A DNA stretch of 64,000 bases. Source: a virus. The position numbers and the translations under genes are program-made. Within the stretch, counting starts at the first letter, position 1, and each line of letters starts with the position of its first letter. Below the pieces are notes generated by a model. The model searched no databases and was not told where the DNA came from. It was given only the letters and a program-made list of their open reading frames with translations. This document shows, piece after piece, positions 1 through 64,000 of the stretch. The stretch spans positions 1-64,000 of the IMG/VR virus record IMGVR_UViG_3300047497_000260, one strand, 5' to 3'.

Positions 1-267
1 CTAAGCCTTCTCGGAAAACGCCAGATCAAACCCGGGAACGAGAGCGTATTCATCTTTGATCTCGACGATCCTTTGGCGCTCTGCTTCGGTGAGCGGCCTG
101 TCCGTCTCCAGCGAAGCGCTGAATTGACCGATCTGCGTAAGCGTCCATTGAACGTCCATCGGCATGACGATTCCAATAGCCGCGGAGACATGCTGCAGCG
201 GTGTCTGCGTTCTGAGCGCCTGTGACAACAGGCGATCCCGATATCCGTTCTCGATTTCCTCTGACAT
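1..267 (-). CDS. Hypothetical protein, 88 aa
   Basis: Short soluble protein beginning MSEEIENGYRDR, with a C-terminal helix-forming charged half. I see no recognisable domain, signal or membrane segment. The ATG at 267 was chosen because the longer in-frame start at 321 would run into the terminator hairpin at 319..355. It lies downstream of that terminator, so it is probably transcribed separately from the lysis-region genes. The stop is TAG at 1-3. Confidence 0.5.
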   Translation of the reverse strand: MSEEIENGYRDRLLSQALRTQTPLQHVSAAIGIVMPMDVQWTLTQIGQFSASLETDRPLTEAERQRIVEIKDEYALVPGFDLAFSEKA

Positions 268-318
268 GACCGTTCTCTGGCGCGCCGAACATAACATCCG
301 ACGCCCAGACCCCAAACG

Positions 319-355
319 CAAAAAAGCCCCGCCATCCCGAAGGGACGGCGGGGCT
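319..355 (-). terminator. Rho-independent terminator
   Basis: Read on the minus strand, AGCCCCGCC and GGCGGGGCT form a 9-bp GC-rich stem around a short TCCCTTCGGGA-type inner hairpin, followed by six T. It lies just after the 395..715 gene and would end the long leftward transcript. Confidence 0.8.
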
Positions 356-394
356 CGAAATCGATTGAACGGTGAGCGTTTGGAACGCGGCGCC

Positions 395-715
395 CTACTT
401 TCGGGCCGACCAGGCGTATTCGCGCAGCATCTCGCGCATCTCGTCGCGCTTGGGCAGCTGCGCCACCATCTCGCGCAGCTCGAAATGGTCGTCGCGCAAG
501 GCCTCGATCTTCGCCGCCGCCGCCTTGCTCTCGGCCCGGCCGGCGTCGACGTCGATCCGCAGCTGCGCTTCGGCCGCGGCGAGCCGGTCGATCCGCCGGA
601 CCTGGCCGAAGATCCAGCCGATCGCGACCGACAGGCCCGACGTCGCGCCGATCAGGCAGGCGGTCGCCCATTCGAAAAAGCCCCAGTCGGCGAGCGGGGC
701 GGCGGGCGTCGACAT
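395..715 (-). CDS. Membrane-anchored coiled-coil protein, possible spanin or holin accessory
   Basis: 106 aa. One hydrophobic segment at about residues 15-37 (ATACLIGATSGLSVAIGWIF) is followed by a long charged helical region with heptad-like spacing (RIDRLAAAEAQLRID onward). An N-terminal anchor plus a periplasmic coiled coil is the layout of inner-membrane spanins, and it sits in the lysis region, but I cannot assign it firmly. The ATG at 715 is preceded by AAGGAACAGG; a start at 736 is also possible. Confidence 0.55.
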   Translation of the reverse strand: MSTPAAPLADWGFFEWATACLIGATSGLSVAIGWIFGQVRRIDRLAAAEAQLRIDVDAGRAESKAAAAKIEALRDDHFELREMVAQLPKRDEMREMLREYAWSARK

Positions 716-757
716 GATCCTGTTCCTTGGAGTCATGGTTTCATGATTTCATGTTTG

Positions 758-1096
758 TCACGCGTCGGGCGCCATCAGGCCGCCGCGGTTGGCGCCGTCG
801 GGATGGCCGCCCGCGAGCGCCGGCGGCGCGACATAGGTCGCGACCGTCGTCTGGCTGCCCGGCGCCAGCGTCACCGTCCCGCCATGCGCCTCGAACAGCG
901 GCTTGACCTTGCCGACGAGGTCGGCCCATTCCGGCGTCGCGACCAGCGCCTTGACGTCGACGATGATGTCGTCGGTCAGCGTCAGGCCGTCGACGACGAC
1001 CGGCTCGAGCCCGACGATCTCGGAGGTCCCGGGCAGCAGCTTCAGGACGTCGAACAGAAGCTTGACGCTGTCGTCGATGGTCGTGAAGGTCGTCAT
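758..1096 (-). CDS. Hypothetical protein, 112 aa
   Basis: Soluble acidic protein with many D/V/T residues (TIDDSVKLLFDVLKLLPGTSEIVG...), without signal peptide or membrane helix. No family recognised. It lies between the small lipoprotein gene and the anchored coiled-coil gene, in the same leftward unit as the lysis-region genes. Confidence 0.55.
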   Translation of the reverse strand: MTTFTTIDDSVKLLFDVLKLLPGTSEIVGLEPVVVDGLTLTDDIIVDVKALVATPEWADLVGKVKPLFEAHGGTVTLAPGSQTTVATYVAPPALAGGHPDGANRGGLMAPDA

Positions 1097-1106
1097 CAGG
1101 CTCTCC

Positions 1107-1217
1107 TCAATTGCAGGCCTGGGAATGGACAAGGCAGCGCCCGGCGTCGAGCGCCGCGCAGCCGGCGACGGCGGCGCAGAGGGCCAGCGCCGCCGCCAGC
1201 GCGAGGGCGCGGATCAC
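1107..1217 (-). CDS. Very small lipoprotein, 36 aa
   Basis: Starts with GTG at 1217, overlapping the stop of the upstream lipoprotein gene (GTGA overlap). Translation gives a hydrophobic Leu/Ala stretch and a lipobox-like V-A-G-C, leaving a mature tail of about 17 residues with three Cys in total. It could be an outer-membrane spanin subunit (Rz1-type) by position, but it is short for one and not proline-rich. Signal peptide and coupling are visible; the spanin role is inference. Confidence 0.5.
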   Translation of the reverse strand: MIRALALAAALALCAAVAGCAALDAGRCLVHSQACN

Positions 1218-1606
1218 GTGCCGGGAACCTGCGAGAGGTTCTGGATGTCGGTGAATATCTGCGCGAGCTCGCTGGCGACCCCCGAGACGCTGGTCGAGGA
1301 GCTCCCGGCCTGGGCGACGAGCGCCTTGGCCTCGGTCACGGCCGCGGCCTCCTCGGCGATGACGGTCTGGCTCAGGGCGCCGGTCGCGGCGATCTGCTGG
1401 AAATAGCCGTCCGCGACCATGATCTTGGAAGAGACGAAGGCGGCGACCGATGGGGCCGTCTTGGCGAGCTGGGTGTTGATCGACAGGAGATCGGCGCCGA
1501 CCGCGGTCTGCGCGCCGGCCTCGATATTCTTGACGGTGGCGCAGCCTGCGAGCGAAAGCGCGAGGAAGCCGACCGCGATCGCGCCGGCGAACATGGGTCT
1601 GTTCAC
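1214..1606 (-). CDS. Lipoprotein, 130 aa
   Basis: GTG start at 1606 with a good Shine-Dalgarno (AAGGAGA) about 8 nt upstream; the internal ATG at 1594 is less well placed. The N-terminus is a signal peptide ending in the lipobox L-A-G-C (residues 19-22), so the mature protein should be lipid-anchored. The rest is Ala/Ser/Val-rich and helical (TAPSVAAFVSSKI, VIAEEAAAVTEAK). Coupled to the next small lipoprotein. May act in lysis or as an envelope moron; no family recognised. Confidence 0.65.
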   Translation of the reverse strand: MNRPMFAGAIAVGFLALSLAGCATVKNIEAGAQTAVGADLLSINTQLAKTAPSVAAFVSSKIMVADGYFQQIAATGALSQTVIAEEAAAVTEAKALVAQAGSSSTSVSGVASELAQIFTDIQNLSQVPGT

Positions 1607-1649
1607 GGGGATTCTCCTTTGGGGTTTTGGTGGGGAGTGTCTGGCCGGC

Positions 1650-2054
1650 CTATTTCGCGGCCGGCGGCGCGCCGGCGAGCGCCTGCAATTTGCCGATCTC
1701 GCCGACGACGAGCGCCTTGAGCTTGTCCGGCGTCGCGCCGGTCAGCGCCATCGCTTCGGGGAGCGCCGCCTCGATCGCCTCGGCCGCCTCGGCGATGCCG
1801 GACGAGCCCAGCGTGACGGACTGGCCGGCGAGATTGTTTTCCGCCCTGGCGACGAGGATGCCGGCCTGCGTCGCCGCGGCGGATTCGAGCTTCGCCTCGG
1901 CCTGCGCACTGATCGCCGCGCCGGTGTATTTCCGGATCAGCCCGATGGCGATCCCGACGAGGCCGACCACCGCCGGCGGCACGACGACGTCGATGAGCGG
2001 CTTCAGGATTTCGATGATCGGCGCGACAGCGACGACCGAGGAAGGATCGGACAT
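1650..2054 (-). CDS. Holin-like protein
   Basis: 134 aa with one strong membrane segment at about residues 12-40 (PLIDVVVPPAVVGLVGIAIGL), followed by a charged helical region and a C-terminal domain. Small proteins with one N-terminal membrane helix and a helical tail, encoded near a phage endolysin, are often class III or LL-H-type holins, which would release the endolysin at 3498..4268. No motif fixes this; the assignment rests on topology and position. Confidence 0.5.
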   Translation of the reverse strand: MSDPSSVVAVAPIIEILKPLIDVVVPPAVVGLVGIAIGLIRKYTGAAISAQAEAKLESAAATQAGILVARAENNLAGQSVTLGSSGIAEAAEAIEAALPEAMALTGATPDKLKALVVGEIGKLQALAGAPPAAK

Positions 2055-2140
2055 GGAAAGCCCTTGCGGCCGCTGGAGAGGACGCGCGCGGCCGTTCGGC
2101 CTCGTTGGCCGCGCGCGAATGGTTGCTTCGGATGTTTCGA

Positions 2141-2380
2141 TCAGCCGGCCGGCGTGAAATCCACGAAATAGGATTTGCCGAGCTCGAAAGCGTCGATCGC
2201 CGCCTGGTTGGTAATCGTCATCGAAAGATTGCCGTTCGGCGTATATTTCGACCAGCTCTTGTTCTCTTCGACGCCGTCATCATAGACGGCCATCAGGCGC
2301 ACCTCGACGCAAACGTCCTCGGCGCGCCCTGTCGCGAACGGGGTGATCGCGACGCATCTCATCTTCGCCCGGACAGTCAT
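2141..2380 (-). CDS. Conserved small phage protein, 79 aa
   Basis: Begins MTVRAKMRCVAIT and has a beta-rich pattern ending FELGKSYFVDFTPAG. Short proteins of this form (MTVRAK start, ...KYTPNGNLSM..., ...GKxYxVDFTPA end) recur in tailed phages of proteobacteria, usually with unknown function. Separated from the glycosyltransferase gene by a long perfect inverted repeat at 2441..2491. Confidence 0.7.
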   Translation of the reverse strand: MTVRAKMRCVAITPFATGRAEDVCVEVRLMAVYDDGVEENKSWSKYTPNGNLSMTITNQAAIDAFELGKSYFVDFTPAG

Positions 2381-2440
2381 CTGCCTTCTCCTTGCTTTGC
2401 GCGGGAACCGCCGCGCGCGGATACGCCGCGCCGAACGACA

Positions 2441-2491
2441 GCGCACTTCCGTTTTTCCCGTCAATTATTGGACGGCAAAACGGAAGTGCGC
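2441..2491. repeat. 15-bp perfect inverted repeat, terminator-like hairpin
   Basis: GCGCACTTCCGTTTT (2441-2455) is exactly mirrored at 2477-2491. Inside the loop CCGTC and GACGG pair again, extending the hairpin. The T-run next to the stem exists on both strands, so it could act as a bidirectional terminator between the genes at 2505..3464 and 2141..2380. Confidence 0.6.
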
Positions 2492-2504
2492 CGCGCCCCG
2501 CCGC

Positions 2505-3464
2505 TCAATTCGTGTCGATCGAATCCTCGTTCTTCGCGCGCTGGTGATCGCGCAAAAGCAGCGGCAGCCGGGGATTGTGGCCGGAGAACACGAGGAGCCC
2601 GTCGGCGCGATATTTCAGGTCGAGGTCGGGATCGAACTTCTCGTCGACGACGATGTTCCAGCGCGACATATAGCCCCGGTCGCGTTTGCGGCCGTGCCAC
2701 TCATGCACGACGAGCCCGGGGATGTAGGAGAGGTCCCGCTTCACCGCGATCTCGCAGCGGCGATAGAACAGCGCGACGCGGCGCTTGTAGGAATCGGTCG
2801 CCTGCCCGTGGATCGCTTTCACGAGGCTGCCGATGAAGCAGCACGCCATCATCCAGTCCGCCGATCCCAGGAGCGAATAGTCGATCAGCGGATTGAAGGG
2901 ATCGAGCTCGTTGAGCACGCTGTTTCTGAAGGCCCAGGCGTAGCCGCAATGTTCGGAATCATAGCCCGAGCCCGGCGTCCAGTTGCGGCCGCGCTGGACA
3001 TGCAGCTTGGCGAAGGAATAGCGGACGAAATCATCCTTGCTTCGTTCATGGGCGACGGCCTGGTGGCTCGGCCCGCAATCCATGCATTCGGAAAACATCT
3101 GGACGACGGGCGCGTGCTGCAATTCGTTCAGCGTGTCGGTCGCCCAGTTCGGGTTCATGAACTGGATGTCGCCGTCGATCAGCGCGATATATTTGGCGTC
3201 ATGCGGCAGGAGCCGCCGGCGCGCGATGTTGAAAAGGTTCTCCTTGATCCACGGAACCTCCTCGTTCGAACGGATCTGCAGGTGGCGGGGATTGCCGCTC
3301 TCGGCGACCTCGAACGGCCGGTCGCCGAGCGCGAGCTCGACGACATAGATCGGCGCGCCGCAATCGGCGTAGCGGGCGAGAAACTCCTGGCGCAGGCGTT
3401 TGTGCGCGGCGACACGGTTCGGGTTGAAATGCGTCACAATGATATGCAGCTGGCCGGCGTTCAT
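2505..3464 (-). CDS. Putative GT-A-type glycosyltransferase
   Basis: 319 aa. A Rossmann-like beginning (LHIIVTHFNPNRVAAHKRL), a DxD-type metal/nucleotide-sugar site in LIDGDIQF (Asp97-Gly-Asp99), and later GYAWAFRN and GSADWMMAC blocks are the pattern of GT-A transferases. No signal peptide, so it acts in the cytoplasm. It is encoded among exit genes and could modify host surface glycans (superinfection exclusion) or a virion component. The fold call is fairly sure; the substrate is unknown. Confidence 0.65.
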   Translation of the reverse strand: MNAGQLHIIVTHFNPNRVAAHKRLRQEFLARYADCGAPIYVVELALGDRPFEVAESGNPRHLQIRSNEEVPWIKENLFNIARRRLLPHDAKYIALIDGDIQFMNPNWATDTLNELQHAPVVQMFSECMDCGPSHQAVAHERSKDDFVRYSFAKLHVQRGRNWTPGSGYDSEHCGYAWAFRNSVLNELDPFNPLIDYSLLGSADWMMACCFIGSLVKAIHGQATDSYKRRVALFYRRCEIAVKRDLSYIPGLVVHEWHGRKRDRGYMSRWNIVVDEKFDPDLDLKYRADGLLVFSGHNPRLPLLLRDHQRAKNEDSIDTN

Positions 3465-3497
3465 CGGGTTTCCCTGTGAGCGGTCTTTGGTTTCGGC

Positions 3498-4268
3498 TCA
3501 CGCCGCCTCGGCCGCGTCGCCGAGCGCGTCGCGCCGGCAGGCCGCGACATGGGCGACATGGATCTGATGGAGCGCGGCGACGGCCGCCGCGCCGAACGCC
3601 GCGAGAAGCGCCAGGCCGCCATGCGGCGCGGCCACCGGAACGGCGATCGCCACGGCGCCCGAAAGGACAGCGCGCCCGAACGCTGCGCTCGCCTTGTCGC
3701 CGGCCTCGTGCGATGTGTCGGTCAGGTGATCGGCGAGCGTCGCCGCCTTGAGCTTCGCGCCGGCCGCATGGGCCATGACGATCGATTCCGCCTCGACGCC
3801 GGCGACCCGCCGCGCCCAGCCGGCGGCATAGAGCTTCCAGGTCCGCAGCGCCTCGAGGAACGACAGCCGCCGCTCGCTATAGGCATGGATCGTCGCGACC
3901 GGATCAGCCTCCGCGGCGAAGCCGCCGCGCCGCCAGCGCCCCAGCGCCGCGCCCGGGCCGGCGTTATAGGCGTCGTCGGCGACGCAATGGTCGACGCCGG
4001 GCGCCAGCGCATCGGCGCCGATCGGCGTCCAGTAGCCGTCGACGAAAACCTTCAGCGCGTCGTCGATCGTGAGATCCAGGATGCGCTTGCCCGGAAACAT
4101 CCGCGCGCAGGTCATCGCCGAGACGCCGTATTTCGAGCCGATGAGATGGCCGATGCCGACCTTGCCGCCGGTCCAGTTGCCAGGATCGCGCGGATCCATC
4201 GACAGCCTGTCGCGCCCTTCCCAGTTCATGGTCGCGAGAAACGAGGCTTTGCGGTTGGTCGCGGCCAT
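3498..4268 (-). CDS. Endolysin, GH108-type peptidoglycan hydrolase with C-terminal membrane segment
   Basis: 256 aa. Residues 10-110 follow the GH108/N-acetylmuramidase plan: Glu17 in the NWEG motif, then DPRDPGNWTGG, then GIGHLIGSKYGVSA. Residues 160-256 include a hydrophobic stretch (AVLSGAVAIAVPVAAPHGGLALLAAFGAAAVAAL) that would insert in the membrane, so this may be a membrane-tethered lysin. It should cleave murein glycan strands at lysis. Next to holin-like and lipoprotein genes. Family assignment is good; the role of the C-terminus is inferred. Confidence 0.8.
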   Translation of the reverse strand: MAATNRKASFLATMNWEGRDRLSMDPRDPGNWTGGKVGIGHLIGSKYGVSAMTCARMFPGKRILDLTIDDALKVFVDGYWTPIGADALAPGVDHCVADDAYNAGPGAALGRWRRGGFAAEADPVATIHAYSERRLSFLEALRTWKLYAAGWARRVAGVEAESIVMAHAAGAKLKAATLADHLTDTSHEAGDKASAAFGRAVLSGAVAIAVPVAAPHGGLALLAAFGAAAVAALHQIHVAHVAACRRDALGDAAEAA

Positions 4269-4313
4269 GCGGCGCTCCTCGAGGAGAAGGCGAATTCATC
4301 GGGAAAGGGGCGG

Positions 4314-4730
4314 TCAGGTCGCCCCGGGCGGAATGAAGGCGCAATAGACGACGAGCGCCCTGCCCGTCGTCGTCGTGGCGATCTCCGGCGCGAAGGCGTC
4401 GCTCTCGCGATCGCTCTGGCCCGCCGCGCGATAGCAGAGATGCGCCGCATGGCCGTCCTCGTGCGGCGGATCGCCCGGAATCGGCAGGAAGGTGATCCGC
4501 TCCTGCGGCACCCTGACCCAGTCGTTCTCGCGGGTCAGGAATTCGAACGCCCCGGCCGCCTCGCGATAGACGGTCAGCGCGCAATCATCCGCGCCGCAGC
4601 AGAGCTGGCCATCCCGGCCATGGACGCCGGTATAGATTTCATGCGGGAGCGCCCTGAGGATGGGCGCGCCGAAATAGCTGAGGCCGAGCCCCAGCGCGAA
4701 GATCATCGCGAGCTCGGCGAGGCGCCTCAC
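4314..4730 (-). CDS. Membrane-anchored Cys-containing protein, 138 aa
   Basis: GTG start at 4730 overlaps the stop of the upstream gene (GTGA), indicating translational coupling. An N-terminal hydrophobic segment (LAMIFALGLGLSYFGAPIL) acts as signal or anchor. The exported part has Cys pairs (LCCGADDC, HLCYR, VVYCAFIPP) and a short His/Asp-rich stretch. Pairing with the secreted 4727..5098 product suggests both work in the envelope. No family recognised. Confidence 0.6.
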   Translation of the reverse strand: MRRLAELAMIFALGLGLSYFGAPILRALPHEIYTGVHGRDGQLCCGADDCALTVYREAAGAFEFLTRENDWVRVPQERITFLPIPGDPPHEDGHAAHLCYRAAGQSDRESDAFAPEIATTTTGRALVVYCAFIPPGAT

Positions 4731-5098
4731 AAGCCGCCCTCGTGCGGAATGGGGCCCTTCGCGACCGTCTCCATCATCTCGAGGAGCTCGTGCGGGACCG
4801 TCATCGGCGTGCAGGCCTTGTCGCCGTCGATGAAGAACACGAGGCCGCCGGAATTCCCCTCGACCTGGGCCAGCGCGGCCTTGTCGCCGAACGGCAGGCC
4901 GGGCGCCGTCTCCGGATTGACGACATAGACGCCGCGCAGGAACTGCCATTGATCGGGCGTCAGATCGGTCCATTTGCCGCCATGCTCGGCGACCGCGCCC
5001 TTCGGCACGGCGATGTCGATGCAGCGTCCAGGCGCTGCCGCCTCGGCCGGTCCAGCAATAGCAAGCGCAAGCGCGCCGAGGGCCGCGAGACGGATCAT
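4727..5098 (-). CDS. Secreted protein with signal peptide, 123 aa
   Basis: A clear Sec signal peptide (MIRLAALGALALAIAGPAEAAA) with a likely cleavage after about residue 21. The mature part is small with two Cys (GRCIDI, KACTPM) that could form a disulphide. No domain recognised. Coupled to the next gene by overlap, so the two products may act together in the periplasm. Encoded directly downstream of the repetitive virion protein at 5108..7462. Confidence 0.65.
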   Translation of the reverse strand: MIRLAALGALALAIAGPAEAAAPGRCIDIAVPKGAVAEHGGKWTDLTPDQWQFLRGVYVVNPETAPGLPFGDKAALAQVEGNSGGLVFFIDGDKACTPMTVPHELLEMMETVAKGPIPHEGGL

Positions 5099-5107
5099 GA
5101 TGTCCTC

Positions 5108-7462
5108 CTAAAGCGTCGGCCGGATGGGCAGGATCGAGAAGAACCCGACGGCCAGCGTCAGTTCCGAGCCGTCGACGTCGGCGAGCCTGAGCTGGCTCAG
5201 CCATTTGCCGACCGGGATCGCCGCCGTGTCGAGCTGCGCGAGCGACACGGCGACCGTCCAGGCCCCGAGATTGCTCAAAACCGGGGCGAGCCCCTGCTTG
5301 ATCAGGAGATCGGGCCCGACCGCATAATCCTTGGTGACGACGAAGCTGCAGGTCGGCGAAATGAAGGTCGGGTTGGTCTTGCCCGGTCCATAGATCGCGT
5401 AGTTCAGCGTCAGCGTGTCGCCCTGCCGCATCGAAACGTTCTGCCCGACCGCGGTCATCCCATATCCTCCGCGCAGGTTCTGGGCCGCGATCGCCTCGCC
5501 CAGCAGCTGGACGCCGCGGACCGTGACCGGCGTGTCGACGATGACCGGCAGGAAAGCGCCGGGCGCGAGCAGCGCGAGGACGCCCTGAAGGCCGCCGGGC
5601 AGGTTCTGGACGAGCGGGCCCGCGGCGGCGCCCGCGCCGATCCCGGCGAGAACGTCGGTGATGTTGGTCGAGGTGTTGGCGGTGAGGACGCCGGCGAAAA
5701 TCGCCGATCCCGGGCCGCTGAGCGCCGGCATCGTCTGCGCGAGCGCGCCAACCGCCGTCGCCGCGGCCGCGCCGGGCAATGCCACGACAATGCCGGAAAA
5801 GAGCGCCCCGGCGACCCCGAGCGCCGCCGCGCTTGCCAGCGCCGGCTGGTCGAGGCTGGTCAACGCGCCAGGCGCGGCGGCAGCGCCGGCCCCCGTCATG
5901 GCGTCCGCGCCGGCCGGCGCGAGGGCGCCTGCCCCCAGGGAAGCCGCCGCGCTCTGAAATATCTCGTTGCCCGGCGTCGAGATCGGCTGCGCCGCAGCGC
6001 TCGCCGCCGCGCCGCTCATCGCGTCGCTTGCCGTTTTAGCGAAAGACGCCGCGTTCGCGGCCGCGCCGGGCCCGGTCAGGATCGGCAGGTCGTCGCCGAC
6101 GAGCAGCCCCGCCGCCGCCGATACGCCAGCCCCGGCCGGAAAGTCACCGATCGCGTTGGTCAGCGCGCCGGCCGTCGCGGCGGCCGCTGCGCCGATCGGC
6201 GTCAGCGCCGCGACCGGCAAAGGCGTTCCGGCCGTCGCCGCCGCGTTCGCCCCGTTGAGCGCGACGCCGCTCTGAACGGCGGTCCCGATCGCGCCGGCGG
6301 CGGCCGAGCCTGGCGCGCTGGCGAGCGCCTGCGTGGCGCCGAGCCCGGCGGAAAGAATTCCGGCGCCCGCCGCGCCGGAAGCCGAGGCGACCGTGAAGGC
6401 CGCCGTCCCGATCGGCGCTGAGGCGCCGGAGGCGAGATTGATCCCGCTCAAGGCCGGATTGTCGACCGCGCCGAGCGTCCCGTCGGACGCGGTCATAGTC
6501 GTGGCGAGGCTCGGCAGCACGACGACCGAAGTGTCGGCGCCGTAGGCCGAGGCCGTCCCCGACGCGCCCGCGAGTGGGACAGCGATTGACGAAAGAACGC
6601 CGGCCGCCGCGCTGGGCGCGCCAGCCCCGAGCAGCGAAACCGAGCCGCCTGAATTGACGGCGAAAGTCCCGGCGCTCGTCGCCGCATTGGCGCCGGCCGG
6701 GAAATCGACGATTGCCGGCGCGAAGGATCCGCAAACGCTGGTCGCCGAGGCGCTGGCCAGGGCGTCGGCGGCCGGCGCGGCAAGCGCCTGGGCATCGCCC
6801 GTAGCGGCCACGCCGGCGATCGCCGTAGCATTGCCGGCGGCAACGGCCCCGGCCGATCCCGAAGCGCCCGCGCCGGCGAGCGCGGCGCGCGCCTGTTCCG
6901 CAAAGACGCCTGCGCTCGACGCGGCCCCTGCCCCGGCAAGCGCCTGGCTGTTACTGCCGCCCGTCGCCAGCGCGCCAGGCGACGCGGTCGCCCCGGCCCC
7001 TGATGTCGCGGCCTGTCCGCCGATCGCGAGTGCGCCTGGCGCGGCCGAGGCGTTGGCCCCGGCGATCGCCGGAGCGTCGAGCGACGCGATCGCGCCGGGC
7101 GCGGAGGCCGCGGAAGCGCCAGCCAGCGCGACGCCCTCAGAGCCGGCGAAGGCGGCAGCCGCGCCCGTCGCGCCGAAGCCCGCGAGCGCCGGCGATTCGG
7201 AAATCTGATAGCCGAAGAGATAGGCGCCCGCCGAGGTCCCCGCCCCGCTCAGCGCGAGGCTCTCATCGACCCTGAGGCTGAGCGCCCCCGCGCCCGAGGC
7301 GAGGGAGACGCCGCCGATCGTCACCCCGCCGACGGGGATGAGCGCACCGGCGGCCGAGGCGACGCCGACGCCCGTCAGCGTCGCATGGACATTCGGAACA
7401 ACGCGAAAAACCTTGGTCTTTCGCCACTGCCGCGCCCAGGGCCGGCGAAAGACATAGGCCAT
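5108..7462 (-). CDS. Giant Ala/Gly repeat virion protein (fibre or adhesin)
   Basis: 784 aa. It begins MAYVFRRPWARQWRK, a start nearly shared with 8735..10990. Residues 30-640 are a long array of roughly 16-24-residue Ala/Gly/Ser-rich units of the type ALAGAGAxxxAGAxA, likely a repetitive beta structure. The last 140 residues form a distinct non-repetitive domain (VTVRGVQLLGEAIAAQ... GFFSILPIRPTL). Gene order after the tail fibre genes suggests a distal virion fibre or receptor-contact protein. Composition is unlike all neighbours; exact role unknown. Confidence 0.65.
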   Translation of the reverse strand: MAYVFRRPWARQWRKTKVFRVVPNVHATLTGVGVASAAGALIPVGGVTIGGVSLASGAGALSLRVDESLALSGAGTSAGAYLFGYQISESPALAGFGATGAAAAFAGSEGVALAGASAASAPGAIASLDAPAIAGANASAAPGALAIGGQAATSGAGATASPGALATGGSNSQALAGAGAASSAGVFAEQARAALAGAGASGSAGAVAAGNATAIAGVAATGDAQALAAPAADALASASATSVCGSFAPAIVDFPAGANAATSAGTFAVNSGGSVSLLGAGAPSAAAGVLSSIAVPLAGASGTASAYGADTSVVVLPSLATTMTASDGTLGAVDNPALSGINLASGASAPIGTAAFTVASASGAAGAGILSAGLGATQALASAPGSAAAGAIGTAVQSGVALNGANAAATAGTPLPVAALTPIGAAAAATAGALTNAIGDFPAGAGVSAAAGLLVGDDLPILTGPGAAANAASFAKTASDAMSGAAASAAAQPISTPGNEIFQSAAASLGAGALAPAGADAMTGAGAAAAPGALTSLDQPALASAAALGVAGALFSGIVVALPGAAAATAVGALAQTMPALSGPGSAIFAGVLTANTSTNITDVLAGIGAGAAAGPLVQNLPGGLQGVLALLAPGAFLPVIVDTPVTVRGVQLLGEAIAAQNLRGGYGMTAVGQNVSMRQGDTLTLNYAIYGPGKTNPTFISPTCSFVVTKDYAVGPDLLIKQGLAPVLSNLGAWTVAVSLAQLDTAAIPVGKWLSQLRLADVDGSELTLAVGFFSILPIRPTL

Positions 7463-7474
7463 GGAGGAAGGGCC

Positions 7475-7948
7475 TTACGGGACGAGCTGATATTTGAAAT
7501 AGCCGCTGACCGTCACCGCGGCCGAAAGGACCGCCGGCAGATCGAGAATGAGGCAGCTGGACGCGGCGCAATCCTCCCGATCCTCCGGCGCCGGCAGGTG
7601 ATCGAACGGCAGCGCCGTGTCCCAATTGAACCCGGCGAGAGTCGTGAAGGCGCCCGTCGTCGTGGCCTGCGTCGTGTCGTTGATATGCGCCGTCACGTTC
7701 GCCGCCGCCGCATCGTTCTGGCTGACGGGCGGCGGCGTTACGACGGTTCCCCCGGAGCCCTGGGTGACGGTGGCCGTGCCGCGCTTCAGGCGCATGCGCA
7801 GGGCGGATTCCGCCGATACGGCCGCTTCGAGGTGAATGTGGTGGATGATGATGCCGCCGGCCGCGCCGGCGACCAGCGAGAAGACGTCTTGAACCGCCGT
7901 GCCGATCGAAACGTTCTCGATCGGCACGGTATAGACGCGCGAACCCAT
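7475..7948 (-). CDS. Hypothetical virion-associated protein, 157 aa
   Basis: Starts MGSRVYTVPIENVSIGTAVQDVFSL and has a beta-rich pattern with several HI/II strands and a final strand SGYFKYQLVP. No signal or membrane helix. It lies between two fibre-type genes with 2-14 nt gaps, so it is likely co-translated with them and may be a fibre subunit or adaptor. No known family is certain. Confidence 0.6.
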   Translation of the reverse strand: MGSRVYTVPIENVSIGTAVQDVFSLVAGAAGGIIIHHIHLEAAVSAESALRMRLKRGTATVTQGSGGTVVTPPPVSQNDAAAANVTAHINDTTQATTTGAFTTLAGFNWDTALPFDHLPAPEDREDCAASSCLILDLPAVLSAAVTVSGYFKYQLVP

Positions 7949-7950
7949 GT

Positions 7951-8721
7951 CTATCTCCTGAGGTAGCTCTTGAGCGGGCTATATTTCGGGCTTGCCGACG
8001 CTGGGGCCTGCAGGCCCCAGACGGCCATCATCCAGTTGGCGACCGTCGTCCCGTAGGTCACCGAGACGCTCGCCTGCGCGCTCGAGAAAATCTCGCGGTC
8101 GCCCTGGATCGCGCCGCCGAGGAAGTTCGGCGTTCCGGAGAAGCCGTTCGAATCGGCGATCAGCGTAAAGCCCGACGGCTCGGTGAACGGGACCGAGGCC
8201 GCGTTGCCGGGCGTGACGAAGGACGACAAAAGGAGGCCGCTCGACGCATTGGTCGATATGCCGCTGACCGCCGGCGCGCTCGCCGTCGCGGTGAGGTTCT
8301 TGGCGACCGCCGGCAGCGAGCTGTTGCCGTCGAACGGATTGGACGTGTTGAGGCCGTTCACCGCGAAGACGATGATCGCCGCCGAATGCGCGGCGTCGCC
8401 GCTCGTCGGCGTCGAGACCAGCGTCGCCGTGAAGGCCGCGGCGCTGACCGGCGTCGGCGCGTGAACCCACCAGAGCTCGAGGTCGCCGAAATCGAAGTTC
8501 GACGTCCGCCCCTGGATCGCGCCGCCAGGCGCGGCCGACAGGCTATAGCCGCCGCCGCTGACGGCGCTGACGTCGAATTGCGATGTTCCGTCCGAAATCT
8601 GGACCAGCGCGAAGATGATCGAATCGTTCAGCGAATTGGTGAAGGCGGCGCTCGCCACCGTGTTGGCGGCCGCGCCGCTGATCAAACCCGAGACCGGCGT
8701 CCCGTCCATCGCAATGGTCAT
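7951..8721 (-). CDS. Hypothetical tail-appendage protein, 256 aa
   Basis: Ser/Ala/Thr/Gly-rich, beta-strand pattern throughout, without Cys and without signal. Segments such as IIFALVQISDGTSQFDVSAVSGGGYSL and AVANWMMAVWGLQ-like strands resemble jelly-roll or carbohydrate-binding sandwiches seen in phage appendages. Located between the spike 8735..10990 and 7475..7948 and likely part of the same host-recognition unit. Function inferred only from context. Confidence 0.6.
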   Translation of the reverse strand: MTIAMDGTPVSGLISGAAANTVASAAFTNSLNDSIIFALVQISDGTSQFDVSAVSGGGYSLSAAPGGAIQGRTSNFDFGDLELWWVHAPTPVSAAAFTATLVSTPTSGDAAHSAAIIVFAVNGLNTSNPFDGNSSLPAVAKNLTATASAPAVSGISTNASSGLLLSSFVTPGNAASVPFTEPSGFTLIADSNGFSGTPNFLGGAIQGDREIFSSAQASVSVTYGTTVANWMMAVWGLQAPASASPKYSPLKSYLRR

Positions 8722-8734
8722 CGGTTCGCCTTGC

Positions 8735-10990
8735 TCAAACGGGATGCGGCAGCGGGTTCGCGATGCGACTGGTGAGGTCGTTCACGAGCTTGTTGGTGAC
8801 TTCGATATTGGCGTAGCGAACCTTGCGGGTTTGGGGATGCGCTTCCGGAGCCCCGCTATAGATCCCGAACTTGAAATAGATCGCCTGCTTGCCATGCGGG
8901 AACAGCGAGCCGCTCAGATTGACGACCTGCGTCCCGTTGATCCAGACTTTGAGATTATCCGCCGTGCCGCTCGCCGAAACGTTCTGCTCGAAGAAAACGT
9001 CGTTCCACGCCCCGCGCGTGATCGGCGAAGGCGCGAGATAGACGTTGACGTTGTTCGACGCGCCGTCCGTATCGATCGAAATGTGATCGTTGTTGAGATT
9101 CAGCGCGACCGACGCCGGCGGATAGGCGGCGTTCACATAGTGCCACTGCCCGCGCGTGTTCCAATCGCCGTTGTTGAGCGTGTAGCCTGTCCCAGGCTCT
9201 TCCAGAAACGCGTAGCTTCCCTGGACCGTGGTGCCCGCCGGCCATGTCACGCCGTAAGAGCCGTCGCACTCCATGCGCTCGGCGCCGGTTATATTGTCGC
9301 AGTCGCCTTCGCGAACCTCGAACCGATAGACGTTCTTGCCCGACACGCTGTCGACATAATGGCCGAACGAATAGCCTTCCCAGCATCCCTGGGTCGCATA
9401 TTTGTTGCCGGTCGAATCCTGATATTGCGTCGAGCCGCCGAGCGGCCCCCCATAGGACCCGTCGCCGGCCCCGGTATAGTCCATCGTGAAGACCTTGCCG
9501 TCATAGGCGGTCATGGTCGCGGGCGGGTTGACGACGCCGGCCCAATTGCTCTGGTTGGTCGAAAGCGCCTGGCGCTGCGCGGAGGTCTGCGTCGCGGAGA
9601 AGAGCAGGATTTCCGCCCAGTCGCCATTGAGGTTCGAGCCTCCGGCGGAATCCATCCCGACATAGAGCCCGACCGGATTGGCGTAGCTTATGTTCGAGCC
9701 GTCCGCCCCGTCGAAGAACTCGGTGTTGTTGTAGTAGATTGTCCTCTGCGACGTGTTGAAATCATATTGGAAGAGATATTTCGAATAGGCCGCGCCGAAC
9801 CCGTCGAAATCATTGTTGCCGTCCTGCGACATGACGTGCAGGTTGAGATAGGAGCAGTCGAAAATCGACGCCAGGAGCCAGGGATGCTGCGGCGTCGGGA
9901 AGCTCGCGAAGCCCGCGTCCGTATTGGCGGTCAGGGGATAGCCGATGATCCAGCGCCGCGGCGTGTAGTTGCCGGCATTGATGAAATTGTTCTGGCTGCA
10001 CAAAATGAAGCCGTGGACGATCGCCGTCTTGAAGGACGGATCGTCGGCCGCATACATTCCCGTCGTCGCGGTGCTCGATCCAAAGCCCAGCGCCGCGCCG
10101 CGCAGCACGCATTTGCCGCCTGGGCTGCCGCCGACCACGATATAAAATTGGTTCGCAGCGGTCGGCTGGATGAGGTCGACGCCGGGAAAAAGCTGGTTAT
10201 ACCATCGCGCCACATAGCCGGTCGCCGACCCGAGGAACGCCGCCAGCGCGACGGTGTCGAGATCGTCTCCCGCCGCGTTGAAGCCGATGTCCTGAAAGGC
10301 CCCTGTGCTCCCGTTCCGCACATTGACAGCGGGCCCGGAATAAGCGGCCTTCAGCCTCCTTAGCGAAAAGCCGGCGGTCGGAGAGCCGGTGAAGGAGAGG
10401 TTGTCGAGCGGCCCCCCGGTGCTCGCCGATGCGCCGAGCGCCCCCACCGCCGTCGTGACGCCGGCCCCGCCCAGCGCGTGCGTCTCGCTGCCCGACGCGC
10501 CTGGCGCGGCTGCCGCGCCGATGAGGCCGACGCCCACGAGCAGCGGCGCGGCGACGGCCCCGAAGGTCGCCGCCACGGCCGTCATGACCGTGGAACTGAG
10601 GGCCTGGGCGAGAATCTGCCCCTGCGGGAAGGCGCCGTAGCTTTGCGTCGCGATCGAGAAGCCGTGCGTGCGGATGAGCGTGCCGGCGCCCGTCTGCAGA
10701 TAGGCCCCGACGAGCGTCGGATTCTCCAGGTTGGTCGACGCGCCGAGCGACCCCGCCGCCGCCGTCGCAGCGGCGCCCTGCGCGGGCTCGGCGCCCTGGA
10801 CGCCGATCGTGATCGCGCCGGCGGCGATTCCCGCCGAAGCGCCGGTCAGCGCCGGCGCCTCACCCGTCGAGAGCCCGAACGCGCCGGCGCTCATCGTCGC
10901 GGCCGCGCTCGCGACCTGTCGCGGCGCGCCCAACCCGAGGGTGCGCCTGCGCCATTGTCGCAGCCATGGCGGCCGGAAGACGTAAGCCAC
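8735..10990 (-). CDS. Tail spike with arabinofuranosidase-like and polysaccharide-lyase-like domains
   Basis: 751 aa, three regions. Residues 1-165 start MAYVFRPPWLRQWRR and carry Ala/Gly repeats like those of 5108..7462. Residues about 195-455 (FSLRRLKAAYSGPAVNVRNG..., AAFLGSATGYVARWYNQ) match the pattern of alpha-L-arabinofuranosidase B catalytic or concanavalin-type domains found in phage spikes. Residues about 500-751 (VYRFEVREGDCD, GAERMEC, RGQWHYVNAAYPP, VKVWIN-like strands) resemble heparin-lyase-I-type jelly rolls. I infer a depolymerase that digests host surface polysaccharide. Domain calls are by pattern, not search. Confidence 0.65.
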   Translation of the reverse strand: MAYVFRPPWLRQWRRRTLGLGAPRQVASAAATMSAGAFGLSTGEAPALTGASAGIAAGAITIGVQGAEPAQGAAATAAAGSLGASTNLENPTLVGAYLQTGAGTLIRTHGFSIATQSYGAFPQGQILAQALSSTVMTAVAATFGAVAAPLLVGVGLIGAAAAPGASGSETHALGGAGVTTAVGALGASASTGGPLDNLSFTGSPTAGFSLRRLKAAYSGPAVNVRNGSTGAFQDIGFNAAGDDLDTVALAAFLGSATGYVARWYNQLFPGVDLIQPTAANQFYIVVGGSPGGKCVLRGAALGFGSSTATTGMYAADDPSFKTAIVHGFILCSQNNFINAGNYTPRRWIIGYPLTANTDAGFASFPTPQHPWLLASIFDCSYLNLHVMSQDGNNDFDGFGAAYSKYLFQYDFNTSQRTIYYNNTEFFDGADGSNISYANPVGLYVGMDSAGGSNLNGDWAEILLFSATQTSAQRQALSTNQSNWAGVVNPPATMTAYDGKVFTMDYTGAGDGSYGGPLGGSTQYQDSTGNKYATQGCWEGYSFGHYVDSVSGKNVYRFEVREGDCDNITGAERMECDGSYGVTWPAGTTVQGSYAFLEEPGTGYTLNNGDWNTRGQWHYVNAAYPPASVALNLNNDHISIDTDGASNNVNVYLAPSPITRGAWNDVFFEQNVSASGTADNLKVWINGTQVVNLSGSLFPHGKQAIYFKFGIYSGAPEAHPQTRKVRYANIEVTNKLVNDLTSRIANPLPHPV

Positions 10991-11013
10991 GGAACGTCCT
11001 CAGGCGCGAGGCG

Positions 11014-11763
11014 CTAGTTGATGCGGATGAGGCCCGTCGTGCCGTCCTGGGTCGGCACCGTCAGGGTCAGCGTGCCGGCGGTGACCGACTGGGTGCCCCC
11101 GAAATCATGGACCGAGACCGCGCGGCCGTTGAGCGGCGTCGCCGCCGCGCCGAGCCGCGTCGAATTGTTGTAGATCACGGCCGCGGTGACCGAGAGCGTC
11201 GCGCCGGTCCACTGGATCGTGTTGGTGAAGGAGATCGCCGCCGAGGTCGTCGGATTGGTCGAGACCGGCGAGGCGTTGGTCAGCGCGATGCCGCCCGACG
11301 TATAGCCGGTGCCCGAGGCCTCGTCGGTTCCGACATTGGCCGCCGTCGGCGAGCCGCTGCCGGGCGTTCCGACATTGGTCTGCGTCCCGTCGAAGGTGCG
11401 GGCCGGCGAGGATTTGATCAGGAGCAGCTTGAACGCGTCGGCGGTGAAGGTGATCGCCGAGCAGGCGCCCGTCGTGGCCTGGCTCAGGATCACCGAGGTC
11501 GCCGAGACGATTTGCGCGACGAAAGTATTGGCGGGCACGTTGGTGCCGGTCGCCGCCATGCCGATCGCCAGGCCCGCGGTCGAGGAAAGGCCGGTGACCG
11601 TGGCCGTGGTGTTGGCCGTGCAGGACAGCGAGGATTGCGTGACGAGGCACGAATGGCCGGCCTCGAGGATCTCCGCCTTGAACGTGGTGCAGATGGCCGT
11701 CGTGGCCAGAAGGACGCTGGCGAAGAACGACTTCGCATACAGCTTTTCCCGAAGCTTGAACAT
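11014..11763 (-). CDS. Hypothetical protein with N-terminal hydrophobic leader, 249 aa
   Basis: Begins MFKLREKLYAKSFFASVLLATTAICTTFKAEIL, a possible signal anchor. The rest is Thr/Ala/Ser-rich with beta strands, including VTGLSSTAGLAIGMAATGTNVP followed by TFVAQIVSATSVILSQATTG, a motif pair common in phage appendage proteins (a value/boundary strand repeat). Lies between fibre genes. Probably a virion surface protein; no enzymatic motif visible. Confidence 0.6.
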   Translation of the reverse strand: MFKLREKLYAKSFFASVLLATTAICTTFKAEILEAGHSCLVTQSSLSCTANTTATVTGLSSTAGLAIGMAATGTNVPANTFVAQIVSATSVILSQATTGACSAITFTADAFKLLLIKSSPARTFDGTQTNVGTPGSGSPTAANVGTDEASGTGYTSGGIALTNASPVSTNPTTSAAISFTNTIQWTGATLSVTAAVIYNNSTRLGAAATPLNGRAVSVHDFGGTQSVTAGTLTLTVPTQDGTTGLIRIN

Positions 11764-11836
11764 CGAGCGCTCCTATCGAGTGATGGTTGGGTTTGAGAGG
11801 CGCGCCGGCGGTTCGCTTGGGCGCCGCGTGGCGGGG

Positions 11837-12448
11837 TCAGGCCTTGAGGTTTGTCGCGTGCTCGTGAATGGCCTGGCGATAGGCCTCGGGCGTCGGACCG
11901 TCGTGAATGTCCTTCCAGCGCCTGACGTGCTCGTTCTCGGGATCGTGGCCGGGATGGCCGGTGAGCGCTGTCCCATGGCCGACCATGCCGTGCCGCGCGA
12001 ACCAGTCGCGGTGCATGTGCTGCGAGACCTTGATCCACTTGCCGACCGCGGTCTCGACGTTGCGCCTGACTTCCGTCGCGGCCTTCGAGGGCGACGCGCC
12101 GGCGTTGCGGGCGAGCTCGCCGACCGCGCCGTCCATGCCGAACCATTTGCCGATCGGCGAAGCGCCGATCGCCGCGAGAATGTCGTTGATCGCCTTGCCG
12201 TGGATCTCCGGATGCGGATCGAACGACAGCGCCAGGAGCTCGTGGCCCATATTGTCGTTCTCTTCGACCGCGAGCGCCCGGAAATGCGCTTCCATGATCT
12301 CGACGATCTTGTTCTCGAGCTTGCGCCCCTCGATCGCCTGCTCGCCGGCGGCGTCGGCGCCGATCTGGACGATGTCCTGGGCGCAGGCGATCGCCAGCTT
12401 CTCGTCGGAATGCTTGCCGTGGTTGGTGATCAATGCGCTCATTCGCAT
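11837..12448 (-). CDS. Hypothetical protein, 203 aa
   Basis: Mostly helical, His-rich at the C-terminus (SQHMHRDWFARHGMVGHG, GHPGHDPENEHVRRWKDIH). No domain recognised. The ATG at 12448 has GAGGA 8 nt upstream; a second ATG at 12442 is possible. Placed after a terminator hairpin (12510..12534), so it may have its own promoter. Could be a chaperone for the fibres, but nothing shows that directly. Confidence 0.55.
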   Translation of the reverse strand: MRMSALITNHGKHSDEKLAIACAQDIVQIGADAAGEQAIEGRKLENKIVEIMEAHFRALAVEENDNMGHELLALSFDPHPEIHGKAINDILAAIGASPIGKWFGMDGAVGELARNAGASPSKAATEVRRNVETAVGKWIKVSQHMHRDWFARHGMVGHGTALTGHPGHDPENEHVRRWKDIHDGPTPEAYRQAIHEHATNLKA

Positions 12449-12509
12449 GGGAAGGTCCTCTGGGCTTTGGGGATGAGGGACGACGATCGCCGCTTCCGCG
12501 GCGCGGAGA

Positions 12510-12534
12510 CGAAAAAGCCGCCTTGCGGGCGGCC
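12510..12534 (-). terminator. Rho-independent terminator
   Basis: On the minus strand GCCGCC-CGCAA-GGCGGC is followed by TTTTT. It follows the gene at 12652..13263 and precedes 11837..12448, and would end or weaken the baseplate/fibre transcript. Confidence 0.75.
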
Positions 12535-12535
12535 T

Positions 12536-12578
12536 TGGCTTTCTGGATTTCTGGCTTTCTGGATTTCTGGCTTTCTGG
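12536..12578. repeat. 16-bp tandem repeat, 2.7 copies
   Basis: The unit TGGCTTTCTGGATTTC occurs twice in perfect tandem (12536-12551, 12552-12567) and then partially. It lies in the 200-bp gap between genes, next to the terminator. Its T-rich plus strand stands out from the GC-rich surroundings. Function unknown. Confidence 0.7.
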
Positions 12579-12651
12579 AGCGAGGCCCGGCGCTACTTCC
12601 GGAGTGCTCGGCCCGGGCCGGTCAGCAACACGTCCGTCGTCCTCGCGACGC

Positions 12652-13263
12652 TCACGCGTTGACGCCGGCGATTGTGATCGCCCCGGACGCGACGATCGCC
12701 ACGGGCGGCGAGGCCGCGCTGATCTCCGCCACGACCGCGCCGATCGCCGTCTCGAAGGCGGCGAGCGCGGCCGCGAGCTGCGCGGAGGATGTCGCCGCCG
12801 CGACGCTGTCGGCGAGGGTCGCCGAGGCCGTGCCGAGATCGAGGCTCGCGCCCTGCATCGCGATGACAAGGGTCGCGAAGGCGCTCCCCGAGACGCCATA
12901 GGCGGCGGCGAGATTGGCGAATTTGGTCTTCAGCGGATCGACGCTGGGCGCCGCGCCGCCGAGCCCATTGAGGATCGACGCCGCATTCTGGAACGCCGCC
13001 TGATGCGCGGCGTCGGGCATGATCTGTGCGACGATGGACGCCGCGGCCTGCGAGGCGGCGGTCAGCGTCTGCGCGGCGAGCGTCGCGAGCGGAATGGCCG
13101 GAGCGGCGAAACTCCACACGCCCTCCGCCTCGCTCGCCGACCATCCATAGGCGGGATTCTGTCCCTCCCCGAGCGCGACGCAGGCGAAGATGCTCCCGAT
13201 ATTGGTGGGCGCCGGCGTGACGGCGATCACAGTCCCGCTCAGAAGATTGACGGTCGCATACAT
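12652..13263 (-). CDS. Probable tail fibre assembly or fibre-tip protein, 203 aa
   Basis: N-terminus MYATVNLLSGTVIAVTPAPTNIGSIFACVALGEGQNP is followed by an Ala-rich helical C-terminal half (TLAAQTLTAASQAAASIVAQI, AAALAAFETAIGAVVAEI). Small proteins of this plan (short beta domain then DUF4376-like helices) usually lie directly after a phage tail fibre gene, as here, 3 bp after 13267..14547. Assignment is from architecture and position. Confidence 0.55.
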   Translation of the reverse strand: MYATVNLLSGTVIAVTPAPTNIGSIFACVALGEGQNPAYGWSASEAEGVWSFAAPAIPLATLAAQTLTAASQAAASIVAQIMPDAAHQAAFQNAASILNGLGGAAPSVDPLKTKFANLAAAYGVSGSAFATLVIAMQGASLDLGTASATLADSVAAATSSAQLAAALAAFETAIGAVVAEISAASPPVAIVASGAITIAGVNA

Positions 13264-13266
13264 TGT

Positions 13267-14547
13267 TCAGCCCCTGATGCCGGCCATGATCGCGACCGTC
13301 ACCGATATGCCGCTGCCGCCCGCGCCCTGCGCCTGGCCGAAAATCGACAAAGTGTGCTGGCCTTCGGACGGCGTGAAATAGATGCTGGAGACGACGGTCT
13401 CGCCGGCGTTGGCGGCGGGCGACGTGATCGCGCAGGCCGCGCCGACGCCGGGGACGCCATCGACGCCGAGCGTAACGAAGGCGCCGGAGCCGCTCGTATT
13501 CGAAGAGCCGTAGCCGGTGACCTGCATGTAAAGGGCTTCATCGCCCCAGGCCAGGATCGTGCATTTGTTCGATCCGCCGAGATCGGTCGCCGAGGTCGCG
13601 GTCGTGCCGTTCGTGAACGAAGGCCCCGCAACGTTGAGGCCGCGGCGGTTGAACCAGTTGATCAGCCCGTTGTTCTGCGCGGAATTGCCGAATTGCGCGC
13701 TCGCGTTGGTGGCGATCTTGCCGACGATGGTGCGCGAGGAATCGCCGGATTTGATTTCCTGGCCGGTGACGGGATCGGTGACATGCGCCGTCGTCACGGC
13801 CTCGAGGGTCGGCGTGCCCGACGACATATAGGCGTAGACATTATAGACCGTCGACGCCGCAAGGCCGCTGTTGGAAAGCGTGACGCCGCCGGAAGGAATG
13901 ACCTGGTTCTGACCGGCGATCGTGATGATGTCGCCCTGGTTGGGCGAGAGGGTCAGTTGCGTCGCCGAGGTGACGCTGAGCCGGACCTGCCCTGCGGTCC
14001 GCAGCGCGTCGGACGGCGAGAGGCCGACGATCCTGACATTCGTTCCGTCATAGCGGAACGTCATCAGCGCGCCGGCCTGCAGGTCGCCCGGCGCCGGCAG
14101 GCTCACCCCGTTGGCCTTGACGACGGCGATATTGCCGAGCCCGTTCACATTGAGCGTCACCGCGCTCGACGTATTGGTCGTCGCGATAAAGCCGGCGAAG
14201 CTCATGCCGGCGACGAGGAGCGCCGGGGCCGGCGTCAGCGTCGCTGTCAGCGCATTGGCCGTGCCGCCGAACGTCCCCGCGAAATTGAGATAGCCCGTCT
14301 GCAGCGCCTGGCCGAGCATGTCGTCGTCGGCACCGGTTATCGGTGTGATCCCCGAGGCGCGGATGATCCGCCTTACCTGTTGCAGGAAGCGGTTCAAAAA
14401 CTTCGAGACGATCGGCGTGCCCGTGCCGGGAACGCCGGCCTGGCAATCACCGAAGAATGTATCGCCGGTCGCCGGATTGGAGACGTCTGTCGTCGTCGTC
14501 AGCGTGCGCGCCGCGCCGGCGTCGCCTGGCCCGAGCAGATCAACCAT
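13267..14547 (-). CDS. Phage tail fibre protein
   Basis: 426 aa from the ATG at 14547, which has GAGG 8 nt upstream; a TTG at 14553 would add two residues. The N-terminal 100 residues (SKFLNRFLQQVRRIIRASGITP, DDDMLGQALQTGYLNFAGTFGG) are typical of Mu/P2-type fibres that plug into the baseplate. The middle and end are Thr/Ser/Gly-rich beta structure ending in SGISVTVAIMAGIRG. Should mediate host binding. It directly follows the gp48-like gene, as in Mu-type phages. Confidence 0.75.
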   Translation of the reverse strand: MVDLLGPGDAGAARTLTTTTDVSNPATGDTFFGDCQAGVPGTGTPIVSKFLNRFLQQVRRIIRASGITPITGADDDMLGQALQTGYLNFAGTFGGTANALTATLTPAPALLVAGMSFAGFIATTNTSSAVTLNVNGLGNIAVVKANGVSLPAPGDLQAGALMTFRYDGTNVRIVGLSPSDALRTAGQVRLSVTSATQLTLSPNQGDIITIAGQNQVIPSGGVTLSNSGLAASTVYNVYAYMSSGTPTLEAVTTAHVTDPVTGQEIKSGDSSRTIVGKIATNASAQFGNSAQNNGLINWFNRRGLNVAGPSFTNGTTATSATDLGGSNKCTILAWGDEALYMQVTGYGSSNTSGSGAFVTLGVDGVPGVGAACAITSPAANAGETVVSSIYFTPSEGQHTLSIFGQAQGAGGSGISVTVAIMAGIRG

Positions 14548-14556
14548 GAACAATCC

Positions 14557-15195
14557 TCAATAAGTGGCGTAGACGATCTGCGTCTCGGCATGAACGATCC
14601 GCTCGAGCACGCAATCGAGCGAGGTGAGGTCGGGCCCGCAGGAAATGGGCATCGCGGCCTCGAGAAAGCCGGCGACCGGCCCGTAGACCTGTTGCGCGAC
14701 ATAGGCGGGGCTCGCCTCGAGATCGACCGAGACGATCAGCGTCGCCGGCGAATAGGCCGCGCCGGCGTTCATGCCGGCCTCTATCTCGCCCGCATCATAG
14801 GTGCAGTTCGCCGCGCAAGTGATCGACCAGCCGATGTAGCCGGCGATCGCCTGGTAATAGCTGCAGGTCACCCCGCCGAGCGCGGCGACCTTGACGCAGA
14901 TATCCGGAAACGGATCGCACCCATCGGGCAGCCCATATTCCTGCAGCCAGAGATCGACCGTTTCGGAGGCCGTCGCGCAGAAAAACTCGCGCCGCAGGTC
15001 GCAGATGCGCTGATTGAGCCAGGCGAACGGCGCGGCGACGGCGTTCCAGAATTTCCAGATCGTCGTATTCGGCTGAGGCGGCCCTTCATGCGTGTTGAAG
15101 GCGCGCCCGCGCGGCAGAAGCGCGAGAAGCTGCGTCGTGATCTGCGCCTGGTCCGGACAGATGTCGAGCGACGGGGAGAGCGGCTGGCAGGTCAC
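14557..15195 (-). CDS. Mu gp48-like tail/baseplate protein (YmfQ/DUF2313 family)
   Basis: 212 aa. The start LLALLPRGRAFNTHEGPP and LWLQEYGLPDGCDPFPDICVKVAALGGVT are hallmark segments of the YmfQ/gp48 family, which joins the baseplate wedge to the fibres. Four Cys cluster around SITCAANCTYDAGEIEAGMNAG. GTG start at 15195 preceded by a strong GGAGG. Follows gene 47-like and precedes the fibre, matching Mu order. Confidence 0.8.
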   Translation of the reverse strand: MTCQPLSPSLDICPDQAQITTQLLALLPRGRAFNTHEGPPQPNTTIWKFWNAVAAPFAWLNQRICDLRREFFCATASETVDLWLQEYGLPDGCDPFPDICVKVAALGGVTCSYYQAIAGYIGWSITCAANCTYDAGEIEAGMNAGAAYSPATLIVSVDLEASPAYVAQQVYGPVAGFLEAAMPISCGPDLTSLDCVLERIVHAETQIVYATY

Positions 15196-15272
15196 GCCAT
15201 TCCTCCTGAAGCCCCCTCAGCGCGCGACGCGGACGCAAAGGGTCCGCCATATCCGCGCTTGGCCGCGCTCAT
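15192..15272 (-). CDS. Possible 26-aa leader or coupling peptide
   Basis: ATG at 15272 overlaps the stop of the baseplate J gene, and the ORF ends overlapping the GTG start of the gp48-like gene, whose Shine-Dalgarno it contains. This could simply be a reading-through device that couples translation of two baseplate genes. No sequence feature supports a functional peptide. Confidence 0.25.
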   Translation of the reverse strand: MSAAKRGYGGPFASASRAEGASGGMA

Positions 15273-16426
15273 TCAAAGGTCAGCGTCCCGGGCGTCGGAA
15301 TGGAGCCGACGGAAATCGCCGTATCGGTCGTCGGCGCGACGATCACCGCGCGGACCTCGCCGGCGGCTTCGGCGACGCCTTGCGCGGCCCATAGCGCGGC
15401 GAACGAGAACGAGGTCGCGAGAAACGGCATCGCCGCCAGCACGGCCGATGTCGCGGGGTCGTTCCCCGCGACCTTTCCGAGCCGCTGAAAAATATCGGCG
15501 AGCTCGGCCGCGACGGCCTCCTGTTCCGTCGCCGTCGACGGCGTCAGCCCCTGGACCGTCACCGCGATCGGCTGGCCGGTCGGCGCCTGGACCGTGACAG
15601 CGGCGCCCGCCGGCGCGAGCGCCTGGATCGTGTTGTTGACGAGCGCGATATGCGCCGAGTCGGCGACGCCGCCGGCGGAGGCGAATATGCCGTCGAATAT
15701 CGGGAACACCCTGACGGTCCCTGGCCCCGCCCATCGCCGCTCGACGAAGGTCCGCGTCACTCCCGGGACCTGCCCGGCCCAGGAAACGTAATCGGCCGGC
15801 GCGCCGCCCTGGATCGGATTGCGCTTTCTGAAGAGGATGCGGCCGCGATACGTCGAGAGGTCCGAGGTGAACGGCGCGCCGTCCGCCTCGATGTCGAGGC
15901 CGCCGAACAGGCCGTTCGAATCCGCGGCCGCCGTCGCCGAGGCCGCGCCCGGGCCGGAGGCGCCGGAAATGATCGTGAACGCCGTCCCCGCCTGGCTGTT
16001 GGCGGCGGCCGCCGGAACCGTGGCGAGAACAGGAACCGAGAAGGTCGACGCCCCCGAGGCCGCCTCCGCCGCCGTCGCGGTGAAGACGACGCCGTCGAGA
16101 CGCTGGAATTGCGCGCCGACGGCGATGGCCATCGCCTGGGTGCACGTGACGAGCATATTGCCGGCGGCCGGCTGGGCGAGCTTGCGCGGGAGGTTGAACT
16201 CCGCGCCGTGCATGTCGAGATCGTCGCCGACCGAGGTCAGCGCGAATTTGGCGCGCTGGACGTAATCGAGCCGGTTGAAGACCTCCCAGAGGCCGCCGGC
16301 GAACACCTTGGCGGTCGGCCCGATATTGTTGGGCCAGAGCCAGGCGTCGGTTCCCGGAAGATAGGCCCGGAAATCAGCCCTCACCTTCGAAAGGACGAAG
16401 GCGAGCGACGGGATTTTGAACGTCAT
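15269..16426 (-). CDS. Baseplate J-like protein (Mu gp47 type)
   Basis: 385 aa. N-terminus MTFKIPSLAFVLSKVRADFRAYLPGTDAWLWPNN and the central GRILFRKRNPIQGGAPADYVSWAGQVPGVTRTFVERRW are the conserved baseplate J signatures. It forms the wedge that surrounds the hub at the contractile tail tip. Encoded between gp46-like and gp48-like genes with gaps of about 12 nt and a coupled leader. Confidence 0.9.
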   Translation of the reverse strand: MTFKIPSLAFVLSKVRADFRAYLPGTDAWLWPNNIGPTAKVFAGGLWEVFNRLDYVQRAKFALTSVGDDLDMHGAEFNLPRKLAQPAAGNMLVTCTQAMAIAVGAQFQRLDGVVFTATAAEAASGASTFSVPVLATVPAAAANSQAGTAFTIISGASGPGAASATAAADSNGLFGGLDIEADGAPFTSDLSTYRGRILFRKRNPIQGGAPADYVSWAGQVPGVTRTFVERRWAGPGTVRVFPIFDGIFASAGGVADSAHIALVNNTIQALAPAGAAVTVQAPTGQPIAVTVQGLTPSTATEQEAVAAELADIFQRLGKVAGNDPATSAVLAAMPFLATSFSFAALWAAQGVAEAAGEVRAVIVAPTTDTAISVGSIPTPGTLTFE

Positions 16427-16438
16427 CCCGCCCCTCTT

Positions 16439-17008
16439 CTAGAAAGCCTGCGTTGTCGGGACGTTCGAAAATTGCAGCGCCCAGATGTCGTCGAACCTGT
16501 CGTTGTAGAGCTGCGCGCCGTCTTTCCCGTAAAGCTGGACGGCGAGATCGAGCCGGCTCGGATTCTGGTCGTTCACGAAGGCCTGCGCGGCGACCTTGAC
16601 GACCGCCTGCTGGCCGACGAGCACGCTCAGCGCGTCGAGCGCCATCGAGGTCGCCCAGCGCGGCGTCGCGACGGGATCGAGCACGGAATTTTCCAGGAGC
16701 CAGAGCAGCGAGCCCATCGGCCCCTCGCCGAGATCGGCCCTGACGTCGACGCCGTCGCCCCACCATCCCCGGAGGTCGCCGTCGGGCGGCGCCAGCGGAT
16801 GATTGGGCGGACAGGCCTTGTCCGTGAAGAGGCAGAGCACGACGGCCGTCGACAGCGGCAGCACCGCCTGCAGCCCGCCGGCGTTGAGCGGCTGCCCGGG
16901 AATCGCAACCGCCCAGTCGGCATAGCCGAGCGCCGGATTCCAGACGCTGTCCCAAAGCAATTGCGGCTGCGGTTCGCAGCCCTCGTCGATCCGGACGTTG
17001 ATGTCCAT
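16439..17008 (-). CDS. Mu GP46-like baseplate protein
   Basis: 189 aa. Contains the family pattern DLRGWWGDGVDVRADLGEGPMGSLLWLLENS, then a helical middle and a beta C-terminus. GP46 proteins correspond to the gp25-like lysozyme-fold wedge component of the baseplate. Start is ATG at 17008, 1 bp after the spike gene's stop. Order spike, 46, 47, 48, fibre is close to Mu. Confidence 0.85.
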   Translation of the reverse strand: MDINVRIDEGCEPQPQLLWDSVWNPALGYADWAVAIPGQPLNAGGLQAVLPLSTAVVLCLFTDKACPPNHPLAPPDGDLRGWWGDGVDVRADLGEGPMGSLLWLLENSVLDPVATPRWATSMALDALSVLVGQQAVVKVAAQAFVNDQNPSRLDLAVQLYGKDGAQLYNDRFDDIWALQFSNVPTTQAF

Positions 17009-17009
17009 C

Positions 17010-20000
17010 CTATTGCACTTCGACTGTCGTCACCCGCGCCACGACATCCCAGGTGTCGGTGTTCGATGTCGGCGGCGTGAAGGAAAGGTTGAGGCCGCCA
17101 TTGGTCGTGTCGGCCGAGGCGGCGATCGCCGATCCCGTCACCGTTCCGCTGGTGAGCGGCGTCGGCGTCGAGGCCATCGTCAAGGCAGTGCTGGCGGCGT
17201 TGGCGCCCCGCGTCAGCTTGCCGGTCCAGGTCGACCAGCTCTCGCTGTTCGCATTGTTCGAGCGATCGAGCGCGACGATGTCGACCGTCACTAGATAGGC
17301 GGTGGCGTTCGGAATATTGACGACATTAGCCGAGCCCGCCGCGCCCATGTCGGCGGTCAGTCGGAAGGCCGAGCCGGTCGCCCCCGTCCCGCGCAGAACG
17401 GCGAAACAATGCTGGGCGTCGCCGTTGAAGGCGGATATCGGTCCCGAGGCGGCGCAGCCCGTCCCGTAGCGGCTGCGGTCGTTCGACCCCTTGCCGCCCG
17501 GGATCCAGCCGTTGGTCCCCGAGGCCGCGTTCTCATAGCCGCCGGCGATGACCGACTGGCCGCCGCTCGCGACATTGTTGTTGCCGCCGGCGACCGTCGC
17601 GTCGGTCGCTGCGGCCTGGTTGGATTCGCCGCCGCCGACCAGCGATGCATAGGCGTTCGCGGTGTTGATCGTGCCCCCGAGCACCGCGGAATATTGCCCG
17701 CTGGCCACCTCGGTGTTGGCGTTGCGCGTCGTCGCGAGATCGACCGCGCCGGTTCCTGGCGCATTGCCGCCGAGCGGCGTCCCGTCATGGATATTGGCGA
17801 TCACTGCCCCGCCGTAGAGGCCCTTGCGCATGACATAGCCGCCGGGGATCTGGGCGGTCGAAAGATTGGCGGTCCAGGCCGCCTCCTCGCCGTTCGGCCC
17901 ATGCACGCTGACATTGGCGACATTGGCGCTGCTCGCCATCTGCAGGTTGTAATCCCAGGTGTTGATGGGATTGCTCACCACGATGTCGATGTTGCGCCCA
18001 TAATCGACCTGGATGCCGCGCCCAAGCGGCGCGCCGCCGCCGATCGCGCCCTCGAATGTCACGCCGTAGGATTCGTTGGCGGCCGAGGCCGCCGTTATGT
18101 GCAGCGCAGCCGCGTTGATATAAGGGTCGACCAGGTTGACGTTCTTGAAATGGACATTGTTCAAGGCGGTTGTGCCCGCCGGATCGCCAATTTCGAGAAG
18201 GTCGAGGCCGACGCTGGCCGCGTCCCATTGCAGCCCCTCAACCCGGAACTCGTCGCAATTGACGCCGCCCGCGTTGTGAACCCAGGCACCGACGCCATAG
18301 GGCGCGTAAATGTCGATCGTGTTGCAGCGCACTTCCCCGGCGCCGTTCCAGTCGAGCGCCGGGCTCGTCGCATTGCCGACGTTCATCATCCGGATGCGGG
18401 AGAACCAGCTTTCCGCGATATAGGCCGCGGTCGAATTCTTGGTGATCCCCGCGGCGATGCCGCGTCCGTTGAGATAGTCGATCTCGATGTCGTCGGCGGT
18501 GACCATCTGGTCCTCGTCGTAGAACATCAAGGCGTTCTGCTGGTTCGCGGTCGTGCGGTCGCCCACGATCATCAGATGGGCGACCGAAGCCGCCTGATGG
18601 TTCAGCGTGAAGGACTCGGTCGGGCCGTTCACCGGATCGCTGGTGAAATTGTAGTTGCGCGACCAGGAGAAAAGGTCGCCGCTCATCGCCGGCGAGACAT
18701 AGAGGAACGAGCGCCGGCGGTCCTCGCCGCGCAGGCAGCCCGAAACGCCGCCGGTCGCCGACGCCCAGAAGATCGGCATCGGGCCCGACAGGAAATAATG
18801 GCCTGGCGGAATGTAGACGCAATTGTCGGCCCCGGCCGTCCATTCGCTGATGGAGGCGTTCACCGCCGCCTGGAAGGCGGACGTATCGTCGGTGCCATAG
18901 GTGGTCGTGCCCGCGGTGATCCAGACCGGGTTGAAGGTGACCCCGCTCTCCGAGCCGCTTGGCGTTCCCTGCGAAACGGAGCTCGCCGGCTCGACCGAAT
19001 AATTGCCGCCCGTCGAGACGATGAGATTGCGCACGCCCATGGTGAGCGTCAAAGTCGCGCCGCTCAGGGCGTTGCAGCCGGTCACCGGCTCGGCGGCGAG
19101 CGAGGTTGGGTTGGTCGAATAGTTGCCCGCCCAGCTGATCGACCCGATCGCCGAAATCGCGCCGGAGGTCAGCGTCACCGCGACCGTGAAAGGCGGTCCG
19201 CCGGCGCCGGTCGTGCCTTTGACCGTGCAGGTCCCGCTCATGTTGCCGTTGTCGGCGCGGCCGCCGCTTCCGTTGGCGTTTTGCGCCACCGCCGCGACGA
19301 GGCAATGGGTGATCTTCGCGACCGCCGTGACGCTGGCCGTTCCGCCGGCGAAGGGCAGCGTGTCGCCAGGCGCACAGCCGGTCCCGGCCGCCACGATCTG
19401 CGCGCCGGAGGCGAAATAATAGGGGGTCGCCGCCGCCGCATTGGCGGCGAGCGAGACATGATGCGCATCGATATAGCCGGCGATCGTGGTCATCAGCGGC
19501 GCGCCGGCGCCACCGGCGTAATCCACGACGATCGATTTTGCGTGCGCGCCGGTGCAGTTGTTCAACGGGCCGGCGCAATCGGTCGGCAGGAAGGTCGCGC
19601 TGTTGTTTTGCAGCACGTTCGAGCCCGACGTCATGATCGACGCCTGATAGCTCTTGGCGTCGCCGGCGGCCCCGAAATCGGCCTTGACGTTGATCTGTTC
19701 GCCAAACCGCGCCGCAAGCGCCGTCGGCGTCGTCGCGCCATTGCCGGCCCCAAGCGCCGTCATGGTCGAGGCGTCGCTGCCTGGCAGGCCCGCAACACCG
19801 GCCTTCGAAACGGCGAAGCTGACGACCGCCGTGCCCGAACCCGACGCAAGGTCGATCAGCCTGACGCCGCGCAGGCCCGATATCGTCGCCTGGTAGACGC
19901 CGTCGGCGGTGATGGTCGAGGCCGGCGTCACGCCGCCGAGCGCCGTCGCATAAAGCGCCTGCCACTGCCCGGTCGCGACCTGGCCCTGCAGGGTCAGCGT

Positions 20001-20192
20001 CCCCGTCCATGTCCCCTGCACGTCGATCGCGACGGTCGCCGCGTCGGGCTGGATCGTCGGCGATCCGATCGAGGCGACATTGTTGGCGGCGCTCAGCGAC
20101 AGCGTCTGCACCGGCGGCGCCGAAACCGTCTGGGCGAGCGCGATCGTCGCGGCGAAGAGCGCGGCGAGGGCCGACAAGGCGAGCTTTTTCAT
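17010..20192 (-). CDS. Large tail spike with signal peptide, pectate-lyase-type beta-helix and YadA-like repeats
   Basis: 1060 aa from the ATG at 20192 (MKKLALSALAALFAATIALAQ), an apparent Sec signal peptide, odd for a virion protein. Middle (about 470-900) has the pectate-lyase/P22-spike plan: DDTSAFQAAVNASI, then PPGHYFLSGPM and many short strands. Residues about 830-930 carry GTINTANAYASLVGGGESNQAAATD and related head-like repeats, then SRYGTGCAASG. Inserted between baseplate genes 45-like and 46-like, where Mu has none. A ~100-residue N-terminal extension from 20294 is judged spurious. Confidence 0.75.
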   Translation of the reverse strand: MKKLALSALAALFAATIALAQTVSAPPVQTLSLSAANNVASIGSPTIQPDAATVAIDVQGTWTGTLTLQGQVATGQWQALYATALGGVTPASTITADGVYQATISGLRGVRLIDLASGSGTAVVSFAVSKAGVAGLPGSDASTMTALGAGNGATTPTALAARFGEQINVKADFGAAGDAKSYQASIMTSGSNVLQNNSATFLPTDCAGPLNNCTGAHAKSIVVDYAGGAGAPLMTTIAGYIDAHHVSLAANAAAATPYYFASGAQIVAAGTGCAPGDTLPFAGGTASVTAVAKITHCLVAAVAQNANGSGGRADNGNMSGTCTVKGTTGAGGPPFTVAVTLTSGAISAIGSISWAGNYSTNPTSLAAEPVTGCNALSGATLTLTMGVRNLIVSTGGNYSVEPASSVSQGTPSGSESGVTFNPVWITAGTTTYGTDDTSAFQAAVNASISEWTAGADNCVYIPPGHYFLSGPMPIFWASATGGVSGCLRGEDRRRSFLYVSPAMSGDLFSWSRNYNFTSDPVNGPTESFTLNHQAASVAHLMIVGDRTTANQQNALMFYDEDQMVTADDIEIDYLNGRGIAAGITKNSTAAYIAESWFSRIRMMNVGNATSPALDWNGAGEVRCNTIDIYAPYGVGAWVHNAGGVNCDEFRVEGLQWDAASVGLDLLEIGDPAGTTALNNVHFKNVNLVDPYINAAALHITAASAANESYGVTFEGAIGGGAPLGRGIQVDYGRNIDIVVSNPINTWDYNLQMASSANVANVSVHGPNGEEAAWTANLSTAQIPGGYVMRKGLYGGAVIANIHDGTPLGGNAPGTGAVDLATTRNANTEVASGQYSAVLGGTINTANAYASLVGGGESNQAAATDATVAGGNNNVASGGQSVIAGGYENAASGTNGWIPGGKGSNDRSRYGTGCAASGPISAFNGDAQHCFAVLRGTGATGSAFRLTADMGAAGSANVVNIPNATAYLVTVDIVALDRSNNANSESWSTWTGKLTRGANAASTALTMASTPTPLTSGTVTGSAIAASADTTNGGLNLSFTPPTSNTDTWDVVARVTTVEVQ

Positions 20193-20199
20193 GCTGAGG

Positions 20200-20691
20200 C
20201 TATTGCGTCCCGTAGATTTTCGAGGAGGGTCCGGAGACCAGCACCACCGGGCTGTATGGTCCGGGCCCGAGATAGATTTTGTTGCTGCCCGCATTGATCG
20301 TGATGTCGGCGCCGTTGCTGGTGATCGTCACGCCGTTCGCGACGACCTTCCAGGGCACGGAGAAGGTCATGTCGACCTCCGTGCCGATCAGCTTGATGAT
20401 ATTGCCGGCCGAATCGTAGATCGCCTTGGCGCCCCCCGGCAGCCCGGTCGGCCTGTATTGCGGATGCTCGAGCCCAAGCGCGACCATGCGGGAGGCGCCC
20501 CCGCCAAGCACCACCGCATATCCTTCCGCGCCTTTCGGAGGATTGCTCGATTCGCCGAAATTCTGGACCCGGACCATCTGGCTGACGTCCTGGCCGAGCA
20601 GCCCCGTCCCGTGGATGAACTGCTGCGGGCCGCCGTCATTGACGTCGACGACGGTGACCCTTGTCGCCTGCGGCGTGACATAGGCGTTCAA
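20200..20691 (-). CDS. Mu gp45-like baseplate assembly/spike protein
   Basis: 163 aa with a TTG start at 20691 overlapping the stop of the hub gene (TTGA). Pattern VSQMVRVQNFGESSNPPKGAEGYAVVLGGGASRMVALG, then a repetitive C-terminal beta region (VPWKVVANGVTITSNGADITINAGS) is that of gpV/gp45 spikes that puncture the outer membrane. In the expected place after the gp44-like hub. An in-frame ORF start at 20952 overlaps the hub gene and was rejected. Confidence 0.8.
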   Translation of the reverse strand: MNAYVTPQATRVTVVDVNDGGPQQFIHGTGLLGQDVSQMVRVQNFGESSNPPKGAEGYAVVLGGGASRMVALGLEHPQYRPTGLPGGAKAIYDSAGNIIKLIGTEVDMTFSVPWKVVANGVTITSNGADITINAGSNKIYLGPGPYSPVVLVSGPSSKIYGTQ

Positions 20692-21851
20692 AAGAGCCCG
20701 CTTCCCTGCGGCGGCTCGGCGCTCGCCGGAGTGGCCAAGGAAGGCTGCGCGTCGCTCGAATCCATGTTCCAGCTCTTGCCCGATTGGTTCACGCCGCCGC
20801 CCTGGCCGCCATGCGCGCGCGGATCGACGAGCTCGAGCTTCGTCAGCGAGCCTTCCTTGTCGTCCTGCATATATTCGACGGCTTCGATCAGCATGTCCTG
20901 CGCCAGGGCGAGGAAAGGGCTTTCCGTCCAGACGACATTGCCCGGCGTCCAAAGCATCCCGGAATCGTCGTGCCAGCCCTGCGCGGTGATGGTCGCCTTG
21001 ATCGCATTGCCGGCCTCATGGTCCCGGTGATGCGTCGCCTTGCGCGATATCCGACCCTGGTCGGTATGGTGATGATGGTGGATATGGATCGGCCGCGTGC
21101 GCGGCACGGTCTGGTCCGTCGCGGTCGCCGAAATCTGGGTATTCTGCGCGCCGTTGCCATAGGCCGCCTGGCCATGGACATTGACCGAGGAGTGGCGTCC
21201 CGAAACGTTGAAATCGGCCTCGCCGACGAGAATGTTGACGCCCTCGATCAGCGGCGTCGGCTGGCGCGGCGGATTGACCCCGGCCTGGGTCATTTTGATC
21301 GAGCCGTCGGGCTGGCCGGCCATCGTGCATTCGTCGTCGTGCGAGAGCGCGTCGAGCGAATGAAATAGCGTTTGCCCCGGGTTCGGCCGCCAGCGGTCCT
21401 GCGGCGTCAGAGTTAGGCCCGCGTCGATCGAAAACCCGATCCCGAATATGTCCTGGTCCTGCGCGATGGCGAGCGAGGTCTGGTTCACATAGTCGCTCTT
21501 GCGATGCTCGACCGAGGAATCGACCGCGTCCTGCCCCTTGGCCCGCCCGGATATCGTTATGTGCGCTTCCGATTTCGAAAGCTTCGGGCGATAGCGGTCG
21601 ACATAGCCGGTGAAGACGAGATCGCCGAGATCGTCGTCGTCGGAGCCGCTCCCCCCGCCTTCCATGGCGGCGAAAATCTGCACCGGGGTGAATGGCTGGA
21701 AGATCGACGCGACCGCGCTCGGGCCGGCCTCCGCCGCGACCTTGAGCTCGAATGAGCGCGCCGCCTCCTTGACGCCGCCGCGCACCTTCACCTGCTCGAA
21801 GCCGCGATAGGTCACGCCGCCGACGACCACCGAAACGATCTCTCCCGCCAT
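20688..21851 (-). CDS. Mu gp44-like tail hub protein with a histidine cluster
   Basis: 387 aa. N-terminal strands MAGEIVSVVVGGVTYRGFEQVKVRGGVKEAARSFELKV and SKSEAHITISGRAKGQDAVDSS match gpP/gp44-type hubs (T4 gp27-like fold), which join the tail tube to the spike. The C-terminal half carries RPIHIHHHHHTDQG, a natural run that may bind metal. Located between the circularisation protein and gp45-like genes with 3-4 bp spacing or overlap. Confidence 0.8.
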   Translation of the reverse strand: MAGEIVSVVVGGVTYRGFEQVKVRGGVKEAARSFELKVAAEAGPSAVASIFQPFTPVQIFAAMEGGGSGSDDDDLGDLVFTGYVDRYRPKLSKSEAHITISGRAKGQDAVDSSVEHRKSDYVNQTSLAIAQDQDIFGIGFSIDAGLTLTPQDRWRPNPGQTLFHSLDALSHDDECTMAGQPDGSIKMTQAGVNPPRQPTPLIEGVNILVGEADFNVSGRHSSVNVHGQAAYGNGAQNTQISATATDQTVPRTRPIHIHHHHHTDQGRISRKATHHRDHEAGNAIKATITAQGWHDDSGMLWTPGNVVWTESPFLALAQDMLIEAVEYMQDDKEGSLTKLELVDPRAHGGQGGGVNQSGKSWNMDSSDAQPSLATPASAEPPQGSGLF

Positions 21852-21854
21852 CCG

Positions 21855-22664
21855 TCAGGCCGCCAAAGCTTCGAAGGTTTTGGGCATGTAGGAGGCGTGC
21901 GCCACCTGGTTGCGGGCGATGAGGTCGGCCGCCCGGGTCGGGTCCTGATAGAGACGCCAGGCCCACCACAGCGACGGCAGCGACAGGTTGGCGCTGACCG
22001 TCCGGATCGGCTTCAGATTGATGATCGCCTGCGAGAGATAGCTCACGCAGGCGTCGCGGGTCTTGGCGAGCTCGGCGGCCCATCGGGCGTCGAGCCAGCC
22101 CTGGCAGACCGAAAGCTCCCGCTCGAACCGCTCGACGCAATCGGCCCGCGCGGTGATGGCGTCCGGCCGCGCGTCGAAGGTCACGCCGATGAGCGCCCGG
22201 GCGTAGCCGGCGATGAGCACGCCGCGCGTCAGGCGCGCGATGAGCTCTGCGTTGGCGGCGTCGGCGAGCCGGTTTGGGGTTGCGACGATCGCCGGCGGCG
22301 CGTCGGGAACGGCATCGCAGGCGGCCGCGAAGGCGGCGAAGGCGCTCGCCGGCGCCATCGCCGCGACAAGCCCGCGGCAGAGCGCGAACAGGCCCGGCGC
22401 TATGCTGGGATCGACCCCCGTCCCGTCCGCGACCAGCGTTGGGATGGCGTTATAGAGCGCGACCATGCAATTGGAGAGGCCGTTGACGACCGCCAGCGGC
22501 GCGCCGACCGTCGCCGATTGCGACGGCCCGATCGCGACGCTCATCTTGAACGCAGTGACGGCGGCGGGATCGAGCTTGGCCGCATTGGCGATGCCTTCCA
22601 GCGTCGCGACGATATCCTGCAGGCCCGTCGCGACATTGGCGACGATCCAGTTCGGCGTCGGCAT
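21855..22664 (-). CDS. Second half of the DNA circularisation/baseplate N protein
   Basis: 269 aa, starting MPTPNWIVANVATGLQDIV with a GAGGG Shine-Dalgarno. It ends ...WWAWRLYQDPTRAADLIARNQVAHASYMPKTFEALAA, the typical C-terminal end of phage N/DNA-circularisation proteins (Mu gp43). In Mu N is one protein of about 490 aa; here its two halves are separate genes 10 bp apart. Acts at the baseplate rather than, as the historical name suggests, on DNA. Confidence 0.7.
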   Translation of the reverse strand: MPTPNWIVANVATGLQDIVATLEGIANAAKLDPAAVTAFKMSVAIGPSQSATVGAPLAVVNGLSNCMVALYNAIPTLVADGTGVDPSIAPGLFALCRGLVAAMAPASAFAAFAAACDAVPDAPPAIVATPNRLADAANAELIARLTRGVLIAGYARALIGVTFDARPDAITARADCVERFERELSVCQGWLDARWAAELAKTRDACVSYLSQAIINLKPIRTVSANLSLPSLWWAWRLYQDPTRAADLIARNQVAHASYMPKTFEALAA

Positions 22665-22674
22665 TTCGCTTCCC

Positions 22675-23145
22675 TCAGACCGTCAATTGAATCATGAGCG
22701 ACGGCGCGGCGAGCGCCAGGCTCGCCGTGGCGTCCAGCGTCAGCTGCCCGAGCATCGGCGCGGAGGCGATCGCGCTCGACGCGCCGACCGCCACGAAATT
22801 GAGGTTGAACCCGACATAGCCGAGCCGGTCCCGCTCGTGATCCCAGGCGCCGTCCTTGAACATGCAGAGCACAGGCCCCTCGTCGGGGAGGACCAGCATT
22901 TGCGGCCCCGGCGCCAGCAGCATCGCCTTCAGCGTCGCCGCGTCGATATCCGCCGTATCCTCGGCGAGATAGGCGTTCAGGTCGAAGTGATTGGCCTTCT
23001 GCCCGAGCCCCTCGATATAAGGATCGTCGCGATTCGGGAATTCATGGACGACGATCTTCTTGCCGAACCGGTCCTTCGTCTTCTCGATGTAAAACGGCAC
23101 GCCGCCGAACGAAGCCGGCCAGAGCGTCGCCTGCCAGTCGCGCAT
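22675..23145 (-). CDS. DNA circularisation protein N-terminal domain (Mu gp43/N)
   Basis: 156 aa. MRDWQATLWPASFGGVPFYIEKTKDRFGKKIVVHEFPNRDDPYIEGLGQ is the conserved N-terminal domain of the family, including the FxGxxFxVE-like block and H-E-F/YP. Length covers only the N-terminal domain. A separate downstream gene (21855..22664) supplies the rest. Preceded at a distance by the HTH moron on the other strand. Confidence 0.8.
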   Translation of the reverse strand: MRDWQATLWPASFGGVPFYIEKTKDRFGKKIVVHEFPNRDDPYIEGLGQKANHFDLNAYLAEDTADIDAATLKAMLLAPGPQMLVLPDEGPVLCMFKDGAWDHERDRLGYVGFNLNFVAVGASSAIASAPMLGQLTLDATASLALAAPSLMIQLTV

Positions 23146-23188
23146 TTTTTGCGTTATCCCCGGAGTTCGTCAGTTCGCGCTTGGCCTG

Positions 23189-23220
23189 CTATGGGGAACC
23201 GATATATGCGTTTCCCATAG
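23189..23220. promoter_or_regulatory. Operator-like palindrome upstream of the HTH moron
   Basis: CTATGGGGAAC (23189-23199) pairs with GTTTCCCATAG (23210-23220), an 11-bp inverted repeat with a 10-nt AT-rich spacer. It lies 24 nt before the plus-strand HTH gene at 23244, and also between it and the minus-strand gene 22675..23145. Probably the autoregulatory operator. Confidence 0.6.
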
Positions 23221-23243
23221 GTCATAGCTGAGGTCGGCGATCG

Positions 23244-23585
23244 ATGACGAAGAAAGCTTTCAACAAAATCGCCGCCGGGCTCGAGGAGGCGATCGCCATC
23301 GCGCGCGGCGAGGCGACCCCGGCGCGGCTTCACGCGCCCGCCGAGATCGACGTCAAGGCGATCCGCAAGAAGGTCGGATTGCCGCAGGAATCCTTCGCCT
23401 ATGCTTTTGGCTTCACGGTCGAGCAGATTCGCGCCTGGGAGCAGGGCCGCAACCGGCCGATCGGCGGCGTGCGCGCCTATCTCATGCTCATCGATCGCGA
23501 TCACGAGGGCGTCTCGCGCATTTTGGGAGAAAGCCGCATGAGCCCGCTCGGGGCGCCCAAAAAGGTGCTTAGGAGCAGCTCATAG
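23244..23585 (+). CDS. HTH protein of the HigA/XRE antitoxin type, orphan moron
   Basis: 113 aa. EIDVKAIRKKVGLPQESFAYAFGFTVEQIRAWEQGRNRPIGGVRAYLMLIDRD is a classic helix-turn-helix of HigA-like antitoxins. Opposite in strand to all neighbouring tail genes, with its own operator-like palindrome upstream and terminator at the stop, as expected for a moron. No HigB-like toxin is encoded next to it; the 100 bp upstream hold no ORF. May repress host or phage genes in the lysogen. Confidence 0.8.
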   Translation: MTKKAFNKIAAGLEEAIAIARGEATPARLHAPAEIDVKAIRKKVGLPQESFAYAFGFTVEQIRAWEQGRNRPIGGVRAYLMLIDRDHEGVSRILGESRMSPLGAPKKVLRSSS

Positions 23586-23594
23586 GCTGCTTTT
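23574..23594 (+). terminator. Rho-independent terminator of the HTH moron
   Basis: AGCAGC-TCATAG-GCTGCT followed by TTTT; the gene's TAG stop lies in the loop. It separates the plus-strand moron from the convergent tape-measure gene end at 23593. Confidence 0.8.
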
Positions 23595-26253
23595 AGCGCA
23601 TCCCTATCCCGCCGCTCGGCGCGACGCCGGCGGACGAGCGGCCGACGTCGACGCTGAGATTGCCGCTGGCCCTGGCCGTCGCCTCGGCGAACATCTTGAT
23701 GAGGCTCCCCTCATCGAGCTTGATCTGCACGACGACCTCGGCCTTGGAATCCGGCGATAGCGAAACGTCGAAATTCTTGATGGCCGTATCGAGGACGCCG
23801 CGTTGGGTCCTCTCCTGATCGGCCGGCAGGCCGGCCGCTTCGCGCCCCGCGATATAGTCGTCGAGGTCGGCGCGCTTCTGGACCATGCTCGCGCGGATGT
23901 TGTCGCGCTCGTTATATTCCGGCGTGTGCAGCGATTCCTCGATTCTGACGCCGCCCTTGAGGGCATACATCAGCGCGAGCATGCCGCCGCCGAGCGTCAC
24001 CGCGCCGCCGAGCGCGCCGCCCGTAAGCCAGCTCAGCCAGCCGCCTCCGCCGGCCGCCGCGCCGCCAGCGGCGGCGCCTTCCGCGGCCGCTGCGCCGCCG
24101 CCGGCCGCAGCCGCAGTCCCGGCCGCCCCTCCGGCCCCCAAGCGCACCGCGGCCCCGTCCAGGGCCGCCGCAGCGCCGTCCAGCGCGGTCGCTGCGCCGC
24201 CGAGCGCGGTCGCCGAGCCGGTCAGCGCGCCGCCGCCCATAAAGGCGCTTCCGAAGCCGGAGAGAAGTTTCCAGGATAGGTAGCCGCCGAGACCCGCGCC
24301 GCCGGCGAGAAGGCCGCCGGAAACCGCCTTGGCGAGATCCGGATGCGCCTTTTCGAGGCCTTCGATCGTAGCGGAGAACGACGCGATTCCGTGCGCCAGC
24401 TTGTCAAGCAGCGGCCCCACCGCGCTGATCGCCGGTCCGGCGAGCACGGAAGCGAAATTGCTCAGCGCGTCGGTCAGCTCCTTGAACGCGGCGACGGGGT
24501 TCTCGCCGAGCCGGTCGGCGGCCTCGATCCCGGAGGCGCGCTGCAGCTGCCCGATGTCGCGCTCGATGAGGCGCTGGTTGCCGATGAAATGCGCCAGATT
24601 GTCGGTGACCGTCGTCCGCAATCCCGTCTTGGCGAGGTCGGCGGCGATCAGCCCTTCCTCGGCTCTTTCCCGCAGGAATTTGTCGTCGATCTCCGCCTTC
24701 GGATTGCGCTTCAGCTCCTGGCTGCGCAGCATGTCCATGCGGGCCTGGACGTTGGCGTCCGAGAGCGCGCCCGACTTTTCAATCGCCTGGCGCAGCGTCG
24801 TGGCCGCCCAGGTCGCCTGGTCTGTCTGCAGGGTCGCGGCGTCCTTGAGGCCGCCCTTCACCCGAACATTGCCGCCGCCCATCTTTTCGATCTGGTCGGC
24901 GGTGGCGAGGCCATGCTCGACCATCCATTTGCCGGCCTGCGCCTTCATGGCGCCGCCGGCGAGCGACGTCATGGTCTGATTGACTTCATTGCCGAGCCGC
25001 GAGGCGTTCCCCTCGCTCATCCGGACCATATTCGAGAGATAGAACTGGTCGTCGCCGATCGAGAAATTGGACGATTTGGCGTTGGCGACATAATCGCGCA
25101 CCATCGACGAGGTGATCGCCGTGCCGAACACCTGTTTGGCCCGGATATAGGCGTCGCTGATTTTCTCGACCGCCTTCGGATCGCCGGCGCGCCCGGACCC
25201 TTCGACCGACTTCAGCAGGTTCTGCATGTCGACCGGCGTCATTTCGAAGCCGCTCGCCAGCGCCGCGGTCTGCGCCCGCGCCGCGGTCATCAGGTTCGAT
25301 CGCGCCTTCGCCTGGTCAATCGGCGCGTTCGGATCCTCGCTGGCGGCGTTGGCGCGCAGCTCGAGATAAGTGTCGAGCGCCTTGGCGCGGGTGAGCGCCG
25401 GATATTTCTTGGCGACGTCGTCGGTCAAGTCGTCCGCGAACGGCGCCTCGGTCGGATCGTGGCGCGAGAGCTCCCTGACGCGAAAGCGCAGCTGCTCGAC
25501 GTCGGACGCCTGCTCGGCCGCGCTCTTGACGCCCTCCAGCATCAGCGGCCCGGCGAAGGGCAGCACCTCGTTGGTGAATTGATGCGCGAGGCCGGCGCGA
25601 CGTCGCTGGATCTGCTCCTCGCGCGCGACCGCCGACGAGAGCTGCTCGGTCGAGCGCGCCGCGGCGCGCCCCTGCTCCATCAGCGCCCGGTTCGTGCGTT
25701 CGACTTCGGCCGCGAGACGCGCCTCGGCCTCGGCGGCTGAATTGAGCGGGCCGGCGATTTCCTCGAAACTCGCGCGCGCCGCGCTGACGACGGCCTTTTG
25801 CGCCTCGAATTCCGCGGTCGCGCGGCTGAGCGCCGCGTCCACCCTGTTATATTTCGACTGCAACTCCTTGGTCGGCGCCGCCGCGCCGGCGACGTCCTGC
25901 CACAAGCCGCGATGCGTCTGCCGCAATTGCGCGAGCGAGGCTTCCGCCTTGGCGAGGCTGGCCTCGACGCCCTTGAACGCGGCGAGCCGCTGGCCTGCTT
26001 CGCCGAGCCGGTTCTGTTCGACGACGAGCTCGCGGGTCGCCGCGGTCACCCGCCGCACCTGTTCGGCGGCGGCGTTCATCCGTTCCGAAACCGGCGCGAC
26101 CGAGCGGGCGATGTCGTCGACCGAATCGATCGCCTTGGCGATCCCGCCGACGTCCTTCTGGAGCCGCTTGATCCGCTCCTCGACGCTCGCGAAGGCGGCA
26201 GCCGACTTGTCGGAGGCGGAGATGACAAGGCGCGCTTCGCCCACCGTCGCCAT
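23593..26253 (-). CDS. Tail tape measure protein
   Basis: 886 aa, the longest tail protein, Ala/Lys/Glu-rich coiled coil over residues 1-350 (VEERIKRLQKDVGGIAKAIDSVDD onward). A central region is followed by hydrophobic Gly/Ala-rich segments at about 640-780 (GGLLAGGAGLGGYLSWKLL, GGAVTLGGGMLALMYALKGGV), then a short C-terminal tail. It sets tail length and may help DNA pass the inner membrane. The ATG at 26253 overlaps the frameshift chaperone's stop. Confidence 0.85.
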   Translation of the reverse strand: MATVGEARLVISASDKSAAAFASVEERIKRLQKDVGGIAKAIDSVDDIARSVAPVSERMNAAAEQVRRVTAATRELVVEQNRLGEAGQRLAAFKGVEASLAKAEASLAQLRQTHRGLWQDVAGAAAPTKELQSKYNRVDAALSRATAEFEAQKAVVSAARASFEEIAGPLNSAAEAEARLAAEVERTNRALMEQGRAAARSTEQLSSAVAREEQIQRRRAGLAHQFTNEVLPFAGPLMLEGVKSAAEQASDVEQLRFRVRELSRHDPTEAPFADDLTDDVAKKYPALTRAKALDTYLELRANAASEDPNAPIDQAKARSNLMTAARAQTAALASGFEMTPVDMQNLLKSVEGSGRAGDPKAVEKISDAYIRAKQVFGTAITSSMVRDYVANAKSSNFSIGDDQFYLSNMVRMSEGNASRLGNEVNQTMTSLAGGAMKAQAGKWMVEHGLATADQIEKMGGGNVRVKGGLKDAATLQTDQATWAATTLRQAIEKSGALSDANVQARMDMLRSQELKRNPKAEIDDKFLRERAEEGLIAADLAKTGLRTTVTDNLAHFIGNQRLIERDIGQLQRASGIEAADRLGENPVAAFKELTDALSNFASVLAGPAISAVGPLLDKLAHGIASFSATIEGLEKAHPDLAKAVSGGLLAGGAGLGGYLSWKLLSGFGSAFMGGGALTGSATALGGAATALDGAAAALDGAAVRLGAGGAAGTAAAAGGGAAAAEGAAAGGAAAGGGGWLSWLTGGALGGAVTLGGGMLALMYALKGGVRIEESLHTPEYNERDNIRASMVQKRADLDDYIAGREAAGLPADQERTQRGVLDTAIKNFDVSLSPDSKAEVVVQIKLDEGSLIKMFAEATARASGNLSVDVGRSSAGVAPSGGIGMR

Positions 26254-26435
26254 CAGCGTCTCCGGTTCTTAGGATCGTTCTTCGGATCGTTGAACCAGCG
26301 ACAGGCGAGCGCATGCGCCTCGTCAAGCTCGCTCAAGGTCAGCTGGCGGACTTCGCCAATGGAGATGCGATCGGCGCCGAAGCAAAGCTCGCCAATTTTT
26401 CTTTGGCAATCTGCGCCTCGGCCTCTGTAAAAAAA
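26253..26435 (-). CDS. Minus-1 frameshift extension of the tail assembly chaperone
   Basis: If ribosomes slip back one base at the T7 run, translation continues out of the 26339 stop and gives ...KIGELCFGADRISIGEVRQ, then LTLSELDEAHALACRWFNDP, ending at a TGA that overlaps the tape-measure ATG. The amino-acid content is clearly protein-like and fills the 85-bp gap to the tape-measure gene. This mirrors the G/GT (lambda) and E/E' (P2) chaperone pairs. Frameshift efficiency cannot be judged. Confidence 0.65.
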   Translation of the reverse strand, partial: FFYRGRGADCQRKIGELCFGADRISIGEVRQLTLSELDEAHALACRWFNDPKNDPKNRRR

Positions 26436-26710
26436 TCGAAGAGCGCGGCCTTGATGCGCAGCACATCGGTCATCGAGATAAACTTGACGATGTCGTTCCC
26501 GGATTCATGCGCGACGCAGCGCTCGAGATATTTCGAAATCACCTCCGGCTGCTCGACATAATAGCCGCCGGATGTTGCGCTGTAGACGAGGATGCGCGGT
26601 TCGCCGAGCGTCGCGACCTGCCATCCCGTCGGCTCCTTGAGCTCGACCTCGTCGATCTTCCTGCCGTGCCATTCGAACGGCTGATTGAGCTTGATGCGCT
26701 TGGAGGCCAT
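26339..26710 (-). CDS. Tail assembly chaperone (Mu gp41 / P2 gpE type)
   Basis: 123 aa. MASKRIKLNQPFEWHGRKIDEVELKEPTGWQV is the characteristic start of this chaperone family, followed by a helical region (VISKYLERCVAHESGNDIVKFISMTDVLRIKAALFDFF). It binds the tape measure during tail assembly. Lies between the tube and tape-measure genes as in all contractile phages. A slippery heptamer at 26429..26435 allows a longer form. Confidence 0.8.
   Translation of the reverse strand: MASKRIKLNQPFEWHGRKIDEVELKEPTGWQVATLGEPRILVYSATSGGYYVEQPEVISKYLERCVAHESGNDIVKFISMTDVLRIKAALFDFFTEAEAQIAKEKLASFASAPIASPLAKSAS
26429..26435 (-). other. Slippery heptamer TTTTTTT for -1 frameshifting
   Basis: In the zero frame the codons are GAT TTT TTT ACA, so the run reads T TTT TTT, a standard X XXY YYZ site. 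The -1 frame downstream stays open to 26253 and encodes a plausible domain. The position within the chaperone gene is like that in other tailed phages. Confidence 0.65.
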
Positions 26711-26737
26711 CGATCGTCCTTAAGGCTTGCCGGCCGG

Positions 26738-27130
26738 TCAGCGGCTGATCTGCTGGTAGCCGCCGCGCGGCGCGACGATCGAGAGGCCGGTCACCAGGCC
26801 GTTGAGCCGGTCGATCTTCGGCTTGCCCTTGAAAAAGGCGTTCGAATAATTGTGGGTGACGCCGGTGTCCTCCTCGATGACCGCGATATTGTAGCGGCCG
26901 CCGAACACCACGCCCTCCCAGTTGACCGGGTTGCCGTTGACGTCGGCGTCCTCGAACTCGGCCATCAGCTCCTGCGCCTTCGGCTTGCCGACCTGGGAGA
27001 CCGAGCCGTTCTCGTTGGTGATCTCGGAGGATTCCATGTTCGTCGCTTCGCGCTCGACCTTGCCGCGGATGACGAGCGGGGTCCCGTTGTAGGTAAAGCG
27101 GATATGACCGCCAAAATCGACCGTCGGCAT
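26738..27130 (-). CDS. Tail tube protein
   Basis: 130 aa. MPTVDFGGHIRFTYNGTPLVIRGKVEREATNMESSEITNENGSVSQVG, then AEFEDADVNGNPVNWEGV, is the phage tail tube family (Mu gpM/gp40). It polymerises as the inner tube inside the sheath. Sits between sheath and chaperone genes, with a strong stem-loop separating it from the sheath gene. Confidence 0.9.
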   Translation of the reverse strand: MPTVDFGGHIRFTYNGTPLVIRGKVEREATNMESSEITNENGSVSQVGKPKAQELMAEFEDADVNGNPVNWEGVVFGGRYNIAVIEEDTGVTHNYSNAFFKGKPKIDRLNGLVTGLSIVAPRGGYQQISR

Positions 27131-27154
27131 GGTCGGCTCCTTAGAGTGTCACGG

Positions 27155-27186
27155 AAAAAGACGGGAGCGGCGCCTGCAGGCGCCGC
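27155..27186 (-). terminator. Stem-loop between sheath and tube genes (terminator/attenuator)
   Basis: GCGGCGCCTGCAGGCGCCGC (27167-27186) is a perfect 20-bp palindrome; on the minus strand it is followed within a few bases by TTTTT. Placed between sheath and tube genes it may lower downstream expression or protect the sheath mRNA end. Confidence 0.6.
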
Positions 27187-27211
27187 CGGGTTGATCGGCG
27201 GCGGCCGGGGA

Positions 27212-29083
27212 TTAGGCCGCGAGGGTCTGCGGGAACTGCCGGTAGATCGTCGCGTTGGCCGCCAGGATATCGAGCGGGTTGACGACGTTGAGCGGCGCAT
27301 AGACGTCGGCGCGCGACGGGTTCTGGCCGTTGATCTGGACGTTGCAGTTCTGCGCGAACCAGCTGGGGTTGGTCAGAACGCCGCGAATTGCCAGCGTTGT
27401 ATAGGCGTTGACGAACGAGGCGGTGATGTCCGCCGGCGTCGAGATCGCCCCGAGATTGCCGGGATTGGTCGGCGCAAGCGCTTTGTTGGCCTGCTCGACC
27501 CCGACCTGCGCGCGGAAATATTTGAGCGCGCCGGCCGTCTGATACATCGACTGGATGCCCTGGAAGACCGTGTCGGGATTGCCCGAGACGCCGGTCCGGT
27601 AGGTCGTCACGATCTTGCCGATCTTGACGGACCCGTCGGGGCCGACCGTCCAGGTCGAGATGCCGGAATTGACCAGCGTGTTGCGCGCCGGATATTGCTG
27701 CACGAGCGCGGGGTTGCGCGGCGGGCTGAGGCCTTGCACGACAAGACCGCTCTGGCTGCGCGAGACATTCCCGGTCGTCGTGTCCGACAGCCAGGGCTGG
27801 ACGCGGGCCGAGAAGCCGGCCGCCCATAGCCAGGACGCATGCGGCGCGCCCTCGAGGCCGCCGGTCAGCGTCGGCGTCGCGACGGTCACGTTGGAGTCGG
27901 TCGAAGCGATCGCGATGGCGTTGCCGACATTGCCGGGGATCTTCGCGGTGGCGAGGATCGCGGTCGCGCCGCTGGCCGTATAGACGCATTGGCTGAGGTT
28001 CGGGTCGGCGAGCCCCGCCGAGCCATTGAGCAGCGCGAGCAGCGCCGTCGCATTGGCCGCCGCGCCGCTGCCGATGTTCACCTGCAGGCCGGTCGCGCCC
28101 GACGTCACCCAAGTGATCGTCGTGCCGTTGATCGTCAGCGTGTGCGTATTCGTCGGATTGCCGGCGATGGTGATGAGGTCGGTCGCCTGCGCGCCGGCGA
28201 TCTTGCCGATCACCGTCGTGTGGCGGTCGTTCAGCGAAAGGCCGAGCGTCGTCAGCGCCGCGAAGCTCGAGGCCTGGCAGGTCCATGCGTGGCCGTAGGA
28301 CTGGCGCTCCCAAGACCAGCGGCCGTTGACGTCGCTGAGCGCGGCGGTATAGGCGGCAAGCGAGGGCGAGTCCGTCCAGGGCGCGACAATATAGTCGGCC
28401 GGATTGTCCTGCAGGCCGGCGAGCGCATTGGCGACGACCGGATTGCCGGACCCGTCGACCGAGCGGGCGATCGTGATGACGCCGGCGCTGTTGAAGAGAT
28501 TGTTTGCGACGTCGGCCGGCGTCGGAACATAGAAATTGATCGCGTTCATGATCTGGCCGACGTGGCGCGCGGTCACGGTGACGACATTGGTCGCCGACGT
28601 CGCCGTCACCGGCAGCATCGCGAAGGTGAGCGCGTTATAATAGGCGTTGATCGCCGCGGCGATCGCCGCCGCGATCGTCGTCGGCGTGTCGGTCGCCCCG
28701 ATGGTGATCTCGATCTCCTCGCCTTCGATTTCGAGGACGCCGACTCCGACCCCGGGAAGCGAGCCGACCGAGATCGTCCAGACCGGCGCGCCGCCGACCG
28801 CCGGCACGGCGACAAGCCAGATCGGGATCGCCGGCGCATTGGCCTGGGCGATCCGGAACATTTCGCGCAGCATCGAGCCGGGGCCGGCCTGCAGGTCGGC
28901 CTGGTCCTGGCTCGAGACGGGAATGGCGACGTTTGGCGCCATGATGCCGGCCGACGAGGCGTGGCCGAACAGCACATAGCGGTCGATCTGGCTGTATTGG
29001 CCGCCAGAATTGACCTCGAACGAGAAGATCGGTTCGGTCAGCCCGGAGCCCGGAATATAATTGAACTCGATTCCGTCAGCCAT
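27212..29083 (-). CDS. Tail sheath protein
   Basis: 623 aa. Pattern MADGIEFNYIPGSGLTEPIFSFEVNSGGQYSQ, then middle domains, then TRPGYGRP-like and VNPLDILAANATIYRQFPQTLAA at the end, the conserved C-terminus of Mu gpL-type sheaths. Contracts to drive the tube through the envelope, which shows this is a myovirus. Larger than Mu L (495 aa), with extra insertion of about 100 residues in the variable outer domain. Confidence 0.9.
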   Translation of the reverse strand: MADGIEFNYIPGSGLTEPIFSFEVNSGGQYSQIDRYVLFGHASSAGIMAPNVAIPVSSQDQADLQAGPGSMLREMFRIAQANAPAIPIWLVAVPAVGGAPVWTISVGSLPGVGVGVLEIEGEEIEITIGATDTPTTIAAAIAAAINAYYNALTFAMLPVTATSATNVVTVTARHVGQIMNAINFYVPTPADVANNLFNSAGVITIARSVDGSGNPVVANALAGLQDNPADYIVAPWTDSPSLAAYTAALSDVNGRWSWERQSYGHAWTCQASSFAALTTLGLSLNDRHTTVIGKIAGAQATDLITIAGNPTNTHTLTINGTTITWVTSGATGLQVNIGSGAAANATALLALLNGSAGLADPNLSQCVYTASGATAILATAKIPGNVGNAIAIASTDSNVTVATPTLTGGLEGAPHASWLWAAGFSARVQPWLSDTTTGNVSRSQSGLVVQGLSPPRNPALVQQYPARNTLVNSGISTWTVGPDGSVKIGKIVTTYRTGVSGNPDTVFQGIQSMYQTAGALKYFRAQVGVEQANKALAPTNPGNLGAISTPADITASFVNAYTTLAIRGVLTNPSWFAQNCNVQINGQNPSRADVYAPLNVVNPLDILAANATIYRQFPQTLAA

Positions 29084-29109
29084 GGAGCGCTCCAGCGTTG
29101 GGAAAATGG

Positions 29110-29130
29110 AAAAGCCGCCCTGGGGCGGCT
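29110..29130 (-). terminator. Stem-loop upstream of the sheath gene
   Basis: AGCCGCCC and GGGCGGCT pair around a 2-nt plus closing loop, with TTTT immediately after on the minus strand. It lies between the DUF2635 gene and the sheath start. Probably a partial terminator or an RNA-stability element, since the tail genes must still be expressed. Confidence 0.55.
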
Positions 29131-29157
29131 GGGATTTGCGGCGGCGGCCCTAAGGCG

Positions 29158-29448
29158 TCAGTTTTCGGCGTCGCCTTCGTCGATCGGCGCGAGCGCCTCG
29201 GGCGCCTCGTCAGCGGGCGCCTCGAGGGCTTCGGGCGGTTCGGGCGGCGCGTCCTGCTGGCGCAGGGTCAGCGAGCCGTCGGCGAGCGGCAGCCGCCAGT
29301 AGAGGTCATGGGTGTCGACGATCTCGCCGCCGTCCGCGCCGCGCGCCGGCGAAAACAGCCGCGCGCTTTTCGGCATCGGCAGCCGATGGGTCGGATCGAC
29401 GAGCCAGGCGCGCTTGAAGCGCGCCGGGTCGAGTGTGGGCATCGCCAT
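29158..29448 (-). CDS. DUF2635 protein (Mu gp38 type)
   Basis: 96 aa. KRAWLVDPTHRLPMPKSARLFSPARG... VDTHDLYWRLPLADGSL is the DUF2635 signature, a small protein always just before the sheath gene in Mu-like phages. The C-terminal third is an unstructured Pro/Glu/Ala tail (DAPPEPPEALEAPADEAPEA). Exact role unknown; probably sheath assembly. Confidence 0.8.
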   Translation of the reverse strand: MAMPTLDPARFKRAWLVDPTHRLPMPKSARLFSPARGADGGEIVDTHDLYWRLPLADGSLTLRQQDAPPEPPEALEAPADEAPEALAPIDEGDAEN

Positions 29449-29459
29449 GCTTTAAGCTC

Positions 29460-30290
29460 CTAGGGAGACGGAATGTCGCCAACGATGTCGGAATCCGACC
29501 CGTCGGGCTTCTGCGGCGTGCGCCCGTCGAGCCCGGCGAACATCCTGATGTCCTCGAGCTGGACGCGCTCGACCGGCATGTTGACGAGCGGCACGAACGT
29601 CATGCAGAGCGCATAGCCGGTCGAGGTCGGATCGAGGCCCTTGGCGATGGTCGACAGCGGCGCCGGCAGGAGATCGAGCCCGGTCGGTGCGCTCTGGCCC
29701 GGCTGCAGGTCGAGCGGCCAATATTCGGCCTTCATCTTGACGTGCAGGCAGATCGTCCGGGCGGCGTAGCGGATGCTGCGGTCAGCGGAGCGTTCTGGAA
29801 CGCTCTCGATCCTGCGGACCTCCATCATGATTTCGTTGTAGAGCGCCGCGGAGGCCGGCATGTCCTGCCGCGACCATTTGCCGAGGAGCCGCAGGACCTG
29901 CGCCTCGAGAAGATCGAGAAGCCCCTCCCGTTCGCGGTCGGTGGCCCCGACGCCGATCGTTCCGACCGTCGCCGTCGCGCCATCGGCGCCCTCGACTTCG
30001 ATCACGCCCTTGGCCGCGATCAATATCTCGACGATCAGGTGGCAGACCCGCTCCTGCGCCGGATATCTGATCTCCCCGTAAGGCGCGGTGTCGTCGCGCT
30101 CGGTGTAGACGATCGCGACCGGGCGCCCCTCGATATCGCCGGCGAGCCTTTCGTCGCCCTCCATGAGATCGATGCGGCTGTCGAAGACGAGACCGCCGGC
30201 GATCGTCGGCCATGGGCCGGAGCTCGCGAGCCTCGACGGGCACAGGGCTTCAATCGCCGCGAGGCGCAGCGCGAGGCGCGAAAGGGACAT
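29460..30290 (-). CDS. Head-tail interface/tail terminator candidate (Mu gp37 position), 276 aa
   Basis: Helical start MSLSRLALRLAAIEALCPSRLASSGPWPTIAG, then beta segments (VAIVYTERDDTAPYGEIRYPAQERVCHLIVEILIAAKGVIEV) typical of tail terminator-like proteins, and a long tail. It sits between the joining protein gene and DUF2635, where Mu has gp37. No catalytic motif. Assigned by position and fold pattern only. Confidence 0.6.
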   Translation of the reverse strand: MSLSRLALRLAAIEALCPSRLASSGPWPTIAGGLVFDSRIDLMEGDERLAGDIEGRPVAIVYTERDDTAPYGEIRYPAQERVCHLIVEILIAAKGVIEVEGADGATATVGTIGVGATDREREGLLDLLEAQVLRLLGKWSRQDMPASAALYNEIMMEVRRIESVPERSADRSIRYAARTICLHVKMKAEYWPLDLQPGQSAPTGLDLLPAPLSTIAKGLDPTSTGYALCMTFVPLVNMPVERVQLEDIRMFAGLDGRTPQKPDGSDSDIVGDIPSP

Positions 30291-30291
30291 G

Positions 30292-30723
30292 TCAGTCGCC
30301 GTCGAGCCGGTTGATGCTGCAGAGAAGCGTCCCGCCGGCGAGCGGCTCGATCGAGGAGACGCGCCAGACCGATCCGTCGGAGAGCCTGGTGAACTGGTCC
30401 GTCGCCTTCACGTCGAAGGCGGGGTTGGCCGCCGCCTGGCGCGCGACCTCGCTCGGCGAAATCCGCAGACGCGTCATTCCCGATTCGAGGCCAGGGCGCT
30501 TTTGCTGGCGCGTGTCATAGCTGTCGGGAAAATTCGGCTTGGCGATCTTGTCGAGGAAAATCGCGTTGATCGTCGGCGTCCCCGCGCGTGAGGAATCGAA
30601 GACGTCAGCCGCCGTCCTGTCCGGCGCGCGCATCATCGGCTGGAACGCGAAGGGTTCGCCCATGATCGCGTCGACCGCGGCAGTGGCGGCCGCCGCGAAG
30701 GGCGCGAAATTGGGCCCCGGCAA
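30292..30723 (-). CDS. Head-tail joining protein candidate, 143 aa
   Basis: MPGPNFAPFAAAATAAVDAIMGEPFAFQPMMRAPDRTAADV... then RLSDGSVWRVSSIEPLAGGTLLCSINRLD, a small beta barrel like gpFII/gp16-type stoppers. Located right after the capsid group and 1 bp before the next tail gene, as expected for a connector completion protein. Start ATG at 30723 overlaps closely with the upstream gene's stop. Confidence 0.6.
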   Translation of the reverse strand: MPGPNFAPFAAAATAAVDAIMGEPFAFQPMMRAPDRTAADVFDSSRAGTPTINAIFLDKIAKPNFPDSYDTRQQKRPGLESGMTRLRISPSEVARQAAANPAFDVKATDQFTRLSDGSVWRVSSIEPLAGGTLLCSINRLDGD

Positions 30724-30725
30724 TT

Positions 30726-31064
30726 TTAGGCCGCGGCCTTGCTCTTGCCGCCTTCAGCCTCGATCTGCTTGCGCAGCGTTTCGGCCGCCTTGCGCCTTGA
30801 AAAATCGGCGAGCAGCCGGTCATCGTCGAGCTTCGGCGAGACCAGCTCGGCGATCTCCTGCGGCACTTTCCGCTCGGCGCAGGTGACGCGCCGGGCGTCG
30901 AGATGGTCAACGCCCGCTTCGACGATTCCAGGCCGCTTGAGGAGCGCCTCGACGCAAGGACCGGGCGTGTCGATGAGAACTTCGCCAGCGCGGACGGTGA
31001 CGGCGACGCCGGGTCCGAGGCCGACCGTCAGATCGCTCGCGAAATAGAGAGCTTTGGTGGACAT
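30726..31064 (-). CDS. Hypothetical head-region protein, 112 aa
   Basis: Begins MSTKALYFASDLTVGLGPGVAVTVRAGEVLIDTPGPCVEALL with a helical Lys/Ala-rich end. Small proteins at this location often are head-tail connector or neck adaptors; the sequence gives no firm match. The ATG at 31064 was preferred over an extended ORF reaching 31670 that only reads through the capsid gene in another frame. Confidence 0.55.
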   Translation of the reverse strand: MSTKALYFASDLTVGLGPGVAVTVRAGEVLIDTPGPCVEALLKRPGIVEAGVDHLDARRVTCAERKVPQEIAELVSPKLDDDRLLADFSRRKAAETLRKQIEAEGGKSKAAA

Positions 31065-31123
31065 TTCTGCTCCGTTTTGAGAGGGACGAGGAGTTTCGAT
31101 GGCGCCGCTTATGGCGCTCCAGC

Positions 31124-32182
31124 TCAGCCGGCGACGGTGACCGCGACCGAGGCCTCGGGCCAGCCGACGATCGGCAAAGGGGCCGACTGGGTCATGAGAT
31201 AGGTCAGCGACGGGTCCCTCGAGCGCCACATCGAGGGGAAGCGCGGCAGCGGCCGGAACCCAGCCTCCGCATCGCGGATCGCGCCGTAGGTGCGCACGCC
31301 CTGGACGCCCGGCGGCGAGGACAGGATCACCGTGTTCGGCGGGATCATCTGCTGGACGTTGCCGGCTTCGTCGACATAGGTCTGCTGGTAGACGAAGACG
31401 TGGAACTCGCCGATATAGCCCAGATATTTCACCTCTTCGCCGATCGCGCCGGCGAGCACGCCGCCGAGCTGGATATTGCCGATCTTGAAGTTCGGGCTCG
31501 GCGTGTTGGCGCGGTTGTTGAGGATTTCCTTGACCTCGGGATCCTTGATGAAAAGCTCCTGGGCCGCCGGATCCATGATCACGACATTGGCGTTGAAGCC
31601 GGAATCGAGCATGGCCAGGGCGTTCCAGGTCCTGAGGTTCGACATCGAGGAGACGCCGGTCTGACCCCATTGGTTGGCGCCGGTGAGCTGGATGGTGTGG
31701 GTCGAGGGGCGCCCGAAATTGACGACCATGGCGGGGAAGTCCTCGCCCTCAACGATCACCTGGCCGCTGAGCATGATCTGCGCGGCCATCCACTCCTCGC
31801 GGCGGCGGATGTAATCCTCCTGCAGTTTCATGAGCTCGGCGAGAACGCGGATATAGCGCTCCTCAGGCGACATGGCGCCGAGGAGACGCTCGCCGGGCAT
31901 CCGCTTCAGCGGCCGCGTGGAATCGACGACGTGCTTCGGCTTCAGATAGGCGGGCTGGAAATCCTTGGTCTGGAAGCCCTGCGTGCGCATGGGCTTGCCG
32001 GCGACATGGTAGGAGACGAAGGGCGCCAGCCTGCGCGCGCGGTCGACCTTGTCGAAGGCGATCTTTTCGGTCTCGAACGTCTGCTCGGACGGGAAGAACA
32101 GGTCGAGGAAGAACGGATTCGGCACGTCGACGACGCCGAAGGCGCCAATGAGAAATTCCGTGCCATAGACGTCGAGCGCCAT
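31124..32182 (-). CDS. Major capsid protein (lambda gpE family)
   Basis: 352 aa. FETEKIAFDKVDRARRLAPFVSYHVAGKPM, then the pattern ...ERLLGAMSPEERYIRVLAELMKLQEDYIRRREEWMAAQIM is diagnostic of phage capsid E. It forms the icosahedral shell. Length agrees with lambda E (341). Upstream genes encode the decoration protein D and the protease, the lambda order. Confidence 0.95.
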   Translation of the reverse strand: MALDVYGTEFLIGAFGVVDVPNPFFLDLFFPSEQTFETEKIAFDKVDRARRLAPFVSYHVAGKPMRTQGFQTKDFQPAYLKPKHVVDSTRPLKRMPGERLLGAMSPEERYIRVLAELMKLQEDYIRRREEWMAAQIMLSGQVIVEGEDFPAMVVNFGRPSTHTIQLTGANQWGQTGVSSMSNLRTWNALAMLDSGFNANVVIMDPAAQELFIKDPEVKEILNNRANTPSPNFKIGNIQLGGVLAGAIGEEVKYLGYIGEFHVFVYQQTYVDEAGNVQQMIPPNTVILSSPPGVQGVRTYGAIRDAEAGFRPLPRFPSMWRSRDPSLTYLMTQSAPLPIVGWPEASVAVTVAG

Positions 32183-32232
32183 AGGTCTGCTCCGCTGTTA
32201 GGGATTTTGAGAAATGGCGCATGGCGCCGCAG

Positions 32233-32252
32233 CCCGGGCTGGCGAGCCCGGG
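32233..32252. repeat. Perfect 8-bp hairpin between capsid and decoration genes
   Basis: CCCGGGCT, loop GGCG, AGCCCGGG. No T-run follows, so it is more likely an mRNA-stabilising or coupling hairpin than a terminator between decoration gene (32275) and capsid gene (32182). Confidence 0.5.
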
Positions 32253-32274
32253 ACTTGTCCGCGAACGTTTGCCT

Positions 32275-33222
32275 TTAGGCGGCCTGGCCGACAGAACGAA
32301 TGAAGATCGGCAGGTTCTGCGCCGCGAACGCCTGGCTGAGCGCGTCCTTCGTCCAGCTCGCGTCGACCGTCAGCTCCTCGAAGGCGAATTCGCCGGAGAA
32401 AAAGGCAGTGCAGGCGACCGCGCCGGTAGAGGTGTCGATCGTCTCTGCGGTGATGCAGCCCGGGTTCTGCGAACCGTCGGTCGCCGTGGCGACGCTGAGC
32501 TCATAGAGATACTGGGCGGTCAGCGTCACGGTGAACGTGTCGTTGATGGCGAAAGCCGTGCCGCCGGCGCTGATCGTGAAGCCGATCTGCTGCGCGAAGG
32601 CCGTTCCGACGACGCCCGCCCCGACCGGATTGCCGAAGGGATCGGTGACCTCGAAAGCGGTCGTCGAGGTGAAGGTGACGGTATAGGCCCCGGCCTGCGC
32701 ATAGGCGAGCGCGGCGGGGCTGGCGAGGGCCAGCGTGCCGTTGCCGACATTCGAGCCGCCGGCCGACGAGGCGGCCGAATAATAGCTGTCGGCGACCGTC
32801 ACGAGCAGCGTGTCGCCGGCGACCATCGCCGTGCCGCCGGCGGTCGTGGTGAACTTGATCTGGTCGGCGAAGGCCGTCCCGTTGACGCCCGTCCCGAGGT
32901 CATTGCCCTTCGGATCGTAAACGGTGAAGGCGGTCGAGGACGAGAAGACGATCTTGTAGACGCCGGGCTGAACGTTCGCGAGCGTGTTCGGCGTGCCGAA
33001 AGCCAGCGTCGCATTGCCGGTGTTGCCGGCCTGCGCGGCGTAGGAGGCCGCGCCGGGATTGGTCTTCAGCCCGAGCACCGCGCCATATTGCAGCGACGAG
33101 CCCGAGGCGTTCTGGCCCGAGGCGACGTTGATCTTGCGCGCGGCGAGCGGATAGTCGCCGGCGAAGATCGAGGTGGGATCGAGATGCGCATAGACCGCGC
33201 CGACGGGATCGCCGTAAGCCAT
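32275..33222 (-). CDS. Capsid decoration protein (lambda gpD family) with duplicated inserts
   Basis: 315 aa, almost three times lambda D (110 aa). The N-terminal MAYGDPVGAVYAHLDPTSIFAGDYPLAARKIN and the C-terminal TIDTSTGAVACTAFFSGEFAFEELTVDASWTKDALSQAFAAQNL are the D head-decoration parts. Between them two ~90-residue repeats (VYKIVFSSSTAFTVYDPKGNDLGTG and YTVTFTSTTAFEVTDPFGNPVGAG) form extra beta domains, likely displayed on the capsid surface. Family call sure; repeat function unknown. Confidence 0.85.
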   Translation of the reverse strand: MAYGDPVGAVYAHLDPTSIFAGDYPLAARKINVASGQNASGSSLQYGAVLGLKTNPGAASYAAQAGNTGNATLAFGTPNTLANVQPGVYKIVFSSSTAFTVYDPKGNDLGTGVNGTAFADQIKFTTTAGGTAMVAGDTLLVTVADSYYSAASSAGGSNVGNGTLALASPAALAYAQAGAYTVTFTSTTAFEVTDPFGNPVGAGVVGTAFAQQIGFTISAGGTAFAINDTFTVTLTAQYLYELSVATATDGSQNPGCITAETIDTSTGAVACTAFFSGEFAFEELTVDASWTKDALSQAFAAQNLPIFIRSVGQAA

Positions 33223-33279
33223 GGGTTTGCTCCAAATCTAAGGGGAAAGGACGGCGTCGCCGAAGGAACGCATTGGGTC

Positions 33280-34038
33280 TTAGGCGCCGTAGGAGACGCT
33301 GCTGATGAAGCCGGTGTTCGCGCCAGAGGAAGAGGTGACGAGCATGGTCGCCTCAATCGTCACGTGCTGGCCAGGGACGAGGCCGGTTCCGGTGATCGTG
33401 AAGACGAGGTTGCCGCTGGCGCTCATTTGCTGGGCGGCCGAGACCGTCAGCGGCGTCTCGACGCCGCCGGCCTCGCTATTGGCGGCGACCGTCATGGTGG
33501 TGCTGGGGCCGTTGATCGTCCCGGAGCCGGTATAGCCGCAGCCGACCGTCACCGCGATATTCTGGCCGGCGACGTAGGAATCGGGCAGGTTGAATTCGAA
33601 CAGCGCCTTGTCGGTCTTGGCGTTGCTCGACGTCGCTTCGCCGACGAGCTGGAGGCTCGTTCCGGCCGTGCGCGAAACGCCGACCGTCCCCGAGGGCGTG
33701 CCGGCGGACGCGGTCATCGTGACGCCGAGGTCGGATTTGGCGTTGGTCAGCGCGAGATAGCGGGTGAGGCCCCCCGCCGAGGACGGCACGAAATTACTGG
33801 CGACGGCCAGGACCGGCCCGCTCTCGTTGGCGTCACGGAGAGTCCAGACGTAGAGCGTGCCGCCCGACACCGCATAGCTCTGCAGGAGGAGCTCGCCCTT
33901 CGCGCCGGCGGCGTAGGGAACGCCGGTCTGATCGAGGAGCGTCGATTGCGCCCGGACCGTCGCGGGGGCGAAGGCGAGCGCGAGGAGCAGCATTGCAGCG
34001 ACGCAGCGCGCGCCGGCATTGGCGAAAAGCTTTCGCAT
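33280..34038 (-). CDS. Head-cluster protein with signal peptide, 252 aa
   Basis: Signal peptide MRKLFANAGARCVAAMLLLALAFAPATVRAQ with probable cleavage after AQS. The mature part is beta-rich, Ser/Thr/Ala-rich (LALTNAKSDLGVTMTASAG, VFTITGTGLVPGQHVTIEATMLVTSSSG), Ig-like in style. Located between decoration and protease genes where lambda has none. An exported product in the head operon is unexpected; could be a conversion or adsorption-blocking protein. Confidence 0.65.
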   Translation of the reverse strand: MRKLFANAGARCVAAMLLLALAFAPATVRAQSTLLDQTGVPYAAGAKGELLLQSYAVSGGTLYVWTLRDANESGPVLAVASNFVPSSAGGLTRYLALTNAKSDLGVTMTASAGTPSGTVGVSRTAGTSLQLVGEATSSNAKTDKALFEFNLPDSYVAGQNIAVTVGCGYTGSGTINGPSTTMTVAANSEAGGVETPLTVSAAQQMSASGNLVFTITGTGLVPGQHVTIEATMLVTSSSGANTGFISSVSYGA

Positions 34039-34091
34039 GGCAGGGATTCCTTCGGGAGGGATTGGGAGCTTGGGCGCGAAAAAGGCGCCGA

Positions 34092-35729
34092 TCAGGCGAC
34101 TTTCTTGCCGAGCACGGCGGCCATCATCGTCCTGCCGCGCTCGAACTCGCTCATCGACGCGGCGGCGCCGCCATCGGGGGAGAGATTCGGCCGCTCGACG
34201 ATGGCGTCGAGCCGGTTGCCCTTCGGCGCTTCCGGCGCCGGGGCCTTGGCCGTCGCGACGAGGACCTTGACCGCGGGCCCGGGGGCGAGATCGGTCTCGA
34301 GCGCCAGCGCGAGGGCCGCCTCATGGCGCCCCTCCGCCTCGGGCGCCTTCAGGATCGCCGCGATGCGGGCGCGCTCCGCGCTCTGCCCTTCAGCCACACC
34401 GGCCGCGCGGGCCGCTTCCACTTCCACCAAAGCCATCGCGGCCTCCTTTTTCGATTTCTGGTCGATCTTGTCGATCAGCCGCCCGGCGGCGTTCTCGATG
34501 TCTTTCGCGCCTTCCTGGCCGGCGCGCTGCTTGGCGGCGATGAGGCCGCTGCGATAGACCTTGCCGTCCTTCCCGTAAGGGTATTTGAAGCGGCCCTTGG
34601 TCTTTTCGCTCTCGGCGTCGTCCTCGCCCAGATGAAACCGCGCGTAATTGGTCCAGTCGTCGCCGTTCTCACCGAGCAGCTTGTCGCCGTCCTCGGCCGA
34701 GAAGCTCCAGGACGCGGTCTCATCGACCTTTCCGGCCTCGATGAGCGCGTCGGCATGGGTTTCGCCGGCGTGGTAGAGTTTGACCGCCATTTCGACGCTC
34801 TCCTCAGATTTCGCGCGCGTGCGCGCTCGCCAGGCGGCGCGCGGCGGCTCGGTTTTCTCGACGAGCGCGGCGATCACGCCGGCAAGGTCGCCGGTCCGGT
34901 CGGCGAGGCCCGCGTCGACGCCGCTCTGGCCGACATAGACGCCGGCTTCGGTGCTGCGCGCGCCCTCGACGCCGAGGGCCGGCCGATGCGCGCCGACGCT
35001 GTCGAGGAACAGCGTGTAATATTCGTCCATCATCGCATCGATGCGGGCGGCCGCGTCCGGCTCGAGCGGCTCCATCCGATTGCCGTCGGTCTTGAACGCG
35101 CCCTTCTTGAGCAGGGTCGGCTTGACGCCGGCCTGCTTCATCGCCTCGCTGTAATCCATATGCAGCCAGACGACGCCGATCGAGCCGACGATCGCCGAGG
35201 GCGTGACCACGACTTCCGAGGCGCCGGCGGCGATCGCATAGGCCGCCGAAGCGGCGCAGGCGTTGACGAAAGCGACGATCGTCTTGGCTGAAGAGACCGA
35301 GCGGACGACCGCGGCAGTTTCCATCGCGCCCGCGGCCTCACCGCCCGGCGAATCGACGTCGAGGATGATCGCGCGGACGGCCTCGTCCGTCTCGGCCGTC
35401 CTCAGCAGCGCGCCGAGCCGTTCATAGGACGTCAGCCCGGAATAGGCGTCGATCCACGAGCCGCGATTGACGAGCTCGCCGCGCACCGGGATGACCGCGA
35501 CGCCATCGACGATCTCGTAAGGCTTGCGCTCTTCCGTCTCGCCGGCGTCGTCGCCCCAGGCCGAGGCTTTTGGACTGGGCGGCTGAAGCGGGATGGCGCC
35601 CAGCCGGGCCGCGAGGTTGGAGGCGATCGTCGCCGCCGTGTTCTCGAGCACCAGCAAAGGCGTGTTGAACACCCGCGCGGCGATGCGCGGCAGCAGGCGG
35701 TCGCTAGCCTCGTTCTTTTTCTGCTTCAA
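34092..35729 (-). CDS. Head maturation protease, S49/SppA-ClpP type, with C-terminal scaffold-like domain
   Basis: 545 aa. Residues 70-270 hold the S49 core: DSPGG at 126-130, catalytic Ser161 in ACAASAAYAIAAG, and Lys213 in KKGAFKTDGN. Residues about 316-430 are a separate domain (ETASWSFSAEDGDKLLGENGDDWTNYARFHLG, then KGRFKYPYGKDGKVYRSGLIAAKQRAG) often seen attached to prohead proteases. The last part could be a scaffold. It cleaves scaffold and portal during prohead maturation, as lambda C/Nu3. Confidence 0.85.
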   Translation of the reverse strand: MKQKKNEASDRLLPRIAARVFNTPLLVLENTAATIASNLAARLGAIPLQPPSPKASAWGDDAGETEERKPYEIVDGVAVIPVRGELVNRGSWIDAYSGLTSYERLGALLRTAETDEAVRAIILDVDSPGGEAAGAMETAAVVRSVSSAKTIVAFVNACAASAAYAIAAGASEVVVTPSAIVGSIGVVWLHMDYSEAMKQAGVKPTLLKKGAFKTDGNRMEPLEPDAAARIDAMMDEYYTLFLDSVGAHRPALGVEGARSTEAGVYVGQSGVDAGLADRTGDLAGVIAALVEKTEPPRAAWRARTRAKSEESVEMAVKLYHAGETHADALIEAGKVDETASWSFSAEDGDKLLGENGDDWTNYARFHLGEDDAESEKTKGRFKYPYGKDGKVYRSGLIAAKQRAGQEGAKDIENAAGRLIDKIDQKSKKEAAMALVEVEAARAAGVAEGQSAERARIAAILKAPEAEGRHEAALALALETDLAPGPAVKVLVATAKAPAPEAPKGNRLDAIVERPNLSPDGGAAASMSEFERGRTMMAAVLGKKVA

Positions 35730-35765
35730 CGGGATGCGCCTTTTCTTTGCAACCAGCGGCGCCTG

Positions 35766-36059
35766 TCACCGCTCTTCCCGCCACCACAGGCGCATGCGCA
35801 GCTCGCGGGCGTCCTGAAGGGGGCCCTGGTTGAATTCGCCGTGGACTTCCTCTGCAGAAATGCTTTTCAGCGCCCGATCGAGCTCCGCCTCCGCGCCCGG
35901 AAGATCGCGGGCGTAGAAAGGCGAAATCGTGAAAGTCTCTTTGCCGGTGTGCGGTTTTGCGGCGGCGTCGAGGGCGTCGCGCAAGGCGCGCCATCGCCCC
36001 TGTAAAGCGGCGGAAACCGGGATGATTTTTTCGCACGTCTTATGCGCGGTCGACGTCAT
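35766..36059 (-). CDS. Hypothetical protein between portal and protease, 97 aa
   Basis: MTSTAHKTCEKIIPVSAALQGRWRALRDALDAAAKPHTGKETFTISPFYARDLPGAEAELDRAL... mixed helical, ends LRMRLWWREER. No domain recognised. It is followed by the protease gene and separated from the portal by a perfect 17-bp inverted repeat, so expression may differ from its neighbours. Confidence 0.55.
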   Translation of the reverse strand: MTSTAHKTCEKIIPVSAALQGRWRALRDALDAAAKPHTGKETFTISPFYARDLPGAEAELDRALKSISAEEVHGEFNQGPLQDARELRMRLWWREER

Positions 36060-36074
36060 CGATCGAGAACCCCC

Positions 36075-36118
36075 ATGTCGCTTTTTTCGACCGCGTTTGA
36101 TGTCGAAAAAAGCGACAT
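36075..36118. repeat. Perfect 17-bp inverted repeat between portal and next gene
   Basis: ATGTCGCTTTTTTCGAC (36075-36091) is exactly complemented at 36102-36118 around a 10-nt loop. The right arm touches the portal stop codon. Each arm carries six T or A, so on either strand it is a strong hairpin and could work as a terminator or anti-terminator. Confidence 0.7.
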
Positions 36119-37806
36119 TACGCCGCCAGCGCCTGCGTATCCGCGCCGGTCTTTTCCTCGGCCTCCCGGCTGTCGGGCTTGGGTCCGCGCGAGGACTGCA
36201 CGGCGGCGACGAGCGACATCCGGGTCAGGCCGCGCTCCTGCAGCTCGGCGTTCTCGACCTGGATCTGATCGAGGATGTCGAGATAGTCGTGGCCGTTGGC
36301 GGCGCATTCGATCTCGAGCGTCGAGGTGAGGTTCTCCATCCGCATCGCGGCGGCCTCGGCCTCTTTCAGCGGATCGACGACGCCCCTGCCCGGCCCGATC
36401 CATGTCGCCTGCAGATAGGCGCCGGGCGCTTCCCAGAAATCAGGCGCGCCCTTCGGCGCCTTGAGGTAGCCCTTGTCGAACGCCTCCTCCATTTGCGCAT
36501 AATGGATCGGCGTCACCACCTGCTCGACGAAGGCCTGCTGCATGCGCTGCGTCGAGCGCCAGACCTCGTTGAGCGCCGCCCTGGCGCTCGAATAATTCAC
36601 CCGGCTCCAGTCCATCGTCAGCTGCTCGTAGGAGATGTTGAGCGAGGCGGCGATGGAATGCAGGAAGGCGGTCTGGAACGCCGGAAACGCCGTCGTCTGG
36701 CGCGGCGAATTGTTCATCGAAATCTTGCTGCCCGGCAACATGACGGGCAGGCGCACGCCGCCGAGCCTGGCGGGGAATTTCTCATACCAGCCGAGCAGGA
36801 AATTCGACCAGCTCCGGCGGTCGTGGATGTCCTTCTGCGGCGTCAGCCGCTGCTGGATGTCCTCGACGGGCAAATCGCTCTCGATGAAAGCGGCGAAGAG
36901 CGCGTTGGCGGCGGCGGCGGCGAGCTCGTTGTCAGCGAATTTGCCGATCATGCGCAGCCGGTTGATCAGCGAGATGAACGGCGAGACCGCCTTGGTCAGG
37001 CCCTCGCGGTCCGGCTCGAAGCCGTGAATGAAAACCGGGCGTCCCCAGGACGAGGAGCGCGGCACATATTTCCAGGTCCAGGCCGCGCCATAGGCCCACC
37101 AGTCGCCTGCGTGGGCGTTGCGGACGTGGTAGCCGACCGGCGTTCCCTTGTCGTCCATCTGGACGCCGCCGCGCATTTTCAGCGTGTCGATCTGTCCATA
37201 GGGATTGCAGACCCGGTCGGGATCGATCGCCATCACGCAAGTCGCGTAACGCTGATCGCCCGGACGCCATTCGATCGTCGCCGTAGCCTCGCCGCAGATG
37301 AACCACGAGCGGGCGAACAGGCGGAACAGCCCGTTCATCGAAAGGCGCCGTTGCGCGTCGCAGGTGCGGCGCGGCTCCTCGGCGAACTGTCGCCATTCCG
37401 ACTGGATCGCGCGGGCGAGCTTGCGCAGCTCCTTTGGATCATCGATCCCGAGAACCGCGCCATCCGGCTTGGCCGAAAGCCGCAGCTTCGCGCCCACCAG
37501 CATGTCGATCAGCCGCTCGACGGCCGAATGAGCGGTCGGGTCGTTGCGGACGACGTCGCGGATGCGCGCGACCGAAAGATCGCGCGTCGGCAGCATCGCG
37601 CCGTCGGCGGAGCCCATGGTCGGGTTCCATTCGACGGTGTCTTGCGAATCATGCGCCGCGGCGCGATAGGCCGATTCGAAGACCGGACGCGACCGTTCCG
37701 GCCCGTCGATCGGCCCGGCAGACGGCCCGGCGACGCCGAGCCAGCCGCCAAGCGCCGCGCCGGCGGCCGACCACAATCCGGAGAGGAACGAGGACGGCGC
37801 GGCCAT
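36118..37806 (-). CDS. Portal protein (lambda gpB family)
   Basis: 562 aa. Contains the typical EWNPTMGSADGAMLPTRDLSVARIRDVVRNDPTAHSAVERLIDMLVGAKLRL start and QRRLSMNGLFRLFARSWFICGEATATIEWRPG, LSKGYLKAPKGAPDFWEAPGAYL. Forms the 12-subunit DNA gate. It overlaps the gpW-like gene's end (37806 is its start and the other's stop) and precedes the protease. Confidence 0.95.
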   Translation of the reverse strand: MAAPSSFLSGLWSAAGAALGGWLGVAGPSAGPIDGPERSRPVFESAYRAAAHDSQDTVEWNPTMGSADGAMLPTRDLSVARIRDVVRNDPTAHSAVERLIDMLVGAKLRLSAKPDGAVLGIDDPKELRKLARAIQSEWRQFAEEPRRTCDAQRRLSMNGLFRLFARSWFICGEATATIEWRPGDQRYATCVMAIDPDRVCNPYGQIDTLKMRGGVQMDDKGTPVGYHVRNAHAGDWWAYGAAWTWKYVPRSSSWGRPVFIHGFEPDREGLTKAVSPFISLINRLRMIGKFADNELAAAAANALFAAFIESDLPVEDIQQRLTPQKDIHDRRSWSNFLLGWYEKFPARLGGVRLPVMLPGSKISMNNSPRQTTAFPAFQTAFLHSIAASLNISYEQLTMDWSRVNYSSARAALNEVWRSTQRMQQAFVEQVVTPIHYAQMEEAFDKGYLKAPKGAPDFWEAPGAYLQATWIGPGRGVVDPLKEAEAAAMRMENLTSTLEIECAANGHDYLDILDQIQVENAELQERGLTRMSLVAAVQSSRGPKPDSREAEEKTGADTQALAA

Positions 37807-38027
37807 CAGAACGTCACGCCGATCGCGCCGATGATCCGCTGCCCATCGATCAGGGCCTCGAGCCGCGCGATATAGGCCATCAATTTGTCGGCGTCGGCCC
37901 TCTGGAAGCGCGTCAGATAGCCGTCGACCATCACCTCGACCGCCGCGCCGCCGGTCAGCAGCGCGTGGAGCTTCTGGCGGGCGTCGACGAGCAGCGCCTG
38001 CAGAGCCTGCCGCTCAAGAGAGGTCAT
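37806..38027 (-). CDS. gpW-like head-tail joining protein
   Basis: 73 aa. MTSLERQALQALLVDARQKLHALLTGGAAVEVMVDGYLTRFQRADADKLMAYIARLEALI matches the helix-hairpin-helix plan of lambda gpW, which completes the connector before tails attach. Overlaps the terminase stop by a few bases (38024-38027) and the portal start, so the three are translationally coupled. Confidence 0.85.
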   Translation of the reverse strand: MTSLERQALQALLVDARQKLHALLTGGAAVEVMVDGYLTRFQRADADKLMAYIARLEALIDGQRIIGAIGVTF

Positions 38028-40159
38028 TGCCAGCGCTCCGCGTTCAATTTGCCGAGCCGCTCGAGCTGGGCTTCGAGAGAATCCTCGTCGTCCGCAGGAC
38101 CGCCGGGCGTTTCCGGCGCGGTTGGCGAAATTTTCGCGCCCTCATTCGCGGCCGGAGAAATTTCATCGTCGAGGGGCGGCGGCTCGAGTGGCGCGCCATG
38201 CGCCCTTTGCGCCCATTCCCGCCATCCGAACGCGTCGAGCTGCCCCGCGCCTTCGCCCCAGGCGAGCGCCCGCGCGCCGACGACAATGTCGAGCGCCTCG
38301 TTGGCGACGCCGGACGGCCGGAACCATTCTTTGTGAGCGCTCGGCCGCACGAGGCGCCCCTTCTTTCGAACGCCCGGCGCGATATCGCGGGGATCGGCGA
38401 GCGTTTCGGCGGTGATCTGCTTCAATTCGTCTTCGCCGACCCAGTCCGGCAGGTGCAGCGTCGAGGGCATATAGGCCCCGCTCGCGTCGGGCCCTGCGAC
38501 CAGGCTGCGCAGGCCCTCATAGACCGAACTTTTCAGGTCATAGGCGCCGACCCAGCCAAGATCGATGCGCCGTCCGGCGATCGCGCGGCCGTCCGGGCCG
38601 CGAAGGTCGGCGCGGGTTTTCTTGAAGGGCGCGGCGTTCGGACGATTGTCGCCTTTCGTTGCGAGAATCGCCGCGCGCTTGCTGAGCTTGTCGTAAAGCG
38701 CCTGCGTATAGGCGCCGGTGTCCATTCCCCATTGCAGAACGTCGATTTGCCGGCCGGTTTCGGTCGGCCAGCGCCGCGCGACGAGCGCGTCGATCGCCGC
38801 CCAGGCGTTCGGATCCTCGCAGCCGCCTGAAATGACGTTGCGGTCGACGAGCCAGCCCTGAAATCCCTCGCCCCAGGCCCAGAGGCCCCACTCGAAGCGG
38901 TTGCCCTGCACGTCGATGAAGCCGGTGAGCACGCAGGCTCGGCCGGGAACGACGCCGCGCGCCCAGGAGCCGCGTTTGGCGTAGAGCTTCTCCCAGTCCG
39001 GCTTGTCGGTTTTCTGTTCATAGGCCTCGCCAAGGTCCTGCTGGGCGAAAACCTTGTATTTGACCGGATCGCCGCGGGCGTCCTCGCCGCGCCGCCAGAT
39101 GTCGGTCCAGGATTCCATCGGCGAATAGGCCGACCACAGCGCGTAGCCTGGCTGCCGGACCGCAACGCGCCCCGTGCAGGGCGCGATCGCGTAGGAATCG
39201 ACCTCCGAGTGGCTCAGAATCGCCGGGACCGGCTTTTCGCCTTCCGCGACCCATGTCGGGATCCACCGGCCGGCCGCCAGCATGCCCTCGCGCTGGCTCT
39301 GATCGATGATCTGGCCGCAGCTTGGACAGCCGAAAGTGACGCGCCAGGCGGTCATTTCGCTCGGCGGCAGCATCGCCTCATATTTGAGGACGTGAAAAGC
39401 GCCGCAGCCGGGACAAGGCACGTAGTAGCGGCGCCTGTCGGAGGCTTCATAGAGCTCTGAAATCTCGCATTCGCCGGCCGTTCCCGGCGTCGAGATGGCG
39501 AGCTCCTTGCCGAGATCGCCGAACGTCTTCTGACGCGCTCTCGCCTGGGCGGCGGGCGAGCCGCGGCCGTCGACATCGCGCAGATAGCCGCTGAGCTCGT
39601 CGAAAATGAGCCAGCGGATCGAGACCATCTGCAGCCCTTTCGAGCTGCTCGCGGAGACGATCTGGGCGAATCCGCCGGCGAAGGCCTTGAACGCCTTGGT
39701 CGAGGAGGACTTGTCGCGGGATTTGGCCGGCTTGACCCGCGCCGCGATGCGCGGCGAGGCGTCGATCGTCGGCTGAAGCTTGACCCTGTTGTATTTGCTG
39801 GCTTCGCCGCCCGTCGGCAGCACGATCATCGTCGGACCCGGCGCCCTGTCGACGATGAAGCAGAACCAGTTGACGCCGATTTCCGATTTGCCGGTCTGCG
39901 CCGAAAACTTAAGCGGAATGCGCCGCGCCGGATGGTCCGGATGCAGGCAGTCCGTCGGCTCGCGCACGTAAGGCACGCGGCTTGTCCGCCACGGCCCGGG
40001 AAACGGCGAGCCGGAATCGGGGGAAATGACGCGGTGACGGTCGGCGAATTCCGAGACGGACAGATCCGCCTCAACCTCAGCCGCTCGAAGGAAGGCGTCG
40101 AATAGGACGGCGCGGCCCGAAGGGAGATTGGGCAGCTCCTCGCGCAATCGGTCGGACAA
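38024..40159 (-). CDS. terL: Terminase large subunit (GpA family)
   Basis: 711 aa. ATPase: Walker A-like SAQTGKSE at residues 86-93 and Walker B RWLIFDEL near 185. Two Cys pairs (CPGCG and CPSCG) make a zinc-binding insert. C-terminal nuclease part: TGFIDVQGNRFEWGLWAWGEGF and WGMDTGAY. Cuts and packages DNA into proheads. Length (711) fits GpA-type rather than TerL-HK97. It overlaps gpW by four bases. Confidence 0.95.
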   Translation of the reverse strand: MSDRLREELPNLPSGRAVLFDAFLRAAEVEADLSVSEFADRHRVISPDSGSPFPGPWRTSRVPYVREPTDCLHPDHPARRIPLKFSAQTGKSEIGVNWFCFIVDRAPGPTMIVLPTGGEASKYNRVKLQPTIDASPRIAARVKPAKSRDKSSSTKAFKAFAGGFAQIVSASSSKGLQMVSIRWLIFDELSGYLRDVDGRGSPAAQARARQKTFGDLGKELAISTPGTAGECEISELYEASDRRRYYVPCPGCGAFHVLKYEAMLPPSEMTAWRVTFGCPSCGQIIDQSQREGMLAAGRWIPTWVAEGEKPVPAILSHSEVDSYAIAPCTGRVAVRQPGYALWSAYSPMESWTDIWRRGEDARGDPVKYKVFAQQDLGEAYEQKTDKPDWEKLYAKRGSWARGVVPGRACVLTGFIDVQGNRFEWGLWAWGEGFQGWLVDRNVISGGCEDPNAWAAIDALVARRWPTETGRQIDVLQWGMDTGAYTQALYDKLSKRAAILATKGDNRPNAAPFKKTRADLRGPDGRAIAGRRIDLGWVGAYDLKSSVYEGLRSLVAGPDASGAYMPSTLHLPDWVGEDELKQITAETLADPRDIAPGVRKKGRLVRPSAHKEWFRPSGVANEALDIVVGARALAWGEGAGQLDAFGWREWAQRAHGAPLEPPPLDDEISPAANEGAKISPTAPETPGGPADDEDSLEAQLERLGKLNAERWQ

Positions 40160-40162
40160 GGT

Positions 40163-40735
40163 CTATTCCGCCGGCGCCACTTCCCCGTTGGCGAGACCGC
40201 GCTCGGCGAGGGCGCGCGCAAACGCCTCGAGCGCCTTTGTCTCGAAATTCCTGAGATGGGGGCGCACGACATGCGCCTCGACGCCGATTGCGCGGGCAAG
40301 CGCGGAAGCCGTATCCGTCAAGGCGAGCGCGAGCGCGCTTTTGAGGGCGGATACTGCGGCCATCGCCGCTTCCTCGACCTCGCGGCGCGGGGTGAGCTCG
40401 CCCGTCACCTTGGCGAGCGCGACTTCGCGCATCAGCCGCTGGGCGCGGATATTCAGCGCCGCTTCTTCGGCCCGGCCGCGCGAACCCTCGGCGTTGGGTC
40501 GATTCGCCGCGAACGGCGCGTTTTCCGTCGAAGCCGTCGCGGCGCCGTGAAGGTTCTGCGCCCGATGGGCGGAAAGCTTTTCGAAGTCGACGAGCGTCTG
40601 GCCGTCGACGCGCTCGGGCTGCAGGGCGTCCGAATATTTGGCGACGTAGCGGGAGAGCGCCGACTGGGAAACCTTATCGCCGCTGGCGTCGAGCAGCGCG
40701 AGCGCCTTTTTTAGCGAAACCCGGCCGACCACCAT
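40163..40735 (-). CDS. Terminase small subunit candidate
   Basis: 190 aa from ATG at 40735 (MVVGRVSLKKALALLDASGDKVSQSALSRYVAKYSDAL). The first 50 residues look like a helix-turn-helix of Nu1-type DNA-packaging proteins; the rest is Ala/Glu helical. It precedes and ends 4 bp before the large subunit gene. Binds cos/pac in lambda-like packaging. A longer start at 40780 would cross an operator-like palindrome and was not chosen. Confidence 0.65.
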   Translation of the reverse strand: MVVGRVSLKKALALLDASGDKVSQSALSRYVAKYSDALQPERVDGQTLVDFEKLSAHRAQNLHGAATASTENAPFAANRPNAEGSRGRAEEAALNIRAQRLMREVALAKVTGELTPRREVEEAAMAAVSALKSALALALTDTASALARAIGVEAHVVRPHLRNFETKALEAFARALAERGLANGEVAPAE

Positions 40736-40751
40736 CGCGATTTCAAGGGAC

Positions 40752-40777
40752 CATATGCATGCATAGCCATGCATATG
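40752..40777. promoter_or_regulatory. Palindromic operator-like site upstream of terminase
   Basis: CATATGCATG and CATGCATATG are a perfect 10-bp inverted repeat around CATAGC. It is AT-rich inside a very GC-rich region and lies 17 bp from the TerS ATG. Likely operator or late-gene control site; no promoter boxes are certain. Confidence 0.5.
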
Positions 40778-40912
40778 CACGCTTTTTCAAATGGATCGAC
40801 TGCGCAATATCCGCACTGCGCGCGCAGCGCGGCGCGCCGGACCGGGGGGAAGGACCCACGAAATGAAAGCGTGAAATCAATTCACAACGTAGCAACGTGG
40901 ACCCCCTGCACT

Positions 40913-41449
40913 CTACTTGAGCGCTCCTGTCACCATAGCGATGACCCGCGGCGGCACAAGCTCGGCCGCGGCCGAATAGAACAACGAGGTTATCTCCCCC
41001 GCGCCAAGCTCCTTAGGCAATGCAGGCCCGTATAGCTTGCGGATCGGGACGCGCGAGGAAGACGTTCGGGCGCGCAACTTGCCGGTGAACTTCTCTCGGA
41101 ACGATCGCTTGAACAGATGGTCGACGCCCCATGTTTTGGCATCGACCCCCCCGCCCTGTCCTTTCACCACAGTGAGCGGGAATTCCTCAATTGGAATCCC
41201 CTTGCCGGTCGCGATGATCTGATACGTAAGGGACGCCTCGTAAGCGCGCGTCGTCCTCATCCTCGAGGTGATCGACTTATACGCCTTGACGTTCGTCCGT
41301 TCCTTCAGCGCGCGCTGCACCGAAGTGCGCACGCGCTCGCCGCCCTGGTTGAGGCCTCTGGCGATCGCCTTCGGAAGTCTCGCCTGTATCTTGGCGAAGT
41401 CGCGCCCGAGCCGGCTGATGTCGGAGCCGTCGATCCTGACGACGAACAT
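40913..41449 (-). CDS. Phage minor tail/neck protein (lambda gpZ/HK97 gp10-like)
   Basis: 178 aa. FAKIQARLPKAIARGLNQGGERVRTSVQRALKERTNVKAYKSITSRMRTTRAY is the start of the prophage minor tail protein Z family, followed by GIPIEEFPLTVVKGQGGG and a basic C-terminal half. Normally encoded beside other head-completion genes; here it is upstream of terminase, next to the integrase block, possibly a displaced tail-completion gene. Confidence 0.75.
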   Translation of the reverse strand: MFVVRIDGSDISRLGRDFAKIQARLPKAIARGLNQGGERVRTSVQRALKERTNVKAYKSITSRMRTTRAYEASLTYQIIATGKGIPIEEFPLTVVKGQGGGVDAKTWGVDHLFKRSFREKFTGKLRARTSSSRVPIRKLYGPALPKELGAGEITSLFYSAAAELVPPRVIAMVTGALK

Positions 41450-41622
41450 CAGCGTTTCAGTCTGAGGCGCGAGGCGTTCAACGCGGCGCGGCGCAAATCG
41501 CGCGCCGCCGATTCCGCGAGGACCTTCACTTCCTGGACGGCGTCGCGAAGCTCGCCGGCGGCCAAGGCGCGCCCTGCCGCGACGATCGCCTCCCGCCGCT
41601 CTGAGCAGCCGCCGCAGGCCAT
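41449..41622 (-). CDS. Small hypothetical protein MACGGC type, 57 aa
   Basis: MACGGCSERREAIVAAGRALAAGELRDAVQEVKVLAESAARDLRRAALN...; the Cys pair in CGGC at the N-terminus and helical rest are characteristic of short phage proteins. It ends 1 base into the start of the gpZ-like gene (TGATG), indicating coupling. The start at 41622 leaves out an upstream 19-residue extension that looks like noncoding. Confidence 0.6.
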   Translation of the reverse strand: MACGGCSERREAIVAAGRALAAGELRDAVQEVKVLAESAARDLRRAALNASRLRLKR

Positions 41623-41724
41623 TATAAACTTCCTTTGCGTGCTTGGTGCCGCCCTATCCTTTCGGAAGTCGCCTCTCACCGCAGGCAGTCCCTCTGAGGC
41701 GGGTTTCGGGCGGCGAATTTTCCC

Positions 41725-41934
41725 CTACGGAACGCGCTCTATGACGCGCCGCAACGTCCGGTTCTCGAGATAGACGCGCTCTGCGGCGTTTTGCGGCTCG
41801 TCTCGAGCGACGACCTCGGCGCGAATCTCGTCAATGCCGATCTTGCGATAATGTCCGTTTTTTAGACCGGCATGGAGGAAAGCGCCGAGCTGGTCGGCGC
41901 AGCGATCGAGAACGCTCTGGCGGGCGAAATTCAC
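41725..41934 (-). CDS. Hypothetical protein, 69 aa, GTG start
   Basis: GTG at 41934 overlaps the stop of the upstream gene by GTGA. Translation NFARQSVLDRCADQLGAFLHAGLKNGHYRKIGIDEIRAEVVARDEPQNAAERVYLENRTLRRVIERVP is a balanced, helix-forming sequence with a GIDEIR-type segment. No family recognised. Part of the coupled series running from integrase to gpZ-like gene. Confidence 0.55.
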   Translation of the reverse strand: MNFARQSVLDRCADQLGAFLHAGLKNGHYRKIGIDEIRAEVVARDEPQNAAERVYLENRTLRRVIERVP

Positions 41935-42149
41935 GGACAGGCCTGCCCAAGCCAGCGAAACGCCGCCGCGACGCGCGGGCATCGCTGCATCACCGATGGC
42001 GGCTCATCAACGTCGCCCTGCTCTTCTGCCGCGCAATCGCGTCCAGTGAGCATGTTTATTGCGCGCCGGCTGTTAGCCGGGTCGCGGAGGTCGAGGTAAT
42101 CGTGCCCGTCCGTGAACAGGCGACGACGCGTATCGGCCGGCGCGATCAT
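41931..42149 (-). CDS. Hypothetical protein, 72 aa
   Basis: ATG at 42149 overlaps the upstream stop by ATGA. Sequence MIAPADTRRRLFTDGHDYLDLRDPANSRRAINMLTGRDCAAEEQGDVDEPP... is charged and soluble. No domain seen. Coupling on both ends supports it being a real gene rather than a shadow frame. Confidence 0.5.
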   Translation of the reverse strand: MIAPADTRRRLFTDGHDYLDLRDPANSRRAINMLTGRDCAAEEQGDVDEPPSVMQRCPRVAAAFRWLGQACP

Positions 42150-42511
42150 CGCGCCTCGCGATGGGAGGCCTGGGGCTCGCCCCACATATTCTGGACGAGC
42201 CTTCGTCCATAATCATCGACGGTCGGCAGGCAATAAACCTCGGTCGGCCGAGGGCCGGCGAGGCTCAGCGGATCCGGCGTCACGAAGCGCAGCTTCGCCC
42301 GCGTCCTGCCGTCGATGATCGTCGACGTCGAGACCAGCAGCAAAAAGCGGCCGCGCAGGGTCGGCTCGCCGTTGATGGCTTCAAAAGCCACCCGCATCTC
42401 GCTATGCGCCATTTTCGTGTCGCGCGCCACGACCAGAAACAGCGCGTTTTCGCGATTGCCGTTGCCGTAAAGGAAAGCCTTGAGGAGCCGCCCGTATTGC
42501 GAATCGCTCAA
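42146..42511 (-). CDS. Hypothetical protein, 121 aa, TTG start
   Basis: TTG at 42511 overlaps the stop of the upstream gene (TTGA). SDSQYGRLLKAFLYGNGNRENALFLVVARDTKMAHSEMRVAFEAINGEPTLRGRFLLLVSTST is mixed alpha/beta, ending with QNMWGEPQASHREAR. No hit recalled. Encoded directly downstream of the integrase gene train. Confidence 0.55.
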   Translation of the reverse strand: MSDSQYGRLLKAFLYGNGNRENALFLVVARDTKMAHSEMRVAFEAINGEPTLRGRFLLLVSTSTIIDGRTRAKLRFVTPDPLSLAGPRPTEVYCLPTVDDYGRRLVQNMWGEPQASHREAR

Positions 42512-42771
42512 AGCGCCGCCGCCATCGCCGTATTGGCAAGCGCGCCGCGGACGACCAGGCGCTTGTTGCTGACGCGCCGGAAGCCCTTGCGGGGATGCAG
42601 ATAGGTCGTATGCGTCGGCCCGGTCTCGGCGTCGAGCGCGCATTTCGGGATGACCGCGTTCCAGCGCGATATCGGCGCTTCGAGGCGGTCGATGGAGAGC
42701 GGCTTGGCCCGGATCGCGTCAAGCGCGCGGCGAACGCTTGCGTCAGCCGCCTTGCGAAGGCTCTGCTTCAA
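42508..42771 (-). CDS. Hypothetical protein, 87 aa, TTG start
   Basis: TTG at 42771 overlaps the integrase stop (TTGA). KQSLRKAADASVRRALDAIRAKPLSIDRLEAPISRWNAVIPKCALDAETGPTHTTYLHPRKGF... has a helical start and basic character, so it may bind DNA. Its coupling to integrase would suit an excisionase-like partner, but no excisionase motif is seen. Confidence 0.5.
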   Translation of the reverse strand: MKQSLRKAADASVRRALDAIRAKPLSIDRLEAPISRWNAVIPKCALDAETGPTHTTYLHPRKGFRRVSNKRLVVRGALANTAMAAAL

Positions 42772-43748
42772 AGAAATCCCTTTCCCGCATGGTTCTCGAA
42801 GATCCTGGCGCGGCGGTCGTAGACCTTCAGCGTCTTGACTTCGCGATGGCGCGAAACGTCCATCACCTTGAGGAGATCGGCGCCGTCCTCGAGCGCGCTG
42901 GTGATGAAGCCGGCGCGCAGCGAATGGCCTGAGAAAAGAGCCGGATCGAGCTTGGCCGCGGTCGCCCGCCGCTTCACAATCAGCGCGACGCTTTGCGGCG
43001 TGAGGCCGGCGCGCAGAACGCGCCCTGCCCTGTCGATCCCACGAAAGACATGCCCTTCGACGATCGCCGCAGCCGTGAGCCACGCCTCCAGCGCCTCGAT
43101 GACCTGCAGCTTTCGGCCGCGCGGCACCGCGACCTGGTGGCCGCCGCCTTCCTGGTCCGTCTTCGAACGCCTGATATGAACGATGACGCCGGCGGCGTTC
43201 CGTTCGAGATCGTTGACCTTTAAGCCAACCAGCTCCGACCTCCGCAACGCGGCGGCGAAGCCGAGCAACAAAAGGGCCCGGTCGCGCAATCCGGCGATGT
43301 CGCCCGGGATGCGCTTGACCATTAAGGCGACGATCCGCGCCGTCGCCGGCGCTTTGGCGTCGACCGCGACCCCGACCTTCCGGCTGATGCCGCGCAGAAC
43401 CGCCTGCACGGCGCCGGTGGAGGTCGGCGCCTCATGCCCCGCCAGGCGATGCGCGTAGGCGATCGCCGCGGCGCGTCTTTTGATCGTCGAAACCTTCAGC
43501 CCGCCATCGGCGAGCGTCGCGAGATAGGCCGCCACGGTCGAGGCCAGGGCGGGCAGCGAGGAGACGGCGTTTGCCGCGCACCAGGCGCGAAACGCTCGAA
43601 AATCGCTGCGATAGGCCCGGCGCGTCGCCTCGGATTTTTCCTGCCGCGCATAGGCGGCGGCGGAGGACAAAGCGTCGAATAGAGCCGGGTCGCCGGCGAG
43701 AATTTCGGAGCCTTGAGGCCTGGCGACCGTCGGAAGATCGTTGCCCAA
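42768..43748 (-). CDS. int: Tyrosine recombinase / phage integrase
   Basis: 326 aa. SAM-like N-terminal DNA-binding domain (ATRRAYRSDFRAFRAWCAAN) and a catalytic domain with Arg169 (ALRRSEL), Lys196 (RRSKTDQ), His275-x-x-Arg278 (GHSLRAGF), His301 and nucleophile Tyr310 (KVYDRR). All catalytic residues are present. It integrates and excises the genome. Starts a leftward train of overlapping small genes. No attP repeat could be recognised in the flanks. Confidence 0.9.
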   Translation of the reverse strand: MGNDLPTVARPQGSEILAGDPALFDALSSAAAYARQEKSEATRRAYRSDFRAFRAWCAANAVSSLPALASTVAAYLATLADGGLKVSTIKRRAAAIAYAHRLAGHEAPTSTGAVQAVLRGISRKVGVAVDAKAPATARIVALMVKRIPGDIAGLRDRALLLLGFAAALRRSELVGLKVNDLERNAAGVIVHIRRSKTDQEGGGHQVAVPRGRKLQVIEALEAWLTAAAIVEGHVFRGIDRAGRVLRAGLTPQSVALIVKRRATAAKLDPALFSGHSLRAGFITSALEDGADLLKVMDVSRHREVKTLKVYDRRARIFENHAGKGFL

Positions 43749-43801
43749 GCCTCGAGACTCACAGGGTAGCGAGAAGGATAGTTATCGCTAGCGTTCGGTC
43801 G

Positions 43802-43841
43802 TCGCCGTCGACGGCGATACATCCACGCTCGTCGACGGCGA
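43802..43841. promoter_or_regulatory. Palindrome cluster upstream of integrase
   Basis: TCGCCGTCGACGGCGA (43802-43817) is a perfect 16-bp palindrome and CGTCGACGGCGA recurs at 43830-43841. The cluster lies about 55 bp before the integrase start in the 158-bp gap. Possibly the operator of integrase or arm-type sites; the sequence is GC-rich so chance palindromes are not excluded. Confidence 0.4.
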
Positions 43842-43906
43842 AACGTCAGAAAGCCCGCGGTCGAAACCGGCCGCTTCTGACATTCATGATGGACGCCAAA
43901 GGCCGG

Positions 43907-44140
43907 TCAGCCCTGGATGAGGATGACGGATTCGATGAGATCGGCGCGGATGGCCATCGGCCAGCGCATTTCTTTGCCACGCGTCTCGGTGAACTCGACG
44001 AGTTCGCCGATGAAAATCGTGTTGACGTCCTGAAGCGCCAAGGCATCGGCGAACTCAGAGACGCTGCTAAAGCCTGTCTCGAAAAAGATGTTCTTGGCCA
44101 GACCGCCGGACGCCGCGACCGAGAGAGAAAACCGGGCCAT
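43907..44140 (-). CDS. Hypothetical protein, 77 aa
   Basis: MARFSLSVAASGGLAKNIFFETGFSSVSEFADALALQDVNTIFIGELVEFTETRGKEMRWPMAIRADLIESVIL, a compact alpha/beta pattern with a beta C-terminus. No domain recalled. The ATG at 44140 lies directly downstream of the preceding gene's stop (44141), suggesting an operon. Confidence 0.6.
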   Translation of the reverse strand: MARFSLSVAASGGLAKNIFFETGFSSVSEFADALALQDVNTIFIGELVEFTETRGKEMRWPMAIRADLIESVILIQG

Positions 44141-44335
44141 TCAAGCTCCTGCCGCGTCAGACCACAGGCCAAAATGCCCATTGCGCTGTCTCATGTGTCG
44201 CCATGCCCGCAGCATGCCGAGGCGCACACGGCTCACAAAGGCCGCGCGTTGCGCAGCGACAACTTGCTCGTAAGGAAGGTTGGCTTGCGCCGCGATGAGA
44301 CGCAAAAACGCCTCTCTGAATTCCGCCTCGCTCAG
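44141..44335 (-). CDS. Small protein, 64 aa, non-ATG (CTG) start
   Basis: Frame between stops gives (M)SEAEFREAFLRLIAAQANLPYEQVVAAQRAAFVSRVRLGMLRAWRHMRQRNGHFGLWSDAAGA, clearly coding in style. The best start is a CTG at 44335, preceded at 8 nt by GAAGG, and the stop TGA abuts the next ATG. It fills an otherwise empty 200-bp gap. Alternatively a TTG at about 44302 is used. Function unknown. Confidence 0.45.
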   Translation of the reverse strand: MSEAEFREAFLRLIAAQANLPYEQVVAAQRAAFVSRVRLGMLRAWRHMRQRNGHFGLWSDAAGA

Positions 44336-44339
44336 CTTT

Positions 44340-44588
44340 TCAGCCTTCGTCCGCGCCGCGAAGCCTGATCCTCAGCGGCAGCTCCTGTTGCAGGAGCTCG
44401 ATGGCCGCCCGCACCCTCTCCAGATTCGCGCCGCCATCGAGGGCCTGCCTGAGATCCTCATAGCTGAGGTTTCCGACAGCGACGGCTGCCGACGTTTGGT
44501 CGAAATTCCGCGCTTCTTCCGCGCTGGCGAAGAGCTTCGTTTCGTCGAACTTCGAGCGATAGGCGCTCGTTGTGTAGTAGATGTTCAC
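44340..44588 (-). CDS. Hypothetical protein, 82 aa
   Basis: MNIYYTTSAYRSKFDETKLFASAEEARNFDQTSAAVAVGNLSYEDLRQALDGGANLERVRAAIELLQQELPLRIRLRG, helical with acid-basic balance. No domain recalled. Stop overlaps closely with the upstream gene's downstream region; likely co-transcribed with 44585..44905. Confidence 0.55.
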   Translation of the reverse strand: MNIYYTTSAYRSKFDETKLFASAEEARNFDQTSAAVAVGNLSYEDLRQALDGGANLERVRAAIELLQQELPLRIRLRGADEG

Positions 44589-44905
44589 GCGTTCGCTCCC
44601 TCAGGCGCGGCGACCGGCGTCACCACGAAGCTCGTGCGCGAGGAGCTCTTCGAGCGCTCGCTGCACCAGGCCTCGCCCATCTCCGCCCGGATCGCCGCGG
44701 TGTTGATCCGCGTGCCGACCTCGACCTTCTTCAAAACGATGAATTTCTCGCCCTGCGCCAGCCTGAGGCCGCGCCGGTTGAATTCCTTCTTCAGCGCCTC
44801 GAGCCGCGCGTCGTCCTTATCCTGGCGCGCCGCGATGCGGCCCCATTCGTCGGCGATCGCCCCGTCGCTCACATTGTCGAAGGGCGTCGGCGCGGCCTTG
44901 CTCAT
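44585..44905 (-). CDS. Hypothetical protein, 106 aa
   Basis: MSKAAPTPFDNVSDGAIADEWGRIAARQDKDDARLEALKKEFNRRGLRLAQGEKFIVLKKVEVGTRINTAAIRAEMG..., a helical start then a beta segment (GEKFIVLKKVEVGTRINTAA). The SFVV end may form a strand. ATGA-type overlap (4 bp) with 44340..44588 and with 44902..45198 shows coupling. Family unknown. Confidence 0.6.
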   Translation of the reverse strand: MSKAAPTPFDNVSDGAIADEWGRIAARQDKDDARLEALKKEFNRRGLRLAQGEKFIVLKKVEVGTRINTAAIRAEMGEAWCSERSKSSSRTSFVVTPVAAPEGANA

Positions 44906-45198
44906 GCGAAAGTCCTCTCGAGCAGCGAGCGTTCGGCGGTCCGGCGAGCCCCACGCGTCGTCACCGGGATCGAGCGGCCCTTGTGGCGGACCGCGCCCGG
45001 CGCGAAGGCGGAGCGCTCGGCCGCCGTCTCGCCGCGGAACGGCTTGCCCGCAATATCGGCGGCGAGCTTCCGGAGGTCGCTGTCGATCTCGCTGCGCTCT
45101 TCGAAAAAGGCGTCGGGCGACCTTCGGCGCACGCTGAGGTCGCGCACCCGGTCGGCAAGCGCGATGACGCGCCTGGCCGCCTCTTCAGACGTCAGCAT
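44902..45198 (-). CDS. Hypothetical protein, 98 aa
   Basis: MLTSEEAARRVIALADRVRDLSVRRRSPDAFFEERSEIDSDLRKLAADIAG... two long helices and a basic C-terminus (RHKGRSIPVTTRGARRTAERS). Could bind DNA or RNA. First gene of the little coupled set reading to 43.9 kb, after a terminator at 45261..45294. No family recognised. Confidence 0.55.
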   Translation of the reverse strand: MLTSEEAARRVIALADRVRDLSVRRRSPDAFFEERSEIDSDLRKLAADIAGKPFRGETAAERSAFAPGAVRHKGRSIPVTTRGARRTAERSLLERTFA

Positions 45199-45260
45199 GG
45201 CGGCAAATCTCGGGAAAATCCGGCAACATCCGGCGAAATCCGCCGAAAAAGGCCCTGAAA

Positions 45261-45294
45261 ACGCAAAACGCCCCGCGGCTTGGCCCGGAGCGTT
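45261..45294 (-). terminator. Terminator-like hairpin
   Basis: AACGCTCCGGG pairs with a near-complement CCGCGGGGCGTT region, with TTTTGCGTTTT after it on the minus strand. It lies between 45358..45579 and 44902..45198. Nearby, ATCCGGCAACATCCGGCG forms short direct repeats. Confidence 0.5.
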
Positions 45295-45357
45295 AGTTCG
45301 TCTCGTCTCTTATGCCACAAGCCCCAGATGGAAGCAATGTCGCGCGCGACGCGATGG

Positions 45358-45579
45358 TTAAGGCTTGCTTTTGGCCGCGCCAGGCCGCCGGACGTCTTGC
45401 GCGAGTTTCAGCCAGTTCATATCGGATTCCGAAAATTCCTCGATCTCGAAAGCGTAGGTGCGCTCCTCATGACCGATCGACAGGCCATGTTTGCGGCAGA
45501 CCGCCTCGATTTCGTCGAGAAAGGCGTCGATGTCGTGCGCTTCAAGGCTGTCAGCTGCGTGACGGTTCCACCGTTTCAT
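45358..45579 (-). CDS. Hypothetical protein, 73 aa
   Basis: MKRWNRHAADSLEAHDIDAFLDEIEAVCRKHGLSIGHEERTYAFEIEEFSESDMNWLKLAQDV, helix-rich, acidic. Proteins of this style (HGLSIGHEDxHGAF pattern) are small phage accessory proteins of unknown role. The ATG at 45579 overlaps the stop of the upstream gene by ATGA. Confidence 0.6.
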   Translation of the reverse strand: MKRWNRHAADSLEAHDIDAFLDEIEAVCRKHGLSIGHEERTYAFEIEEFSESDMNWLKLAQDVRRPGAAKSKP

Positions 45580-46541
45580 CCCCCCGTCCCCTTGATCGCC
45601 CGCGCCGGCCGCGCCGGGCGCCACATATCCTCCCGCCGCTGCTTGACCGGGCGCCGCTCGCCCTGCCGCGCCGCCATCGAGAGAAGCTCCATCCGCGAAT
45701 AGAGCCGCTCGGCGCTCGCCCCGAAAAGATCGGCCGGCTTGCCGGCGTCGCGCTCGCCGAGCCAGGGCGCGGCGGGCGCCGAGGGCGGCAACGCCGCAAT
45801 CCGCGCGAGCCGTCCGGCGAGCATCCCCGCCAGCGCCTCGAGGCCTGCCCTCCAGGCCGCATATTCGGCCCGCTCGTTGACGAGGAACTGCGGGTCCGGA
45901 TCATATTCGAGCGGACAGAAGGCGCCGCTCGCATAAACGCCGCTGCGCAAAGCCTGCGTCGGCGCGTCGACCGCATAGCGCAGCTCCTCGCCGCCGACCG
46001 TCTTCTCCAAGCGTATCGTCGGCGCCAGAACCTGCGGCTTGCCGTTCGGCGCGAGCGCCGGCATGGGCGCCGGGGCCTCGCGCCCGAAGGCCGGCCTTTT
46101 GCCGAGCAGCCCATGCGTCATGACGATATTCTCGACATTGGCGAGCGCCGCCCGGAACGCCCCCTCGACATCGACAGGCAGTCCGATATCGAGCGCCAGC
46201 GTCTCCGGCGCCGCGCTTCCCGCAACCTCGGCGGCGAGCCGGTCCGCCGCCTCCTCGATGGTTATCGCGTCCTCGTCCGGCGGCCCGGCCGCACGCGGCG
46301 CCCGCGGCGCCCGCTCCCATGAAGAGCCGGCCGCGCTCGCCGAGCCGCCGCCGGCGACGCCGGCGAACATCGGCGACACCGTCGGAAAGCCCGGCGGATG
46401 CGTCCAGCGGCCGACCAGGCTCGCGTCGTGACGGACATAATTATAGGGGGTGTCGCCACGCCTTTTGCCGAGCTCGGCGCAGGCCCATGCGACGACGTCC
46501 TCGATATCGAGCAGCCGTTTAGCCCCGCTCGCAGCGCTCAT
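45576..46541 (-). CDS. Hypothetical protein, 321 aa
   Basis: Starts MSAASGAKRLLDIEDVVAWACAELGKRRGDTPYNYVRHDASLVGRWTHPPG, possibly an HTH-like or DNA-binding beginning (DIEDVVAWACAELGKRR), with a Gly/Ala/Pro-rich linker and mostly helical remainder. The end KQRREDMWRPARPARAIKGTGG is basic. No domain recognised. Directly upstream of 45358..45579 with ATGA overlap. Alternative upstream start at 46619. Confidence 0.55.
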   Translation of the reverse strand: MSAASGAKRLLDIEDVVAWACAELGKRRGDTPYNYVRHDASLVGRWTHPPGFPTVSPMFAGVAGGGSASAAGSSWERAPRAPRAAGPPDEDAITIEEAADRLAAEVAGSAAPETLALDIGLPVDVEGAFRAALANVENIVMTHGLLGKRPAFGREAPAPMPALAPNGKPQVLAPTIRLEKTVGGEELRYAVDAPTQALRSGVYASGAFCPLEYDPDPQFLVNERAEYAAWRAGLEALAGMLAGRLARIAALPPSAPAAPWLGERDAGKPADLFGASAERLYSRMELLSMAARQGERRPVKQRREDMWRPARPARAIKGTGG

Positions 46542-46654
46542 CCGCAGCCCCGGCCGCCGTCGCTGGCGAAAAGCCCTGACGACGCCGGCAAATCTAGCAC
46601 GATGCGCCGGCCGCATCAATCTGCGCTGTTGAATTGTGCTTTATCGCCGGCGCG

Positions 46655-47098
46655 CTACGCGGCTTCGTTAATCCTTCGCGCGAAAAGCGCCGGCGCGACG
46701 CAAAAGCCGCGCCGCCCGCGCGCGCAGGAATAGCCGAGCGCCGCGAAGGCCATTTTCGCCGCGCTCCAGAGCGAGGAAAGGCAGCGCGCCGCGCCCTCCG
46801 GTCCGCCATCCGGCCGGTCGCCATAGACGAGATCGATGAGCGCCTCCGCGCCGATCATCGCGCCCGGCCGCGCGGCGAGCGCCAGCATGAGCAGCCTCAC
46901 CTGCGGCGGCACGAAAACCTCGCAGCCGAACCGCGCCAGCGCCCCGCCGTCCCACGCCACGAACAGAACATCCGGCTCGCGCAGCGACCGCCGCGCCAGC
47001 CCGCGTTTCGCCGAAACGATCCTGACCTGGACGTCGCGAGGCGCGGTCACGGCTGGGGCGCCTTCCTCCCAGGCCATCGATGCGATTGCTGAGGTCAC
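46655..47098 (-). CDS. Winged-helix (OmpR/PhoB-type) DNA-binding protein, 147 aa
   Basis: GTG start at 47098 with AAAGGGA upstream. Residues 55-140 (FVPPQVRLLMLALAARPGAMIGAEALIDLVYGDRPDGGPEGAARCLSSLWSAAKMAFAALGYSCARGRRGF) match the trans-reg-C winged-helix plan: recognition helix and wing with RGRRGF. The N-terminal part has no receiver domain. Likely a phage transcription regulator for the leftward accessory genes. Confidence 0.6.
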   Translation of the reverse strand: MTSAIASMAWEEGAPAVTAPRDVQVRIVSAKRGLARRSLREPDVLFVAWDGGALARFGCEVFVPPQVRLLMLALAARPGAMIGAEALIDLVYGDRPDGGPEGAARCLSSLWSAAKMAFAALGYSCARGRRGFCVAPALFARRINEAA

Positions 47099-47225
47099 AG
47101 CGCTATCCCTTTCGCCACGCTGACCGCGATCGCGAACGCCGTGCAGCGGGCCACAGCGACGACGTCCGCGAATCTGACCGTCAAGTCGAGCTCCCGATCG
47201 GTAGTGTATCGCGTTAACAAACTCG

Positions 47226-47417
47226 TTATTTTGAACAATATGCTTGCATGCACGCATAAAACTGAGACACTACCTCCCGATCGGCGGCCGAAAGAAACGA
47301 ATTCGTCGCCTGGTCATAGACCGCGATCGCGCAACGGCGCCGCCGCTCAAAAAATGTTCTACAGACAATAGTGGTTTGGATCCTCGGGCATCGTCTTGCT
47401 CCAGGCGGCGTGAACAA
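47226..47417 (-). CDS. Doubtful small ORF, up to 63 aa
   Basis: End part AVYDQATNSFLSAADREVVSQFYACMQAYCSK looks protein-like, but the start overlaps 47359..47598 by 40-58 bp and needs an ATT or long upstream start. The intergenic part between 47099 and 47225 shows short inverted copies of GTAGTGT/ACACTAC and CCCGATCGG that may be regulatory. Confidence 0.3.
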   Translation of the reverse strand: MFTPPGARRCPRIQTTIVCRTFFERRRRCAIAVYDQATNSFLSAADREVVSQFYACMQAYCSK

Positions 47418-47598
47418 CCCGCAGCGCCGCTTGCATCATTTGTCGGAGTTCGTAAGCCTCCTTGCGCATCAATGCGCTTTCCCGACACGCCCAAGTCAGA
47501 GCGGCGGGTCTGCCTGGATTGGCGTTCCACCCTGCTTCCGCCATACGTTCAACTAGCTCCAAATCATCAGACTGACGCAAGCGCAGGTCACCTTTCAT
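47359..47598 (-). CDS. Hypothetical protein, 79 aa
   Basis: MKGDLRLRQSDDLELVERMAEAGWNANPGRPAALTWACRESALMRKEAYELRQMMQAALRVVHAAWSKT, strongly helical. ATG at 47598 overlaps the stop of the 28-aa gene 47595..47681 by ATGA; a TTG at 47607 is an alternative. No known domain; its style is common among small phage accessory proteins. Confidence 0.55.
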   Translation of the reverse strand: MKGDLRLRQSDDLELVERMAEAGWNANPGRPAALTWACRESALMRKEAYELRQMMQAALRVVHAAWSKTMPEDPNHYCL

Positions 47599-47681
47599 GG
47601 GAGGCAATCCAGCGTTCGGCTTGAGCCCTCAGCGCCACAGACAACGGCGTTGCCCTTCAAATCCGCAACAACTTCATTCAT
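47595..47681 (-). CDS. Very small protein, 28 aa
   Basis: MNEVVADLKGNAVVCGAEGSSRTLDCLP-type peptide (28 residues) preceded by GGGAG, its ATG overlapping the stop of the pentapeptide gene's tail and its stop overlapping the next ATG. The coupled arrangement supports translation. Function unknown. Confidence 0.4.
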   Translation of the reverse strand: MNEVVADLKGNAVVCGAEGSSRTLDCLP

Positions 47682-48423
47682 GACGCACTCCCTTGGGTTG
47701 CGGCCTCGATATCCGCTAGGCGCTTCATGTCGGCGAGCGCCGCTTTGTTGGACGTGTAGAAGTCCGGCAACCGATCAATACCGGGGTCGCTGGCGAGATA
47801 AATCTGCATCGCCGCAGATGCCGTTCCGACCTTACTTTCGAGGGCCGCCCCTTCTGCGCCAGCAAGAGCGACAGCCCATCCGGCGCGACAATGAGCCGTG
47901 CCGCAGTTGTTATGCCAAACGCTCATATCGAGAGCGTTTGGCGCGCTCGCGGCGGCGTATGGATATTCTCGATTTTTGGAGCGCCGCTCAGGACCGCGTT
48001 TCTCAGGTCCGCGCCGCTCAGGACCGCGTTTCTCAGGTCCGCGCCGCTCAGGACCGCGCCGCTCAGGGCCGCGTTTCTCAGGCCCGCGCTTCTCAGGACC
48101 GCGTTTCTCAGGACCGCGTTTCTCAGGTCCGCGCCGCTCAGGTCCGCGCTTCTCAGGTCCGCGCCGCTCAGGTCCGCGCTTCTCAGGTCCACGCCGCTCA
48201 GGTCCGCGCCGCTCAGGGCCGCGCCGCTCAGGGCCGCGCCGATCAGGTCCGCGTCGCTCAGGTCCGCGCCGATCAGGTCCGCGTCGCTCAGGTCCGCGCC
48301 GATCTTGATTGCCCATTTTACAGACAGACCAATCTTGATTGAGGTCGGCGCATCTTCCGCGCATGAGATTTCTGCGGCAAAACTGACGCGGCCTGACCGG
48401 CGGTTGAGTATGTCAAATTTCAT
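47678..48423 (-). pseudogene. Frameshifted pentapeptide-repeat protein
   Basis: From ATG 48423 (SD AAAGGG upstream) the frame encodes about 120 residues of A(D/N)L-type pentapeptide repeats (SGADLSGVDLRSADL...), then stops soon after PKIENIH at about 47925. The following frame supplies the missing C-terminal domain (APNALDMSVWHNNCGTAHCRAGWA... KAALADMKRLADIEAAT), ending at 47678. An indel near 47960 has broken one gene into two. Intact relatives have the same repeat plus GTxHCRAGW end domain. Probable beta-helix structural protein in its intact form. Confidence 0.75.
47695..47742. repeat. 48-bp direct repeat, copy 1
   Basis: Identical to 48466..48513 and encodes the end of the pentapeptide protein (ALADMKRLADIEAAT). 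Copies are 771 bp apart, in the same orientation, flanking the whole pentapeptide gene. Recombination between them would delete it. Confidence 0.85.
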
Positions 48424-48626
48424 GGCGTTACCCTTTGGTTAAGTTCGGCGCGGAGGCCGTCGAGGGGGTTGCGGCCTCGATATCCGCTAGGCGCTTCATG
48501 TCGGCGAGCGCCGGGACAGAAGCTCGTCGCCACGGCGAAGGCGCTGTCGAGATCGACGACGCCCTCGGTCGAAAGGGCGTCGGCCGTTTTCGTCGCGCGA
48601 ATGTTCTCCTCATCGGCATGCGTCAT
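48420..48626 (-). CDS. Short ORF carrying a duplicated pentapeptide-protein fragment
   Basis: 68 aa starting MTHADEENIRATKTADALSTEGVVDLDSAFAVATS. After residue 36 the DNA is the duplicated 48-bp repeat, read in a different frame. The stop overlaps the pentapeptide gene start by ATGA. It is likely a chimaera: an original small gene whose 3' end was replaced by the repeat. May be a pseudogene. Confidence 0.4.
   Translation of the reverse strand: MTHADEENIRATKTADALSTEGVVDLDSAFAVATSFCPGARRHEAPSGYRGRNPLDGLRAELNQRVTP
48466..48513. repeat. 48-bp direct repeat, copy 2
   Basis: Identical to 47695..47742. Here the repeat lies inside the next ORF (48420..48626), in a frame different from that of the C-terminal domain, a scar of duplication or unequal crossing-over. 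Confidence 0.85.
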
Positions 48627-48659
48627 TTTTGGCTCCTTTTCAGCAATAAATTGCCCGTT

Positions 48660-49247
48660 TCATCGCCGCGCCGCCTCGCGCTCGCGCAGCGAAAAACCCT
48701 CCGCTGCCTGCCGCAGCATCGCGCCGAGCTCCTTGCGCCTGGCTGGATCGAGCGGCTTCCCCGCCGGCGCGATCTTCGCCGTCAACGCCCTCTCGATCCG
48801 CGCCTCCTCCTCGCGCAGCGCCGCGACCCGCCGCATCGCCGTGGCCCTGAGCTCGCCCGCGGTCGGGCGCCAGCCATTGCCGGCCTCGTGGCGCAGATAG
48901 GCCAGGACCGCCTCCTGCAGCGCCCAGAGCGGGACGTCGGCGCAGATCGCCTTGAACTGCGCGAAGACGAAATCCTGCGCCGCCGCGTCCTCCTCGACCG
49001 CCGCGCGCATCGTCGACAGGCCGGCGATCGTCGCCCGGATTTCATCCCCCGTCGCCGGCTTGAGCGCGCCGGCGAGCTCTGCGCGCCGCGTCATCAGCCC
49101 GGTCCGATGGCCGGCCGAAAGCGGCGCCGGGCAGTCGGCGCCGAGCGCGCTCAGCGCGCGGTCGACGGCGATCGCCAGCGCGCGCGGCAAGGGGCCGGGC
49201 TCGCGGCTAGCTTGCGCGAGCGTCGAAACCTCGTGATCTCTCGGCAT
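48660..49247 (-). CDS. Replication-associated protein, helicase-loader position, 195 aa
   Basis: MPRDHEVSTLAQASREPG... helical, with VPLWALQEAVLAYLRHEAGNGWRPTAGELRATAMRRV, a motif (W..G.GWxPTxxEL) of phage proteins next to O-type initiators. By position it is the P-like helicase loader. Start at 49247 overlaps the O-like gene's end by 41 bp. The role is inferred; no Walker motif is present. Confidence 0.5.
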   Translation of the reverse strand: MPRDHEVSTLAQASREPGPLPRALAIAVDRALSALGADCPAPLSAGHRTGLMTRRAELAGALKPATGDEIRATIAGLSTMRAAVEEDAAAQDFVFAQFKAICADVPLWALQEAVLAYLRHEAGNGWRPTAGELRATAMRRVAALREEEARIERALTAKIAPAGKPLDPARRKELGAMLRQAAEGFSLREREAARR

Positions 49248-50319
49248 TTTCCTGATCCCTGATGGCTGCGGCGAGGAAGGAATTGGTCCGGAGCGCGCGC
49301 GGCGGCCCGGCCCTGGCAAAGGGGTCGCCGACGCGCTTCTCTGCCCCCGCCAGCCGGTCCTTCGCCGCCCGCCGCGCCCAGCCGGCGAGATTGGCCCAGC
49401 AATAGGGCCGGAAATTCTGGCGGCGCATCGCATTGTCGATGCCGGCGAACACGTCCTCCTTGGTCACCCCGAGCGCCAGCAGCGCCGTGATCTCGTGGAA
49501 ATCATGGGCGAGGACCACCGGCTCCTGCCCGACCCGCCGCCGGCACTCCGCCTCGAAGCTTGGATTTCGGGGCGTCTCGCGCGCATGCGCCCCTCCCGCT
49601 GGATCCGGGGAAGGGGTTGTTTTTTCTATAAGGGGGGTGCGGGGGGAAAATTCTTTTTTAGGGGAAGGGGGCAACGCCGATGCAACGGGGTGCAACGCTT
49701 CGGGCGTTGCATGCAACGTTTTTGGCGTTGCAGGCGTTGCATCAAGCGTTGCATGCAACGCTGCACCGGAAGATTCCCTATGTTCTTCAATGACCCTGGC
49801 GATCGTCGCGCGCGTTGCAAGCGTTGCATGCAGCGTTGCATCGTCTTCGCCGGCGCCCGTATCCGGCGCGTGCGCCGCCGCCTGAAGCGCGAGCTCCGGA
49901 TCGCCCGAATCGCCAAGACCGCGCCGCCGGCGCTTTCTCTCGCGATAGGCCCGCGAGCGCAGCGTCGCGGGGGCGGCGCCCGCCCCGGCGCACGTCTCGA
50001 GCTCGGCCGCCGCGACGGGCGCGCTCTCGCCCTGCCGATCGACCCATTTGGTGATGATCCCGCTTCCGGTCAGCCGCACGTCCGGCGCCTCGAATTCGGC
50101 GAGGATCGCTGCGATCGATCCCGTCTCGCAGCGCAGGAGATAGGCGATATCGGCCGCATCGACGCGGTAGGCCCCTCCGCGATCGACCTCGGCGGCCGAT
50201 TCCCCCAGCATGTCCCAGACGAAGATTACCCGCTCGAGCGTCTCGCCGCTGCGCATCGCGACGCGCATGAACTTCGGATCGCGGGCCGCGCCTATATAAT
50301 GCCGAAACCATGACTTCAT
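49207..50319 (-). CDS. Phage replication initiator O-like protein with embedded iterons
   Basis: 370 aa from ATG 50319 with GGAGG upstream. The N-terminal part (MKSWFRHYIGAARDPKFMRVAMRSGETLERVIFVWDMLGE...) is like winged-helix DnaD/O-type replisome organisers. The middle (about 160-230) is a low-complexity LHATLDATPATPKTLHA linker encoded by CGTTGC/GCAACG repeats. The C-terminus (EDVFAGIDNAMRRQNFRPYCWANLAGWARRA) may contact the helicase loader. Should start phage DNA replication at the origin in its own gene. Homology is by plan, not search. Confidence 0.65.
   Translation of the reverse strand: MKSWFRHYIGAARDPKFMRVAMRSGETLERVIFVWDMLGESAAEVDRGGAYRVDAADIAYLLRCETGSIAAILAEFEAPDVRLTGSGIITKWVDRQGESAPVAAAELETCAGAGAAPATLRSRAYRERKRRRRGLGDSGDPELALQAAAHAPDTGAGEDDATLHATLATRATIARVIEEHRESSGAALHATLDATPATPKTLHATPEALHPVASALPPSPKKEFSPRTPLIEKTTPSPDPAGGAHARETPRNPSFEAECRRRVGQEPVVLAHDFHEITALLALGVTKEDVFAGIDNAMRRQNFRPYCWANLAGWARRAAKDRLAGAEKRVGDPFARAGPPRALRTNSFLAAAIRDQENAERSRGFDARAS
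49619..49839. other. Candidate replication origin: CGTTGC/GCAACG iterons next to A/T- and G-tracts
   Basis: Twelve copies of CGTTGC or its complement occur between 49671 and 49839, several as GTTGCATGCAAC dyads (49706-49717, 49748-49759). On one side lies TTTTTCTATAAGG and TTCTTTTTTAGG, the only A/T-rich stretch nearby, with runs of G. Iterons plus an unwinding element inside an initiator gene is the lambda-O arrangement. Repeats also encode the LHAT linker, so protein selection is an alternative. Confidence 0.6.
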
Positions 50320-50439
50320 GGGGCCTCCGGCCGCGTCCGCCGACACGGCAAAAAAAATCCGTCCCGGCCGAAGCCAGGGCAAAAGCGTTGCTATATTTTC
50401 GGAACGATCGCCGCCCCTAGGGCGGCCCGCGTATGCCGC

Positions 50440-50820
50440 TCATGGCGCCCTTTCCGCGCGGCTTCCCGCGCTCAGCGTGATCCTGTTCTCGCGCAGCCTC
50501 GCGGCCGCCGATGTCGCATAGGCGCTGCGCTTGACGACGACCGCGCCGCGGCGGATGCCGAGCGTCTCGGCGAGGCCGGGCGCCTTCCGACGCGCCGCCA
50601 GCGCCGCCTCGCGGGCCGCGTGCGCCGCGCGCAATTGCGCTTCGGTCAGCGCGCGCGGGTCGCCGGCGGCGCGGGCGCGGCTGATTTGGTCGCGGACCGA
50701 GCCTTCCGAGGCCTGGCATTTCTCGGCGAGCGCGGCATGCGTGAAGGCGCCGGTCGCCCAGTCGGCGACGAGCGCGTCGCGCTGGCTCGCAAGGCTCGGC
50801 AGGCCGACGCGGGTCTTCAT
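50440..50820 (-). CDS. HTH DNA-binding protein, 126 aa
   Basis: MKTRVGLPSLASQRDALVADWATGAFTHAALAEKCQASEGSVRDQISRARAAGD is a helix-turn-helix of homeodomain-like type, followed by an Ala/Arg-rich tail. ATG overlaps the methyltransferase stop. A GC-rich palindrome (GCCGCCCCTAGGGCGGC, 50411-50427) at its end may be its terminator. Probably a phage regulator. Confidence 0.6.
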   Translation of the reverse strand: MKTRVGLPSLASQRDALVADWATGAFTHAALAEKCQASEGSVRDQISRARAAGDPRALTEAQLRAAHAAREAALAARRKAPGLAETLGIRRGAVVVKRSAYATSAAARLRENRITLSAGSRAERAP

Positions 50821-51443
50821 TGCCCCGCCTCCCTTGGCACCGCGCCCTCGTCGCGGTGCAGCCAGCGCACGCGCCCCTCAAAAGCGCCGCCCGTCTCCCA
50901 GACGAGCCAGCAATAGTCGCCGCGCCCGCCCTTCGGCTTGCCGCCGGTCTCAATGAGCGCCTGATAGACCGCGCCGGGCGGCATCGAGGGCCGCGGCGTC
51001 ACATGCCAGACCCGCTGCAGCGGCGTCGCGCGCAGCCAATGGGCCGCCGTCAGCCGCCCCGGCTGCCAGAGCATCGCGACCTTGCCGTCGGCAAGCGCGA
51101 GCGCCCTTTCCGCGAAGGCGCGGAACAGTCGGAACGGCGGGTTCGAGACGATGTTGAGCCTGGCCGCCCCGTCGCGCCGCGCGCAGCCGGGAAAATCGGC
51201 GAGAAAATCGAGCCCGGCGACATAGCCGTCCGCGCGCCAGGCGATATCGGTCCCGAACGCCGCATGGCCTCTCCGACGCGCCGCCGCGACGATATGGCCG
51301 AAGCCGCAGGCGGGATCGAGGATTTCGCCCTCGAAAGGCTCCTCCTCGAAGAGCCGCGCGTCGACCCAGGGCGGCTCGACATAATGGTCGTCCGCCGCGC
51401 GCGTCCAGAGATGCGCCTTGAGCGCGCCCGCCATCATGTTCAT
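50817..51443 (-). CDS. DNA adenine/cytosine-N4 methyltransferase
   Basis: 208 aa from ATG 51443. SAM-binding motif GEILDPACGFGHIVAAA, acidic partner motif GTDIAWRADGYVAGLDFL and catalytic NPPF (VSNPPFRLF) are typical of N6-adenine or N4-cytosine methyltransferases. Small, as in phages, with no target-recognition domain of type II size. May protect phage DNA or tune host regulation. Coupled downstream to the HTH gene and upstream to the SciP-like gene. Confidence 0.8.
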   Translation of the reverse strand: MNMMAGALKAHLWTRAADDHYVEPPWVDARLFEEEPFEGEILDPACGFGHIVAAARRRGHAAFGTDIAWRADGYVAGLDFLADFPGCARRDGAARLNIVSNPPFRLFRAFAERALALADGKVAMLWQPGRLTAAHWLRATPLQRVWHVTPRPSMPPGAVYQALIETGGKPKGGRGDYCWLVWETGGAFEGRVRWLHRDEGAVPREAGQ

Positions 51444-51664
51444 GGCGTCGCCCTCCGCGCGCGGGCGAGCCGCCGGCTCTTCAGGCCTTCCGCGCCGAAG
51501 GCGCTGCGCTGGCGCATCCAGACCTCCCATTCCTCCGCCGAGATCGCATGCGCGCGCCGCGCCTCCTCGGCGCTGACGATGCTCGTCCGGACGCCCTCGA
51601 GAAGGAGAAATCGGCGATAGGCCGTCCAGCGCGCGACCGGGGCGAGGAGATCGGCGGCGGTCAT
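51440..51664 (-). CDS. SciP/DUF1153-like regulator
   Basis: 74 aa. APVARWTAYRRFLLLEGVRTSIVSAEEARRAHAISAEEWEVWMRQRSAFGAEGLKSRRL fits the DUF1153 pattern of SciP (RWxxRRKxxxxxxVRxGLxSLEEAxxRYxLxxEEFxxWQ). SciP is the alphaproteobacterial inhibitor of CtrA-driven transcription. A phage copy could alter the host cell cycle. Overlaps both neighbours by 4 bp. Confidence 0.65.
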   Translation of the reverse strand: MTAADLLAPVARWTAYRRFLLLEGVRTSIVSAEEARRAHAISAEEWEVWMRQRSAFGAEGLKSRRLARARRATP

Positions 51665-52074
51665 GAGGCGCCTCCCGCGAGCGCCCGAGGGCCTGAAACG
51701 TGCTCGCCCTCAAGGCCAAGCCCGCTTCGCGGGTTGCTCGCCGCGCTCGCAGGCCTTGACCGCTCCGCGCGCTTGAGGCTTTGGCCGACCATGGCTTTTG
51801 CTGCGCAAAAGCGGCTGAATGGCCGACTTTGCGCAGCAAAGACAACGGATGCAAAACGCCGCATCGCCCCGGCGCGGTCACCGCGAAGCGGCCGTAACGA
51901 AGTGAAGGAGCGCCGCAGGCGCTTGACGGCGACGGGACGGTGTGGCCCTCCCAAGCCATGGTCGCCGGCGCGCGCCCCGGAACAAAACGCGATGTTCCGG
52001 TTTGGTTCTTTTCCTTGAGACGAAGCTTCCATCGATCCGGCGCGGCCAAGGGCTAAGGCGCCGGCGCGGCTCAT
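51661..52074 (-). CDS. ORF of 137 aa, coupled to both neighbours, possibly noncoding relic
   Basis: ATG 52074 and stop 51661 overlap neighbours by ATGA, which argues for translation, but the sequence (RNIAFCSGARAGDHGLGGPHRPVAVKRLRRSFTSLRP...) is Arg/Ser/Gly-rich without domains, and the DNA holds several short palindromes (GCTTTTGCTGCGCAAAAGC, CCCGCTTCGCGGG). It could be a decayed or recently formed gene. Confidence 0.4.
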   Translation of the reverse strand: MSRAGALALGRAGSMEASSQGKEPNRNIAFCSGARAGDHGLGGPHRPVAVKRLRRSFTSLRPLRGDRAGAMRRFASVVFAAQSRPFSRFCAAKAMVGQSLKRAERSRPASAASNPRSGLGLEGEHVSGPRALAGGAS

Positions 52075-52526
52075 GATGGCGAATTCCCGGCGGTCGCAGC
52101 GTCGATCGCCAGGAACCGGCCGTCCTCGAACTCGGCCTCCGACCGCGCGAAAACCTCGCCGTCATCGGCGCGATAGATCACGATCCGCGCGTCGTCGAGC
52201 CCGGGCCAGCGCAGCCGTCCTCGCTCCATTTCGGCATAGGCCTTGCCGCTCGCGATATGAAGCCAGCGCTTCGGCCGCGCCCCGGCCGCCCAGGCGAGGA
52301 AAGGCGCGGGATCGCCGGCGACGAAGGCGGCGACGCGCGCTGCGAGGCCGGCCGCCGCGACGAGCTGGCGCTGGCGCCCGAGCCATTCATCGGGCCGCTT
52401 GATCTCGCCCTTGAGCGCGCGCTCGTAGAGGTTCTTCTCGGCCAGCATCGCCGCCAGCATTTCCTCGGGCAGCGCCCGGACCGCCGAAGCCTCGGGGATC
52501 ATTTCGCGGCGAAAGTCGGCCATCAT
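52071..52526 (-). CDS. Hypothetical protein, 151 aa
   Basis: MMADFRREMIPEASAVRALPEEMLAAMLAEKNLYERALKGEIKRPDEWLGRQRQLVAAAGLAARV... helical first half, beta second half (RWLHIASGKAYAEMERGRLRWPGLDDARIVIYRADDGEVFARSEAEF). No family recalled. Overlaps 52523..52804 by ATGA-type contact and the next ORF by 4 bp. Confidence 0.6.
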   Translation of the reverse strand: MMADFRREMIPEASAVRALPEEMLAAMLAEKNLYERALKGEIKRPDEWLGRQRQLVAAAGLAARVAAFVAGDPAPFLAWAAGARPKRWLHIASGKAYAEMERGRLRWPGLDDARIVIYRADDGEVFARSEAEFEDGRFLAIDAATAGNSPS

Positions 52527-52804
52527 GCTCGCTCCACCGTCGCGAGCGCGGCGCGCATGGCGTCAGCCCTACGCAGCAGCGCGCCAGGCCGGAACGTCGC
52601 GCCGTCCACGCCCTCGCGCGGACGGCCGGGCCGGGTGATCCAGTAGTCGACCTCCTCGCTTACCGCCCGCGCCAGCCGCCCACCGAGCTTATCGGGCAGG
52701 TCGGGATCGAGCAGGATCATCGCGGCAAGGAACAAGGCCTCCCGCCTGGCGCGCTCATCCGCCTTGGGCTGCTCGCGTGGCGCCGCCTTCGCCTCCCCCC
52801 TCAA
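52523..52804 (-). CDS. Hypothetical protein, 93 aa, TTG start
   Basis: TTG at 52804 overlaps the stop of the upstream gene (TTGA). RGEAKAAPREQPKADERARREALFLAAMILLDPDLPDKLGGRLARAVSEEVDYWITRPGRPREGVDG..., helical with a YWITRP motif. A long upstream extension of this frame (327 aa) only reads the antisense of other genes. Function unknown. Confidence 0.5.
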   Translation of the reverse strand: MRGEAKAAPREQPKADERARREALFLAAMILLDPDLPDKLGGRLARAVSEEVDYWITRPGRPREGVDGATFRPGALLRRADAMRAALATVERA

Positions 52805-53076
52805 GACGCCGGCTCCAGCACGCGCGGCGCCTTCGTGAGCATCGCCTCGAAGACGGAAATATCCGTCCCCTTCTCCTCCGCCGGCCGAAAGAAGTCCTCG
52901 CGGTAGGAGCAAGTCGGAAATCTGTCCGCGAATCGCAGATACCAACATTTCCCCCACGGCGGCGGCGCCACACCCGTGACCACGAGTATGTCGCCCTTCT
53001 TGGGGCCACCCGGCGGAAGACGCCAGCCCGGATCCTCGATGCACTCGGCCCGCATCCCGACCGCCCAGTCCGTCAT
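52801..53076 (-). CDS. Small conserved phage protein, tandem paralogue A, 91 aa
   Basis: MTDWAVGMRAECIEDPGWRLPPGGPKKGDILVVTGVAPPPWGKCWYLRFADRFPTCSYREDFFRPAEEKGTDISVFEAML. A short beta domain like SH3 or KOW (KKGDILVVTGV) followed by the RP....TDISVFExML end found also in 53073..53396. Common in alphaproteobacterial phages. May be duplicated. Confidence 0.6.
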   Translation of the reverse strand: MTDWAVGMRAECIEDPGWRLPPGGPKKGDILVVTGVAPPPWGKCWYLRFADRFPTCSYREDFFRPAEEKGTDISVFEAMLTKAPRVLEPAS

Positions 53077-53396
53077 CGCGCCCTCCGCGCATCGCCGGCG
53101 CGCGCGGCCTGCGGCTCCAAGAGCTTTTTGAAGACGGAAATATCCGTCCTGCCGCTCGCCGCCGGGCGGAAGAGATCGGCGCGATAGGCGATGCGCGGAT
53201 CGCATCCCGCGAGGAACAGGCCCTCGATATCGTCGCCGAACCGCCCGATCCCGACGACCGTATAGGCCGCGTCCTTGCGCGGCTCGGGATAGACGGCGAG
53301 AAAACTGCGCAGCCGCGCCGCGAGGCTGACGCGGTCGTGCCAGCGCCAGCGACCGCCGAAAACGCACACCGCCCTCTGCCCTCTCCGCCAAGCCAT
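53073..53396 (-). CDS. Small conserved phage protein, tandem paralogue B, 107 aa
   Basis: From ATG 53396: MAWRRGQRAVCVFGGRWRWHDRVSLAARLRSFLAVYPEPRKDAAYTVVGIGRFGDDIEGLFLAGCDPRIAYRADLFRPAASGRTDISVFKKLLEP. Ends in the same RADLFRP..TDISVFKxLLEP block as its neighbour; the ATGA overlap joins them. Function unknown. The start at 53525 was judged too long. Confidence 0.6.
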   Translation of the reverse strand: MAWRRGQRAVCVFGGRWRWHDRVSLAARLRSFLAVYPEPRKDAAYTVVGIGRFGDDIEGLFLAGCDPRIAYRADLFRPAASGRTDISVFKKLLEPQAARAGDARRAR

Positions 53397-53515
53397 CGCC
53401 GCCTCCCTGAAGACCCCGGCGACGCGCGAACAGGAAGCGCGCCGCCGGGGAAAGACGCCGCTGGGGGTCGCGGCGCCGGCGCGGGCCTGATCGCCCGCGG
53501 TTCCAAATTCCATCC

Positions 53516-53923
53516 TCAACGCCATCCCCGTTCCGTCTCGCCCCGCGCCGCGAGCGCCTCGTCGATCAGCGCTCGCCCCCGCGCCAGAAGTCCCCGCGCC
53601 TCAGCGATCTTAGCCTCAGCCTCAGCCGCCTCATCGCCATCAATTGGAGCGCCGCGCGCCAGAGCCAGCTCCAGCTCATGATTGACCCTGGCCGCCTCCG
53701 CCCGAAGCTCCCTGACCAATGCCGCCGTGACGAGCTCGGCCATCCACTGCTTCACTCCCTTCGACCGCCGCTTGCGGATCGTCTCCGCCGTTCCCGGCGC
53801 GATCCCGATGCTGCGCGCCACGCTCAGCCTCACCTTGTGCAGCGGCTTGCCCGTCCGCGCCCGCGCCATCTCTTCGAGCATGACGAGGTCGCGGCGCACC
53901 CGCTCGTCTGTGTGACAACTCAT
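53516..53923 (-). CDS. HTH-containing protein, possible early activator, 135 aa
   Basis: MSCHTDERVRRDLVMLEEMARARTGKPLHKVRLSVARSIGIAPGTAETIRKRRSKGVKQWMAELVTAALVRELRAEAARVNHELELAL... The middle VRLSVARSIGIAPGTAETIRKRRSKG looks like a helix-turn-helix. In the leftward operon after Cro-like gene, where lambda has N or CII. The rest is coiled coil. Role inferred. Confidence 0.55.
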   Translation of the reverse strand: MSCHTDERVRRDLVMLEEMARARTGKPLHKVRLSVARSIGIAPGTAETIRKRRSKGVKQWMAELVTAALVRELRAEAARVNHELELALARGAPIDGDEAAEAEAKIAEARGLLARGRALIDEALAARGETERGWR

Positions 53924-54058
53924 GGGAAGAATATCCCCGGAACAAGGACGCAAATCCCCTCTCCTTCGTGGTTGGATCATCGCCAATCACCCCAGGAGAA
54001 AGACGCCTCAGACAACAAAACCCCAACCCTGCCGGACGGCGCGCCAACGCCGTCCGCC

Positions 54059-54202
54059 CTAATGCTTGGGCGCCGCAAAGCCCCCGAACGCGACGCCGGT
54101 GAGACAGCCCCAAAGAAACGCCTGCGGCGCCGTCAGATGGAGGACGACGATGATCGCGGAGCCGACCATCAAGGCGGCGACCAGGAAAACCAGTGACGTC
54201 AT
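54059..54202 (-). CDS. Small membrane protein, 47 aa
   Basis: MTSLVFLVAALMVGSAIIVVLHLTAPQAFLWGCLTGVAFGGFAAPKH, two hydrophobic stretches, so two short membrane helices are possible. ATG 54202 chosen since the ORF upstream reads Arg-rich noncoding. Small phage membrane proteins of this type may be superinfection exclusion or holin-like. Confidence 0.5.
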   Translation of the reverse strand: MTSLVFLVAALMVGSAIIVVLHLTAPQAFLWGCLTGVAFGGFAAPKH

Positions 54203-54357
54203 GTCCCGCCCCCGAATTGCGCTCCGGCGCGGCGCGTGGAGGGCGCCAAGCGCCGGAGCGCAGACCAGCCGCGGCCCCGCCTCGCGCGAAACGCGCGGCC
54301 GGCGGGATGCGGCGAACCGAAAAGGGCGCGAGGCGCCGGCGGAAGGATGCGCGCCGC

Positions 54358-54588
54358 TCATGCCGCCGCTCCCGGCCCGGCGGGCGCCATGGGCGGCGAC
54401 GGCGCCGAAGCCGGCTCCTGCATGATGAGGAACATGACGCCGAACCCGGGATGAACGAGGTAGCCCCTGTTGAATTCGCCGTTGCAGCCCGGAATTTTCG
54501 TCCCGTCGCGCCGGACGCCGCAAAGGGTCACGCGCTCGGAGAGGAACGAGACGTCCTGTCGCAGCACGAAGGGCGCGCCGGCGCTCAT
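54358..54588 (-). CDS. Hypothetical protein, 76 aa
   Basis: MSAGAPFVLRQDVSFLSERVTLCGVRRDGTKIPGCNGEFNRGYLVHPGFGVMFLIMQEPASAPSPPMAPAGPGAAA, beta-rich first half and a Pro/Ala tail. Two Cys (LCGV, GCNG). No domain recalled. Leftward, with a sizable gap upstream to the convergent plus gene. Confidence 0.5.
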   Translation of the reverse strand: MSAGAPFVLRQDVSFLSERVTLCGVRRDGTKIPGCNGEFNRGYLVHPGFGVMFLIMQEPASAPSPPMAPAGPGAAA

Positions 54589-54803
54589 GCCGGGCTCCCG
54601 CGTTGCGCGCGGCGAGCCGGCAAGGCAAACGGCGTTAACCTTGCGCGCGAGGCGCCCTTCACCGGCCCTTGAGAATAGAAATAAACAACGCCTTTCAACC
54701 GCTTGCGCGGCAGGACGCGGAGGCGCAGCCTCGCCCTTCGCCTCATTTCATGGGGGCTGCTTGGGGCATGCCCATGGAGATGGGGGCGGCTGGGAGCACC
54801 CCA

Positions 54804-55043
54804 ATGGACAATTATTGCGAACCCGCGGTCAACACGCCCGTCTTCCTCACTGGCGCCCATACGGCGCTGATCTCCTGCGGCCTCATCCATATCGCCTGGT
54901 TCCTCGAACAGCCGGGCGTCGACGGCCTCGAGCGCATCATCAACCTGCGGACCATCATGCCGCTCGGCGCCGTCGATCCCGTCCGCCGGATCATCGACGA
55001 GGCGCGCCGCGCGGCCCGGGATATCAGCAGGCTGGACAGCTGA
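54804..55043 (+). CDS. Conserved small phage protein, 79 aa
   Basis: MDNYCEPAVNTPVFLTGAHTALISCGLIHIAWFLEQPGVDGLERIINLRTIMPLGAVDPVRRIIDEARRAARDI. The NTPVFLTGxHTALIxCGLxHIAxFxEQPGxxGxERxINLR pattern recurs in phages of alphaproteobacteria. ATG at 54804 has GGGAG upstream; in-frame starts at 54750 and 54669 exist. Convergent with the Cro-like gene (5 bp apart). Confidence 0.6.
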   Translation: MDNYCEPAVNTPVFLTGAHTALISCGLIHIAWFLEQPGVDGLERIINLRTIMPLGAVDPVRRIIDEARRAARDISRLDS

Positions 55044-55048
55044 GCCGT

Positions 55049-55294
55049 TCACGCCGCGTTCTCCGACGAGCGATCAGGATTCTTGGTATGGGCGTCGACG
55101 AGGGCCTCATAGGTCACGCCTTCGACGCCCGTCGAAGCGGCGAAGGCGACGATATGGCGCCAATAGCCGGCCGGAATCGATCCGCGCGATTTCCAGCTCG
55201 AAACCGTCGAGAGATTCTCATGCCCGAGCGAACGGGCGAGAGATCCAACGCCGACCGCGTCGATGATGTCGATGACCGTGCGACTCGCTTCCAT
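55049..55294 (-). CDS. Cro-like HTH regulator
   Basis: 81 aa. MEASRTVIDIIDAVGVGSLARSLGHENLSTVSSWKSRGSIPAGYWRHIVAFAAST is a helix-turn-helix with the usual TVSSWKSRGSIPAGYW recognition helix of Cro-type proteins. Divergent from the CI-like repressor, over the operator at 55304. The predicted transcription start falls at the ATG, so the mRNA would be nearly leaderless. Opens the leftward lytic operon. Confidence 0.8.
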   Translation of the reverse strand: MEASRTVIDIIDAVGVGSLARSLGHENLSTVSSWKSRGSIPAGYWRHIVAFAASTGVEGVTYEALVDAHTKNPDRSSENAA

Positions 55295-55299
55295 GCGCA

Positions 55300-55349
55300 A
55301 AACTACGCATGATGCGTAATCTTTGTCAACGCCCAATGCGTAACGCATT
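55300..55349 (-). promoter_or_regulatory. Leftward promoter with operators O1 and O2
   Basis: Minus-strand -35 TTGACA (55329..55324) and -10 TAGTTT (55305..55300) with 18-bp spacing. O1 TACGCATGATGCGTA (55304-55318) is a perfect 15-bp palindrome between the boxes. O2 AATGCGTAACGCATT (55335-55349) lies on the repressor side and may control the plus-strand repressor promoter. O1 is identical to the site at 57573..57587. Confidence 0.75.
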
Positions 55350-55365
55350 TTGCGAAGCCGCGTTT

Positions 55366-56052
55366 ATGGGTGGAGAACTCGCTGAACGACTGCAATTGGC
55401 GCGCGCCGAGGCCGGTTTCGAGCGGCCGACGCAGGCCGCGCGGGCCTATGGCTGGGTCGTCTCCACCTATCTCGGCTATGAAAATGGCGACCGCGAGCCG
55501 TCGAAGGAAACCGCCCGGCGAATCGCCGAGGCCTATCGCGTCTCGCTCGACTGGCTGCTCTCGGGGCGCGGCGCGATGCGCGGGCGGCGGCAGAGCATTC
55601 CGGTCGCCGGCAGCGTCGGGGCCGGCGCGGTCGTCGAAATCGCCGAAGAGCCGCCGTCGATCGCCGCGCAAGACACGCTGACCCTGCCCGGCGATGGCGA
55701 GATCGCCGGCCTTCTCGTGCGCGGCGATTCGCAATGGCCGCGCTTCCTCGACGGCGAATTCATCCTGTTTGACCCGCGGCCGGCCAATCCCGCCGACCTC
55801 GTCGGCCAATATGCGATCGTCCAGACCCTCGACGGACGCCGGATGATCAAGACGCTGCAGCGAAGTCCGGGCGGCGATCTCTGGCGCCTCGAATCGCACA
55901 ACGCGCGGCCCGAGGACGACGTCGAGCTCCTCGGCGCCTGGCGCTATCTCGGCGTGCTGCCGGCGAGCGCCGCCGACCGGCGCCCGGGCGTCATGAAGCG
56001 CCTCGCTTCGCGCCTCCCGCTTTCCAAGCCCCGCCGAAAACCGCGGGGCTAG
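55366..56052 (+). CDS. CI-like repressor, HTH plus S24/LexA-like domain
   Basis: 228 aa from ATG 55366 (MGGELAERLQLARAEAGFERPTQAARAYGWVVSTYLGYENGDREPSKETARRI): an N-terminal HTH (residues 5-60). The C-terminal part has the S24 serine motif LVRGDSQWPRFLDGE and the lysine in RRMIKTLQ, with IPVAGSVGAGAVV ahead, so a Ser-Lys dyad is retained. Maintains lysogeny by blocking promoters at 55.3 and 57.6 kb. RecA-induced cleavage is possible but unproven. An upstream start at 55309 crosses O1/O2 and is unlikely. Confidence 0.85.
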   Translation: MGGELAERLQLARAEAGFERPTQAARAYGWVVSTYLGYENGDREPSKETARRIAEAYRVSLDWLLSGRGAMRGRRQSIPVAGSVGAGAVVEIAEEPPSIAAQDTLTLPGDGEIAGLLVRGDSQWPRFLDGEFILFDPRPANPADLVGQYAIVQTLDGRRMIKTLQRSPGGDLWRLESHNARPEDDVELLGAWRYLGVLPASAADRRPGVMKRLASRLPLSKPRRKPRG

Positions 56053-56171
56053 GTCATCCGCCGCTGTCGAGCCCGGAGCCGACAGAATGAGCTGAGAGGA
56101 TGGCGGCGATATTGAAAGCCTTGCAAGAGATCGGCGTCCGCGCGACGATATCTTTTTCGGGGAGGGGGATA

Positions 56172-56597
56172 ATGCGCAAATCAATGATCGTCGGACTGGG
56201 GATGTCGCTCTGCTGCAGCGTCTCGTTTGCGCAGGATGCGCCGAAAAAGCTCAATGCGACCGACCTTTCCGTGCAGACCCATAAGTGGGACGGCAAATCG
56301 ATCCAGACTACGGTCGCGTGCTTCTACGCCGACGCGGAAGATTATCGGTGCGCTGTAGGCGGCCTTGGCGCTGCGGACACCCTGGTGCGCATTGACGTCA
56401 CCAAAATTGACCCGCCGGAAATGAAGAAGGTGGTCGAGGATAACTGCGATACGATCGAAAAGATGAAAACGCGGGCTTGCCGCTTTGTAATCACCTTCAC
56501 CTATGCGGCGAACGACCGCCAGGAGAAAGCCGACGGCACTATCGTAATGATGATCCTGACCGAGGGGAATACGGCGTTTTTCGCCAGGGCGAAATAG
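56172..56597 (+). CDS. Secreted protein with signal peptide, 141 aa
   Basis: MRKSMIVGLGMSLCCSVSFAQDAPKK, a Sec signal peptide, follows a purine-rich GGGGAGGGGG ribosome site. The mature part has four Cys (VACFYADAEDYRCAVGG, DNCDTIEKMKTRACRFV) as two likely disulphides. No family recognised. Next to the repressor, so probably expressed from the prophage as a conversion gene. Confidence 0.7.
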   Translation: MRKSMIVGLGMSLCCSVSFAQDAPKKLNATDLSVQTHKWDGKSIQTTVACFYADAEDYRCAVGGLGAADTLVRIDVTKIDPPEMKKVVEDNCDTIEKMKTRACRFVITFTYAANDRQEKADGTIVMMILTEGNTAFFARAK

Positions 56598-56610
56598 GGC
56601 AATGGCGCGT

Positions 56611-56910
56611 TCAATAGAGCCCGCCGGAGTCGGTCTCGCCGCTCGTCGCCTTTTCCATCAGAATTCCGGGAACGAAAGAGCCTTCCGGCCCGAGCAGCGC
56701 CCAGGCGCTCTTGCACCATTGCAGCGCGCCGAGCCTTTCGAACGCGGCGGCGATTTCGGCGTGGTTGCGGCGCAGGGCGTCGTCGATCATTGGCATCGCG
56801 GCGAGATGCGCATAGGCGTTCATCCGGCCGAAATGGTCGTCGGCGATCGCTTGCGATTCGCCCCCGACGAGAGCGATTGCGAACAGGCATAGGGCGATCG
56901 GCGCGCGCAT
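56611..56910 (-). CDS. Small exported protein, 99 aa
   Basis: MRAPIALCLFAIALVGGESQAIADDHFGRMNAYAHLAAMPMIDDALRRNHAEIAAAFERLGALQWCKSAWALLGPEGSFVPGILMEKAT. Signal peptide of about 23 residues with ALA-type cleavage (SQAIAD). The mature helical part has one Cys. Convergent with 56172..56597. Likely a conversion gene; role unknown. Confidence 0.6.
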   Translation of the reverse strand: MRAPIALCLFAIALVGGESQAIADDHFGRMNAYAHLAAMPMIDDALRRNHAEIAAAFERLGALQWCKSAWALLGPEGSFVPGILMEKATSGETDSGGLY

Positions 56911-56947
56911 GCGAATCTCCGTTCTCCGCGACCAAGCGGCAGGACTC

Positions 56948-57040
56948 TTTCAGCCGGAAATGCTTGTCAATGATGGCCCTTCGGGCCACCGCCGACGGCG
57001 GCGCGCGGAGCGCGTCATTGACAAGCATTCCCGGCTGAAA
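56948..57040. repeat. 26-bp imperfect inverted repeat with nested hairpins
   Basis: TTTCAGCCGGAAATGCTTGT (start of the left arm 56948-56973) is mirrored with one mismatch at 57015-57040. The loop itself holds TGGCCCTTCGGGCCA and CCGCCGACGGCGG hairpins. The layout resembles a MITE-like element or a strong structured RNA in the gap upstream of the exported-protein gene. Target-site duplications were not recognised. Confidence 0.65.
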
Positions 57041-57154
57041 ACACGCTCCGCCAAGCAAAAAATGAAGGAAACTGCCCCGAACATCACGCGCGATCCTTGC
57101 GTTATGGTCGGGAGATTCGGCGCCTTTGCGGGCGCGGCTCTTGGACACCCAGTC

Positions 57155-57499
57155 TCAGCGCCCTTTCATCAGTCTGGCGACCGTTTTCTTTTGCACCGCC
57201 AGCTTGCTCTGCAGCGCGAGGATGTCGCCTTCGATATCCACAAGTTTCAACAAGGCGTCTCCGAGTTTCGAACCCTCGAGAAGCGCGTAGAGGCCCTCCA
57301 GATTCTCGGCGCCGGCGACGAGCCCGTCAGGCTCTTCCTGCACGAGCGCCAGGCGGTGGCGGCATAACGAACCTTTTTGCCCAGCCTCGCATTCGCAGGT
57401 GAGGCTGACGCCCGCCTCCGTCGACGACGCTTCGATCACGTAAGCGCGCGAGCCATCGCTGGAAAGCATTTTAAACCGCAAAACCTCAGCCATCGCCAT
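57155..57499 (-). CDS. SWIM-type zinc-finger protein, 114 aa
   Basis: From ATG 57499 (MAMAEVLRFKMLSSDGSRAYVIEASSTEAGVSLTCECEAGQKGSLCRHRLALVQEE). The CxC x8 CxH arrangement (CECEAGQKGSLCRH) is a SWIM zinc finger, which may bind DNA or proteins. The C-terminal part is helical. Divergent from the rightward operon promoter at 57.55 kb. An in-frame start at 57526 is less likely. Confidence 0.65.
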   Translation of the reverse strand: MAMAEVLRFKMLSSDGSRAYVIEASSTEAGVSLTCECEAGQKGSLCRHRLALVQEEPDGLVAGAENLEGLYALLEGSKLGDALLKLVDIEGDILALQSKLAVQKKTVARLMKGR

Positions 57500-57549
57500 C
57501 CCCCCGATCGTCGACTGGCCGCCCACGCAAAAGCGTATTTCGACAATCT

Positions 57550-57591
57550 ACGCATTTTGCGTTGACAACGGTTACGCATGATGCGTAGTCT
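57550..57591 (+). promoter_or_regulatory. Rightward promoter with repressor operators
   Basis: -35 TTGACA (57562-57567), -10 TAGTCT (57586-57591), spacing 18 bp. The operator TACGCATGATGCGTA (57573-57587) is inside the promoter and identical to O1 at 55304. A second half-spaced palindrome ACGCATTTTGCGT (57550-57562) overlaps the -35. Expected start near 57598 with a 35-nt leader. Same repressor should silence both operons. Confidence 0.75.
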
Positions 57592-57632
57592 TACGAATCG
57601 GCGCTCAGACCGCCGTCCGTCGGAGGCCCTTC

Positions 57633-58007
57633 ATGTCCGCTGCCGCTGCCCTAACCCTCTCCGCCCCCTCCCCCACGCCCGCGCATCTCATCGCGCTGAT
57701 CGACGCGGAGGCCGCGGAGGCCCGCGCCGCCGCCGACCGCCTCGCCGAACGCGTCAAGCTCGTCCTCGCCTCGCAGCTTCTCTGCGCCGCCGCCGCCGCG
57801 CCCGCGTCCGGCGCGGTCGCCGCCCTTCTCAGCGCCTTGCGCGAGATCTCGGCGATCGCCGCGCGCCAGGCGATCCTCGACCGCCATGGCCGTCTCGTCA
57901 GCGCCTGCGTCCACAGCTGTCTCGACGAATGCGGCCGCGTCGCCGCCGAGGCTCTCGCCCTCCTCGCCGAGCCGCCGGCCGCCGAAAAGCGGAGCCTTCG
58001 CCGATGA
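57633..58007 (+). CDS. Hypothetical protein, 124 aa
   Basis: MSAAAALTLSAPSPTPAHLIALIDAEAAEARAAADRLAERVKLVLASQLLCAAAAAPASGAVAALLSALREISAIAARQAILDRHGRLVSACVHSCLDECGRVAAEAL, almost all helix, Ala-rich. ATG has GGAGG 6 nt upstream. First gene of the rightward operon. Its stop overlaps the ParB-like start by ATGA. Function unknown. Confidence 0.6.
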   Translation: MSAAAALTLSAPSPTPAHLIALIDAEAAEARAAADRLAERVKLVLASQLLCAAAAAPASGAVAALLSALREISAIAARQAILDRHGRLVSACVHSCLDECGRVAAEALALLAEPPAAEKRSLRR

Positions 58008-59770
58008 GCAACCTCCTCAGCCCGGAATCCGCCTTTCCCCTCGCCGCCATTTCCGGCCTCGATCCGATGAACGCGCGCGGCGCGCCCTGCGACGGCGTCG
58101 AGGCACTTGCCGCGCTCATCCGCGCCTGCGGCCAGCTCGCCCCGCTCATCCTGCGCGGCGATCCCGACGATCCCTCCGCCTTTCGCGTCCTTGTCGGCGG
58201 CCGCCGCTGGATGGCGCTACGCCGCATCGCCCTCGAGGACGGCGTCGCGCTCACGATCCGCGCGCGCCTCTTCAACGGCGGCGACGCCGAGGCCCTGCAA
58301 TTCTCGCTCGCCGAAAACGTCGGCCGCGAGGATCTCCATCCGCTCGTCGAGGCCGAGCGTTTTTCGCAGCTCGCCAATTTCCTCAGCGTCGGCCAGATCG
58401 CCGTCGATTTCGGCATCACGAAGCGCCGCGTCCGCGAGCGCCTGGCGCTCGGCCGCCTGAGCCCCAAGGTCCGCGAGGCCTGGCGCGCCGGCGCGATCGG
58501 CCTCGAACAGGCCAAAGCCCTCTGCCTCGCCGAAAGCGAGGCGCAGCAGGAGGCCCTGCTCGCCGAGGCCGCCGGCCGCCTTCTCTCGCCGCTCGACATC
58601 CGCGCCCGGCTGCGCGGCTCGGCCATGCCGGCGAGCGCCGCCGCCGCCCGCTATGTCGGCCTCGAGGCCTATGTCGCCGCGGGCGGCGAGGTGATGGAGG
58701 ACCTTTTCGGCGACGAGCCCTGGCTGCGCGATCGCGCCCTCGTCCAGCGCCTCGCGGAAGAAAAGCTCGCCGCCGACGGCGAGGCGATCCGCGCCGCCGA
58801 GGGCTGGGGCTTCTGCGCGACCGAGGACCGCGAGAGCCGTCTCGTCCGCGCCATCGAGCCCGACTATCTCGACGCCGAGCGCGCCGCCCGCGACGCCGCC
58901 GAACGCGATCTTGGCGCCGCCGCCGACGAGGCCGCCCGCGAGATCGTTCTCGCCCGCCTCGAGACGATCGAGCGCGTCGCCCACCTGCGCGCCGCCTCGG
59001 TGGATGAACGCAGGAAGCTCGGCGTCCTCGTTTCCATCGACGCCGGCGGCGCGCTCGCCGTCGAGCGCGGCCTGCGTCTCGAGCCCGAGGCCGAGCCGAA
59101 GCCCGGCAACGACAATGCCGCCAGGGCGGCCGCCGCCGCCCGCCGCGCCCATGGCGCGGGGGCCTCGGTCGCCGCCTTCCCGCCGGTCATCCCCGCCGCC
59201 GCGCGCCGCATCGCCGAGGCGGCGATGACCAAAGCCATCAGCGAGGCCGTCGCCGGCGATGACGAGCTCGCCGAGATCTATGACATCGCCGCGCTGGCGC
59301 TCGGCCGCGGCCCCGGCCCGATCGGGCTGACCCGCCATATCGGACCGCACCGGGTCTCCGATTTCACGCGGGCGATCGGCCGCGCCCGCTTCGAGGACGC
59401 GCTCGAAATGGCCGCCGCCGCGAGCAAGGCGCAGCGGCGCGAATGCCGCGCCGATTGCACCGCCGGTTCGATTGATCTGCGCGGCCGCGAGCCGGCCGCC
59501 AACGCCGCCGTGATCGCCATGGCCGCGCGCTTCAAGCCCGACCTCGAGCGCATGGCCGCCGAGGCCTTCGACTACGAGGCCTTCTTCCGCAACGCCACGC
59601 GGGCGACCGCGCTTCTGGCGATCCGCGAGATCGGCGGCGAGGCGCTCGAGCGCAATCGCGGCTGGCGCCCCGACGACGGCCTTGCCGAGGAGGCCGCCAT
59701 GCTCGCCCGGGCGCGCCACTGGCTGCCCGATTTCCTGCGCGTCCCGCGCCCGGCCGAAGCGGCGGAGTGA
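58004..59770 (+). CDS. ParB/Srx-domain protein with HTH, 588 aa
   Basis: Residues 20-120 match the ParB N-terminal nuclease/CTPase fold: FRVLVGGRRWMALRRI and AENVGREDLHPLVEAERFSQL. Then a HTH (IAVDFGITKRRVRERLALGRLS) and a long C-terminal region of unknown function. Phage ParB-like proteins of this length often regulate or process DNA rather than partition. No ParA partner lies next to it. Confidence 0.8.
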   Translation: MSNLLSPESAFPLAAISGLDPMNARGAPCDGVEALAALIRACGQLAPLILRGDPDDPSAFRVLVGGRRWMALRRIALEDGVALTIRARLFNGGDAEALQFSLAENVGREDLHPLVEAERFSQLANFLSVGQIAVDFGITKRRVRERLALGRLSPKVREAWRAGAIGLEQAKALCLAESEAQQEALLAEAAGRLLSPLDIRARLRGSAMPASAAAARYVGLEAYVAAGGEVMEDLFGDEPWLRDRALVQRLAEEKLAADGEAIRAAEGWGFCATEDRESRLVRAIEPDYLDAERAARDAAERDLGAAADEAAREIVLARLETIERVAHLRAASVDERRKLGVLVSIDAGGALAVERGLRLEPEAEPKPGNDNAARAAAAARRAHGAGASVAAFPPVIPAAARRIAEAAMTKAISEAVAGDDELAEIYDIAALALGRGPGPIGLTRHIGPHRVSDFTRAIGRARFEDALEMAAAASKAQRRECRADCTAGSIDLRGREPAANAAVIAMAARFKPDLERMAAEAFDYEAFFRNATRATALLAIREIGGEALERNRGWRPDDGLAEEAAMLARARHWLPDFLRVPRPAEAAE

Positions 59771-59773
59771 GCG

Positions 59774-59968
59774 ATGAGCGACGAATTCTATGGCTTCGAC
59801 GACGAAGATTTCGCGCTTTGCGAGGAGAACGCCTACGACCCCGGCGAGGATTGCGGCCGATGGCGCAATGGCGCGCTCGGGCCTTACTATTGGTGCCTGA
59901 GCGCCGGGACCGAGTTCTGCGATTTTGAGTGTCCCTATAATAGCCCAAACGCGCAGGCGCAGCTATGA
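59774..59968 (+). CDS. Small acidic Cys protein, 64 aa
   Basis: MSDEFYGFDDEDFALCEENAYDPGEDCGRWRNGALGPYYWCLSAGTEFCDFECPYN. Five Cys, in CxxC-like surroundings (EFCDFECPY), suggest metal binding. Coupled to neighbours at 59965. Unknown function; similar acidic DNA-mimic-like proteins occur in phages. Confidence 0.6.
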   Translation: MSDEFYGFDDEDFALCEENAYDPGEDCGRWRNGALGPYYWCLSAGTEFCDFECPYNSPNAQAQL

Positions 59969-60192
59969 GCGCCGCCCGCAATCCCTACGGCGAGCGGACG
60001 ACCTATAATCGCGTCCTCGACCTCTGGGCCGCCGAGGCCTCCGGCGCCGAAATCGCCGCCCGGCTCGGCCTCAACCTCAGCTACGTCAAGCGCCTCATCA
60101 GCGAGGGCCGCGAGGAGGGCGACAGCCGCGCCCTGCGCCGCAAGGCCGCGCCCGTCACGCTGGCGCGGACGTCGGCGGGAGGCCGGCGATGA
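59965..60192 (+). CDS. Small HTH protein, 75 aa
   Basis: MSAARNPYGERTTYNRVLDLWAAEASGAEIAARLGLNLSYVKRLISEGREEGDSRALRRKAAP. The central VLDLWAAEASGAEIAARLGLNLSYVKRLISEGREE is a sigma-70-region-4-like or homeodomain HTH. Basic tail. Probably a regulator in the rightward operon. ATGA overlaps on both sides. Confidence 0.65.
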   Translation: MSAARNPYGERTTYNRVLDLWAAEASGAEIAARLGLNLSYVKRLISEGREEGDSRALRRKAAPVTLARTSAGGRR

Positions 60193-60443
60193 AGAGCGAC
60201 GCCATCAATCTGCTGCGCGTCGCCGCTGAGCGCTTCTCGCGCGAGGAAGCCCACTACGCCTTCGCCGTCTACACCCTCGCCAACAACCTCAGGCTTCTGA
60301 TGCGCAGCGAGGCGACGATCGAGGACTGGAACAAAATCTATGTCGGCGCCGATCGCGCGCCTTTCGACATCGATGCGCTGCTGCCCATCGAGGACGAAGG
60401 CGAGGATGAGGACGAGCCCGCCACCGTCGAGGAGGAAATATGA
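60189..60443 (+). CDS. Hypothetical protein, 84 aa
   Basis: MKSDAINLLRVAAERFSREEAHYAFAVYTLANNLRLLMRSEATIEDWNKIYVGADRAPFDIDALLPIEDEGEDEDEPATVEEEI, helical with an acidic tail. Unknown function. Overlapped by 4 bp at both ends. Confidence 0.55.
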   Translation: MKSDAINLLRVAAERFSREEAHYAFAVYTLANNLRLLMRSEATIEDWNKIYVGADRAPFDIDALLPIEDEGEDEDEPATVEEEI

Positions 60444-60706
60444 GCCCCGATCGGCATCCCCCCGACTCGCCCGGCATCAGGCATCCGTTCGGCGACGACG
60501 CCTTCCCCGTCTCCGAGGCGCCTGTGAAGCTCGCCAACGCGATCGCTCTGGCGCTCGCCCTGCTGCTGTTCGCCGGCCTTCTCGGCTGGCTACTTTTCGG
60601 CTGCGCCTGCGCCGCCGCTGCGCCGACCCCACGGCCGACGGCCACGCCCCTTCATCGTTCGCACGGCTGCAATTCTGCGCCCCGCTTCCCGGAGCCTCGC
60701 CCATGA
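60440..60706 (+). CDS. Single-pass membrane protein, 88 aa
   Basis: MSPDRHPPDSPGIRHPFGDDAFPVSEAPVKLANAIALALALLLFAGLLGWLLFGCACAAAAPTPRP... One strong helix at about residues 30-58 ending in Cys residues. Could be a cytoplasmic-membrane effector such as an exclusion or holin-like protein. No family recalled. Confidence 0.55.
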   Translation: MSPDRHPPDSPGIRHPFGDDAFPVSEAPVKLANAIALALALLLFAGLLGWLLFGCACAAAAPTPRPTATPLHRSHGCNSAPRFPEPRP

Positions 60707-60921
60707 AAATCACCCTCTCGAACACGACGACCGTCACCGAAATCAACGGCGTCGAGACGCGCCTGTGGGTCGGCGAGACCGAAGGCGGCGTGCAGGTCAA
60801 CGCCTTCATCGCGATGATCGCGGTCAGGAAGGACGCCGACAATTCCGCCTTCGAGCGCGAGCTCATCGAAAAGCATCCGCGCGCCGAGCTGCAGGTCTGG
60901 CCGCTGCGCATGATCCTCTAA
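60703..60921 (+). CDS. Hypothetical protein, 72 aa
   Basis: MKITLSNTTTVTEINGVETRLWVGETEGGVQVNAFIAMIAVRKDADNSAFERELIEKHPRAELQVWPLRMIL, a small beta domain plus a helix. ATG overlaps the upstream stop. The long ORF from 60340 in this frame crosses other genes and is a shadow. Unknown function. Confidence 0.6.
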   Translation: MKITLSNTTTVTEINGVETRLWVGETEGGVQVNAFIAMIAVRKDADNSAFERELIEKHPRAELQVWPLRMIL

Positions 60922-60937
60922 TCCCGGAGCCCTCGCC

Positions 60938-61444
60938 ATGCCGCAACCGCAACCCGAAAACCTCATCCCCTTCGGCGCCGATCGCGAGGCGCGGCGTCCG
61001 ATCGTCGGCCCCGGCGGCGCGACCGAGGCGGTCGACGCGCAGGATGAGGAAGCCGCCCGTCGCCGCGAGGAGGAGGCGCGCCAGCGCCGACGCCGCGACG
61101 CCGTCGCCTGGGAGGCGCGCGAGGCGCTCGCCCGCGACCAGGATTGCGACCGTCTCGCCTATGCCATCAATGTGGTCTCGGCGACCGAATTCCAGCACGG
61201 CCGCGCGGTGACCTCGCGCAAGGGCGCCTGGACGATCCTGCGGATCAAGGACCTCCTCGACGAATTGCACGCCGACGACGCGCCGGTCGTCTATCCCCAA
61301 TTCGCCGAAGGCGCCCTCGGCGGCCGCTCCGCCCTGCCGATGGCCGCGATCGAAAAGGCCCTCGGAGTTCCCTCCCCGCTGAAGCGGGACAAGCCGGAGA
61401 CGGACGAGGCGCAGGAAGCTCAGACCACGGGAGAGCCGACATGA
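60938..61444 (+). CDS. Hypothetical protein, 168 aa
   Basis: MPQPQPENLIPFGADREARRPIVGPGGATEAVDAQDEEAARRREEEARQRRRRDAVAWEAREAL, then LAYAINVVSATEFQHGRAVTSRKGAWTILRIKDLLDELHADDAPVVYPQ. A charged coiled stretch then an alpha/beta end. Gene starts 16 nt after the previous stop. Unknown function. Confidence 0.55.
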   Translation: MPQPQPENLIPFGADREARRPIVGPGGATEAVDAQDEEAARRREEEARQRRRRDAVAWEAREALARDQDCDRLAYAINVVSATEFQHGRAVTSRKGAWTILRIKDLLDELHADDAPVVYPQFAEGALGGRSALPMAAIEKALGVPSPLKRDKPETDEAQEAQTTGEPT

Positions 61445-62010
61445 GCGGGATGGAAGAGGGCGACTGGATCGAGATCACGCGCGCCAAGGGGGTTGCCGCC
61501 AAAAGCCCCAAGCCCGATTGCCGCGTCCGTATTTGCCTGTTTAAAGCTGGGGGGGGGCCAGAGCTTCGTCAGAAAGTCTATCTCAGCTTCCACGGCGCCG
61601 CTGTCGCCTGGCTGAAGACGAACGGTCCGCGGTTTCGCGTCCAGCTCGGCGCCGATCGCCTGAACCGTCTCCGCCTGCTGCCCGACGCAGCCGGCGGCTA
61701 CAGGGGCGCCGGCGAGAAGGGCGCCACGCTGATCATGGCTTTGGGCTGCGTCGCCCCTTGGCCCAAGGAAGTTCGCGCCGCGACGCCGGCGGAATTCAAG
61801 GCCTTCGCCGATCATGCGCTGATCACGCTCCCGCCCGACTGGGCGACGCCGGCCAAGGCGCAGCGCGCCGGCGCGCCGCCGCCGCGTATCATCGATCGCC
61901 GTCCGGAAGGGCCCGTCTCCCTCGGCGATCCGGCGCCCGGCCGCAGCGCCCTCGATCAGCGGCGATCCTCCGATGCGCCGGTCGTTCGCAAAGCCGGCGC
62001 GCACGCATGA
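61441..62010 (+). CDS. Hypothetical protein, 189 aa
   Basis: MSGMEEGDWIEITRAKGVAAKSPKPDCRVRICLFKAGGGPELRQKVYLSFHGAAVAWLKTNGPRFRVQLGADRLNRLRLLPDAAGGYRG... beta-rich first part with a nine-G tract (61549-61557) that encodes AGGGP. The end is Pro/Ala-rich. No known domain. The homopolymer is a likely site for slippage or base-calling error. Confidence 0.55.
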   Translation: MSGMEEGDWIEITRAKGVAAKSPKPDCRVRICLFKAGGGPELRQKVYLSFHGAAVAWLKTNGPRFRVQLGADRLNRLRLLPDAAGGYRGAGEKGATLIMALGCVAPWPKEVRAATPAEFKAFADHALITLPPDWATPAKAQRAGAPPPRIIDRRPEGPVSLGDPAPGRSALDQRRSSDAPVVRKAGAHA

Positions 62011-62032
62011 GAAATCGCCGCGAGAACGCCTC

Positions 62033-62422
62033 ATGAGTCCGACGATGCGCCGTCTCACGATCTCCGAATTTCATGCCGAAATTCGCGCCCAGGGCGTCTC
62101 GTCCCGCGAGCACGTCGCCTTCCGCTGCGTCATGTGCGGCACGATCCAGTCGGGGCGCGATTTCATCCGCGCCGGCGCGGGCGCGAGTTTCGCCGAGGTC
62201 GAGCGTTTCCTCGGCTTTTCCTGCATCGGCCGCTTCACCGACGCCGGGCCGCCCTTGCGGCCGGCCAAGGCCAATGCGGGCTGCGACTGGACGCTCGGCG
62301 GCCTCTTCCGGATCCATCGCCTCGTGGTGATCGACGAGCGCGGCGTCGAGCACCCGCGCTTCGAGCTCGCCTCGCCCGATGAGGCGCAGGCGCATGAGCG
62401 CCTGGCGTTTCAGCTTGATTAG
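62033..62422 (+). CDS. VVA0879 family protein
   Basis: 129 aa. RLTISEFHAEIRAQGVSSREHVAFRCVMCGTIQSGRDFIRAGAGASFAEVERFLGFSCIGRFTDAGPPLRPAKANAGCDWTLGGLFRIHRLVVIDERGVEHPRFELASPDEAQAHE matches this small phage family with CxxCGT...CxG...CxW cysteines that may bind zinc. Function unknown. Lies directly before the hairpin and the Avd-RT gene, i.e. in the position of a DGR target gene. Confidence 0.7.
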   Translation: MSPTMRRLTISEFHAEIRAQGVSSREHVAFRCVMCGTIQSGRDFIRAGAGASFAEVERFLGFSCIGRFTDAGPPLRPAKANAGCDWTLGGLFRIHRLVVIDERGVEHPRFELASPDEAQAHERLAFQLD

Positions 62423-62441
62423 CCGCCGCGACAGCGGCGGC
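62422..62441 (+). other. GC-rich 8-bp hairpin with GACA tetraloop before the Avd-RT gene
   Basis: GCCGCCGC-GACA-GCGGCGGC occupies most of the 33-bp gap between the VVA0879 gene's stop and the Avd-RT start. DGR target genes are followed by hairpins with 7-10 bp GC-rich stems and GRNA tetraloops, and GACA fits GRNA. It is not followed by a T-run, so it is a poor terminator. It also replaces a normal Shine-Dalgarno. Confidence 0.55.
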
Positions 62442-62455
62442 CTGCGATCGCGCCC

Positions 62456-63550
62456 ATGATCGACAGGGATGAGAACGCCGCTACCGACGCCTTGGCGATC
62501 GTCGAAAAATACGAGGTCTTTGTGAGCTATCTTTATCCGATTCTGCAGAACGCGCCGCGCAAGCACGGCGTCCTCCGCGACGCGGTGCTCGCCTCGCTTT
62601 TCGCCCCGATCGGCGGTCTCTACCACGCTGCGAAGTCGAAACAGCTGTCCCGGCTTTATGCCATCGACGCCGAATTCGCGACGCTGCGTGCATTCCTTCG
62701 CTTTCTCAGCCAGCCGAGCGTGCGGATCGTCACGCCGAGACAGCACATCTTCGATCCCAAGAAGCGGCTGATCTCCGCGCTGCCGTTCCGCGACCGGGTC
62801 GCCCAGCAGGCTTTATGCCTTATCATCGCGCCGATCTTCGACCGCGCCCTGCTGCCGCGCGCCTTTGCCTGCCGCCCGGGAAAAGGCACGCACGCAGGCG
62901 TCACGCAATTGCAGGCCGAGCTGCGCCGGCTGGCCCGCGATGGCGCGCCAGTCTATTTTCTGAAGACGGATTTTCGCGCTTATTTCGCGTCGATCCAGCG
63001 GCCGGTTCTCTGGCGTCTGATCGAGGCCAAGATATCATGCGCCGCGACGCTCGCGCTGATCGAAGCCATGGTCCCGCGACAGGGCGTCGGCCTGCCGATC
63101 GGCGCGCTGACCTCGCAGATTTTCGCCAACCTCTATGCCGGCGCGGCGCTCGATCGCTGGCTGCAGCAGACGCTGGGCGAGCGCTTCTGGTTTCGCTATA
63201 TGGACGACGTGGTCGTGCTGGGAATGAGCGCCGATCATCTTCGTCGCGTCAAGCAATCCATCGAAGACTTTTCGAAGGCCGAGCTCGGCCTGACCTTTTC
63301 GAAATGGCTGATCGCCAGCATCGCCCGCGGCGTCAATTTCCTGGGCTACCGGATATGGCCGAGCCACAAGTTGCTGCGCAAGAACAGCGTCGTTCGCGCC
63401 AGGCGCAAGATCGCCGCCTATCGGGCCGCAGGCGATGACGGGAGGATCGAAAAATTTCTCACCGCCTGGCGCGGGCACGCGCAATGGGCCGACAGCGCCA
63501 ATTTGATGCGAAGCCTCGGCCTCGCCATTGAGGGGGCGCCCTCCTCATGA
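62456..63550 (+). CDS. Avd-reverse transcriptase fusion of a diversity-generating retroelement
   Basis: 364 aa. Residues 10-97 (DALAIVEKYEVFVSYLYPILQ, then APRKHGVLRDAVLASLF and ATLRAFLRFLSQPSVRIVTPRQH) match the four-helix Avd protein. Residue 98 onward is a DGR-type RT: FDPKKRLISALPFRDRVAQQAL, FACRPGKGTH, FLKTDFRAYFASI (Asp172), GLPIGALTSQ, YMDD (Asp250/251) and GVNFLGYRI. Catalytic residues are present, but the RT lacks its usual first ~70 residues and Avd lacks its last helix. Template repeat normally between avd and RT is missing. Confidence 0.85.
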   Translation: MIDRDENAATDALAIVEKYEVFVSYLYPILQNAPRKHGVLRDAVLASLFAPIGGLYHAAKSKQLSRLYAIDAEFATLRAFLRFLSQPSVRIVTPRQHIFDPKKRLISALPFRDRVAQQALCLIIAPIFDRALLPRAFACRPGKGTHAGVTQLQAELRRLARDGAPVYFLKTDFRAYFASIQRPVLWRLIEAKISCAATLALIEAMVPRQGVGLPIGALTSQIFANLYAGAALDRWLQQTLGERFWFRYMDDVVVLGMSADHLRRVKQSIEDFSKAELGLTFSKWLIASIARGVNFLGYRIWPSHKLLRKNSVVRARRKIAAYRAAGDDGRIEKFLTAWRGHAQWADSANLMRSLGLAIEGAPSS

Positions 63551-63774
63551 GCCCGACGATCCGCCTCGCGATTCCGATCGAAGTCATCAGCCAGGAGGAG
63601 GCGGAGAAGGCGGATTTCTTCGTCTGCATCACGGCCGATAGCCCGTCGCCCTTCTCTGACAATGAGCGCGGAATCTGCTCGGGCTGCGGCGTCCCCGTCC
63701 AGTTCCGCCCGCACGCGCCGAAAAAACCTCCGCGGCTCTGCGTCGGGTGCGTCGTGAAAAGGAGCCTCAATTGA
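63547..63774 (+). CDS. Small Cys protein, zinc-ribbon-like, 75 aa
   Basis: MSPTIRLAIPIEVISQEEAEKADFFVCITADSPSPFSDNERGICSGCGVPVQFRPHAPKKPPRLCVGCVVKRSLN. Two CxxC pairs (CSGC and CVGC) make a likely zinc ribbon. ATG overlaps the RT stop (TCATGAGC), so it is translated with the RT. Common small phage protein. Confidence 0.65.
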   Translation: MSPTIRLAIPIEVISQEEAEKADFFVCITADSPSPFSDNERGICSGCGVPVQFRPHAPKKPPRLCVGCVVKRSLN

Positions 63775-63986
63775 CCGCGCCTCGCGAATTCCATTGCTGC
63801 GAATGCGGACGCCATATCATCGTGGTCGTCCCGGCCTGCGGCCAATGCGAAGCCGCCCTCTGCGCGCAATGCCTCTTCACGCCCGGCTGGTTCACCATTC
63901 CCGAGCTGCGCATGATCATCGATCCCGACCACGACGGCCGCGAGGCGATCTGGCCCGAGCCGCCGCAGCCCGTGGAGCGCCGATGA
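63771..63986 (+). CDS. Small Cys-rich protein, 71 aa, TTG start
   Basis: TTG at 63771 overlaps the upstream stop (TTGA); an ATG at 63747 is the alternative. TAPREFHCCECGRHIIVVVPACGQCEAALCAQCLFTPGWFTIPELRMIIDPDHDGREAIW. CxxC pairs (CCEC, CGQC, CAQC) suggest zinc binding. The CLxTPGWFxxPxLRxMIDPDHDG end recurs in phages of alphaproteobacteria. Unknown role. Confidence 0.6.
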   Translation: MTAPREFHCCECGRHIIVVVPACGQCEAALCAQCLFTPGWFTIPELRMIIDPDHDGREAIWPEPPQPVERR

Positions 63987-64000
63987 TGGGCGAGGCCAGA
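63983..64000 (+). CDS. Start of a further gene, cut by window end
   Basis: ATG at 63983 overlaps the stop of the previous gene (ATGA), giving MMGEAR before the window ends. The rightward operon continues beyond the window. Confidence 0.45.

What the first reader, a model, noticed from the sequence alone, without database searches (positions are those of the whole stretch)
62456..63550. A single-ORF Avd-reverse transcriptase fusion, with the template-repeat position deleted
In DGRs avd, template repeat and RT are separate. Here an Avd-like four-helix domain (residues 10-97) runs straight into the RT at FDPKKRLISALPFRDRV. The Avd loses its last helix, the RT its first ~70 residues, and nothing is left between them to hold a template. 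Yet YMDD, the SQ motif and Asp172 are intact, so the RT is not simply decaying. It may be a natural fusion with a new template, or a frozen DGR now doing something else.
Basis: partly seen in the sequence, partly recalled or inferred. Interest (0 to 1): 0.88.

Follow-up and report, generated by a model that had tools for sequence, protein, structure and literature searches.

The report
Deletion relic of a phage DGR
A phage once carried a gene-diversifying machine (a diversity-generating retroelement, DGR). Deletions removed its target gene, its template and part of its two enzymes, and by chance left the ends of two proteins joined in one open frame; similar dead remnants occur in other phages.

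Summary
ORF 62456-63550 (364 aa) is Avd residues 1-97 joined in frame to a BPP-1-type DGR reverse transcriptase that starts at bRT residue 68. The novel readings (natural functional fusion, new template) are not supported.

Close relatives (up to 82% identical in Avd, 81% in RT) keep separate avd, TR and RT genes, 335-1482 bp apart at these two points in 96 distinct sequences. Against the nearest one (L075) the window has lost about 626 bp. The junction shows 2 bp of overlap.

The target gene is gone too. Homology to the DGR begins at 62411, in the last 12 bases of the variable repeat (CAGCTTGATTAG). The canonical 8-bp GC stem with a GACA loop follows at 62422-62441. The 3' end of the lost target now forms the end of the upstream phage gene.

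No TR, VR, RT N-terminus or Avd last helix was found elsewhere in the 67.3-kb record. Seven other loci carry independent deletions in avd and/or RT, with different breakpoints. Four of six avd-RT junctions are in frame.

Best explanation: a dead DGR relic whose ORF stayed open. A retained function is unlikely but not excluded. An assembly error cannot be ruled out without reads.

The parts
62033..62422 (+). Upstream early phage gene (phrog_32023, unknown function, 129 aa) whose C-terminus now ends in ...FQLD*, taken from the lost DGR target gene
   Evidence: phrog_32023 E 1e-46, matching residues 4-120; 30 viral relatives align only up to about residue 123 and have other C-termini
62411..62422 (+). 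Remnant of the variable-repeat 3' end of the lost target gene (CAGCTTGATTAG = QLD-stop)
   Evidence: Nucleotide homology to intact DGRs begins at 62411; intact relatives end their target gene in ...HLQLD/A* at the same place
62422..62441 (+). DGR stem-loop: GCCGCCGC-GACA-GCGGCGGC (8-bp GC stem, GRNA-type loop), normally just downstream of VR
   Evidence: The only such element in the record, 0.15 expected by chance; same position in relatives; definition in PMC3240598
62456..62746 (+). Truncated avd: residues 1-97, last helix missing
   Evidence: Pfam bAvd, NCBIfam DivGenRetAVD, PDB 4dwl and 8ub7_B
62744..62747 (+). Deletion junction between avd and RT; about 626 bp missing relative to L075; 2 bp shared between the two flanks
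62747..63550 (+). Truncated DGR reverse transcriptase: equivalent to bRT residue 68 to the end, including stop; TDF, LTSQ and YMDD present
   Evidence: 8ub7_A E 1e-91; AlphaFold model of this part matches 8ub7_A with TM 0.89
63547..63774 (+). Next gene (75 aa), whose ATG overlaps the RT stop codon (ATGA)
   Evidence: two viral relatives, neither next to a DGR

Best explanation
It is the relic of a BPP-1-type diversity-generating retroelement in the early operon of a temperate phage. One deletion removed the target gene down to its last 12 bases and joined them to the gene upstream. A second deletion, at a junction with 2 bp of shared sequence, removed the last helix of Avd, the template repeat, the RNA spacer and the first 67 residues of the RT. 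The two breakpoints fell in the same codon phase, so one open frame resulted. Shown: the missing parts, the homologous flanks and other independent deletions of the same kind. Inferred: that these are real deletions, not assembly errors; their number and order; and that the product has no DGR activity. TR, spacer and VR are all absent, and published work needs TR, bRT and Avd for retrohoming. The catalytic core may still fold. Whether the fusion is translated is unknown.
For: Relatives keep separate avd and RT: 96 distinct intervening sequences of 335-1482 bp. Against L075 the window is collinear in two blocks (62411-62745 at 78%, 62744-63522 at 81%) with about 626 bp missing between them. The VR 3' end and the stem-loop are fossils of a target gene that is absent. 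No TR, VR, RT N-terminus or Avd C-terminus was found elsewhere in the record, and no repeat pair is A-biased. Independent relics have other breakpoints: L126 (Avd 1-49 to the RT thumb, in frame), L105 (Avd to RT C-terminus, in frame), L118 (in frame), L102 and L112 (out of frame), L029 (only the RT C-terminus, behind a target-gene end) and L208 (about 100 catalytic residues of RT removed in frame). In four of the five avd-retaining relics a whole-record search found only the remnant and no second RT; the fifth, L118, gave no profile match at all. Relatives of this clade also sit among early or replication genes, so the place is native. [quoted passage not shown]
Against: The fused ORF has no stop and keeps all catalytic motifs. 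The window branch shows no excess of first- and second-position changes (RT ratio 0.11 against 0.04-0.16 in others). Both facts would also fit a protein still under selection, if the deletion is old. Third positions are near saturation, so this test is weak. Four of six avd-RT junctions are in frame (chance 0.10). The record is one linear virus contig with no reads at hand.
Confidence: 0.82

Rival explanations
1. Assembly error: the phage has an intact DGR, and the assembler joined avd to RT and the upstream gene to the VR end, skipping the repeats.
For: The record is a single virus contig. TR/VR repeats and hypermutation are hard to assemble. Six of the seven other relics are also IMG/VR contigs with metagenome-type names.
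Against: Both avd-RT breakpoints lie in unique coding sequence, not in TR or VR. Other relics have different breakpoints with only 0-12 bp of shared sequence. A contig of the genome collection shows an in-frame loss of the RT core (L208).
Confidence: 0.1
2. A retained, functional Avd-RT fusion that has taken a new role (for example RNA binding or a dominant interfering protein).
For: Open frame; catalytic motifs kept; no relaxed selection seen; a slight in-frame bias among relics (4 of 6, P 0.10); ATGA overlap with the next gene.
Against: No second copy of this fusion was found: the junction peptide QHIFDPKK was one of the patterns scanned in viral and genome contigs, and no fused relative came back. 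Six positions of the lost Avd helix are invariant in relatives. In L105, L118 and L126 the RT part lacks the catalytic motifs. The first ten residues after the junction are not confidently folded in the model.
Confidence: 0.07
3. An active DGR of new design in which the fusion uses a template elsewhere in the phage or host.
For: TR in trans is conceivable and the record may be a fragment.
Against: The TR 3' spacer that recruits bRT-Avd is absent as well. No VR-bearing gene or A-biased repeat in 67.3 kb. The RT lacks its N-terminal 67 residues.
Confidence: 0.01

Closest known systems
Bordetella phage BPP-1 DGR (mtd-avd-TR-brt)
   Same: Avd and RT are direct homologues (E 3e-17 and 1e-91); same gene order and orientation; same stem-loop type downstream of VR
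   Different: Target gene, TR, spacer, Avd last helix and first 67 RT residues are missing here; avd and RT form one frame
Intact relatives in IMG/VR (L003, L004, L065, L073, L075 and others)
   Same: Up to 82% (Avd) and 81% (RT) amino-acid identity; early-region location; QLD/QLA-stop plus stem-loop before avd
   Different: They keep TR between separate avd and RT genes and, where the contig reaches that far, a target gene of about 300 aa upstream
Other deletion relics (L102, L105, L112, L118, L126, L029; L208 in a genome contig)
   Same: Internal deletion in avd and/or RT
   Different: Most keep VR and stem-loop and have lost the RT catalytic core; the window has lost the target instead and kept the catalytic core
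Degraded DGR cassettes in cyanobacteria (Anabaena, PMC7517822)
   Same: Published precedent for DGR remnants and for loss of diversification parts
   Different: There RT-only or VR-only remnants, not avd-RT junctions

Membership tests
Diversity-generating retroelement (active) | RT of the DGR clade with YMDD and LTSQ-type motif | tested here: met
   (bRT E 1e-91)
Diversity-generating retroelement (active) | Complete RT, including N-terminal region | tested here: not met
   bRT residues 1-67 absent
Diversity-generating retroelement (active) | Template repeat with A-biased mismatches to a VR | tested here: not met
   No TR/VR homology, no A-biased repeat in the record; record may be a fragment
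Diversity-generating retroelement (active) | Target gene with VR | tested here: not met
   Only the last 12 bases remain
Diversity-generating retroelement (active) | Stem-loop downstream of VR, 7-10 bp GC stem, GRNA loop | tested here: met
   62422-62441; PMC3240598
Diversity-generating retroelement (active) | Complete accessory protein Avd | tested here: not met
   Last helix with invariant MLGAW-region residues absent
Diversity-generating retroelement (active) | cDNA synthesis and retrohoming | not testable with these tools
   Needs expression or reads
Decayed DGR relic | Recognisable DGR parts, collinear with intact relatives, with essential parts deleted | tested here: met

The most novel reading that the evidence does not exclude
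Phages repeatedly shut down their DGR by in-frame internal deletion, keeping a short Avd-RT protein that is itself useful (for example to hold operon coupling or to block incoming DGRs), and the window shows such a protein with an intact catalytic core.
Probability: 0.06. Interest if true: 0.7.

Novelty: new member of a known kind. Interest (0 to 1): 0.27.

Why it matters
It explains an apparent new protein architecture as decay. It also gives a small catalogue of DGR shut-down events: of 63 phage contigs found with the Avd profile, five have an internal avd/RT deletion and a sixth has lost TR with the Avd end replaced. This makes the question of how often phages freeze or drop a DGR countable. 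DGR finders that rely on RT hits should check for such relics.

Tried and rejected
Search for a second Avd or RT in the record: only this one. TR/VR search by peptide, by DNA and by self-alignment: nothing above noise. Rfam on 60000-64000: nothing. The single-frame hit in Streptococcus phage Javan26 is annotated as a retron-type RNA-directed DNA polymerase; it was not examined further. A joint alignment of fusion, Avd and RT rows was misaligned, so only the RT part was modelled. Scans with downstream and upstream neighbour proteins gave no near relative of this phage, so the ancestral state in the same phage lineage could not be read directly. Searches failed for technical reasons. A scan of 398 genomes of the order of L060's genome found 3 avd matches; one of the three (L208) is another broken DGR.

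Full report
Observation. The ORF at 62456-63550 is real: 364 codons, no stop. The window lies in a virus record of 67,304 bases. Residues 14-97 are Avd and residues 98-351 are a DGR reverse transcriptase of the BPP-1 kind, starting at bRT residue 68. Asp172, LTSQ and YMDD are present.

Relatives. A scan of viral contigs with the fusion returned 27 loci, and none of those with a full RT is fused. The closer ones have target gene, stem-loop, avd, TR, RT in that order. Scans with an Avd profile (63 contigs) and an RT profile (80 loci) widened this. In 96 distinct sequences the distance between the two junction points is 335-1482 bp, never zero. Against L075, the nearest by DNA, the window is collinear on both sides, about 626 bp are missing, and the two alignments overlap by 2 bp. 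The breakpoints fell in the same codon phase, which happens one time in three by chance.

A second loss. Nucleotide homology to intact DGRs does not begin at avd but at 62411. CAGCTTGATTAG is the end of the variable repeat (the intact targets end HLQLD or HLQLA-stop). It is followed by GCCGCCGC-GACA-GCGGCGGC at 62422-62441. This is the stem-loop that Guo et al. 2011 (PMC3240598) describe downstream of VR: 7-10 bp GC stem, 4-base GRNA loop. It is the only one in the record, and 0.15 would be expected by chance. The upstream gene belongs to phrog_32023. Its relatives end differently, so its last residues QLD come from the lost target gene. Neither the target gene nor TR, spacer, RT N-terminus or Avd C-terminus was found elsewhere in the record, and no repeat pair shows A-biased mismatches.

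Location. The relic stands among early genes (a ParB-like protein upstream, a PLD-like protein and an integrase-like frame downstream), far from the late genes (capsid, terminase, baseplate J, tape measure). That is not unusual: intact relatives of this clade also stand among methyltransferases, ParB-like and replication-initiation genes. So the place is likely native and the element was not moved there.

Other relics. Seven further loci carry independent deletions. In L126, Avd 1-49 runs in frame into the RT thumb. In L105 and L118, Avd runs in frame into the last RT residues. L102 and L112 are the same kind of junction out of frame. L029 keeps only a target-gene end and the RT C-terminus. 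In L208, from a contig of the genome collection, about 100 RT residues including the catalytic motifs are removed in frame while avd is intact. L080 has a replaced Avd end and no TR but a full RT. Whole-record searches of the five avd-retaining relics showed no second RT (in L118 the remnant gave no profile match). Breakpoints differ, and shared sequence at the junctions is 0-12 bp. Of six avd-RT junctions, the window's included, four are in frame, which chance gives with probability 0.10. This is no evidence for selection by itself.

Is the protein still useful? RT residues that are invariant in 16 relatives are kept at 103 of 105 sites, and the ratio of first/second to third position change on the window branch (0.11) is within the range of others (0.04-0.16). 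So there is no sign of long neutral drift: the deletion is recent or the product is still constrained. Third positions are near saturation, so the test is weak. The AlphaFold model of the RT part is confident from about residue 20 of that part on and matches 8ub7_A with TM 0.89. The first ten residues after the junction, which form part of the fingers in the intact enzyme by inference, are not confidently placed. In a reconstituted BPP-1 system loss of bRT, Avd or TR brings repair by retrohoming to about 1e-9, and the spacer between TR and brt is what recruits bRT-Avd (PMC12875486). With all of these missing or cut, DGR activity is very unlikely (inference).

Known or new. I found no paper in the held library that reports avd-RT junctions of this kind, but that library is incomplete. 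Degraded DGR cassettes are published for cyanobacteria (PMC7517822). I therefore class the window as a new member of a known kind, a decayed DGR. The chance that the fusion has a function of its own is small but not excluded.

Noticed in passing
L003-L028, L065-L205 (96 distinct avd-to-RT gaps): In intact relatives the RT reading frame is open from the avd stop through TR and spacer in 73 of 96 sequences, against 3 and 2 for the other frames, and 68 of 96 gap lengths share the same remainder modulo 3. TR lies in the frame of the target. The spacer shows no codon-position signature, so this may be translational coupling from an ATGA overlap and not a coding constraint.
   Followed up: partly
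L080 (3001-3700): Avd end replaced by unrelated residues, no TR between avd and a full-length RT, and no direct repeat in the locus: a DGR without template.
   Followed up: partly
L208 (contig of the genome collection, handle G168): DGR RT with about 100 residues around YMDD removed in frame, avd intact.
   Followed up: partly
L003 (710-2586): Two tandem target genes with VR upstream of one avd-TR-RT set.
   Followed up: no
window 47981-48304: Tandem repeat array inside the minus-strand gene 47923-48423; mismatches are not A-biased.
   Followed up: no
L032 (4811-5539): A different, 36% identical DGR-like RT lies about 5 kb upstream of a relative of the window's phrog_32023 gene, with no avd found.
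   Followed up: no
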